Part shown: piece after piece, positions 1-35,525 of the stretch
How the letters are laid out: each line of letters starts with the position of its first letter
How positions within the stretch are numbered: position 1 is the first letter of the stretch
From: a bacterium
GTDB lineage: Bacteria > Bacillota_I > Bacilli_A > RF39 > UBA660
Length of the DNA stretch: 35,525 nucleotides
Direction of reading: 5' to 3'
Assembly (NCBI GenBank): GCA_029099845.1
Contig: JAQXOT010000008.1
Span: 1-35,525, forward strand
Position numbers and translations under genes: made by a program
Notes under the pieces: model-generated
Database searches by the model: none
The model's input: only the letters and a program-made list of their open reading frames with translations
What the model was told of the DNA's origin: nothing

Positions 1-207
1 GGAAAAGTTGTAAAAGCAGTTATCGTTCGTAGTCGTCAAGGCGTTCGTCGTGAAGATGGAAGTTACATTAAGTTCGATGACAATGCTTGTGTTATCATTC
101 GTGATGACAAGAGTCCAGTAGGAACTCGTATCTTTGGACCAGTAGCAAGAGAACTTCGTGATAAAGATTACATGAAAATTGTTTCTTTAGCAAAAGAAGT
201 ACTATAA
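1..207 (+). CDS. rplN: 50S ribosomal protein L14 (3' part only)
   Basis: C-terminal 68 codons of uL14, a 50S protein at the subunit interface; the start lies outside the window. The reading frame opens at base 1 and ends in TAA. The tail contains the family pattern [10 protein letters not shown] followed by [12 protein letters not shown], which is characteristic of bacterial L14 C-termini. It is followed by rplX after a 13-base gap with a GAGGAGG site, as expected in the spc operon. Assignment rests on recognisable family sequence and gene order. Confidence 0.96.
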
Positions 208-220
208 GAGGAGGATAAAT

Positions 221-532
221 ATGAACTTTAAAGTAGGAGATGAAGTTGTAGTTATCACTGGTTCTGATAAAGGTAAAACAGGAAAAATCGTTAAAACATT
301 AAGAAACGAAAATAAAGTTATCGTTGAAGGTGTACATATGGTTAAGAAACATCAAAAACCAACTGGTACTGAAACAGGTGGAATTATTGAAGTTGCTGCA
401 CCAATCAATGCATCAAATGTTATGATAGTTGATCCTAAAACTAAAAAAAGAACTAGAATTGGACATACAACTGATGAAAAAACAGGTAAAAAAATAAGAA
501 TAGCAAAAAAATCAAACGAAAAAATTGATTAA
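221..532 (+). CDS. rplX: 50S ribosomal protein L24
   Basis: uL24 starts 50S assembly by binding 23S rRNA near the exit tunnel. The 103 residues begin with the KOW motif (about residues 5-32: [19 protein letters not shown]), and a basic tail follows. Length fits the family (about 100-105). The ATG is preceded by GAGGAGG at a good distance. It sits between rplN and rplE, its standard position. The C-terminal tail is slightly longer and more lysine-rich than in Bacillus, which is a common variation. Confidence 0.97.
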
Positions 533-549
533 TTGGAAGGAGGGTAATT

Positions 550-1089
550 ATGAACCGCCTAAAAGAGAAATACTTAAATGAAGTAGTTCCAAGTTTAAAA
601 GAAAAATATAATTATAAGTCAATAATGGAAGTTCCAAAATTAGAAAAAGTTGTTATTAATATGGGTGTTGGTGATGCAACTACAAATTCTAAATTATTAG
701 AAGCAGCAGTTCATGATTTAACATTAATTTCTGGACAAAAACCAGTAGTAACAAAAGCAAAAAAATCAATCGCTGGATTTAAAGTAAGAGAAGGTCAAGC
801 TATTGGTTGCAAAGTAACACTAAGAGGAGATAATATGTATAACTTTATTGATAAGTTAATCACTATCTCATTACCAGGTGTTAGAGATTTCCGTGGAGTT
901 AGTCCAAAAGCTTTCGATGGTAGAGGAAACTATACAATGGGAATTAAAGAACAATTAATTTTTCAAGAAATTAATTACGATGATGTAGTAAAAGTACGTG
1001 GAATGGATATCGTTTTCGTAACTACAGCACGCACAAATGAAGAATCATTCGACTTATTAAATGGACTTGGAATTCCTTTTAAAAAGTAA
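550..1089 (+). CDS. rplE: 50S ribosomal protein L5
   Basis: uL5 binds 5S rRNA and forms part of the central protuberance. The 179-residue length is exactly that of the bacterial family. Visible family signatures are [13 protein letters not shown] (about 29-41), [13 protein letters not shown] and [11 protein letters not shown] (about 113-123). A GGAGGG site precedes the ATG. The gene lies 17 bases after rplX and just before rpsN, as in other Bacillota. Confidence 0.98.
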
Positions 1090-1105
1090 AAATGGGAGGA
1101 ATATT

Positions 1106-1291
1106 ATGGCAAAGAAAAGTATGATAGTAAAGGCTAATAGACCACAAAAATATAAAGTACGTGAATATACAAGATGTTCTCGTTGTGGTCGCCCACACGC
1201 AGTTATGAGTAAATTCGGAATCTGCCGTATTTGCTTCCGTGAATTAGCTTATAAAGGACAAATACCAGGAATTAAGAAATCAAGCTGGTAA
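1106..1291 (+). CDS. rpsN: 30S ribosomal protein S14, zinc-binding type
   Basis: uS14 of the short, zinc-ribbon type (rpsZ form), 61 residues, located in the 30S head. Four cysteines at 24, 27, 40 and 43 (CxxC-x12-CxxC) make the zinc site, so this is the zinc-dependent C+ form. I chose ATG 1106 because GGGAGGA lies directly upstream and the protein then has the standard length. The frame extends upstream into rplE without a better start. Sole S14 gene in the window. Confidence 0.97.
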
Positions 1292-1310
1292 TTGGAAAGG
1301 AGGAGTTTAA

Positions 1311-1712
1311 ATGGCAGTAGTAACAGATACAATTGCAGATATGTTAACACGTATTCGCAACGCTAACCAAATGCGTTATGAAGAAGTACAAGTTCCTGCT
1401 TCTAATATTAAAACAGAAATTGCAAGAATTCTAAAAGAAGAAGGATTTATTAAAGATTATAAAGTAGTTAAAGATGATGCTCAAGGAACAATTGTTTTAA
1501 CTTTAAAATACACAGCTAAAAAAGAAAGAGTTATCACTGGACTAAAAAGAATTTCTAAACCTGGACTTCGCGTATATGCGAAAAATGACGAAGTACCAAA
1601 AGTACTTAATGGATTAGGAATTGCTATTATTTCTACATCAAAAGGAATAATGACAGATAAAGAAGCTCGTAAACAAAATATAGGTGGGGAAGTTTTAGCT
1701 TATATTTGGTAA
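1311..1712 (+). CDS. rpsH: 30S ribosomal protein S8
   Basis: uS8 binds the central domain of 16S rRNA and in many bacteria also represses the spc operon. The 133 residues begin with the usual [14 protein letters not shown] block and end with the conserved [19 protein letters not shown] tail. AAAGGAGGAG lies just before the ATG. Directly downstream is a 70-base gap with a small tetraloop hairpin, longer than the other gaps in this operon. Confidence 0.98.
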
Positions 1713-1736
1713 TTAAAGACAAAGATAGTTTGAAAC

Positions 1737-1750
1737 CCATGGCAACATGG
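1737..1750 (+). other. GNRA-tetraloop hairpin between rpsH and rplF
   Basis: Bases 1737-1741 (CCATG) pair with 1746-1750 (CATGG) around a GCAA tetraloop, the GNRA type that stabilises RNA hairpins. It sits in the longest non-coding gap of the spc block (70 bases) upstream of the rplF ribosome-binding site. There is no U-run after it, so it is not a terminator. A processing site or protein-binding hairpin is possible, but this is inference. Confidence 0.4.
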
Positions 1751-1782
1751 TAAATATAAAATGAGATATAGGAGGTGTCAAT

Positions 1783-2313
1783 ATGAGCCGTATAGGAAAT
1801 CGTATAATTACAGTTCCAGAAGGAGTTACCGTTGAAAATGTTAATAATATTGTAACTGTAAAAGGGCCAAAAGGAACTTTAACACAACCAATGTTAAAAG
1901 ACATTACAATGAAACAAGAAGGAAATGAAATTACTTTAGAACGTTTAAACGAAAATGCCAAAGCAATGCATGGAACTATGAATGCTTTAATCAATAACAT
2001 GATTACTGGTGTTACAAACGGTTATGAGAAAGCACTAGAAATTATTGGTGTTGGATACCGTTTTAATGTTCAAGGAAATAAACTAGTAATAAGTGCTGGT
2101 TACTCACATCCAGTTGAAATGAAAGTACCAGAAGGATTAACAGTAGAAGCTAACGGAAATACAGAAATTACAATTAAGGGTATTGATAAAGTATTAGTTG
2201 GAGAATTTGCTGCAAACGTTAGGAAAGTAAGACAACCTGAACCATATAAAGGTAAAGGAATCCGTTATAAAGATGAACATGTTAGTCGTAAAGAAGGAAA
2301 GAAAGCTGCTTAA
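1783..2313 (+). CDS. rplF: 50S ribosomal protein L6
   Basis: uL6 lies near the factor-binding site of the 50S subunit. The 176 residues start MSRIGNRIITVPEGV and end with the diagnostic PEPYKGKGIRYKDEHV and RKEGKKA pattern. Length and two-repeat architecture fit the family. AGGAGGTG precedes the ATG. It follows the hairpin-containing gap after rpsH and precedes rplR by 22 bases. Confidence 0.98.
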   Translation: MSRIGNRIITVPEGVTVENVNNIVTVKGPKGTLTQPMLKDITMKQEGNEITLERLNENAKAMHGTMNALINNMITGVTNGYEKALEIIGVGYRFNVQGNKLVISAGYSHPVEMKVPEGLTVEANGNTEITIKGIDKVLVGEFAANVRKVRQPEPYKGKGIRYKDEHVSRKEGKKAA

Positions 2314-2335
2314 TTAGTAGGAAGGAGAAATTAAA

Positions 2336-2698
2336 ATGATAAAAAAAGAATCACGTAATAGTATGCGTCTTACTCGTCATGAGAGAATTCGTAAAACAAT
2401 CATGGGAACAAGCGCAGTACCAAGATTATGCGTATTCCGTTCAAATACAGGAATTTATGCACAAATCATTGATGATGAAACTAAAACTACTCTTGTATCT
2501 GCTTCCTCATTAGATAAAGATCTAAAAATTGAAAACGGAAGTAATGTTGAAGCAGCTAAAGTTGTTGGAAAAGCAATCGCTGAAAAAGCAACAAAAGCAA
2601 AAATTACAAAAGTGGTATTTGATAGAGGAGGCTACCTTTATCATGGACGTGTAAAAGCTTTAGCAGAAGCAGCACGTGAAAATGGATTAGAATTCTAA
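2336..2698 (+). CDS. rplR: 50S ribosomal protein L18
   Basis: uL18 joins L5 in binding 5S rRNA. The 120 residues contain [17 protein letters not shown] and the conserved C-terminal [20 protein letters not shown]. The N-terminus is basic ([18 protein letters not shown]), as usual for rRNA contact. GGAAGGAG precedes the ATG. The stop is followed by rpsE after 12 bases carrying AGGAGGG. Confidence 0.98.
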
Positions 2699-2710
2699 TA
2701 GGAGGGTATT

Positions 2711-3220
2711 ATGCAAAAGAAAACTCATGAACCTAAAGAGAAACTTTTAGAAGAATTAGTAATTGACGTAAAAAGCGTTGTTAAAGTTAACAAAGGTGGA
2801 CGCCAAAGAAGATATTCTGCTATAGTTGTAGTAGGTGACCGTAAAGGTAAAGTTGGATTAGGTATTGGAAAAGCTAATGAAGTACCTGATGCAATAAAGA
2901 AAGCAATTCAAGATGCAAACAAAAAATTAATCACAATACCTCTAATTGATGGAAGAACAGTTGCACATGAAGCAATAGGAACTGCTGGAGCTGCAAGAGT
3001 TATTATTAAACCAGCACCAGCTGGTACTGGTATCATTGCTGGTGGTTCTGTTCGTGCTATCTTAGAATTAGCAGGAATTCGTGATGTTGTCTCTAAATCA
3101 CTAGGAGCAAGAACAAAATTAAATATGGCCACAGCTGCATTAAACGCATTGAAGTCTATTAAGACTCCAGAAGAAGTTGCAGCACTTCGTGGAAAAACAG
3201 TAGAGGAGATATTAGGATAA
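2711..3220 (+). CDS. rpsE: 30S ribosomal protein S5
   Basis: uS5 acts in decoding fidelity and mRNA unwinding at the ribosome entry site. The 169 residues have the double-stranded RNA-binding-like N-domain ([20 protein letters not shown]) and the conserved [19 protein letters not shown] segment. Its TAA overlaps the ATG of rplO (TAATG). In most Bacillota rpmD (L30) would come next. Here rplO follows immediately, so L30 is absent from the operon. Confidence 0.98.
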
Positions 3221-3663
3221 TGAAATTACATGAATTAGAAAAAAATATCGGTGCTACTCATGCTAAAAAACGTGTAGGTCGTGGATCTGGTAGTGGTCTT
3301 GGAAAAACAAGTGGTCGCGGTCAAAAAGGACAAAAAGCACGTAGTGGTGGTAGTATCAATCCAGTATTTGAAGGTGGACAATTACCACTATATAGAAGAC
3401 TTCCAAAAAGAGGATTTACTAATGGAAAGTTTAAAACAAGATATGCTGTTATCAATCTAGCAGATTTAAATAGATTTGAAGATGGAACAGTAGTAACACC
3501 AGCTTTATTAAAAGAAACTGGTTTAATTAAAAATCAATTAGATGGAATTAAAGTATTAAGCAATGGTAAATTAGAAAAGAAGCTTACAATTCAAGCTCAT
3601 AAATTTTCAACTACAGCTTTAGAAAAGATCAAAGAGTCAGGAAGTAAAGCTGAGGTGATCTAA
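3220..3663 (+). CDS. rplO: 50S ribosomal protein L15
   Basis: uL15 is a late-assembling 50S protein. The glycine- and arginine-rich N-terminus ([20 protein letters not shown], residues about 17-36) and the [16 protein letters not shown] block are diagnostic. The 147 residues match the family. It starts inside the rpsE stop (TAATG), so translation is probably coupled. The end carries the GAGGTGA site used by secY, one base before the secY start. Confidence 0.98.
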
Positions 3664-3664
3664 T

Positions 3665-4939
3665 ATGTTTAGTACTATGAAGCAATTGTTTACTCCAGGA
3701 AATAAAGACTTAAGAAAAAGAATATATTTTACCCTTGGAGCATTAATAATCTTCATATTAGGTACCTCAATTAGAGTTCCAGGTACCAAAGAACTAACCA
3801 GTAATTTAGGATTCCTAGAACTAATAAATGCTATGGGTGGAGGAGCTTTAAAAAACTTCTCAATCTTTGCACTAGGAGTCACACCTTATATTACTGCTTC
3901 AATTATTGTCCAATTATTGCAAATGGACATAATTCCTTATTTTGCAGAATTAAGTAAACAGGGACCAACAGGTCGACAAAAGTTAAATCAAATAACAAGA
4001 TATATGGGAATTTTCTTCTCATTTATTGAAGGTTATGCCTTTGCTTTTGCCTTTATAGGTAAAACAGGAACCCCAATGCAATACTTGTATATATCAACAG
4101 TATTAACTGCTGGAACAGCCTTTTTGCTATGGCTTGGGGATCAAATTACTCAAAAAGGAATTGGAAATGGTATTAGTTTAATAATTATGGCTGGAATTAT
4201 TTCCACACTTCCACAAATGTTTATTGATGCTTTCACAAGCTTAATTACATTTAGTGGTACTGCACAAGTTATAACATTAGGAATAATAAAATTTGCTTTA
4301 TTTGTAATTTTATACTTTGCAATTGTCATTGGAGTAGTGTTCGTTCAAGAAGCTGAACGACGCATTCCAATTCAATATGCTAATAAATCAACAAGTGCAT
4401 TCGGAAGCGCCGCTCAAAGCTTTATGCCTATAAAGATTAATTCTGCCGGTGTAATACCAGTAATATTTGCATCTAGTTTATTATCAATACCAAGTATAAT
4501 AGCTCAAGTAATAAAAAAAGAAAGCTTTACATTATTTGTTCAAAAATACTTAACATATACAACTCCAGTTGGCTTCTTAATATATGTTATATTCATTTTC
4601 TTATTTGCATATTTCTACACTTTTATTCAATTAAAGCCAGATGAATTTGCAAAAAATCTACAAGAAAATGGTGGATATATTCCCGGAATTAGACCTGGAG
4701 AAGAAACCAAAAAACATATAAGTAGGATATTATCAAGACTAACAGTTTTAGGAGCTACATTCTTAGTAATTATTGCTGGGCTACCAATTTTATTCTCAAA
4801 TTTAACAAGCTTGCCTACATCAGTATCAATTGGTGGAACAGGATTATTAATTGTAGTAGGTGTTGCATTAGAAACATATAAACAATTAGAAAGTAGCTTA
4901 TTAACGAGAAGTTATAAAAGAGGATATAGTAGAAGGTAA
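3665..4939 (+). CDS. secY: Preprotein translocase channel subunit SecY
   Basis: SecY is the protein-conducting channel of the Sec translocase in the membrane. The 424 residues show about ten hydrophobic segments, the plug-region pattern and GVTPYITASIIVQLLQ (about 76-91), plus the cytosolic loop LKPDEFAKNLQENGGYIPGI typical of the family. Length is normal for Bacillota (about 420-435). The start is one base after the rplO stop, with GAGGTGATC inside rplO. SecE and SecG are not in the window. Confidence 0.98.
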   Translation: MFSTMKQLFTPGNKDLRKRIYFTLGALIIFILGTSIRVPGTKELTSNLGFLELINAMGGGALKNFSIFALGVTPYITASIIVQLLQMDIIPYFAELSKQGPTGRQKLNQITRYMGIFFSFIEGYAFAFAFIGKTGTPMQYLYISTVLTAGTAFLLWLGDQITQKGIGNGISLIIMAGIISTLPQMFIDAFTSLITFSGTAQVITLGIIKFALFVILYFAIVIGVVFVQEAERRIPIQYANKSTSAFGSAAQSFMPIKINSAGVIPVIFASSLLSIPSIIAQVIKKESFTLFVQKYLTYTTPVGFLIYVIFIFLFAYFYTFIQLKPDEFAKNLQENGGYIPGIRPGEETKKHISRILSRLTVLGATFLVIIAGLPILFSNLTSLPTSVSIGGTGLLIVVGVALETYKQLESSLLTRSYKRGYSRR

Positions 4940-4942
4940 TAT

Positions 4943-5599
4943 ATGAAAAATATTATGTTTATCGCACCACCCGCTGCTGGAAAAGGTACTCAAGCGGAAC
5001 TAGTTGTTCAAAAATATCATATTCCCCATATTTCAACAGGTGATATATTAAGAGATATCTCCAAGGAAGAAAGTGAAATAGGGCATTATGTATTTGAAAC
5101 ACTATCAAGTGGTCGATTAGTAAAAGATGAAATTACATACCAATTAATTGAGGAACGCCTAAAAAAAGAAGACTGCCAACATGGTTTTATAATTGATGGT
5201 TTTCCAAGAACTCTTACTCAAGCAATAGAGTTTGATGGAATATTAAATAAATTAGGTTACACAATTGATAATGTAATATATATTAACATAAATGAAAAAA
5301 CATTAGAAAAAAGGATTACAGGAAGAAGAATTTGTGAAAACTGCAAAGCAATCTATAATATAAATGAGCCAAGTAGTACTCCACAAGTTGAATCAACCTG
5401 TGATATCTGTGGTGGCAAGTTATATCAGCGAAATGATGACAATCTTTCCTCATTTCAAACTAGATATAAAATGTATCAAGAAAAAACAGAACCAATATTA
5501 GAACACTACAGAAATCAAAACGTATTATATGAAGTAAACGGTGATGATACCGTTGAAAATGTATTCAAAGCTATAGACGAAATTATTAGTCAAAATTAA
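4943..5599 (+). CDS. adk: Adenylate kinase (zinc LID type)
   Basis: Adenylate kinase interconverts ATP plus AMP with 2 ADP. The 218 residues include the NMP-binding ISTGDILRD, DGFPRT, and a LID domain with four cysteines (CENC near 130 and CDIC near 152), which is the zinc-stabilised Gram-positive form. The P-loop reads APPAAGKGTQ. The usual first and fourth glycines (GxPGxGKGT) are alanine and proline, while the catalytic GKGT is intact. This change is notable but probably tolerated. It lies 3 bases after secY, in the standard place. Confidence 0.96.
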   Translation: MKNIMFIAPPAAGKGTQAELVVQKYHIPHISTGDILRDISKEESEIGHYVFETLSSGRLVKDEITYQLIEERLKKEDCQHGFIIDGFPRTLTQAIEFDGILNKLGYTIDNVIYININEKTLEKRITGRRICENCKAIYNINEPSSTPQVESTCDICGGKLYQRNDDNLSSFQTRYKMYQEKTEPILEHYRNQNVLYEVNGDDTVENVFKAIDEIISQN

Positions 5600-5612
5600 T
5601 GGAGATGATAGA

Positions 5613-6359
5613 ATGATTACAATAAAAAGTAAAAGAGAGATTGAACTCCTAACAATTGCTGGTAATATTGTCTATAAAACACACAAGTATCTATTACCAT
5701 ATATAAAAGAAGGTATCAAAACAAATGAGTTGGATAAGTTAGCTGAGGACTTCATTAGAAGTCAAGGAGCTACACCTTCTTTTAAAGGATACGAAGGATT
5801 CCCAACTGCACTATGTATAAGTGTCAATTCTGAAGTTGTCCATGGCTTTCCTAGCAACAGAGTATTAAAAAATGGAGATATAGTCTCAATTGATATTGGA
5901 GCTTGTTATAAAGGATACCATGGTGATTCAGCTTGGACATATGCTGTCGGAGAAATTTCCGATGATAAAAAATATTTATTAGAGCACACCGAAAAATCCC
6001 TATTTATTGGTCTAGAACAAGTAAAGCCAGGAAATAGAGTTGGAGATATTGGTTATGCCATAGAAACATATGCAAAAGAACATAAATTGGGAGTTATCAA
6101 AGAACTTTGTGGCCATGGAGTTGGTACTGATGTCCATGAAGATCCAGAAGTTCCTAATTATGGTCTTAAAAATACAGGGCCTCGTTTAAAAGAAGGAATG
6201 GTAATAGCAGTAGAACCAATGTTAACATTGGGAAGTCCGAGAATCTATGTTCATGATAATAATTGGACAGTAGATACTGAGGATGGTCGTCCATCAGCCC
6301 ACTTTGAACATACAGTTGTAGTAACTGCCGATGGATATAAAATCTTGACAGGAGAGTGA
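5613..6359 (+). CDS. map: Methionine aminopeptidase, type I
   Basis: Removes the N-terminal methionine from nascent proteins. The 248 residues show the pita-bread metallopeptidase ligands: [12 protein letters not shown] (two Asp), [12 protein letters not shown] (His), VEPML (Glu) and the final FEHTVVV (Glu). VVHGFP carries the conserved substrate histidine. The gene ends in TGA, which shows TGA is a stop codon in this genome. It lies 13 bases after adk and 4 bases before infA, so it is co-transcribed. Confidence 0.98.
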
Positions 6360-6363
6360 AAAG

Positions 6364-6579
6364 ATGGCTAAGGAAGATACAATCGAAATAGAAGGTAAAG
6401 TTCTTGAAATAATCCCAGGTGGGAAATTCAAAGTTCAACTAGAAAATGGACACATTGTGGAAGCTCACGTTTCTGGTAAAATACGAATGAACTATATTCG
6501 CATCTTAGCAGGAGATACCGTAATGATAGAACTATCGCCTTATGACTTAACACGTGGGCGTATTACCTATCGTAAATAA
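6364..6579 (+). CDS. infA: Translation initiation factor IF-1
   Basis: IF-1 occupies the A site of the 30S subunit during initiation. The 71 residues form a single S1/OB fold with the hallmark [21 protein letters not shown] and [11 protein letters not shown] blocks and end [11 protein letters not shown]. Length is standard (72 in most bacteria). It follows map by four bases. No ylxX-type KOW gene lies between them, unlike in Bacillus. Confidence 0.98.
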
Positions 6580-6593
6580 TAGGAGGGATATTA

Positions 6594-6707
6594 ATGAAAG
6601 TAAAAGCATCAGTAAAACCAATGTGTGAAAAATGTAAAGTTGTTAAACGCAAAGGTAAAATAAGAATTATTTGTGAAAATCCAAAACACAAACAAGTTCA
6701 AGGATAG
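6594..6707 (+). CDS. rpmJ: 50S ribosomal protein L36, zinc-binding type
   Basis: bL36, 37 residues, is a short zinc-ribbon protein of the 50S subunit. Cys11, Cys14, Cys27 and His32 form the metal site (the C+ form). TAGGAGGG lies before the ATG. The translation starts [14 protein letters not shown] and ends KHKQVQG, as in the family. It lies between infA and rpsM, its standard position. Confidence 0.97.
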
Positions 6708-6725
6708 TTATTAGGAGGAAATTAA

Positions 6726-7094
6726 ATGGCACGTATTAAAGGTGTAGACATTCCAAATGACAAGCATATATGTATTTCATTAACATACATTTATGGAATT
6801 GGAAGAAGTCTAGCAAAACAAATTCTAAAAGAAGTAAATATTGATCCAACAACAAAGACAAAAGATCTATCTCAAGATGATTTAGTTAAAATTCGTGATG
6901 AAATTAACAAACATTTAACTGAAGGTGACTTACGTCGTGAAGTTAGTATGAATATTAAAACAAAAATGGAAATTAATTCATACCAAGGAAGCCGTCACAA
7001 AAAAGGATTACCTGTAAGAGGACAAAGAACTAATCGTAATGCTCGTACTCGTAAGGGTAAAGGAAAAGTTGTAGCAAATAAGAAGAAAGTTTAG
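6726..7094 (+). CDS. rpsM: 30S ribosomal protein S13
   Basis: uS13 sits in the 30S head and contacts the P-site tRNA and the 50S subunit. The 122 residues begin [15 protein letters not shown] and have the helix-two-turn-helix [15 protein letters not shown]. The basic tail [18 protein letters not shown] is diagnostic. AGGAGG precedes the ATG. Length is normal (121 in Bacillus). Confidence 0.98.
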
Positions 7095-7132
7095 TTAGAA
7101 ACGATTTAAAATAAAAAAAGGAGGTAAGACTT

Positions 7133-7516
7133 ATGGCTTATAAGACTAGAAAGAAGAAAGTTAAGAAGAATGTACCAGAAGGAATAGCTCATATTCATTC
7201 AACATTTAATAATACAATAACAACAATTACTGACAAAGACGGTAATGTAATTAGCTGGGCATCATCAGGTGCTATCGGTTTTAAAGGAAGTAAAAAATCA
7301 ACTCCATTTGCTGCTGGAATGGCTGCAGAAGCAGCTGGTAAAGTAGCATTTGATATGGGAATGCGTAAACTTGAAGTTCGCGTTAAAGGTTTAGGACCAG
7401 GACGTGAAACAGCAATTCGTTCATTACAAACAGCTGGACTAGAAGTAACAGCAATATCAGACGTTACACCAATACCACATAATGGCTGTCGTCCACCAAA
7501 ACGTCCACGTGGATAG
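7133..7516 (+). CDS. rpsK: 30S ribosomal protein S11
   Basis: uS11 forms part of the 30S platform near the mRNA exit. The 127 residues show the basic N-terminus, [10 protein letters not shown], and the invariant end [21 protein letters not shown] precedes the ATG. It stands between rpsM and rpoA, as in the alpha operon. Confidence 0.98.
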
Positions 7517-7564
7517 TAAAAAAAGGATAAGTTAAGTGGCAAAAAACAAAGGGAGGTTAGTTTC

Positions 7565-8515
7565 ATGTTACAATTTGAAAAACCAATTTATAAAATAACA
7601 GATTCTGTAGAGAGTAATTTTTATGGAAGATTTGAATTAGAACCATTGGAAAGAGGATTTGGTACTACAATCGGAAACGCATTAAGAAGAGTAATGTTAT
7701 CATCTCTTCCTGGAAGTGCAATTAGTAGTATTAAAATTGATGGTGTTCTTCATGAATTTCAAACTATTGACGGAGTATATGAAGATGTTACAACAATCAT
7801 TTTAAATTTAAAGGGAGTAGTATTTAAAAATTATTCAAATGAACCAAAAGTAGTTCGTATAAATGCAACTAAAGAAGGAGAAATAACTGCTGGAGACATT
7901 GAACACGATGCTGACATTGAAGTAATTAACAAAGACAAAGTAATTGCAACTTTATCTAAAGGTGCAAGTTTAAATATGGAAATGACTGTTACAAACGGTC
8001 GTGGTTATGTTAAAAGTGAAGAAAATAAAAAAATATATGATATCAAAAAAGCCGGCGTTATAGCCATTGATTCATTATATTCTCCTATAGAAAGAGTTTC
8101 TTATGAAGTTGGAAACGCCCGTGTTGGACAAGATGAAAGTTACGATAAATTAATCTTGGACGTATGGACAAATGGTTCTATCAAGCCAGAAGAAGCAATT
8201 GCTTTAGCTTCTAGAATTTTAATTGAACATTTCACTATTCTAACAGATTTATCAGCAATCGCTGATGTAAGTGGAATGATGATTGAAAAAACTGAAGATC
8301 CAAAAGTAAAAGCTTTAGAAACATCAATAGAAGATTTAGATTTCTCTGTAAGAGCATACAATTGCTTGAAAAGAGCAGGAATTCACACTTTACAAGATCT
8401 TGTTAACAAAAGTGAATCTGATATGATGAAAATACGTAATTTAGGTAAAAAATCTTTAAAAGAAGTTTTAGACAAAATAAGAGATATGGGCCTAATACTA
8501 CGTGATGATGACTAA
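7565..8515 (+). CDS. rpoA: RNA polymerase alpha subunit
   Basis: RpoA nucleates assembly of RNA polymerase and binds upstream promoter DNA and regulators. The 316 residues have the N-terminal dimerisation domain (about 1-230, with [21 protein letters not shown]) and the C-terminal domain (about 250-316). The latter contains the helix-hairpin-helix pattern [11 protein letters not shown]. Length matches Bacillus (314). The site is GGGAGGTT. The upstream gap of 48 bases is A-rich and has no terminator. Confidence 0.98.
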
Positions 8516-8535
8516 AATATAAGGAGGAATTAACT

Positions 8536-8934
8536 ATGGCATATAGAAAATTAGGAAGAGATAACAAACATAGAAGAAGTATGTTAGCTACTATGACTAA
8601 ACAAGTAATTTTAAATGAATCAATTACTACAACCGAAACTAGAGCCAAAGAAGTACGTAAGTTCGTTGACAAAATGATTACTTATGGAAAAAAAGGTGAT
8701 TTAGTAGCTCGTCGTAAGGCTTTAGCTTTTTTACACAATGATAAAGAAGTTACAGATAAAATCTTCAATGATTTAGCAAAACGCTATGAAAATCGTAATG
8801 GTGGTTATACTCAAATTTTGAAATTAGCAGAAAGACGTGGAGATAATTCTTTAATGGTTATTCTAAAATTAGTTGAAGAAACTAAACCAGTAGAAGAAAA
8901 ACCAGCTAAGAAAGCAAAAAAATCAGAAAAATAA
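8536..8934 (+). CDS. rplQ: 50S ribosomal protein L17
   Basis: bL17 lies on the solvent side of the 50S subunit. The 132 residues start [20 protein letters not shown], the family signature, and contain [18 protein letters not shown] lysine-rich tail extends the protein beyond the 120-residue Bacillus form. AAGGAGGA precedes the ATG. It ends the operon, since an intrinsic terminator starts at its stop codon. Confidence 0.98.
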
Positions 8935-8960
8935 AGAGCAGGAAACTGTCTCTTTTTTTT
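8934..8960 (+). terminator. Terminator of the ribosomal/rpoA operon
   Basis: AAGAG plus CAG (8934-8941) pair with CTG plus CTCTT (8946-8954) around a GAAA loop, with one bulged T at 8949, followed by a run of T to 8960. It begins at the last base of the rplQ stop codon. This separates the ribosomal operon from the unrelated genes that follow. Confidence 0.85.
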
Positions 8961-9005
8961 AATATAAAGATCAAGAAAATATATTATAATACCAACCCCT
9001 AAGTA

Positions 9006-9034
9006 TTGACGAATCATTTTCTTTCATTTAGAAT
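9006..9034 (+). promoter_or_regulatory. Sigma-A type promoter before the unknown gene at 9090
   Basis: TTGACG (9006-9011) and TAGAAT (9029-9034) are separated by exactly 17 bases, each one mismatch from consensus. Transcription would start near 9041, upstream of ATG 9090. The presence of a promoter here argues against the longer open frame that begins at 9006. Confidence 0.7.
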
Positions 9035-9089
9035 AATAAGTAGTAAGCAACCTATATTGACTTATTGTGATATTAATATGAGGTGTATT

Positions 9090-9620
9090 ATGGAACTAGC
9101 TAAAATTTTTCTTAGTAATTCATTTAATAATGTAAAATCAATATCAATGGATAGCAAGATATATGAGGCCTTTAAACCCTATTTATTCGATACAAAAAAA
9201 ATAAGTTTAGAAGAATTCATGAAAGATAAAGAATTACGTTATGCATATCGGGAAAAATACCAAAAAGTAAAGGCAAAACTTCAAAAGATATCAAATACAA
9301 AATGCACATTAAAAGATGAACAATGCTTTGCCTATATATTTAAATCATGCCAAGAGTGGCAAGAATTCATAGAGACAGCTAAAGATAATACACTCGATAA
9401 TGGTGAAAGTTTTATAAGAGCTTTACCATTAGATAGATATTTAATGATGACAAATGACCAAAAGAGTACACTAGAAGAAAACCTTATAAAATCTGCTATA
9501 ACAAGGGTTAGGACAATATCACAAGCTATTTCTAGCCAAAACAATAACGACGAATTAAATGCTATGTTAGAAGAAAAGCCTAGCCAAGTTAGTAAAGAAA
9601 ATCATCAAAAAATACAATAA
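9090..9620 (+). CDS. Hypothetical protein, 176 residues
   Basis: I do not recognise this protein. It is soluble, without a signal or membrane segment, and charged, with a helical-looking middle (YREKYQKVKAKLQKI). The central part, CQEWQEFIETAKDN, and a polar tail rich in Q, N and E follow. I chose ATG 9090 because TGAGGTG lies just upstream; the frame is open further up, but a promoter occupies that part. It is followed after 14 bases by a dehydrogenase gene, probably co-transcribed. It stands where ecf genes normally begin. Confidence 0.7.
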   Translation: MELAKIFLSNSFNNVKSISMDSKIYEAFKPYLFDTKKISLEEFMKDKELRYAYREKYQKVKAKLQKISNTKCTLKDEQCFAYIFKSCQEWQEFIETAKDNTLDNGESFIRALPLDRYLMMTNDQKSTLEENLIKSAITRVRTISQAISSQNNNDELNAMLEEKPSQVSKENHQKIQ

Positions 9621-9634
9621 AGGGAGAGAAAAAT

Positions 9635-10387
9635 ATGAAAGCTTTGATTACTGGAGCATCATCTGGAATTGGATTAGACATGGCCAGATACTTAGCTCAA
9701 AAGAAGTATGAATTAATTTTAGTAGCCCGTAATCGAGAAAAACTAGAAGAAATACAAAAAAAACTTCCAACAAAAGTAACAATAATTGTAGCTGATTTAT
9801 CAAATGAGCAAAAAGTAAAAGAATTATATGTCCTAACGAAAAGAGAAAATATTGATATATTAATAAATAATGCTGGTTTTGGTGATTTTGGTTATTTCAC
9901 TGATACCGATTTAAATAAAGACTTAGAAATGATTGACACAAACATTAAAGCTGTCCATATCCTTACAAAATCATTTTTAAAGGATATGGAAGAAAGAAAC
10001 TCTGGTTATATATTAAATGTTGCCTCAACTGCAGCCTTTCAACCAGGACCATTAATGAGCACATATTATGCCACTAAATCCTACGTCTATCAGCTAACAG
10101 AAGCTCTATACTATGAACAAAAAAAGAAAAAGACTAATGTTCATATTGCCGTACTATGTCCAGGCCCTGTAAATACAAATTTCAACAATGTAGCTGGCGT
10201 AAAGTTTGGAGTAAAAGCCCAATCTAGCCCCTATGTAGCTAAGTATGCCATTGACAAGTTGCTAGCAAAAAAGATGTTAATAATACCAGGGTTTAAAATG
10301 AAATGTGCTAAATTCTTTAGCCGTTTTGTATCTGATAAGTTTTTATTATATGTGACATATCATATTCAAAAAAAGAAAGTCAACTAA
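9635..10387 (+). CDS. Short-chain dehydrogenase/reductase
   Basis: A 250-residue SDR oxidoreductase, NAD(P)-dependent, probably cytosolic. The Rossmann motif is TGASSGIG (residues 6-13), then NNAGFG, then the catalytic Ser in VASTAAF and the YxxxK pair in YYATKSY, followed by CPGPVNTNF. The set is complete, so it should be active. Substrate cannot be told; the family makes and breaks alcohols on many compounds. AAAGGGAGAG precedes the ATG. It is probably in one transcript with the gene before it. Confidence 0.9.
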   Translation: MKALITGASSGIGLDMARYLAQKKYELILVARNREKLEEIQKKLPTKVTIIVADLSNEQKVKELYVLTKRENIDILINNAGFGDFGYFTDTDLNKDLEMIDTNIKAVHILTKSFLKDMEERNSGYILNVASTAAFQPGPLMSTYYATKSYVYQLTEALYYEQKKKKTNVHIAVLCPGPVNTNFNNVAGVKFGVKAQSSPYVAKYAIDKLLAKKMLIIPGFKMKCAKFFSRFVSDKFLLYVTYHIQKKKVN

Positions 10388-10399
10388 TTGTTGGCTTTT
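10377..10399 (+). terminator. Weak terminator after the dehydrogenase
   Basis: AAGTCAAC (10377-10384) pairs with GTTGGCTT (10390-10397), with one T-G wobble, around a TAATT loop and a run of only four T. It overlaps the dehydrogenase stop. With so short a U-run, read-through into the EcfA-like genes is likely. Confidence 0.5.
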
Positions 10400-10430
10400 A
10401 AAGATTAATTATAAAAAGGTAGTGATATAA

Positions 10431-11234
10431 ATGCAGGATAATGTTATTGATGTAATTAATTTATCTTTGCCATATGCTTTTCAAAAATTTAATATTTCCT
10501 TTGAAAGAAATAAATTAACTGTCCTTACTGGTCCAAATAATTGTGGCAAGACAACATTAATTAGAAGTATAATCGGTCAGATATTTACCGATAATACAAT
10601 CTATATTTTTTCTCAAGAGCTAGAATATTATCGTATCACAGAACTAAATATAATTATGAAGCATATCATCCCCGATGAATACCTTTTTACAGCACCTACC
10701 ATCTTTCAAGAACTAAATAATAGTCTTAATAACTTAGAGATATCATCATCTATCAAAAGAAAAAAGATTAAAGAAATTTTAAAACAATTCGACTTAATAA
10801 AAATAGAAAATACCAATCCAAATGAATTAACAGAAGCAAACAAGATAAAAGTTCAATTAGCTAAGTGTCTTCTTCAATCACCTAAAATATTATTATTGGA
10901 TGATATCTTTATTACGATGAATAATGATGAGCGAAATAACATAATAAGAAGTTTAAAAGACTTTCAAAAAAAGATGGATTTAACTATTATAATGACCACA
11001 TCTAATTTAAATGACTGCCTACTAGCTGATTATATTTATGTCATTGAAAAAAACACGATAGCCCTAGAAGGAACACCTATAGAAGTACTACAAAAAGACA
11101 ATGTTTTAAATCGCATTGGTTTAGAATTACCCTTTATAATAGATTTGTCAGTTAAACTTCGGGACTATGATTTAATCAACGATGTAGATATAAATAGTGA
11201 TATAGATGGGATGGTGAATCTTTTATGGAAATAA
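10431..11234 (+). CDS. EcfA1-like ATP-binding protein, degenerate
   Basis: Related to EcfA1 (CbiO), one of two ATPases of energy-coupling-factor vitamin transporters, by position and by the C-terminal pattern IGLELPFIIDLSVKLRDYDL. Walker A is good (GPNNCGKTT, 34-42). The signature LSGGQ has become LTEAN, Walker B is LLLDD with Asp where the catalytic Glu belongs, and the H-loop His is Thr. ATP may bind, but hydrolysis is doubtful. It overlaps the next gene by ten bases. No EcfT follows. Calling it ecfA1 would overstate the evidence. Confidence 0.75.
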   Translation: MQDNVIDVINLSLPYAFQKFNISFERNKLTVLTGPNNCGKTTLIRSIIGQIFTDNTIYIFSQELEYYRITELNIIMKHIIPDEYLFTAPTIFQELNNSLNNLEISSSIKRKKIKEILKQFDLIKIENTNPNELTEANKIKVQLAKCLLQSPKILLLDDIFITMNNDERNNIIRSLKDFQKKMDLTIIMTTSNLNDCLLADYIYVIEKNTIALEGTPIEVLQKDNVLNRIGLELPFIIDLSVKLRDYDLINDVDINSDIDGMVNLLWK

Positions 11235-12010
11235 AGTTTATCAATTGTTCTTTAAATGACAAACAAATTAATTTAGAATTTGATAGTACTGATATAACTG
11301 CCATATCCACTAATAATAGTTGCTTATTTTGCGATTTAATATCTTTAAAACTCCCCCTAAAAGGTGAAATAATAGTTGATGGAGTAAAAGTAAATGATAG
11401 TAACATTTCAGAGTATCAACGTAAAATAAGCATAGTTAACACTTATAAACCAATCAGTTTTCTTAAAACAGTACTTGAATATATGAATTTCATAATAACA
11501 ACAGAAAATTTAAAAATGAAAAATCCTAACAAAAAAATAATTGATTCTTTAAAAATTGTAGGATTAAATGAAAAATACTTATTTAGAGAGCTAAATACAT
11601 TATCAAAATCTGAAAAAGAATTAATACAAATAGCAACTGCCTTATTATCCAATCCAGAAATGTTAGTTCTAACTGAACAATTTTCAAGCTTAGACTTAAA
11701 AAATCAAAAAAAAATATACATGTTATTATTAAGACTAAAAGAACAATATCATAAAACTATAATAATACTAAGTACCGATACAAATATCTTATACAAATAT
11801 TGTACAAGAGCAGTAATAATAAAAAATGATAAAGTTATTACTGGCCCCATTAAAGATGTATATAGTAAAGTTGAAACACTAAGAAGAAGTAAAATTAGAG
11901 TACCAGATATTGTAGAATTTACCTATCAAGCTAGAAAGCAAAAAAAAGCAAAAATAGATTATCACAAAGATATTCGAGATATTATCAAAGATATATATAA
12001 GCATATATAA
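11225..12010 (+). CDS. EcfA2-like ATPase homologue without a P-loop
   Basis: The second EcfA-like protein, 261 residues. The Walker A region reads ITAISTNNSCLFCDL (about 24-38) in place of GxxGxGKST, so the nucleotide-binding lysine is gone. The signature is LSKSE and Walker B is LVLTEQFSSLD. The residue before the catalytic Glu is Thr, not Asp, and the H-loop His is missing. The fold is still readable (GEIIVDG, then SFLKTV, then D-loop SSLD), and the frame is intact. It starts inside the previous gene, so the pair is translationally coupled. It may be a structural partner of that protein. Confidence 0.72.
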   Translation: MEIKFINCSLNDKQINLEFDSTDITAISTNNSCLFCDLISLKLPLKGEIIVDGVKVNDSNISEYQRKISIVNTYKPISFLKTVLEYMNFIITTENLKMKNPNKKIIDSLKIVGLNEKYLFRELNTLSKSEKELIQIATALLSNPEMLVLTEQFSSLDLKNQKKIYMLLLRLKEQYHKTIIILSTDTNILYKYCTRAVIIKNDKVITGPIKDVYSKVETLRRSKIRVPDIVEFTYQARKQKKAKIDYHKDIRDIIKDIYKHI

Positions 12011-12022
12011 TTGAGGTGAAAT

Positions 12023-12754
12023 ATGCGATATTTAATTAAATTTTCCTATGATGGAAGTAACTATAATGGCTATCAATATCAAAAAAATTTACCAAGCATT
12101 CAAGAAAGTCTTGAAATTGCTTTAACAAAAGTCAACAATAATAAAAAAACTACAGCTACCGCAACAGGAAGAACCGATAAGGGCGTTCATGCACTATGTC
12201 AATATGCTCATGCTGATATTAATATTAATATAACAGAACAAAAATTAAAAAGAGCCCTTAATAGTAACCTACCACCAGATATTCATATAATTAAAACGAC
12301 AATTGTTCCTAATGATTTTCATGCAAGATACTCAGTAAAATCAAAAGAATACAAGTATTATATAAATATAGGTGAATATAATCCTATAGAAAGAAACTAT
12401 GTTTTTCAGTACAATCACGCCTTAAATATAAAAGCTATGCAAGAAGGCATACAGTTCTTTATCGGTACTCATGATTTTAGAGCCTTTGTTACTGAAAATA
12501 AAGAAAAAGAAAATTGTATTCGAACAATCTCAAAAGCCAGTATCTATCAAAACAATGATAAAATAGAAATTACTTTTAAAGGAACGGGCTTTTTAAGATA
12601 TCAAGTAAGAAATATGGTAGGCATTTTGATAAAGGTTGGAGAAAATAAAATTCCTCCCGAAGAAGTTCAAACTATATTAGAAAGTAAAGATCGAAGAAAA
12701 TCAGGCAAAACAGCTCCGAGTGTTGGACTATACTTAACTAATGTAGAGTATTAG
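12023..12754 (+). CDS. truA: tRNA pseudouridine synthase A
   Basis: TruA makes pseudouridine at positions 38-40 of tRNA anticodon arms. The 243 residues contain the catalytic ATGRTDKGVHALCQ (Asp about 52), FHARYSVKSKEYKYYI, and the C-terminal FLRYQVRNMVG block. Length is standard (247 in Bacillus). TTGAGGTGAAAT precedes the ATG. Its position after the EcfA-like pair and before rplM-rpsI is that of Bacilli, apart from the intervening insert. The stop codon lies inside the terminator stem. Confidence 0.97.
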   Translation: MRYLIKFSYDGSNYNGYQYQKNLPSIQESLEIALTKVNNNKKTTATATGRTDKGVHALCQYAHADININITEQKLKRALNSNLPPDIHIIKTTIVPNDFHARYSVKSKEYKYYINIGEYNPIERNYVFQYNHALNIKAMQEGIQFFIGTHDFRAFVTENKEKENCIRTISKASIYQNNDKIEITFKGTGFLRYQVRNMVGILIKVGENKIPPEEVQTILESKDRRKSGKTAPSVGLYLTNVEY

Positions 12755-12766
12755 TTAAGTTTTTTT
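12732..12766 (+). terminator. Terminator of truA
   Basis: ACTTAACTAAT (12732-12742) and ATTAGTTAAGT (12750-12760) form a perfect 11-base-pair stem with a 7-base loop, followed by a run of T to 12766. The truA stop codon lies within the right arm. Confidence 0.92.
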
Positions 12767-12855
12767 ATTATCTATTAAAAGAATTTTTACTAGTATTGAC
12801 AAATAAAATTTAAGTAGAGAAACCTAAAAATTTTATTGAATAATTTACTTATAAG

Positions 12856-12906
12856 AAATCTTTGCATTGATTTAATTACCTAAATTTCTGCAAAGATTTT
12901 TCTTTT
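12856..12906 (+). terminator. Long-loop hairpin with T-rich tail in truA downstream region
   Basis: AAATCTTTGCA (12856-12866) and TGCAAAGATTT (12889-12899) are perfectly complementary over 11 bases, separated by 22 bases, with a T-rich but interrupted tail. It could be a second terminator of the truA transcript or a regulatory element of the following gene. A TTGACA at 12796 lies upstream, but I see no matching -10. Confidence 0.5.
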
Positions 12907-12950
12907 GTCTTCTCATTTAAAATAATAGACTATTACCGCAAAATATAAAG

Positions 12951-12982
12951 AACTTGCAAGTTTTTAAATTTTATGATATAAT
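12951..12982 (+). promoter_or_regulatory. Promoter of the truA-rplM insert, with palindromic -35
   Basis: TTGCAA (12954-12959), 17 bases, then TATAAT (12977-12982) with TG one base before it (12974-12975), so an extended -10. The -35 is the centre of a perfect 12-base palindrome, AACTTGCAAGTT (12951-12962), a shape expected of a dimeric repressor site. The promoter call is strong; the operator is inference. Confidence 0.75.
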
Positions 12983-13028
12983 ATGAACCAATCAATGAGA
13001 AGAAGTAGATAAATAAGGGGTTAGGTCT

Positions 13029-13793
13029 ATGGAAGAAAAAGAAATTGATTATAAAAAGTTAAAAAAAAGGTACGAAAAACTAGGTGCTAAAGAATTTAAA
13101 AAAGTAGTTATGGAAGTTGAAAAATTAAGGTGGAAAATTACCAAAAAGTTTTTTCCAAACTATTTAGAAAAATATGAAAAGAGTGCGGAAAAGGAACTTA
13201 ATAAAGCCTTAAAGAAAGCAACTACTGAAGAAGAAAGACAAAGGATAATAAATAGTTATCGTAGGCAAATATTAACCGCAAGAAGAGAATATAATCGTGA
13301 AGAAAATAGAAACTATCATTTGGATGCCAAAAGGCCGACAGAAATAATAGGGTATTTAAAATACAACAAAAGTGTTCATCAAAATGCTTTAATAAGAAAT
13401 GCCATAATTTCCATCGGAACTATGGGATTTATAGTTGGTGGTGTGGCAACACCTGTAGCAGCAACTATACTTATCGCGCAGGGCTTAAGTGCCATCAAAA
13501 ATTGGCAATGTATAAATCTTCAAAATTACAATATATGCAGAATACAAATTCATAAAAAAGCCCTAGAACAACGCGAAATAAAACGCCAGCAACGCCAGCA
13601 AGAAAAATATAGCGAGGTCTCACGTGTCATGGAAAAAGCTTTTGAAACAACTAAAGAACCTACAAAAATTCCAACAGTAAGAGAACTTGCTGGTGCAATA
13701 GAAACCAAAGAACAACTTGAGCAAATGAGAGAGTGGCTTAAATCAATAAAAGAAACTAGTAAAGTTAAAGATGATACTGCTTATGCTAAATAA
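13029..13793 (+). CDS. Hypothetical membrane-associated coiled-coil protein
   Basis: I do not recognise this 254-residue protein. Residues 1-105 are highly charged (KKLKKRYEKLGAKEF, KSAEKELNKALKKATTEEE) and likely helical or coiled. A hydrophobic stretch at about 128-155 (ISIGTMGFIVGGVATPVAA, ending TILIAQGL) is the only membrane candidate. A second charged helix follows (KALEQREIKRQQRQQ), then a polar tail. AAGGGG precedes the ATG by eight bases. It has its own promoter and is followed by another unknown gene after 15 bases. It interrupts the usual truA-rplM neighbourhood. Confidence 0.72.
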   Translation: MEEKEIDYKKLKKRYEKLGAKEFKKVVMEVEKLRWKITKKFFPNYLEKYEKSAEKELNKALKKATTEEERQRIINSYRRQILTARREYNREENRNYHLDAKRPTEIIGYLKYNKSVHQNALIRNAIISIGTMGFIVGGVATPVAATILIAQGLSAIKNWQCINLQNYNICRIQIHKKALEQREIKRQQRQQEKYSEVSRVMEKAFETTKEPTKIPTVRELAGAIETKEQLEQMREWLKSIKETSKVKDDTAYAK

Positions 13794-13808
13794 AAGGGGG
13801 AATAAATA

Positions 13809-14195
13809 ATGGGCATATCAATATTTAATACTACTACTATAGTAGGAACAATAGGAGCAACAGCTTATGGTTGTTGTGACCATGAAAAAGGAAAACTTAA
13901 ATTTACATTAAATAAAGACAAAGCAAAAAAAACACTAAAAAATGTGGGAACAACAGCTGCAGTGGTAACATTATCTAGCACTACCCAATTTGGTGGAGAA
14001 TTGGCAACAAGCCATATGGGAGATTTATATGGTGATGCAATGTCAGCAAAACAAGTTGCTCAAATAGAAGAATTACTAGACGAAAAAGAACGAGAATTTA
14101 ATGGCAAAGATGTCATTATATTAAGCGACAAGCAAGATGATAAAACACTAGCAGAATCAAACGAAGATGTCAAAATTTTCACTAAAAAAATATAA
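13809..14195 (+). CDS. Hypothetical small protein, partner of the preceding gene
   Basis: 128 residues of unknown function. The N-terminus is weakly hydrophobic (ISIFNTTTIVGTIGATAYG), followed by CCDHEKGK, a small Ala/Thr/Val segment (VGTTAAVVTLSSTTQFGGE) and an acidic C-terminus (IEELLDEKEREF). It has no clear signal peptide cleavage pattern. AAAAGGGGG lies before the ATG, and the gap to the gene before is 15 bases, so the two form a small operon. The hairpin ending that operon lies at 14230. Confidence 0.7.
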   Translation: MGISIFNTTTIVGTIGATAYGCCDHEKGKLKFTLNKDKAKKTLKNVGTTAAVVTLSSTTQFGGELATSHMGDLYGDAMSAKQVAQIEELLDEKEREFNGKDVIILSDKQDDKTLAESNEDVKIFTKKI

Positions 14196-14229
14196 TTAAC
14201 AGGATATTAAAATAAGTGGGATAATAAAT

Positions 14230-14260
14230 AAAAAAAGTATTGATTTTTAATACTTTTTTT
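14230..14260 (+). terminator. Terminator of the truA-rplM insert operon
   Basis: AAAAAAAGTATT (14230-14241) pairs with AATACTTTTTTT (14249-14260), 12 base pairs with a 7-base loop; the right arm supplies the U-run. Its loop contains the -35 hexamer of the next promoter. Confidence 0.88.
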
Positions 14261-14268
14261 AGTATAAT
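14240..14268 (+). promoter_or_regulatory. Promoter of rplM-rpsI, overlapping the terminator
   Basis: TTGATT (14240-14245) and TATAAT (14263-14268) are 17 bases apart. The -35 lies at the end of the left stem and in the loop of the upstream terminator, and the -10 begins two bases after its U-run. Transcription would start near 14275, giving a leader of about 70 bases. Confidence 0.8.
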
Positions 14269-14274
14269 CATAAT

Positions 14275-14340
14275 CGGTACATTCGAATCCCCACATAAAT
14301 TAGATCCTGGGAAAATCTAGTTTAAGTAAAAGGAGAAAAA
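14275..14340 (+). promoter_or_regulatory. Probable ribosomal protein leader (L13 type) of rplM
   Basis: The 5' leader holds a TAGAT/ATCTA stem (14301-14305 with 14315-14319). Its loop carries TGGG (14308-14311), able to pair with CCCA at 14290-14293 upstream and so form a small pseudoknot. Bacillota rplM genes often have such an L13 leader for autoregulation. The class is assigned mainly from position and this shape, so a covariance search (Rfam L13_leader) is needed to confirm it. Confidence 0.5.
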
Positions 14341-14343
14341 AAT

Positions 14344-14775
14344 ATGACAAGTTATATGCAAAAAAAAGAAACTGTAGAGCGCAAGTGGTATGTAATTGAC
14401 GCTGAAGGAAAATCATTAGGTAGAGTAGCAGCTTTAGCCGCAACTTACCTACGTGGAAAACACAAACCAACATACACTCCACACATTGATTGTGGAGATA
14501 ATATCATCATTATTAATGCAGAAAAAGTTAATCTAACTGGTAACAAACTAGAAGATAAGATTTACTACAATCACTCACAATATGTAGGTGGTTTAAGAGA
14601 AAGAACTGCAAAAGTAATGAGAGAACAATATCCAGTTGAAATGATGGAAAGAGCTGTTAAAGGAATGCTTCCACATAATAGACTTGGAAGAGACATGTAT
14701 AAAAAATTATTTGTATATGCCGGAAATGAACACAAGCATGCTGCACAAAAGCCAGAAGTGCTTGAGGTTAAATAG
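14344..14775 (+). CDS. rplM: 50S ribosomal protein L13
   Basis: uL13 is an early 50S assembly protein. The 143 residues contain [17 protein letters not shown] and the conserved [19 protein letters not shown] (about 101-119). Length matches Bacillus (145). AAAAGGAG precedes the ATG. It has its own promoter and structured leader, and leads rpsI by 13 bases. Confidence 0.98.
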
Positions 14776-14788
14776 GAGGGTTTAAGCT

Positions 14789-15214
14789 ATGGCAAAAGAA
14801 AAGAAAAATGTTTATACTGGAACTGGACACAGAAAGACCAGTGTTGCTAGAGTTACATTAACTCCAGGAACAGGAAAAATTACAGTAAATGGCTTAGATG
14901 TACATGACTATTTACCTTTTGAAGTACTAGTAATGGATTTATGTCAGCCACTTGAAATTACCAACACAAAAGAAATGTTTGACGTTGATGCCAAAGTTAA
15001 AGGTGGCGGATTCCAAGGCCAAACAGGAGCAATCCGTTTAGGAATTACAAGAGCATTATTAGAATATGATAAAACAACACCAGCTGATTCAGAAAATAGC
15101 TATAGAAAAGTATTAAAAGCTGCTGGATTTATCACAAGAGACTCTCGTAAGAAAGAACGTAAGAAACCAGGATTAAAGAAAGCACGTCGTGCACCACAAT
15201 TCTCAAAACGTTAA
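14789..15214 (+). CDS. rpsI: 30S ribosomal protein S9
   Basis: uS9 reaches the P-site tRNA with its C-terminal tail. The 141 residues include [33 protein letters not shown] and the basic ending [12 protein letters not shown], whose final arginine is the tRNA-contacting residue. The N-terminal MAKEKKN is a short extension beyond the 130-residue Bacillus form. AGGAGGG precedes the ATG. Standard rplM-rpsI pair. Confidence 0.98.
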
Positions 15215-15245
15215 AATATTTTGGAATTATGTATTTCAATCCTTC

Positions 15246-15270
15246 AAAAGCCCAATATATGGGCTTTTTT
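15246..15270 (+). terminator. Terminator of rplM-rpsI
   Basis: AAAAGCCCA (15246-15254) pairs with TGGGCTTTT (15260-15268) around ATATA and runs into T to 15270. It lies 32 bases after the rpsI stop. Confidence 0.92.
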
Positions 15271-15377
15271 GTTTGCCATAAATAACTACTTATCAAATAA
15301 AAAACAACCAAGGATATAATTTTTATCTCAAATTATGCATAAAAAAATATTTGCATATAATATTCTAGGAGGTAAAA

Positions 15378-15710
15378 ATGTTAAATACAAATTATTTAGA
15401 AGAATTATTAACCATTTCAATAGTACTAAGTACTATTACTTGCTCTCTAATCCAAAAAACAAAAAGTAAATTTAAAACTAATAAGTATATTTTATTATAC
15501 TCTTTATTTATTAATCTCATATTTAGTATAGCCTTTTGTCAAACCTTTACCAGTATTAATTTTCCAACAAGTCTTTGGATTGGCTTTTTTTCCTTTATTG
15601 GAGCAGATAGTATATATAAAGTCTTAAAAGGCCGGCTAAAAACACATACCGAATTAACCGAAAAAGTAACTATTCCTAAAGAAAATATTATCAATAAGGA
15701 GGAAAACTAA
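15378..15710 (+). CDS. Probable holin
   Basis: 110 residues with three hydrophobic segments (about 10-27, 37-57 and 62-83) and a charged C-terminal tail (LKTHTELTEKVTIPKEN). Size, topology and position directly before an endolysin, overlapping it by one base (TAATG), fit a phage holin, which perforates the membrane so that the lysin reaches the wall. Holins are poorly conserved, so the call rests mainly on context. TAGGAGG precedes the ATG. No other phage genes lie nearby. Confidence 0.65.
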   Translation: MLNTNYLEELLTISIVLSTITCSLIQKTKSKFKTNKYILLYSLFINLIFSIAFCQTFTSINFPTSLWIGFFSFIGADSIYKVLKGRLKTHTELTEKVTIPKENIINKEEN

Positions 15711-16408
15711 TGGAAAAACCACTATATCCAAGTTATTATATGCGAATAACACAAGGCTATAATACCGGGACTCATCTAAATAGTTTTGCTATTGATGAAG
15801 CCGGAAAAGATCAAAATATTAGTAAACTAAGAGCCCCTTTTACGGGCATCATCAAAAAAATCTACACTCAAGATGCCAACGAAGTATGGCTAGAAAGTGA
15901 ATCTCCTGTAGAGTATCCAGACGGAACAATTGATTATATGACAATAATGTTTGCTCATTCGAATGATGTATCAGATTTATTTGTGGGGAAAAAAATATCC
16001 CAAGGTGAAAACTTCTATTCAGAAGGCACAAAGGGAAACACCACAGGAAATCACTGCCACATTGAATGCGGACAAGGAAAATTTTATAATACTGGCTGGT
16101 ACAAAAACAAAAATGGCACTTATTCAATAAATAATGGCAAAAGACCAGAAGAATGTCTATGGGTCGATAACAAAGTAACAATAATCGATAATAATAATTA
16201 TACTTTTAAAAAATTAAATACTATTGAAGAAAAAAGTAATCAGTCAGTAGAACTGAGTAATGAAAACCCCACCCAAACATCAAGTGAAAAATCAACAAAA
16301 ATTGTGGAAAAAACTAGCACAGAAAATCCCCAACTAATATTTACCTGTGAAAAAAGTGATTTATACGGTATTTATTTAAAAAAAGGGCAAAAATTATACC
16401 TAAAATAA
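15710..16408 (+). CDS. M23-type peptidoglycan endopeptidase, endolysin-like
   Basis: 232 residues with no signal peptide. The N-terminal part resembles the M23/LytM fold, a zinc endopeptidase cutting peptide cross-bridges in the wall. The first two ligands lie in GTHLNSFAIDEAG (His and Asp), and the HxH pair is in GNHCHIECG. GIIKKIYTQDANEVWLES is the usual strand between. A linker rich in Ser, Thr, Asn and Glu (about 170-205) leads to a short C-terminal module (LIFTCEKSDLYGIYLKKG). Absence of a signal peptide and the linked holin suggest a lysis cassette. Confidence 0.78.
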   Translation: MEKPLYPSYYMRITQGYNTGTHLNSFAIDEAGKDQNISKLRAPFTGIIKKIYTQDANEVWLESESPVEYPDGTIDYMTIMFAHSNDVSDLFVGKKISQGENFYSEGTKGNTTGNHCHIECGQGKFYNTGWYKNKNGTYSINNGKRPEECLWVDNKVTIIDNNNYTFKKLNTIEEKSNQSVELSNENPTQTSSEKSTKIVEKTSTENPQLIFTCEKSDLYGIYLKKGQKLYLK

Positions 16409-16442
16409 AAGTTATCCACAACTAAGTAATAATCTATACCAA

Positions 16443-17243
16443 TTAACTTAAAGCAACATCTAAAATCATCATCACAACAAAACCAAGTAAAGTAAAAAAA
16501 GTAACCAAGTTTTTTCGCTTATCAGCTTGGCTTTCTGGGATTAATTCACAAACAGCAACATAAATCATAGCTCCAGCCGCAAATGATAATAAAAAAGGTA
16601 ATAATAATTGTACTTTAATAACTAATAAAGCTCCAAGAATTGCCGCTATTGGCTCAACTATACCACTCAACTGCCCAAAAAAGAAAGCTTTAAATCTTGA
16701 AAATCCTTCTCGTCTTAAAGGCAAACTAACACAGCTTCCTTCAGGAAAATTTTGCAAGCCAATCCCTAAAGCCAAAGAAATAGCAGAAATTAACGATGCT
16801 CCATCTATTCCAAAGGCAACTGAACCAAAGGCAACTCCAATGACTAACCCCTCTGGAATATTATGAAGAGTTATTGAAAAAATAAGCATTAACACCCGTT
16901 TCATTTTTCCATTTTCCAATTTGCCTTGTCTTTTTAAACAAACACTATAAATCTTATCACCCAAAAACAAGAGACCACCACCGCAAAGAAATCCACAGGC
17001 AACAACTAGCCATGATATCATTTTTAAATTATTAGCTATTTCAATAGCTGGAGATATTAAAGACCAAAAAGAAGCCGCAATCATAATTCCACTAGAAAAT
17101 CCAAGGAGTAAATTCATTATAGATTTTTTAACATCTTTAAAGAAAAAGACAAAAGAAGCTCCTAACATAGTTATCGCCCAAGTAAATAAAGCAGCAATAA
17201 AAGCTTGCCAAATAGGAGACAACTCTAAAAAAAATTTAAACAT
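16443..17243 (-). CDS. ZIP family metal transporter
   Basis: A ZIP (GufA-type) divalent cation transporter, probably importing zinc, in the membrane. About 266 residues form some eight hydrophobic segments. The two metal-site helices are visible as LHNIPEGLVIG and LQNFPEGSCVSLPL. I placed the start at the second methionine (17243): GGTGAG lies just before it, and starting 12 bases earlier would put the site inside the gene. Its 3' end faces the endolysin gene with a 34-base gap. No regulator site was recognised. Confidence 0.93.
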   Translation of the reverse strand: MFKFFLELSPIWQAFIAALFTWAITMLGASFVFFFKDVKKSIMNLLLGFSSGIMIAASFWSLISPAIEIANNLKMISWLVVACGFLCGGGLLFLGDKIYSVCLKRQGKLENGKMKRVLMLIFSITLHNIPEGLVIGVAFGSVAFGIDGASLISAISLALGIGLQNFPEGSCVSLPLRREGFSRFKAFFFGQLSGIVEPIAAILGALLVIKVQLLLPFLLSFAAGAMIYVAVCELIPESQADKRKNLVTFFTLLGFVVMMILDVALS

Positions 17244-17292
17244 AATACTCACCATTATAAAATATGTTTGATCAAAAAATATGGTTAGGCAA

Positions 17293-17321
17293 TTGTTATC
17301 TTAAATAAAATATGTTAGTAT
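17293..17321 (+). promoter_or_regulatory. Possible promoter of the gene at 17363
   Basis: TTGTTA (17293-17298) and TAGTAT (17316-17321), 17 bases apart, in the divergent gap with the ZIP gene. Each hexamer is an imperfect match, so the call is moderate. Confidence 0.45.
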
Positions 17322-17362
17322 ATAAAGCTAATAAAAGCAATTTATTAAAAGGTGGGTTAAAT

Positions 17363-18103
17363 ATGAATGAATATCAACGTTTAGAAACCAAGTTAATAAG
17401 TTATCTTTCTAGAGAAGAAGTAAAAAAAACAGCTAATACAATTAGTTTCTACGACTTATATAAATCCCTAGAAGAAAAATTTAAAGCTTTAAAAGACATT
17501 CAATTAAATAATGGTTTAATAAACAAAATAAATAGTGATAATGCTAAAAACAAAAGAAAAAAATCACAAGATTTTATAATTAAAGAACTTGATAGTGTTT
17601 TATCAACTACCGAAAATAACACTTCAAAAATAACCTTCTTTTATGGTACCGGTTATCATCCAGAAACCTTTACAATCTTAAAAGATTTTGATGATGACGA
17701 TATATATTATTCCAGCACCACCAAACCTAATGAAGAGTTTATTAGCCACTACTATGAAGATATTATCTCCATTTTTAATACCCTAGAAGAATATGCCAAA
17801 TTAACTAAAGGAGACATTGGTATAAATAAAGAAAATTCCAACTTACAACCTATGGTATTTACTGATGGCTTTCTAACTATTTCAATAATCTATGGTAATT
17901 ATGGCCAAATAAATACTGATATTACTATTTCTACTAAAGAAGATCAAAATTCTCTTTACAAAAGAGAATGGTATACTAGAAAAAAACTATCCGATATAGT
18001 ATCAGAAAATAGTGATGAAATATTAAAGAAAATTCCCATTAATATTGCTGATTTAAATACTTCATGCCAAGAAATTCTCTCAAGTACTATTGTCAATCAC
18101 TAG
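17363..18103 (+). CDS. Hypothetical protein upstream of the type VII locus
   Basis: A 246-residue soluble protein that I do not recognise. It has no signal or membrane segment and begins with a polar helical-looking half (NEYQRLETKLISYL, EEKFKALKDIQLNN). ILKDFDDDDIYYSST and IYGNYGQINTDITIST may be strands. I chose ATG 17363 because AAAGGTGG lies directly before it; the frame is open 17 codons further up without such a site. It ends at its own terminator, so it is not in the essC transcript. A link to secretion is only positional. Confidence 0.65.
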   Translation: MNEYQRLETKLISYLSREEVKKTANTISFYDLYKSLEEKFKALKDIQLNNGLINKINSDNAKNKRKKSQDFIIKELDSVLSTTENNTSKITFFYGTGYHPETFTILKDFDDDDIYYSSTTKPNEEFISHYYEDIISIFNTLEEYAKLTKGDIGINKENSNLQPMVFTDGFLTISIIYGNYGQINTDITISTKEDQNSLYKREWYTRKKLSDIVSENSDEILKKIPINIADLNTSCQEILSSTIVNH

Positions 18104-18107
18104 ATAT

Positions 18108-18132
18108 AAAATATGCACTAGCATATTTTTTT
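18108..18132 (+). terminator. Terminator of the gene at 17363
   Basis: AAATATGC (18109-18116) pairs with GCATATTT (18121-18128) around ACTA and is followed by T to 18132. Confidence 0.85.
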
Positions 18133-18165
18133 ATTTTTTTAAATATAAAATTATAAGGAGATAAA

Positions 18166-18837
18166 ATGTTAAATAAAAAAATAAAAAACTTAATTCTAAT
18201 AATCTTAATTATTATGATAAGTTCATTTCCAAAATCATCTGCAGCCTCATTACCCTTAACTGGAATAATTATAACAATAGATCCAGGCCACGGTGGAAGA
18301 GATCCTGGCACTTACTATAATAATATTAAAGAAAAAGACTTAAATCTTGCGATTTCCTTAAAACTAGAAAAAGAACTATTATCAAATGGCGCCACCGTCT
18401 ATCTAACTCGTCGCTCTGATATTGATTTATCATCAATTTATGATTCTAAGAAAAAAAGAGGAGATCTATATCGCCGCCTTCTACTAATAAAGGAAAACAA
18501 AAGTAACTTATACCTCTCAATCCATATAAATTGGTACCCAAATAATTCATATAAAGGTGCCGAAGTTTTATATAATAAGATTAATCCAAATAATCAAAAA
18601 ATTGCCGAAATGATTATGAGCGAATTTAAAAGAACTTTGAATAGTACTAGAAATATCCACGAAACAGACCTCTATATGTATAAAAATACAACAATTCCAG
18701 GAGTTTTGATAGAATGTGGTTATTTATCAAACTATGAAGAAAGACAAAAATTGATTACTGAAAAATATCAAGAAAATCTATCCAAAGCTCTGACAAAAGG
18801 AATTATTAATTATTTTAATACAATAGAAAAAAATTAG
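18166..18837 (+). CDS. N-acetylmuramoyl-L-alanine amidase, secreted
   Basis: An Amidase_3 zinc enzyme (CwlD/AmiC-like), 223 residues, which cuts the bond between N-acetylmuramate and L-alanine in peptidoglycan. A signal peptide or N-terminal anchor covers about 1-27 (hydrophobic core NLILIILIIMISS, then SSAAS). His42 (DPGHGG), Glu56 and His120 (SIHIN) bind zinc, and Glu183 (IECGYLSN) is catalytic. All are present, so it should be active. AAGGAG precedes the ATG. It lies just before the essC promoter and may serve wall remodelling for secretion, which is inference. Confidence 0.93.
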   Translation: MLNKKIKNLILIILIIMISSFPKSSAASLPLTGIIITIDPGHGGRDPGTYYNNIKEKDLNLAISLKLEKELLSNGATVYLTRRSDIDLSSIYDSKKKRGDLYRRLLLIKENKSNLYLSIHINWYPNNSYKGAEVLYNKINPNNQKIAEMIMSEFKRTLNSTRNIHETDLYMYKNTTIPGVLIECGYLSNYEERQKLITEKYQENLSKALTKGIINYFNTIEKN

Positions 18838-18894
18838 TCCATTCTAAAAAGCTAAAACTACAAAAATAATCTCGTTAAATAAAAAAATAATCTA

Positions 18895-18923
18895 TTGTAA
18901 AAAGACAAGAAAAAGGCTATAAT
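18895..18923 (+). promoter_or_regulatory. Promoter of the essC operon
   Basis: TTGTAA (18895-18900), 17 bases, TATAAT (18918-18923). A second TATAAT lies at 18929-18934. Transcription would start near 18930, shortly before the GTG start at 18959. Confidence 0.75.
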
Positions 18924-18958
18924 TAATCTATAATAGAATAATAACGGGGTGATTTCTA

Positions 18959-21900
18959 GTGATAGTTAGGCTTATAAAAAAGACTAAAATATACAATTTT
19001 ACACTACCTACTGAGATATCTGGAAATTACTGGATAACTGATAACGATTATTTAGGTAATACTAGAAACTTAATTAATGTTGAAGAATGTAATGGTCAAT
19101 GGAAAATAAAAAGTGACTTTGAAACAAAAATTATGAGTGGAGAAAATGAAATTGAGTCTGCTATTTTAAAAGAATACAGCTTATATTTCTTAAAGATAAA
19201 TACGGACAATGAATACGTAATCTTATATTGTTCACCAACTCTTGATCATAGTATTAAAAGACTTCATGTAAAAAAAGATGGGGAAATAACTATTGGTAAT
19301 GATATTACCGCTAATATAAATTATAATTATCCACTTGTATCTAAACAGCAAGCAAAACTAATTTGTAATGAAGGCAAATGGTCAATTCAAGACTTAAACA
19401 GCCGCTATGGAACTTATGTAAATAATTTTGCGGTAAGTGCTACTACTTTAGAGTATGGTGACATTATTTTTATCATGGGATTAAAAATAATAGTTATGAA
19501 CAATATGATTATTATTAATAATATTGGTAATTTAGTTAATTATGATCCAAACGTTTTTGCGGAAGAATATTCCTTGATTCAGCGCCAAACTGAAATGGAT
19601 AATCCCGATGAAGAAACTATAGAATTTTATAAAGAAGATGACTATTTTTATCGTGCTCCACGTTTTAAAACAAAAATTGAACCGGTTAATATAAGCATTG
19701 ACAGTCCACCAGGAAAACCAGAAGAAGATAAAACTCCATTAATTTATACAATTGGTTCAATGATGACGATGGCAACCATGTCAGCATCAACTGGAGTTAC
19801 CGCTTTAAACAATGTATTAGAAGGAACCAAAGACTTTAAAGAAGTAGCCCCAACTATTATTTCATCTTTAGCAATGCTTTCAACTATGCTACTATGGCCA
19901 ATGCTATCAAAAAGTTATCAAAAACGTCAGGCTAGAAAAAACGAAGAATTACGCCAAAAAAAGTATTCCGAATATATCAAAACAAAGCGCAATGAAATTC
20001 AAACTGAAATTAAAACTCAACGTGAAATACTAATTGATAATTACTTACCACTACAAGAAACAAAGGAAATAATCTTTTCTAAGAAAAGAAACTTATGGGA
20101 AAGAGAAATTGATCAATCAGATTTCCTTGACCTAAGATTAGGAATTGGTACCACTGAATTAGAGGGAACTGTCAATTTTCCACAAGAACATTTTTCTTTA
20201 ACTGAAGACAATCTGCTTAACGAAGTATATAAATTAGGTGCTGAATCAAGATTGATTGAAAACGTTCCTATTTCTTTATCGTTTGTTGAAAACAATATTA
20301 CTGCCATCATTGGTACTGGTGCTAATAAGCAACAATTTATTAATGGCTTAGTTCTTCAAATGCTAACATATCATAGTTATGACGATTTAAAAATTGTTAT
20401 TTTAACAAACTCTAAAAATGCTCCTAATTGGGAGTACCTAAAAATTGCTCCACATTGTTGGAACAATGAAAGAAACGTCAGATATTATGCTACTAACTTA
20501 GATGAAGCCAAAGAAATTTCTCTAGTTCTAGAACAAGAACTACAGGCTAGAAAATATAAAGATGTTAATGGCAATCGTGAATTAAATGATGCCGATTATA
20601 AAAGATATAAACCTTACTATCTTTTAATAACTGATGATTACAAATTAGTAAGAGATGTCGAAATTGTAAAAGATGTTGCTGGTTTACCAATTAATGTTGG
20701 TTTTAGTTTAGTAGTAATTAGTCCAAGATTAGTTAATATTCCAAACGAGTGTAAAACTTTCATAAGTATAGGTGATAAAAAATCTGGTATCTTTGAAAAT
20801 GAACTTGTATCTAATAAACAAAAAGAATTTGTGGCTGATATTGATCCAAGTCTAAATATGTATCAGTGCTGTAAATTCTTAGCTAATATTCCAATTGATA
20901 TAGAAAAAGAACATCAAAGCCTACCAAACAGTATAACATTCCTTGAAATGTATAACGTTGGTATGGTAGAACAATTAAATATTCTTAGTCGTTGGAAAAA
21001 TAACGATCCAACTAAGAGTTTATCTGCTCCAGTTGGCTTTGATAAATCAAGAGAATTATTTAAATTAGATTTACATGAAAAAGCTCATGGACCACATGGC
21101 TTAATTGCTGGTATGACAGGTTCTGGTAAATCAGAATTTATCATTACATATATTTTATCTATGGCTCTAAATTATCATCCATATGAAGTATCATTTGTCT
21201 TAATCGACTATAAAGGTGGAGGTCTAACCGGAGCTTTTGAAAACAAAGAAACAGGTATGAAACTTCCACATTTGGCAGGAACTATTACAAACCTAGATAC
21301 AGTTGAAATGAATCGTTCTTTAGCTTCAATCCAAAGTGAGTTACGTAAGCGTCAAAGACTCTTTAACGAAGCTCGTGATAAATTAGATGAAAGTACGATT
21401 GATATTTATAAATATCAAAGTCTATATCGCAAAGGACTAGTTGATAAACCAATTGCCCATCTAATTATTATCAGTGATGAGTTCGCCGAACTAAAAGATC
21501 AACGCCCAGATTTTATGGACCAATTAATTTCAACGGCACGTATTGGACGTTCCCTAGGTGTTCACTTAATCTTAGCGACTCAAAAACCTGCCGGAGTAGT
21601 TAATGACCAAATTTGGTCAAACTCTAAATTCCGTGTTTGTTTAAAAGTTCAAGATAAATCCGACAGTATGGATATGATTAAGTGCCCAGATGCCGCTTCC
21701 TTAAAACAAACAGGCCGTTTTTACTTACAAGTTGGTTATAACGAATTATTTGCACAAGGACAAGCTGCTTGGACAGGAGCACAATATTATCCAACTGAAA
21801 AAAGAAAGAAAAAAGTAGATCAAACAATAAGCATTGTTGATAACACAGGAAATATCATTAAAAGTTTAGATAATAAACAAAATGAAGTCCAAGTAGCATC

Positions 21901-23533
21901 AAAAGGTGAAGAAATTACTAATATTATTAAATATATAGTAGAAGAAGCTAAACATGAAAATATTTCTGTTGAACAGCTATGGCTTGATAGAATACCAAAT
22001 GTTATTTATACTGAAGAATTGAAAGAAAAATATCATTATCAAAGTATTAAAAACAACATTAATCCAATTATTGGTGAATATGATGATCCTGATAACCAAC
22101 TACAAAATCTTTTAACATTACCAATTTCAAATGGTGGTAATGCCATCGTCTTTGGTGCAGCCGGTAGTGGTAAAGAATTAATGCTAACATCTATTATATA
22201 TTCATGTATCAGTAGCCACGATTCCAGTGAAATTAATTTCTATATTTTAGACTTTGGTGCTGAAACACTAACAATGTTTAGAAATGCCCCTCACGTTGGT
22301 GATGTATTATTATCAAGTGAAAGTGAAAAAATTGGCAATTTATTAAAAATGATTATGCAAATATCTGAAGAACGAAAAAAATTATTCTTAGATTATAATG
22401 GTTCTTATGATTTCTATATTAATCATGGTGGCAAACAAATGCCTTTAATTGTAGTTGTAATAAACAATATTGAAGCCTTTATAGAAACATATCCAGACTA
22501 TGAAGATATAATTGGCCAATTAACAAGAGAATGTCCAAAATATGGAATTAACTTTATTGTTAGTACCAATGGACCAAATACAATGCGTTATCGTCTTCGT
22601 CAAAACTTTGCTCAAAACATTGTTCTTCAATTTAATGATCCTAGTGATTATGCAAGTGTAATCCCAGGTGTAAGAAAAAAAGAACCATCAAAAGCCTTTG
22701 GTCGAGGCTTAATAAGCATAGGTGGAATTTATGAATTCCAAACTGCTTATCCATTTAAAGAAGAACGCTTATCTGACTATATAAGAGTAATTAGTATAAA
22801 ACTAAATGAAATTTGTAGATATAAAGCAAAGAAGATACCAATTTTACCAGCTGTTGTAACTGCCGAAGATGTTATGTCTTCATTAAGAGGTTTAACAAGA
22901 ATCCCAGTTGGAATTACAAAAGAAACACTAGAAATAGCAACAGTAAGTCTAAAGAAAGGCATATTTAACGTCACTGGCGAAGATATTACTATAGCAGGAA
23001 GCTTTGTTCTTGGCTTTACTAAAGTCATTGCTAAAATTCCAAATACTAAATGTATTATATTAGATTCATCCGAAATATTATCTGATAATATTCCAGAAAA
23101 TATTTATCGTGATACTGGTAGTTGTCAAAATGGTCTAGATACATTACAAAATGATTTACTAACCAAAGAACAACAAGGCTTAGAATATACTACCATATGC
23201 GTTATTGTTGGTATAACTAATTTACTATCAAAATTAGATTTAACTAAGAAGAATGAAATTACTGATCTATTCGATAAAAAATTAAAGAGTGGTAAATTAA
23301 AATTAATCATTGTAGATGTTATTGATAATATTAAGAGCATTGGTTATGATACTTGGTACAAGAGTAATACTGATTTAGCAGAAGGTGTATGGATTGGTAA
23401 TGGTATATCTAATCAGTTTACATTCAAAATTACAACAAATTCAAGAATTCTAAGACAAGAACTAGAACCAAAATTTGGCTTTGTCCTTGAAAAAGGTAAA
23501 GCTACAGTTATTAAATTACTTTCAGATGAATAG
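18959..23533 (+). CDS. essC: Type VII secretion ATPase, EssC/YukB-like
   Basis: EssC is the membrane motor of type VIIb secretion. The 1524 residues match the family (about 1480-1500). An FHA domain at about 108-180 (PLVSKQQAKLIC, WSIQDLNSRYGTYVNN) precedes two membrane helices (about 260-285 and 297-318). Three FtsK-like ATPase domains follow. D1 has Walker A GMTGSGKS (718-725) and Walker B IIISDEF (Asp840, Glu841). D2 has GAAGSGKE (1066-1073), with Glu where Ser or Thr belongs, and an apparent Walker B VVVINNIEAF without Asp-Glu. D3 lacks a P-loop. The start is GTG, eight bases after ACGGGGTG. Confidence 0.95.
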   Translation: MIVRLIKKTKIYNFTLPTEISGNYWITDNDYLGNTRNLINVEECNGQWKIKSDFETKIMSGENEIESAILKEYSLYFLKINTDNEYVILYCSPTLDHSIKRLHVKKDGEITIGNDITANINYNYPLVSKQQAKLICNEGKWSIQDLNSRYGTYVNNFAVSATTLEYGDIIFIMGLKIIVMNNMIIINNIGNLVNYDPNVFAEEYSLIQRQTEMDNPDEETIEFYKEDDYFYRAPRFKTKIEPVNISIDSPPGKPEEDKTPLIYTIGSMMTMATMSASTGVTALNNVLEGTKDFKEVAPTIISSLAMLSTMLLWPMLSKSYQKRQARKNEELRQKKYSEYIKTKRNEIQTEIKTQREILIDNYLPLQETKEIIFSKKRNLWEREIDQSDFLDLRLGIGTTELEGTVNFPQEHFSLTEDNLLNEVYKLGAESRLIENVPISLSFVENNITAIIGTGANKQQFINGLVLQMLTYHSYDDLKIVILTNSKNAPNWEYLKIAPHCWNNERNVRYYATNLDEAKEISLVLEQELQARKYKDVNGNRELNDADYKRYKPYYLLITDDYKLVRDVEIVKDVAGLPINVGFSLVVISPRLVNIPNECKTFISIGDKKSGIFENELVSNKQKEFVADIDPSLNMYQCCKFLANIPIDIEKEHQSLPNSITFLEMYNVGMVEQLNILSRWKNNDPTKSLSAPVGFDKSRELFKLDLHEKAHGPHGLIAGMTGSGKSEFIITYILSMALNYHPYEVSFVLIDYKGGGLTGAFENKETGMKLPHLAGTITNLDTVEMNRSLASIQSELRKRQRLFNEARDKLDESTIDIYKYQSLYRKGLVDKPIAHLIIISDEFAELKDQRPDFMDQLISTARIGRSLGVHLILATQKPAGVVNDQIWSNSKFRVCLKVQDKSDSMDMIKCPDAASLKQTGRFYLQVGYNELFAQGQAAWTGAQYYPTEKRKKKVDQTISIVDNTGNIIKSLDNKQNEVQVASKGEEITNIIKYIVEEAKHENISVEQLWLDRIPNVIYTEELKEKYHYQSIKNNINPIIGEYDDPDNQLQNLLTLPISNGGNAIVFGAAGSGKELMLTSIIYSCISSHDSSEINFYILDFGAETLTMFRNAPHVGDVLLSSESEKIGNLLKMIMQISEERKKLFLDYNGSYDFYINHGGKQMPLIVVVINNIEAFIETYPDYEDIIGQLTRECPKYGINFIVSTNGPNTMRYRLRQNFAQNIVLQFNDPSDYASVIPGVRKKEPSKAFGRGLISIGGIYEFQTAYPFKEERLSDYIRVISIKLNEICRYKAKKIPILPAVVTAEDVMSSLRGLTRIPVGITKETLEIATVSLKKGIFNVTGEDITIAGSFVLGFTKVIAKIPNTKCIILDSSEILSDNIPENIYRDTGSCQNGLDTLQNDLLTKEQQGLEYTTICVIVGITNLLSKLDLTKKNEITDLFDKKLKSGKLKLIIVDVIDNIKSIGYDTWYKSNTDLAEGVWIGNGISNQFTFKITTNSRILRQELEPKFGFVLEKGKATVIKLLSDE

Positions 23534-23544
23534 GGTGATTATTT

Positions 23545-23799
23545 ATGAATAATAAGATATTAATAGGCCTATATATTCCTTTAATAGAAAAAAGTTATGA
23601 CGTATACATTCCTATTAATAAAAAAGTAGGAACAGTAAAAAAATTAATTGAAGAAGGCCTAATAGAATTAACCGATCATAGTTATGTAATAAAAGAAGAT
23701 TCTAATTTCTATAGTAAAGAAACAGGGCAAATCTATGATGTAAATAAAAGCGTCAGAGAAACCGACCTTAAAAATGGTTCTAGAATTATATTAATATAA
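23545..23799 (+). CDS. esaB: Ubiquitin-like type VII secretion protein EsaB/YukD
   Basis: 84 residues with the beta-grasp pattern of EsaB/YukD: an N-terminal strand (ILIGLYIPLIEKSYDVYIP), a central helix (VGTVKKLIEEGLIEL), and an ending with a hydrophobic strand (VRETDLKNGSRIILI). EsaB is a cytoplasmic regulator or accessory of type VIIb secretion and usually lies beside EssC. It starts 11 bases after essC (AGGGTGATTATTT), so it is co-translated. It lacks a C-terminal GG, so it is not a conjugating ubiquitin. Confidence 0.85.
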   Translation: MNNKILIGLYIPLIEKSYDVYIPINKKVGTVKKLIEEGLIELTDHSYVIKEDSNFYSKETGQIYDVNKSVRETDLKNGSRIILI

Positions 23800-23809
23800 G
23801 GAGAGATTT

Positions 23810-24037
23810 ATGTCAGAATATAATCAATATGTAGATGCTGTCAATAAAATATTTGAACACATCGCTAATTTAAAACTAGCTATAATGGATCAAGATAACC
23901 TATCCGCAATAGAAAATATTGAATCCTATAAACAAATTGTTATCGATAATGCTAATAACTTTTCTCAATCTGCAGTAACAGCAAAAGAAGTAGTTAATGC
24001 TAAAGATGATTTGGAGGATATAGAATCATATGATTAA
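23810..24037 (+). CDS. Small helical protein, possible type VII substrate or partner
   Basis: 75 residues, all-helical by eye (YVDAVNKIFEHIANLKLAI, then NIESYKQIVIDNANNF), with an acidic tail (KDDLEDIESYD). It lacks the WXG motif and is shorter than usual WXG100 proteins (about 95). It shares a layout with the next gene: a turn NLSAIEN here and NLPDLEN there, at similar positions. AAGGAGAG precedes the ATG. The last 8 bases overlap the next gene, so the two are made together, as for a heterodimer. Function is inferred only from location. Confidence 0.7.
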   Translation: MSEYNQYVDAVNKIFEHIANLKLAIMDQDNLSAIENIESYKQIVIDNANNFSQSAVTAKEVVNAKDDLEDIESYD

Positions 24038-24248
24038 TGAAATGACTTATGATGAAATTTTAGCAGCATCAAACGATATGAAAAAAAGCTGCCAAGTTAT
24101 AACTAGATTAATTCAAAATAGAAATCTCCCAGACTTAGAAAATTTTGTTGAAAGTGTTGATAATTACACCAAATATTTAGATAGTACCATTGAATTAATG
24201 GTTGCTGCCGACAAGGCTTTAAAAGGATTAATTGATTTAAAAAAATAG
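24030..24248 (+). CDS. Second small helical protein of the type VII locus
   Basis: 72 residues, predicted helix-turn-helix (EILAASNDMKKSCQVITRLI, a turn at NRNLPDLEN, then FVESVDNYTKYLDST). It resembles the preceding protein in size and in the position of the turn, which suggests a paralogue or partner. There is no WXG at the turn. The site GGAGGATA lies inside the previous gene. It is the last gene of the essC transcript, ending just before a bidirectional terminator. Confidence 0.7.
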   Translation: MINEMTYDEILAASNDMKKSCQVITRLIQNRNLPDLENFVESVDNYTKYLDSTIELMVAADKALKGLIDLKK

Positions 24249-24272
24249 AGCTTTCTTTAAGAAGGCTCTTTT
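24247..24272. terminator. Bidirectional terminator between convergent transcripts
   Basis: A ten-base-pair stem (24247-24256 with 24260-24269, one T-G pair) with a three-base loop. It has T after it on the plus strand and an A-run before it (T on the minus strand). It serves both the essC operon and the minus-strand SpoIID-like gene, whose stop lies in the hairpin. Confidence 0.8.
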
Positions 24273-25327
24273 ATATACTTATTAATAGCAACATTAGGAA
24301 AATAATACTTAATAATACCAAAACAATCACAACCATTTTTAGCTATTTCATTAGCACCATAAATACTCATGCCAAGAAAATAACCCCAACCTTTATTAAT
24401 AAATTTAACTGAATCCCTATTTATAATAATATTTAAGGCTCTTGATTTTAATCCAAGTAATTTTATTAAATCTTCGCCAATAAATACCGAATTATCGATT
24501 TGTAATTTATTGATAAACCCATCAGAATCGGTATCTATTATCTTAAAAAAACTATCACTAGTAATATTAGTATGTAGTAACTTTCCAAGTTCTAAATAAG
24601 AAAAATCTTTAATATTTATATAATACGGTGCTGCCAAATCCCATAAACTAGATACACTAGTTAAATAGCCATATTTAGAAGATGAAAGAGTTCGCCCATC
24701 ATTACAATAATGTATAAACGGCAAAGTATAATATTGATTATAACTAGTAAATAAACAATCTGTATCATCAATAGCTTTTTCTAATAAATTATAAATATCT
24801 TCAAAATTATCAACCCAAGACAATTTATAATAAGATATAGGCTTATAAGTACAAAACTTATTAGTAGCCATAATCATCCTTTTTTCACTCATCTCTTTAA
24901 AGGCATAAGAACGATATAAAATACATAATGCTTTTATTGTTTCTAGTTCCATACCAGGTATATATATAAATGCTAAAATACCCAGTAGATACTCTTTTAA
25001 GGTAATCTCAATTAAAGCATCATTATCAAACTTAACAGTAATTAAATAAAGATCATTAGAATAATAAAGTTCTTCCTTCAATACTTCTATTTCTGTTTTA
25101 TTATTACCAATATCCAAACTTTTAACCACAATACCATCAATAACTAAATATACTTTATTACCATTATAATTTATCCCATTATTTTTAATAAAATTTTTAG
25201 TTCTTCTAGTCAAATCTTTATCATCATTTTTATATCCTAATTCCTTTGAAAATTCATAAGACATAGTTAAATATAAATATAAAATATCTTCTATACCATT
25301 ATTCCTAATCTCATATTTGTAAAACAT
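24257..25327 (-). CDS. SpoIID/LytB-domain protein with altered motifs
   Basis: 356 residues. The C-terminal two-thirds aligns with SpoIID/LytB: EYLLGILAF and ETIKALCILYRSYAF are the conserved N-block, and GWGYFLGMSIYGANEIAKNG with YYFP is the C-block. In SpoIID, a peptidoglycan lytic transglycosylase, the N-block reads like GVVaaEMP with a catalytic Glu. Here the segment is GILAFIYIPG, with no Glu there, and the C-block His and Gln are Tyr and Ile. It is probably not catalytic in the known way. It has no signal peptide or membrane segment at the N-terminus. AGGTGATAAT precedes the ATG. Confidence 0.75.
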   Translation of the reverse strand: MFYKYEIRNNGIEDILYLYLTMSYEFSKELGYKNDDKDLTRRTKNFIKNNGINYNGNKVYLVIDGIVVKSLDIGNNKTEIEVLKEELYYSNDLYLITVKFDNDALIEITLKEYLLGILAFIYIPGMELETIKALCILYRSYAFKEMSEKRMIMATNKFCTYKPISYYKLSWVDNFEDIYNLLEKAIDDTDCLFTSYNQYYTLPFIHYCNDGRTLSSSKYGYLTSVSSLWDLAAPYYINIKDFSYLELGKLLHTNITSDSFFKIIDTDSDGFINKLQIDNSVFIGEDLIKLLGLKSRALNIIINRDSVKFINKGWGYFLGMSIYGANEIAKNGCDCFGIIKYYFPNVAINKYIKEPS

Positions 25328-25386
25328 ATTATCACCTAAAATTAGTATGATACTTATCTACATTAAATATACAAAATAAGATAAAT

Positions 25387-25413
25387 AAAAAAGAAAACTC
25401 ACTGTTTTCTTTT
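25387..25413 (-). terminator. Terminator of the phospholipase-like gene
   Basis: AAGAAAAC (25391-25398) and GTTTTCTT (25404-25411) form an eight-base-pair stem. On the minus strand it is followed by T (the A-run at 25387-25392), and it begins just past the stop of the gene at 25412. Confidence 0.75.
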
Positions 25414-26383
25414 AAAATTCAAAATATTTTAATTCTCTTTTATCATTACAATCTAAACCAGTAACATAACTTTTATTAGTAAATACTTGCTCTAGATCCA
25501 TCTCTTTTCCCTCAATATAATCAAAACTAGCACATACTAATACTTTGGCTTCTTTTAAAGCTTTTAAATACAAATCTAGAAAACTATCCTTACTAGTTTC
25601 TCTATAAATACACGGATTTCTCCATAATTTATGATCCTCATTTAAAAAATTATGTCTATCAATTAAAGGATAATTATAACTAACAGCTTCAAATCTAAAT
25701 GTAGATCTACTAGTAAATGTATCAATCAGTTTATAGAAAAATTTCTTTATAGCATAAGGATCCCGTCTAAATAACATTAAATAACGTTTCATTTGCTTAA
25801 GTGATTTATAATAAGTTTTACTCATTCCCCTTAAATTAAAAGTAACCTCAAAAGTATAATCAATAGTACCATCTAATTCTTTTGAAAACTTACCCCTATC
25901 AAAACAAAACTTTCCTATATTAAATTTATAAGGATTAATATTTTCTCTCCGCCTTACCATATCATTATCTAAAAAACTTTCCATAAAAGTATGGACATTA
26001 TTATATTTATAGGTAGACTTATCCTTCCTATTAAATAAACCAGTTTTATAATAAATGTATGGATGAATAATAGAATCAAGTTCATAGTGACAAATTGTAC
26101 CTACTAAAAAACTACAAGTATCAGAATCATTAATTAGATTATGCTCTTTAATATAATTTATTAAATTAATAAAAAACATTTGACTATCATGCGTATGAAA
26201 ATAATTAGTAAATTTTCTAATTCTTTTTCCGGGCAAAATATTAAATAAATTATAAAACATTAATGAGTCCATACTTTGACCAAACATCTTTAATCTATCT
26301 AACTCTACCTTATTTTTAATACTTTTTGGCAATATATCATATACGTCATTAGCAAAATATGAATGTACAATTGTAGCCGGCAT
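25412..26383 (-). CDS. Zinc-dependent phospholipase C-like protein
   Basis: 323 residues resembling the Zn_dep_PLPC family (relatives of bacterial phospholipase C that bind zinc with several His and Asp). The N-terminus MPATIVHSYFANDVYD holds the first ligands, then GQSMDSLMFY, THDSQMFF, GTICHYELDSIIHPYIYYK and HTFMESFLD follow in the family order. There is no signal peptide, so it may act on an internal substrate, unlike secreted toxins. AAGGGGGG precedes the ATG. It has an extended -10 promoter on the minus strand and a terminator at its end, so it is monocistronic. Confidence 0.82.
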   Translation of the reverse strand: MPATIVHSYFANDVYDILPKSIKNKVELDRLKMFGQSMDSLMFYNLFNILPGKRIRKFTNYFHTHDSQMFFINLINYIKEHNLINDSDTCSFLVGTICHYELDSIIHPYIYYKTGLFNRKDKSTYKYNNVHTFMESFLDNDMVRRRENINPYKFNIGKFCFDRGKFSKELDGTIDYTFEVTFNLRGMSKTYYKSLKQMKRYLMLFRRDPYAIKKFFYKLIDTFTSRSTFRFEAVSYNYPLIDRHNFLNEDHKLWRNPCIYRETSKDSFLDLYLKALKEAKVLVCASFDYIEGKEMDLEQVFTNKSYVTGLDCNDKRELKYFEF

Positions 26384-26444
26384 AAATTTCCCCCCTTCTT
26401 CATATAAAAATATATGAAATATTTAAACTGACTAAACTAACTAA

Positions 26445-26453
26445 ATTATACCA
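26445..26453 (-). promoter_or_regulatory. Extended -10 promoter of the phospholipase-like gene
   Basis: On the minus strand, TGG then TATAAT (26450-26445) is an extended -10; no clear -35 is seen. It faces a similar promoter for the AbiF-like gene on the plus strand, about 55 bases away. Confidence 0.6.
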
Positions 26454-26504
26454 CACATTTTCATAATTTTTTCACACTTTTCACATACTTTTAATAAGAT
26501 AGTA

Positions 26505-26513
26505 TGGTATAAT
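26505..26513 (+). promoter_or_regulatory. Extended -10 promoter of the AbiF-like gene
   Basis: TGG (26505-26507) followed by TATAAT (26508-26513), with no good -35. The start would be near 26520, only about ten bases before ATG 26531, so the leader is very short, with GGTGAGAGC as the only ribosome-binding site. Confidence 0.6.
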
Positions 26514-26530
26514 TAAAAATAGGTGAGAGC

Positions 26531-27487
26531 ATGAAAGAAAAAAAATTTAAAACATTAGATGAGCAAATAGAAATATTTAGACATAAAGGTCTCATTATAG
26601 AAGATGAAAAGTACACTAAACAAGTACTATTAAGAGAAAATTATTTTTTCTTAAATGGTTATAGACATTTGTTTTTTAAATCAGCACAAGATAAGTCATT
26701 CATTAAGGGAACACGCTTTGAAGAACTATATAGTTTGTTCTTGTTTGATCGATCTTTTCGTAATATTCTATTTAAATATTTACTAGTAATTGAAAATAAC
26801 TTGAAATCAATCGTATCTTATCAATTATCTAAAAAATATGGTTATCGTGAAAGAGATTATTTAAAAGCTAAGAACTTTACTCAAGCTCCAGAACGACAAC
26901 GTCAAGTGAATGATTTACTAAAAAAGATGAAAAGACAAATTAGAGTCAATGGTTCTCAACATAGTGCTACTTCGCATTATGCCAATAATTATGGCTATAT
27001 TCCATTATGGATTTTAGTAAAAGTTTTATCATTTGGAATAGTAAGTGAAATGATTTCCATCTTAAAACCAGAAGATCAAAAAGAAATTAGTGATATCTAT
27101 GGTATTGATACTAACGAATTTATCGATTATTTACCACTACTTGCTAATTACCGTAATCTTTGTGCTCATGAAGATATACTATACGAAAATAGAACTCAAA
27201 AAGTAATTGATGATACAATTTATCACAAATTACTAAATATTCCCAAAACAGAAGATGGCTACAAGTATGGAAAAAATGATTTATTTGCTTTAATAATTAT
27301 AATGAAACAAATGCTTTCTCCAACAGAGTTCAAGGACATGAGTATTGAATTAGAAAATGTTGTTCAAACTCTAAATTATAATTTAACAACTATAAAAATT
27401 GATAAAGTTTTAGACAGAATGGGTTTCCCATTAAATTGGACGGACTTGGCTAAAATCGAAAGGAGTATTGAAGATGAAGAAAAATAA
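26531..27487 (+). CDS. Abi_2/AbiF-family HEPN protein
   Basis: 318 residues of the AbiD/AbiF (Abi_2) family, linked to phage abortive infection and related to HEPN ribonucleases. The N-terminal part FKTLDEQIEIFRHKGLII and ENYFFLNGYRHLFF matches the family. The HEPN active pair is visible as RNLCAH (Arg208 to His213, an RX4H motif), with VIENNLKSIVSYQLSKKYG and YGYIPLWILVKVLSFGIVS around it. The likely role is RNA cleavage on infection, by family knowledge. Its last 14 bases overlap the HtrA gene, so the two are coupled. GGTGAGAGC lies close to the ATG. Confidence 0.88.
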   Translation: MKEKKFKTLDEQIEIFRHKGLIIEDEKYTKQVLLRENYFFLNGYRHLFFKSAQDKSFIKGTRFEELYSLFLFDRSFRNILFKYLLVIENNLKSIVSYQLSKKYGYRERDYLKAKNFTQAPERQRQVNDLLKKMKRQIRVNGSQHSATSHYANNYGYIPLWILVKVLSFGIVSEMISILKPEDQKEISDIYGIDTNEFIDYLPLLANYRNLCAHEDILYENRTQKVIDDTIYHKLLNIPKTEDGYKYGKNDLFALIIIMKQMLSPTEFKDMSIELENVVQTLNYNLTTIKIDKVLDRMGFPLNWTDLAKIERSIEDEEK

Positions 27488-28583
27488 TAAAAGTGACTTT
27501 AGATTAATTTTTATAATTATTTTTTCCTTTGTAATTGGTGGTATAGTAACTTTATCTTTATTAAAATGGACACCATTACTAAGTGAGGTAATTGGTACTA
27601 GCAGTACTGTTATTACAAAAGATGGAACTCAAATATATGAAAAATCATCTCTAGCCCCAGCCGTTGAAAAAATATATGATGCCGTTGTTGTCGTTGAAGG
27701 ATTTGTAAAAAATAGTTTATCTTCAACAGGAACAGGTTTTGTATACAAAGTTGATGATAAGTATGGTTATATCCTTACTAATCATCACGTAATAGAAAGT
27801 ATGGAAAATATTACTGTTATTATGACAAGTGAAAAAGAAGTAGAAGCTACTGTTTTAGGCAGCGATCAATATTTAGACTTAGCAGTTTTACGAATTCCTA
27901 AAGAAAATGTTACCTTAGTTGCAACCATTGGTAGCAGTGAAAACATGAACTTAGGAGATACCATCTTTACAGTAGGATCACCTATGGGCTATGACTATCG
28001 AGGCAGTGTAACTTCTGGTGTCTTATCTGGAAAAGATAGAATGGTATCTGTAGCAGTAACTAGTTCAAATAATGATTGGGTAATGCGAGTTTTACAAATT
28101 GATGCTTCCATCAATCCTGGAAACAGTGGTGGACCATTACTAAATGCTAATGGTGAAGTAATTGGTATATGCTCTATGAAACTAGTTGATGCTGATATTG
28201 AAGGCATGGGTTTTGCTATCCCTATTGAATATGCTATGAGTCATGCACAAACATTAGAAGAAGGAAAAAGTATTAATTGGCCAGTTTTAGGAATTAGCAT
28301 GGTCGACATTACTAATACATCTACCTTACGCTATTATGGAATAAACATTAATAAAGACATAGAACAAGGTGTAGTAGTCCTTGAAGTAAGTTCAAATAGT
28401 GGTGCTGAAAGTGCTGGAATCAAAAAAGGCGACGTTATAACAAAAATTAATGGCAATGAAACAAAAGACAGTGCTTATTTAAGATATGAATTATATCAAC
28501 ATCAAGCTGGAGACACTATTGAAATAACATACATTAGAAATAATAAGGAATATGCAGCAAATGTAAAATTAGGCTCTAATTAG
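27474..28583 (+). CDS. HtrA/DegP-type serine protease, membrane-anchored
   Basis: 369 residues. A membrane anchor covers about 12-32 (RLIFIIIFSFVIGGIVTLSL), then a trypsin-like domain: His105 (LTNHHVI), Asp135 (YLDLAVL) and Ser218 (INPGNSGGPL). A C-terminal PDZ domain (about 275-365, GVVVLEVSSNSGAESAGIKK) follows. The enzyme degrades or folds misfolded proteins outside the cell. I chose ATG 27474, eight bases after AGGAG; an upstream TTG at 27468 is less likely. It starts within the AbiF-like gene. A terminator begins at its stop. Confidence 0.93.
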   Translation: MKKNNKSDFRLIFIIIFSFVIGGIVTLSLLKWTPLLSEVIGTSSTVITKDGTQIYEKSSLAPAVEKIYDAVVVVEGFVKNSLSSTGTGFVYKVDDKYGYILTNHHVIESMENITVIMTSEKEVEATVLGSDQYLDLAVLRIPKENVTLVATIGSSENMNLGDTIFTVGSPMGYDYRGSVTSGVLSGKDRMVSVAVTSSNNDWVMRVLQIDASINPGNSGGPLLNANGEVIGICSMKLVDADIEGMGFAIPIEYAMSHAQTLEEGKSINWPVLGISMVDITNTSTLRYYGININKDIEQGVVVLEVSSNSGAESAGIKKGDVITKINGNETKDSAYLRYELYQHQAGDTIEITYIRNNKEYAANVKLGSN

Positions 28584-28593
28584 AGCCTTTTTT
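28571..28593 (+). terminator. Terminator of the AbiF-like/HtrA operon
   Basis: AGGCTCT (28571-28577) pairs with AGAGCCT (28582-28588) around AATT, then T to 28593. The htrA stop codon lies inside the hairpin. Confidence 0.9.
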
Positions 28594-28639
28594 ATTTTCT
28601 AATAAGAAATAAAAATATTTTACTTATTCTTTTAAAGAA

Positions 28640-28648
28640 TGTTATAAT
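28640..28648 (+). promoter_or_regulatory. Extended -10 promoter before the 35-codon ORF
   Basis: TG (28640-28641), one base, then TATAAT (28643-28648). No -35 near consensus. The start would be close to 28655, just at the ribosome-binding site. Confidence 0.6.
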
Positions 28649-28666
28649 AAAAAAGGAGATGAACTT

Positions 28667-28774
28667 ATGACAAAAGAACTTAATAATTCAAATAAAGATA
28701 GTCAAAGCGAAAACAAAACTTTTGCTATTTTGTCAGCAGTTTATTTTAATATCAAACATAAAAAGGAAGCGTAA
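28667..28774 (+). CDS. Small ORF, 35 residues, before prs
   Basis: A short frame with a good site (AAAAGGAG, eight bases before ATG) and a promoter. It encodes a polar N-half (MTKELNNSNKDSQSENK) and a short weakly hydrophobic stretch (TFAILSAVYFNIK), ending HKKEA. It matches nothing I know. Its stop codon lies in the loop of an intrinsic terminator that stands before prs, so it could be a leader ORF or an independent small protein. The well-placed site supports translation. Confidence 0.55.
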   Translation: MTKELNNSNKDSQSENKTFAILSAVYFNIKHKKEA

Positions 28775-28787
28775 AAACTTCCTTTTT
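28760..28787 (+). terminator. Terminator between the small ORF and prs
   Basis: AAAAAGGAAG (28760-28769) pairs with CTTCCTTTTT (28778-28787), ten base pairs with an eight-base loop. The stop codon of the small ORF (28772-28774) sits in the loop. No separate promoter for prs was recognised between here and 28798. Confidence 0.8.
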
Positions 28788-28809
28788 ATGTTATTTATAG
28801 GAGGAAATA

Positions 28810-29922
28810 ATGGAATCAGAAAAAAACAATTTACGCCTAATTGTAATGGACAATTTCTTAGACTTTGGGAAGAAAGTTGACGAGCACTTAAAAAGAATGC
28901 GTGGAATAACCCAAAAAGATTTTAGCTTCATTGTTCCAATCAAACTAAGCCGTTTTGCTAGTGGTGAGGCCAAAGCCGAAATTTTAGAAAGTATTAGAGC
29001 TAAAGACGTCTTTATTTTAACAGATGTTACGAACTTCAGCGATACTTATAAAATGCATGGCTTTATTAATCATAAAAGCCCAGATGATCATTTTCAAGAT
29101 TTAAAAAGAGTAATTTCTGCAATGGATGGTGGAGCATCTTCCGTTCATGTAGTTATGCCATTTTTATATGAAAGTCGTCAACATAAGAGAAAAGGTCGAG
29201 AATCCATTGATAGTTCTATGGCTCTACATGAACTTGAAAATATGGATGTAAATTCTATAATTACTTTTGATGCTCATGACCCTAATATTAGAAATGCCCT
29301 ACAACATTGCTCCTTTGACAATCTTTATCCAACTTATTCAATTCTAAAGGATTTTATTGAAAATGAAAAAATTGACTTTGATAATCTTTTAGTTGTAAGT
29401 CCAGATACAGGTGCTGTAGATAGAGCCATATATTATGCTGATATGCTAGGAACTGATGTCGGTATTTATCATAAACGTCGAGACTATTCTAAAGTAGTTG
29501 ATGGTAAAAATCCAATTGTTGCTCATGAATATATGGGAGCTGATGTAAAAGGAAAACATGTTATCATAGTAGATGATATGATAGCATCAGGCCAATCAAT
29601 GTTAGATGTTGCTGAACAATTAAAAGCTAGGGGAGCTAAAAATATTTACTTGATAGCATCTTTTGCCTTATTTAGTGATGGTGAAAAAAGTATTCAAGCA
29701 TTTAATGATGCTTATAATAAAAAAATATTTACTAAATGCTATGCCAGCAATTTATCTTACGTACCAAATGAGGTCAAAGATAAGGAATGGTTCCATCTAG
29801 CCGACTGCTCTAAATATCTCTCAAAGTTAATAAATACTCTAAGTAACCACGAATCTATCAGTCCATTATTAAATAGTAAAGAAAAAATATTAGCCAAGAT
29901 AAAAGAAGTAAAAGAAAGATAA
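28810..29922 (+). CDS. prs: Ribose-phosphate pyrophosphokinase (PRPP synthetase)
   Basis: Makes phosphoribosyl pyrophosphate from ribose 5-phosphate and ATP, the precursor of nucleotides, His and Trp. 370 residues, longer than the usual 310-320. The FASGEAKAEI element replaces the common FSDGE. HDPNIRNAL, SPDTGAVDRA, the loop HKRRDYSKV and the PRPP loop VIIVDDMIASGQSM identify the family. The extra length is mostly at the C-terminus, after SYVPNEVKDKEWFHLAD. TAGGAGG precedes the ATG. It stands after the small ORF and its terminator, so it may depend on read-through. Confidence 0.92.
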   Translation: MESEKNNLRLIVMDNFLDFGKKVDEHLKRMRGITQKDFSFIVPIKLSRFASGEAKAEILESIRAKDVFILTDVTNFSDTYKMHGFINHKSPDDHFQDLKRVISAMDGGASSVHVVMPFLYESRQHKRKGRESIDSSMALHELENMDVNSIITFDAHDPNIRNALQHCSFDNLYPTYSILKDFIENEKIDFDNLLVVSPDTGAVDRAIYYADMLGTDVGIYHKRRDYSKVVDGKNPIVAHEYMGADVKGKHVIIVDDMIASGQSMLDVAEQLKARGAKNIYLIASFALFSDGEKSIQAFNDAYNKKIFTKCYASNLSYVPNEVKDKEWFHLADCSKYLSKLINTLSNHESISPLLNSKEKILAKIKEVKER

Positions 29923-29986
29923 AAAGTAAAAGAAAAAGCCATAATTAATTTACCAAGAAAATAATTATGACTTTTAATTAATACAC

Positions 29987-30018
29987 AAAAAAACATGATT
30001 CTGACAAAATCATGTTTT
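29987..30018 (-). terminator. Terminator of the minus-strand structured RNA
   Basis: On the plus strand AAAACATGATT (29990-30000) and AATCATGTTTT (30008-30018) form a perfect 11-base-pair stem with a seven-base loop. The A-run at 29987-29993 supplies the U-run on the minus strand, while the other side has only four T, so it acts for the minus strand. Confidence 0.85.
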
Positions 30019-30334
30019 CGAGTTTTTAAACGGAAAACTACAAAGCAATTAATCATCTACACCGTTTCTTGATAACATTTAAGTATCTAAGAAACATAAC
30101 GACTTAATCACTAAATCTAAGTAAATGTCAGTACTTAGACGCAGCACCCTATTAACTGTGAGTTGCATCTCTCACTACGCGCGTACACTTAGATAGTAAT
30201 AGGATTATAGCCAAAGCTCATCACTCAACTAACTTTTCCAACGGCTTTCACTAATTTAATAGCTATCGACCAACCAACCCAGCAATGCAACACGATACGC
30301 ATAAACACGCCTGTCGATTATATTTCATATCTAA
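29987..30334 (-). ncRNA. Unassigned structured RNA of about 350 nt
   Basis: A minus-strand region bounded by a promoter (near 30341-30372) and a terminator. It is richer in G and C than its surroundings and has no coding frame I can support. Perfect or near-perfect stems in plus coordinates are 30197-30203 with 30148-30154 (7 bp), 30171-30175 with 30158-30162 (5 bp), 30132-30139 with 30116-30123 (8 bp), and 30084-30094 with 30065-30074 (10 bp with a bulged A). CGG/CCG (62-64 and 31-33 of 30000) extends to 6 bp. The repeats CTTAGATA and TATCTAAG allow alternative pairing. I could not place it as tmRNA, RNase P, SRP or 6S RNA. Confidence 0.65.
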
Positions 30335-30482
30335 GATAATATTATATTACCATGAATAAACTATTAAAGCAAGCATTTTTTTCAAAAAAATACAATTTTT
30401 TTAAATTTAAAAAATTATTCAATGTCTACAATGGTGTAAAAAAAATAAATATTAAAAATAAAACTATGTTTATAAAGAACTA
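30335..30482. other. AT-rich gap between the RNA gene and the 598-residue protein gene
   Basis: Apart from the two divergent promoters at its ends, this stretch has no coding frame and only homopolymer-like A and T runs (about 30375-30420). I see no repeat, site or RNA in it. It separates the minus-strand RNA gene from the plus-strand gene at 30517. Confidence 0.5.
30341..30372 (-). promoter_or_regulatory. Probable promoter of the structured RNA
   Basis: On the minus strand TTGCTT (30372-30367) stands 17 bases before TAATAT (30349-30344), and an alternative -10 TATAAT lies at 30346-30341. Transcription would begin near 30334-30337. Both -10 choices are in one AT-rich stretch. Confidence 0.55.
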
Positions 30483-30491
30483 TGTTATAAT
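30483..30491 (+). promoter_or_regulatory. Extended -10 promoter of the 598-residue protein gene
   Basis: TGT then TATAAT (30486-30491), an extended -10 with no clear -35. The start would be about 30498, just before GAGGTG at 30505-30510 and ATG 30517. Confidence 0.6.
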
Positions 30492-30516
30492 ATACATATA
30501 ATAGCGAGGTGCACAT

Positions 30517-32313
30517 ATGGAAAAAGAAAAAAAAGAAATAACAGAAAATTTAAAAGAACATGAAAATAATGCAGTACCAGCCGAAAATTTAAAAGATAAT
30601 ATTGAGGTATTAGATTTAAATGAACAAAAAGAAAAACCAGAAGAACCAAAAGTAGAAAATACAGAAAAGATAGCTACGAAATCTTTAGAAACAACAACAT
30701 CTGAAAATGTAGATATTGTAAAAAAAGAACTACCTCAATCAACACCACATGATATAGCTAATGTAAAAGATGAAAGTACTAACAATTCTAATATGGAAAA
30801 AGAAGTCAAGGTTAATAATACATCAAACGAAAAGCAAGAAAATAAGTTATCTCAAAACGAACAACCAATAGAAACTAAAAATGCTTCACCAATTGTTAAT
30901 CAAAATACCACTCAAGAGAAAAAAATTAATAATAAACCTACCAATAAAAAGATTAAAAATATAGATTTTATAATTGTTATATTAGGAATTTTATTAGTTA
31001 TATTAGTTATCGCTGGTTATAAATCATACCTAGAAAATTCAACTGTTCTATTCAAAACAACAATTAATAAAGGTTATAATGAACTTAGTGAATTACTAAC
31101 CGACTCTAAAGAAAAAAGCTTTGAATATAACTATGATGAGCCAATAGTAATAAATGGTAATCTAAAAACAAGTACTAATATGGAAGAACTAATTAGTTAC
31201 CTTAGTTATAATTATGACTTTAATATAGGTCTAGATCCTAAAACTAAAAAAATTAATTTAGACTTTGCCATGAATAATGAAAATGAACCTATTATAGACA
31301 GCTTATTTTACTTAACTAGCGATAAATTATATATAAAAGCTGACAAAATATATTCTCAAGTTCTATATTCAGATATTGATTATAATATTTTTGAAAAGCT
31401 AAATACAGAAGAACAACAATCTACCTATAAAGATATTGATAAACTAGTAGAAAAAATGGCAACTTACTTAAAAGATGCTCTTAATGATGCTGATTTTGTC
31501 AAAGAAAATGAAAAAATAAAAATAAATAATCACGAAATAAATGCTACAAAACATATTTATAAGATAGATTCTAATGAAGCCTATAGACTAGCAAAGTCTA
31601 TTAATAATTCTATTAAAGAAGATCAAGAATTTATTGAGATTTTAGCTAAAATTACTTCTACTAAAAAAAGTGAAATAGAAAAGGAACTAAAAGAGTATTC
31701 TGTTGATAAAGAAGATTATGAAGATATAGAAGAAGTTAATCTAAATATCTATACAACAGGCTTTTTTCCAAAAATATTAGGTATTGGAATATCAACTACT
31801 ACAACTAATATAACTTATTTTGAAGAAGATGATCGAGGAGAATTTAATCTTATAACAGATAAAACAACGATTAATGCCATCATCAAAGATGAAATAATAA
31901 CAGGAGATATAAAAGAAGCTGACAAGATAGTTGCTACATTCCAAGTAAAAACGGAAGAAAATGAAAAAAACAGTAAAACTATAATAGAATTTAATATGGC
32001 AGAAAGCACTACTAATTTTAATATCACTATAGAAAATAAAGAACTTACAAAAAAACAAGTAGAAACAAGTATAAATATCAATATAGGTATAGAAGATCAG
32101 GAAGATATAAAGACTATAGGCGTAGAATTAAAATATAATGCTGAAATCGGAAAAGAAGTAACTAAAATAGATACAGAAGTAGCAAAAGATATGAATACTT
32201 TAACTGAAGAAGAACAAGAACAAATATTTACTAATATTCAAAAAGTATTAGAAGTAACCCCTCTTAGGGCACTATTAACTACTGATAATAGTGAGATAGA
32301 AGAAACTTATTAA
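30517..32313 (+). CDS. Membrane-anchored protein of unknown function, 598 residues
   Basis: I do not recognise it. Residues 1-148 are polar, rich in Glu, Lys, Asn and Thr and likely disordered (KVENTEKIATKSLETTTSEN). A single transmembrane helix at about 149-170 (IDFIIVILGILLVILVIAGY) follows. The remaining 430 residues, probably outside the cell, contain alternating charged and beta-like stretches (IVINGNLKTSTNMEELISYL, FPKILGIGISTTTTNI). Orientation follows the lysines before the helix. GAGGTG precedes the ATG. It ends in a terminator. The low-complexity N-terminus makes distant homology hard to judge. Confidence 0.8.
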   Translation: MEKEKKEITENLKEHENNAVPAENLKDNIEVLDLNEQKEKPEEPKVENTEKIATKSLETTTSENVDIVKKELPQSTPHDIANVKDESTNNSNMEKEVKVNNTSNEKQENKLSQNEQPIETKNASPIVNQNTTQEKKINNKPTNKKIKNIDFIIVILGILLVILVIAGYKSYLENSTVLFKTTINKGYNELSELLTDSKEKSFEYNYDEPIVINGNLKTSTNMEELISYLSYNYDFNIGLDPKTKKINLDFAMNNENEPIIDSLFYLTSDKLYIKADKIYSQVLYSDIDYNIFEKLNTEEQQSTYKDIDKLVEKMATYLKDALNDADFVKENEKIKINNHEINATKHIYKIDSNEAYRLAKSINNSIKEDQEFIEILAKITSTKKSEIEKELKEYSVDKEDYEDIEEVNLNIYTTGFFPKILGIGISTTTTNITYFEEDDRGEFNLITDKTTINAIIKDEIITGDIKEADKIVATFQVKTEENEKNSKTIIEFNMAESTTNFNITIENKELTKKQVETSININIGIEDQEDIKTIGVELKYNAEIGKEVTKIDTEVAKDMNTLTEEEQEQIFTNIQKVLEVTPLRALLTTDNSEIEETY

Positions 32314-32347
32314 AGAATAGATAAAAAATATCAAACTTAAATCCATA

Positions 32348-32381
32348 AAAAAGAACCAAAGCACCATTTTTGGTTCTTTTT
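32348..32381 (+). terminator. Terminator of the 598-residue protein gene
   Basis: AAAAAGAACCAAA (32348-32360) pairs with TTTGGTTCTTTTT (32369-32381), a 13-base-pair stem with an eight-base loop and its own T-run. It lies about 35 bases after the stop. Confidence 0.9.
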
Positions 32382-32404
32382 CATATCATAATATAGGTGA
32401 TAAA

Positions 32405-32692
32405 ATGTACGATAGAGAAACAAAAAAAGTAGTTATTGATGCGGGACATGGAGGAGATGATCCCGGAGCAGTAGGTAATAATTTACTTGAAAAAGATCTA
32501 AATCTAAAGGCTGCTCAATATCTATATAAACGCCTATTAGAACTAGGAATCCCAGCAACTATAGTTAGAAATCAAGACGAAACATTAGATAGAGAAGAAA
32601 GAATAGAAAGAATATTAACAGCATATGGAAATAGTCCAAATGTAATCCTAATATCCAATCACATAAATGCGGGTGGTCATAAGTTTAGTTAG
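32405..32692 (+). pseudogene. Truncated N-acetylmuramoyl-L-alanine amidase
   Basis: The N-terminal half of an Amidase_3 enzyme. VVIDAGHGGDDPGAVG with His15, Glu29 and His86 (ISNHINAGG) provides the three zinc ligands. A complete member continues for another 80 or so residues to the catalytic Glu (as in the intact gene at 18166, where it is Glu183). Here the frame ends five codons after HINA (GGHKFS, stop). The enzyme must be inactive. ATAGGTGATAAA precedes the ATG, so expression signals remain. The cut end marks the left edge of the following accessory segment. Confidence 0.85.
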
Positions 32693-32790
32693 CATTACAT
32701 AATTTAATTGGTTATTAAGACGGCTATATAGAGTTTTTATTTAAGAAACGTATTGGGGTATTAGTAGCGCTTAAAAAACGCTTAGAAAAG
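32693..32790. other. Short non-coding segment after the amidase break
   Basis: From the break to the next terminator no gene is recognisable. A 27-codon frame without a start (32719-32802, ending LKKRLEKQKT) could be the tail of a lost gene, but it is too short to name. This is the expected place of an insertion junction. Confidence 0.4.
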
Positions 32791-32791
32791 C

Positions 32792-32831
32792 AAAAAACGT
32801 GAAATATACATTGATATATATCACGTTTTTT
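32792..32831 (+). terminator. Terminator overlapping the island promoter
   Basis: AAAAAACGTGA (32792-32802) and TCACGTTTTTT (32821-32831) pair over 11 bases; inner AT-rich bases can extend the stem. The right arm gives the U-run. The -35 of the next promoter lies in the loop. Confidence 0.8.
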
Positions 32832-32839
32832 GTTATAAT
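32811..32839 (+). promoter_or_regulatory. Promoter of the island operon
   Basis: TTGATA (32811-32816), 17 bases, TATAAT (32834-32839), with TG one base before the -10 (32831-32832). The start would be near 32846. It is placed inside the preceding terminator hairpin in the same way as the rplM promoter. Confidence 0.78.
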
Positions 32840-32845
32840 CATCTC

Positions 32846-33060
32846 AGAGATAAGGTTTAACAAATTATCTCAAAAAAAAGGCCATTCTTTTCGGCAAAAA
32901 AGAAAGGCAAAATGAATAAATGTGCGAACAATACAAAGCACAATTAGACGAGCAATAAGCAATTTACAAACTTATTACATGATAATTATATAATAATTTA
33001 GAATTCTAATCAATAGGTTTTTGTAAGATTGCTGAAGTTTACGTTTTGCAATCTTTTTTT
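32846..33060 (+). ncRNA. Structured leader or small RNA ending in a terminator
   Basis: About 215 bases between the island promoter and an intrinsic terminator. Near the 5' end GAGATAA (32847-32853) pairs with TTATCTC (32865-32871). Then come C/T- and A-rich complementary stretches and a 12-codon frame starting ATGTGCGAACAA (near 32920). The end is AAGATTGC (33025-33032) with GCAATCTT (33048-33055) and a U-run to 33060. It may be an attenuated leader of the genes after it or an independent sRNA. It matches no class I recognise. Confidence 0.5.
33025..33060 (+). terminator. Terminator between leader and island genes
   Basis: AAGATTGC (33025-33032) pairs with GCAATCTT (33048-33055) over eight bases with a 15-base loop, then T to 33060. 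It stands 37 bases before the first gene of the operon, so it is an attenuator if no second promoter exists. A weak TTTACA (32963-32968) and TATATA (32987-32992) pair lies before it. Confidence 0.7.
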
Positions 33061-33097
33061 AGTTAAGAAAATAAAGACCTAGTGAGGAGATGAAAAT

Positions 33098-33223
33098 ATG
33101 GCAAATAAAATAAGAACTTCTAAAAGTGTTGCTAAAAAAGCAAGTAGTCAATTAAGAAGTAGTAAAACAACTAAAGCTACTAAGAGTGTAGCAGGTAGTG
33201 CTTTATCAAACAGAAGAAAGTAG
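33098..33223 (+). CDS. Very small basic protein, 41 residues
   Basis: MANKIRTSKSVAKKASSQLR and SVAGSALSNRRK: a Lys, Arg and Ser-rich protein with about a quarter basic residues and no acidic ones. Ser-x-x-Val and AGSALS patterns recur in small unannotated proteins of accessory islands, as far as I recall; this is not verified. GTGAGGAGATG precedes the ATG. The next gene begins ten bases later, so it is part of an operon. It could bind nucleic acid, but that is inference from charge. Confidence 0.65.
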   Translation: MANKIRTSKSVAKKASSQLRSSKTTKATKSVAGSALSNRRK

Positions 33224-33233
33224 AGGTGATAAT

Positions 33234-34106
33234 ATGATAATTGCACAAAAGAAAATATTAAAAGTACCAAAAGATATAGATGTAAATAAAAAATACTATA
33301 TCATGGTTGATGCATCAGCGGAAAATATTGCAAAATTAGATATCCCGAAATTTGAAGAAGGACTTGCGATACAACCTTCTACTAAATTTGGAATAACATC
33401 AAGAAAAAATGTTGATGGATATTATGTAGTTGAAAAATCTCTGCCTAAAGAAGAGAGATTTATTAGAACAATATATTGGGAATGGCAACTATATAATGGA
33501 GATTGGCAATCTGATTATAAAGATATTTATAAAGAGTGTTATCCTAAAACTTATTATGAACCATTTGGAATTGAAATGTTTTTAAGAAAGAATAAAACTG
33601 GAAAGGAAATTATTGTAACGGAGTCTTCTAACGATATAGATATAAGAAATATAATCAATTTATATTTAGAAGTATTTGGATATTGTGAAATATTGGATGA
33701 AAATTTAAATTCATTATTAACTGACATTAAATATATCAGAAGAAACTGGGAAATATTACCTCCGGATGTAAAAATTGAGATCAAAAGAACAAGAGCTCAT
33801 AAAAAAGAAGAATCCGAAAGAAAAAGAAAAGATTATGATCAAGTAAGATTAGATACGTTGGAAGAATATAATCCTATAGAAAGAAATATAGGTAAAAATG
33901 GATTTCAAGGATACTATGCTTATGTTTTTGGAAAAATATGTGTATTAGAAAGTCCTGTGTATGGTAATGCTACATATATTGTTGACAGAGAGGGTTGGGA
34001 AAAATCTTCTATGGAAACAAAAAGGGAGTTAATAGGTAATAAAAAATTCTTAAAAAGAATCGAACATGATTCAAAATGGTTTAACGAAATTAAAAAGTTG
34101 TTTTAA
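33234..34106 (+). CDS. Hypothetical protein, 290 residues
   Basis: Unrecognised, soluble. It begins IIAQKKILKVPKDIDVNKKY, with a central region WEWQLYNGDWQSDYKDIYKE and YEPFGIEMFLRKNKTGK, then a basic helical stretch (EIKRTRAHKKEESERKRKDY) and an ending with GYYAYVFGKICVLESPVYGN and REGWEKSSMETKRELIG. I chose ATG 33234, after GAGGTGATA; the open frame extends upstream into the small basic gene without a site. It lies in an operon with that gene and ends at a terminator. No function is claimed. Confidence 0.7.
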   Translation: MIIAQKKILKVPKDIDVNKKYYIMVDASAENIAKLDIPKFEEGLAIQPSTKFGITSRKNVDGYYVVEKSLPKEERFIRTIYWEWQLYNGDWQSDYKDIYKECYPKTYYEPFGIEMFLRKNKTGKEIIVTESSNDIDIRNIINLYLEVFGYCEILDENLNSLLTDIKYIRRNWEILPPDVKIEIKRTRAHKKEESERKRKDYDQVRLDTLEEYNPIERNIGKNGFQGYYAYVFGKICVLESPVYGNATYIVDREGWEKSSMETKRELIGNKKFLKRIEHDSKWFNEIKKLF

Positions 34107-34120
34107 AAATAATATAAAAG

Positions 34121-34145
34121 GCTCACAAAAAAAAGTGAGCTTTTT
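34121..34145 (+). terminator. Terminator of the hypothetical gene, next to the Nudix promoter
   Basis: GCTCAC (34121-34126) and GTGAGC (34135-34140) pair around eight A, then five T (34141-34145). The extended -10 of the next gene starts two bases later. Confidence 0.82.
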
Positions 34146-34146
34146 A

Positions 34147-34155
34147 TGATATAAT
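34147..34155 (+). promoter_or_regulatory. Extended -10 promoter of the Nudix-PLD operon
   Basis: TG (34147-34148), one base, then TATAAT (34150-34155). No -35 of value; the place is occupied by the A-loop of the terminator. Transcription would start near 34162, giving a very short leader before ATG 34174. Confidence 0.6.
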
Positions 34156-34173
34156 CATACATAGGTGGTTTAT

Positions 34174-34560
34174 ATGATAAAAGTTGTTGCAGCTTTAATT
34201 GAAAATGATAATAAAGTTTTACTAGCTAGACGTTCTACTGGAGATGTTAATGTATTTGGTAAGTGGGAATTTCCTGGTGGTAAAGTAGAGCAAGATGAAA
34301 ACGAATTTGATGCAATTGAAAGAGAAATAAAAGAAGAGTTTGAACTTACAATTAAAGCTAAAGAGTTTTTAATTAATAATGTATGCGAATATCCAACTAA
34401 AGTTGTTGATTTAAGATTATATAAATGTGATTATGTGTCTGGTGATTTTAATCTACATGATCATTCTGAATATAAATGGGTAGATAAAGAAGAATTATTA
34501 GAATATGATTTAGCTCCTGCTGATATTCCGTTGGCAGAGTATGTAAAGAAGGTGAAGTAA
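34174..34560 (+). CDS. Nudix hydrolase
   Basis: 128 residues. The Nudix box is GGKVEQDENEFDAIEREIKE (G-x5-E-x7-R-E) continuing EFEL; the Gly usually near the end of the box is Glu. The family hydrolyses nucleoside diphosphates linked to another group, for example (deoxy)NTPs such as 8-oxo-dGTP. VVAALIENDNKVLLARR and KWEFPGGK are of MutT type. I chose ATG 34174 after AGGTGG. Its stop overlaps the next ATG (TAATGA), so the products are coupled. Small (deoxy)NTP pyrophosphohydrolases beside PLD-helicase genes recur in Bacillota islands, by recollection. Confidence 0.9.
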   Translation: MIKVVAALIENDNKVLLARRSTGDVNVFGKWEFPGGKVEQDENEFDAIEREIKEEFELTIKAKEFLINNVCEYPTKVVDLRLYKCDYVSGDFNLHDHSEYKWVDKEELLEYDLAPADIPLAEYVKKVK

Positions 34561-35525
34561 TGAAAGATGGTATTTATGAACAGCTATTAAATAACGAGTT
34601 AAAAAGTAAATTAAATGAATCAGAGTTCTTTTATAAGACTAATACAATATTAAAATCACCAGAAAATGCTAAAAATTTAATTACGGAATATTTAAAAGAA
34701 GTAACTAGAAAAGCAATGGATTGTATTCAAGAAAAAGATGTTGATATAGAAGATAGTGAAAGAGTACTGAAAGAAATTGAAATTTGTAATGAGATTCTAG
34801 ATTTATTAAGAACTAAGTTAGATTTTGATGAGTACAAAGATTTAGATTTATCTATGGATGCAGAAGTTTTAGAATACGCATTTAAGAAATTAAATAATAA
34901 TTCATTTGATGGTAAAAATATGGTCAGACCAGTCACTTCACTAGTAGAACCAACTTTATTTACTAATAGTTCTAAAGAAATATCTTTATTGTCTGAATTA
35001 AGAAAAGAAATAGTATCATCTGATGAAGTTATGCTATTAGTTTCATTTATAAGAATGACTGGATTAATGCCTCTTTATAATGATTTAAAAGAATTTACTG
35101 CTAAAGGTAAAAAGTTAAGAGTTATATCTACTACTTATACTAAAGCAACTGAATATAAAGCTATAGAGAAGCTATTAGAATTACCTAATACATCAATAAA
35201 GATTTCATATGAAACAGATAACCAAAGATTACATGCTAAAGCATATATATTTAAAAGAAATAATGGCTTTTCAACATTTTATATTGGTTCATCTAATTTA
35301 TCAAAATCAGCTTTAGTATATGGTGATGAATGGAATGTTAAATTAACTGAAAAGAACTCACCATTAATTTATCAAAATGTTATTTCTGAATTTGAAACAT
35401 ATTGGAACTCTTATGAATATAAAACATTAAATAATACTGATGAAGATAAAGCAAAATTAAAAGATGCTTTATCATATAAAAATGAAAACATTAATTATTA
35501 TCAAAATTTAATGACATATAAACCT
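34560..35525 (+). CDS. Phospholipase D-domain protein, probable helicase (5' part)
   Basis: 322 codons, cut by the window end. After a helical N-terminal part (about 1-145), a PLD-like domain follows: LLVSFIRMTGL, KLRVISTTYTKATEYKAI, then the HKD motif LHAKAYIFKR and YIGSSNLSKSAL, and GDEWNVKLTE. This arrangement is typical of proteins in which the PLD unit is followed by a DEAD/DEAH helicase and a DUF3427 domain, which are linked to defence. The helicase is beyond the window, so that part is inference. Translation is coupled to the Nudix gene by overlap of TAA and ATG. Confidence 0.75.
   Translation, partial: MKDGIYEQLLNNELKSKLNESEFFYKTNTILKSPENAKNLITEYLKEVTRKAMDCIQEKDVDIEDSERVLKEIEICNEILDLLRTKLDFDEYKDLDLSMDAEVLEYAFKKLNNNSFDGKNMVRPVTSLVEPTLFTNSSKEISLLSELRKEIVSSDEVMLLVSFIRMTGLMPLYNDLKEFTAKGKKLRVISTTYTKATEYKAIEKLLELPNTSIKISYETDNQRLHAKAYIFKRNNGFSTFYIGSSNLSKSALVYGDEWNVKLTEKNSPLIYQNVISEFETYWNSYEYKTLNNTDEDKAKLKDALSYKNENINYYQNLMTYKP

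What the first reader, a model, noticed from the sequence alone, without database searches (positions are those of the whole stretch)
29987..30372. Structured non-coding RNA of about 350 nt that I cannot assign
Seen: a minus-strand unit with a promoter, four strong local stems (7, 5, 8 and 10 bp) in a defined order, and an 11-bp terminator with U-run, in an otherwise gene-free 594-base gap. It is richer in G and C than its surroundings. The repeats CTTAGATA (three near copies) and TATCTAAG permit competing pairings, including one between the 5' end and the loop of the 7-bp stem (a possible pseudoknot). I found no tRNA-like end or tag frame of tmRNA, no GAGGAAAGUCC of RNase P and no SRP tetraloop pair. 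It may be a new RNA class or a diverged known one.
Basis: partly seen in the sequence, partly recalled or inferred. Interest (0 to 1): 0.72.

Follow-up and report, generated by a model that had tools for sequence, protein, structure and literature searches.

The report
Self-pairing structured RNA of gut bacteria
The unexplained stretch is a real, free-standing RNA gene of about 350 bases from uncultured gut bacteria, a distant and full-length relative of a database entry (PGK RNA) that covers only its middle part and is labelled a gene switch; a self-complementary segment that keeps changing sequence yet stays self-complementary suggests that two copies of the RNA pair with each other.

Summary
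Window 30337-29987 (minus strand) is an independent transcription unit conserved in two congeners, while its flanks diverge. No Rfam family reaches its cut-off; tmRNA, RNase P and 6S RNA lie elsewhere in the genome. At relaxed threshold RF03040 "PGK RNA" fits end to end (32.3 bits, cut-off 50.8). A covariance model built without the window's genus finds the window RNA as the only match listed in its genome (46.8 bits, E 1.2e-4). I collected 142 homologues from uncultured, mostly gut-derived Bacilli.

They show that RF03040 is only the core of a larger RNA. Most have their own promoter. The 5' end pairs into the core (P1), forming a pseudoknot with P2. The terminator loop is complementary to the P5 loop: CUGAUA/UAUCAG in 101 copies, CUGACA/UGUCAG in 9, never mixed. 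P3 is a perfect palindrome (8-16 nt in most) whose sequence changes while self-complementarity stays, including two adjacent bases that cannot pair within one molecule: a homodimerisation signature. Neighbouring genes vary in kind and strand, so RF03040's cis-regulatory label is not supported. Dimerisation and trans action are inferred; no RNA data were available.

The parts
30344..30372 (-). promoter: -35 TTGCTT (30372-30367), 17-nt spacer, -10 TAATAT (30349-30344); start of transcription expected near 30337
   Evidence: Read from the sequence; same layout in G001 and G002. Across 86 homologues the best upstream promoter scores 11.2 on average against 9.6 in shuffles; 62% reach 11.5 or more against 2% of shuffles.
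29987..30337 (-). whole non-coding RNA gene, about 351 nt
   Evidence: Promoter and terminator bounds; conserved in G001 and G002 with diverged flanks
30328..30335 (-). P1 5' strand CUUAGAUA at the RNA 5' end
   Evidence: 8 bp with 30195-30188; invariant in three species. In 86 homologues P1 own pairing score 17.3 against 11.6 for permuted partners, z 18.
30211..30327 (-). 5' peripheral domain (two stem-loops by MFE), variable in length and sequence between genera
   Evidence: two 1-nt deletions in the 5' half of G002 argue against coding
30197..30203 (-). P2 5' strand CCUAUUA
30188..30195 (-). P1 3' strand UAUCUAAG, inside the P2 loop: P1/P2 pseudoknot
30176..30185 (-). P3 palindrome UACGCGCGUA, proposed homodimerisation element
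   Evidence: Palindrome kept with changing sequence in homologues; G002 carries UGCGUACGUA; self-duplex about -16 kcal/mol against about 0 for the hairpin; single copy in the window
30158..30175 (-). P4 hairpin GUGAG-AGAUGCAA-CUCAC
30148..30154 (-). P2 3' strand UAAUAGG
30115..30140 (-). P5 hairpin, loop CUGACAUU (30131-30124)
30064..30095 (-). lineage-specific 3' hairpin GUUUCUUAGAUA../..UAUCAAGAAAC
   Evidence: region less conserved (78-84%)
30021..30025 (-). AAACU motif just before the terminator
   Evidence: AAACU lies downstream of the core in 140 of 142 homologues
29987..30018 (-). intrinsic terminator; loop UUGUCAG (30007-30001) complementary to the P5 loop (CUGACA/UGUCAG)
   Evidence: Loop pair exchange without exception: 101 + 9 matched, 0 mixed (one search adds L122 and L124)

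Best explanation
The segment is an independently transcribed, roughly 350-nt non-coding RNA, homologous to RF03040 (PGK RNA), whose Rfam model is only the core. Supported by comparison: its own promoter and terminator; a P1/P2 pseudoknot that ties the 5' end into the core; a loop-loop contact between P5 and the terminator that ties in the 3' end; and a palindromic P3 element conserved for self-complementarity rather than sequence. Inferred: two molecules pair through P3 to form a compact homodimer with both ends protected. The dimer is a stable RNA acting in trans, most likely as a scaffold or regulator with a protein partner, and is not a leader controlling the next gene.
For: RF03040 fits the window core end to end at 32.3 bits. 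A model made without the window genus gives 46.8 bits and E 1.2e-4 in its genome, and 44.5 and 42.1 bits in the congeners. L061 links the two: it passes Rfam's cut-off and shares the window's CUGACA loop and core. P1: z 18 against permuted partners, with control segments scoring 9-11 against 17.3. P5-terminator loop: 101 + 9 matched, 0 mixed; the CUGACA form occurs in several genera (g1, g25, g74, g160, g22). Palindrome: mean 8.7 nt against 4.4 shuffled; tetraloop palindromic in 60 of 64; its two formal pairs, one between adjacent bases, covary with 29 double changes and none of 500 shuffles as high. No excess second copy of the palindrome in the same RNA, 10 seen against 15.4 expected. Gene context varies, with the downstream gene on the opposite strand in 14 of 77.
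Against: No transcript, probing or dimer measurement was available. The window core misses Rfam's own cut-off for RF03040. A minority class lacks the UAUCAG terminator loop (16 CUGAUA members and others). In 29% of members the longest palindrome is under 8 nt, and some have no evident one. Many homologues lie between co-directional genes (52 of 77), so a local effect there is not excluded. The molecular function is unknown.
Confidence: 0.78

Rival explanations
1. Same independent RNA, but monomeric: the P3 palindrome reflects a DNA-level dyad or an unrecognised constraint, not RNA-RNA dimerisation.
For: No experiment shows a dimer; some members lack a palindrome of 8 nt or more.
Against: Sequence changes freely while symmetry stays, over about ten different central tetramers, which does not suit a protein site on DNA. 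A monomer hairpin does not need a palindromic tetraloop (60 of 64). Adjacent bases covary. The monomer hairpin is predicted to be barely stable.
Confidence: 0.16
2. Cis-regulatory leader or attenuator, as RF03040 is labelled in Rfam, controlling the next gene.
For: Rfam type Cis-reg; 52 of 77 members have both neighbours co-directional; a pgk-like gene lies downstream in L049, L075, L076 and L081 (named by eye).
Against: In the window the neighbours on both sides are on the other strand and the RNA converges on prs, ending in a strong terminator. The downstream gene is on the opposite strand in 14 of 77 members. Downstream genes are unrelated (by eye: pgk, murG, hup, rubrerythrin and others), and a gap between a spoIVA-like gene and hup holds the RNA on opposite strands in different genera (L051 against L054, L071, L072).
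Confidence: 0.04
3. A diverged known housekeeping RNA (tmRNA, RNase P, 6S, SRP).
For: Size and own promoter are compatible.
Against: tmRNA, RNase P and 6S RNAs are found elsewhere in the same genome and SRP RNA in both congeners; no such match at this site even at E 10.
Confidence: 0.01
4. Chance stems in a gene-free gap, or a small coding gene.
For: MFE is not significantly lower than in shuffles.
Against: Conservation, covariation and homologues. No long open frame on the minus strand inside the RNA, and G002 carries two separate 1-nt deletions in the 5' half.
Confidence: 0.01

Closest known systems
RF03040 PGK RNA (Rfam, type Cis-reg)
   Same: Homologous core: P2, P4 and P5 helices in the same order, GAGA..AACUC and ACUGAYA motifs
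   Different: Rfam's model ends before the terminator and starts after the 5' strand of P1. It lacks P1, the P3 palindrome and the P5-terminator contact, and is labelled cis-regulatory. The window core scores 32.3 against a cut-off of 50.8, and its P5 loop is CUGACA rather than CUGAUA.
OLE, ROOL and GOLLD RNAs (natural RNA-only homo-oligomers, PMC12286853)
   Same: Bacterial structured RNAs in which covariation supports intermolecular contacts, including kissing loops
   Different: Much larger RNAs with different folds; no Rfam match between them and this RNA; oligomerisation is measured there and only inferred here
HIV-1 dimerisation initiation site and the hatchet ribozyme palindrome (PMC7357161)
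   Same: Self-pairing through an exposed palindrome
   Different: Unrelated RNAs. The hatchet palindrome is described as not strictly conserved, whereas here self-complementarity is kept through many sequence changes.

Membership tests
RF03040 PGK RNA as defined by Rfam | score at or above the curated cut-off (50.8 bits) | tested here: not met
   Window core 32.3 bits; the related L061 reaches 51.4
RF03040 PGK RNA as defined by Rfam | consensus P2, P4 and P5 helices in order | tested here: met
   Full-length alignment 1-92; helices covary in homologues
RF03040 PGK RNA as defined by Rfam | cis-regulatory position upstream of a gene | tested here: not met
   Window neighbours are on the opposite strand; 14 of 77 homologues have the downstream gene on the opposite strand
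Wider RNA family described here (core plus P1, P3, terminator contact) | core found by a model that excludes the window genus | tested here: met
   46.8 bits, E 1.2e-4
Wider RNA family described here (core plus P1, P3, terminator contact) | P1 at the 5' end of the transcript pairing inside the P2 loop | tested here: met
   CUUAGAUA/UAUCUAAG
Wider RNA family described here (core plus P1, P3, terminator contact) | terminator loop complementary to the P5 loop, preceded by AAACU | tested here: met
   CUGACA/UGUCAG, AAACU at 30025-30021
Wider RNA family described here (core plus P1, P3, terminator contact) | P3 palindrome | tested here: met
   UACGCGCGUA
Homo-oligomeric RNAs (OLE, ROOL, GOLLD kind) | measured RNA-only oligomer | not testable with these tools
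   Needs in vitro RNA
tmRNA, RNase P, 6S, SRP | match to the Rfam model at this site | tested here: not met
   the genome's tmRNA, RNase P and 6S copies lie elsewhere, and SRP RNA is found in both congeners

The most novel reading that the evidence does not exclude
RF03040 is a fragment of a class of stand-alone bacterial RNAs that work as homodimers through a covarying palindrome, with both ends locked by a 5' pseudoknot and by docking of the transcription terminator onto the core.
Probability: 0.6. Interest if true: 0.82.

Novelty: new variant of a known kind. Interest (0 to 1): 0.68.

Why it matters
Natural functional RNA oligomers are described as rarely observed (PMC7357161), and OLE, ROOL and GOLLD only recently showed RNA-only assemblies in bacteria (PMC12286853). 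Here comparative data from one bacterial family point to a much smaller dimeric RNA hidden behind a database entry labelled as a gene switch. A terminator that is a structural part of the mature fold is also unusual to my knowledge. If right, the RF03040 model should be extended and its type changed, and a simple in vitro dimer test becomes possible.

Tried and rejected
BLAST with the RNA found only the genus; weaker hits in 29 other family genomes are short and look like chance, the one examined (L004) lying inside an ORF. MFE z-score gave no signal. Rfam low-threshold hits other than PGK (Plastid-psbA-2, SNORD30, SNORA29, MIR397, EF3314_EF3315) are partial or low-complexity and were rejected. 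Viral contigs hold no match to the core pattern. A class-wide sample found matches only in the same family. The paper that I recall as first describing the PGK motif (10.1093/nar/gkx699) is not held, and no held paper discusses PGK RNA in this sense. I did not assign a target, partner or ligand.

Full report
OBSERVATION. The gap between the prs-like gene (28810-29922, +; Pfam ribose-phosphate pyrophosphokinase domains) and the 598-aa ORF (30517-32313, +) holds a minus-strand unit. Its -35 (TTGCTT), 17-nt spacer and -10 (TAATAT) put the start near 30337, and an 11-bp terminator ends it at about 29987. Folding energy is no argument (z -1.26). Conservation is: in two congeners the segment from P1 to P5 is 94-96% identical, the terminator 93-95%, but the flanks only 42-51%. 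In G001 even the neighbours differ: a trypsin/PDZ-type gene on one side and an ORF that I read as an IS30-like transposase on the other (the window's own copy of the former is identified, the transposase by eye).

KNOWN CLASSES. Nothing reaches an Rfam cut-off in the window. tmRNA, RNase P and 6S RNA lie on other contigs of the genome (its 6S match is just under the cut-off), and SRP RNA is found in both congeners (G000 itself, 91% complete, shows none). At relaxed threshold the best match, over 30209-30117, is RF03040 PGK RNA, full length, 32.3 bits, E 0.06 over all Rfam. RF03040 proves to be at home in the window's own taxonomic family: over the cut-off in 13 of 145 genomes, and in none of 14 control genomes.

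HOMOLOGUES. A covariance model from 19 cores (A3, R1) finds matches in 90 of 386 family genomes (39 of 150 genera), usually one per genome and sometimes two or three in tandem. In a class-wide sample of 395 genomes all 15 matches fall in that same family. A pattern scan of 84,980 species genomes gives 68 stretches, all with titles of uncultured or metagenome-assembled bacteria (mostly Bacilli, Tenericutes or Erysipelotrichaceae), and viral contigs give none. To avoid circularity I built R2 without the window genus (71 sequences). It finds the window RNA at 46.8 bits, E 1.2e-4, as the only match listed in its genome, and the congeners' RNAs at 44.5 and 42.1 bits.

CORE STRUCTURE. On A5, 19 pairs in four helices are formed in 96.3% of cells. 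18 of 19 pairs have changes on both sides (shuffles 12.3), the covariation score is 0.567 (shuffles 0.190, none as high), and slid structures collapse to 30-46% paired. A5 was fitted to a model of this structure, so these counts lean towards it; A3, aligned by MAFFT without a structure, agrees.

5' END. Upstream of the core, beyond what Rfam models, most members carry a near-consensus promoter, often TTGACA-17-TATAAT. A few nucleotides after the -10 lies a segment complementary to core positions inside the P2 loop: P1, typically 6-12 bp. Its sequence changes radically between members (CUUAGAUA/UAUCUAAG in the window, CCUAGA/UCUAGG in L050, AUCUCGGU/GCCGAGAU in L062, ACUUAAUAGA/UCUAUUAAGU in L065). 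Own pairing scores 17.3 against 11.6 for permuted partners (z 18), and neighbouring control segments score 9-11. The permutation does not correct fully for relatedness; the control segments do keep it.

3' END. Downstream comes a variable stretch, then AAACU (140 of 142), then the terminator hairpin. In most members its loop reads UUAUCAG and the P5 loop CUGAUAA. In nine members (eleven with L122 and L124), from genera g1, g25, g74, g160 and g22 among others, both change: CUGACA with UGUCAG. The table is 101 matched of the first kind, 9 of the second, 0 mixed. A minority class has other loops, in some of which shorter complementarity (UGACU/AGUCA in L065 and L125) suggests the same contact.

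PALINDROME. Between P1 and P4 lies P3. In 60 of 64 four-base loops the loop is itself a palindrome. Over 142 members the longest palindrome in this segment averages 8.7 nt against 4.4 for shuffles, and 71% have 8 nt or more against 7.5% of shuffles. The sequences differ: ACAAUUGU, UACGCGCGUA (window), UAUGUACAUA (L061), UAUAUGAUCAUAUA (L065), AUAUAGCUAUAU (L125), AUACAUAUGUAU (L104). Within the window genus the central GCGC corresponds to GUAC in G002. Treated as formal pairs, the loop bases covary (96.2% paired, 29 double changes, score 0.637 against 0.146 shuffled). One of these pairs is between adjacent bases, which cannot pair in one molecule. The hairpin is predicted to be about as stable as the open strand, the self-duplex -10 to -17 kcal/mol. 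There is no excess second copy in the same RNA (10 against 15.4 expected). The straightforward reading is an intermolecular, homodimer-forming helix. This is inference until measured.

CONTEXT. Among 77 members with both neighbours seen, 52 are co-directional on both sides, but 14 have the next gene on the opposite strand. Neighbours are unrelated. A pgk-like gene follows the RNA in L049, L075, L076 and L081, which probably explains Rfam's name. In the same gap between a spoIVA-like gene and hup the RNA lies on opposite strands in different genera. (These neighbour genes were named by eye from their sequences, not by a search.) A cis-regulatory role as the general function is therefore not supported.

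MECHANISM. Supported by sequence comparison: independent unit, P1/P2 pseudoknot, P5-terminator contact, conserved self-complementarity. Inferred: homodimer, protected ends, trans action with an unknown partner. The closest functional analogues are natural homo-oligomeric RNAs (PMC12286853) and palindrome-driven dimers (PMC7357161). This is resemblance, not membership.

MEMBERSHIP AND NOVELTY. By Rfam's own cut-off the window RNA is not an RF03040 member, and Rfam's positional label does not hold for it. It belongs to a wider family of which RF03040 is the better-conserved part. The full-length architecture, the terminator docking and the covarying palindrome are, as far as I could search, undescribed; but the held library lacks the paper I recall as describing the motif, so this is not a complete check.

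Noticed in passing
L131 3002-3092 and 3316-3406; L118 3001-4021; L099, L102, L116, L130: Two or three diverged copies of the RNA stand in tandem in one intergenic region, most with their own P1 and a recognisable terminator.
   Followed up: partly
L124, 5' domain: The 5' domain holds three near-repeats of CCCGAGUAG..UAUUUGGAAA, a lineage-specific expansion of the peripheral domain.
   Followed up: no
window 32405-32692: An Amidase_3 gene stops after 95 aa (profile 1-78 of 174): truncated or broken gene, or an assembly effect.
   Followed up: partly
window 30517-32313: 598-aa ORF divergent from the RNA gene, with no Pfam match.
   Followed up: no
L002 739-1395 and 1941-3035: In G001 the RNA sits between an IS30-like transposase ORF (by eye) and the trypsin/PDZ-type gene, with the prs-like gene absent there: a rearranged neighbourhood with the RNA kept.
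   Followed up: partly
L065, L107, L114, L117, L119, L125-L128: A second class has P5 loops with UGACU or CGACUA and terminator loops CCAGUCA or CUUGUCA, perhaps the same contact with other sequences.
   Followed up: partly
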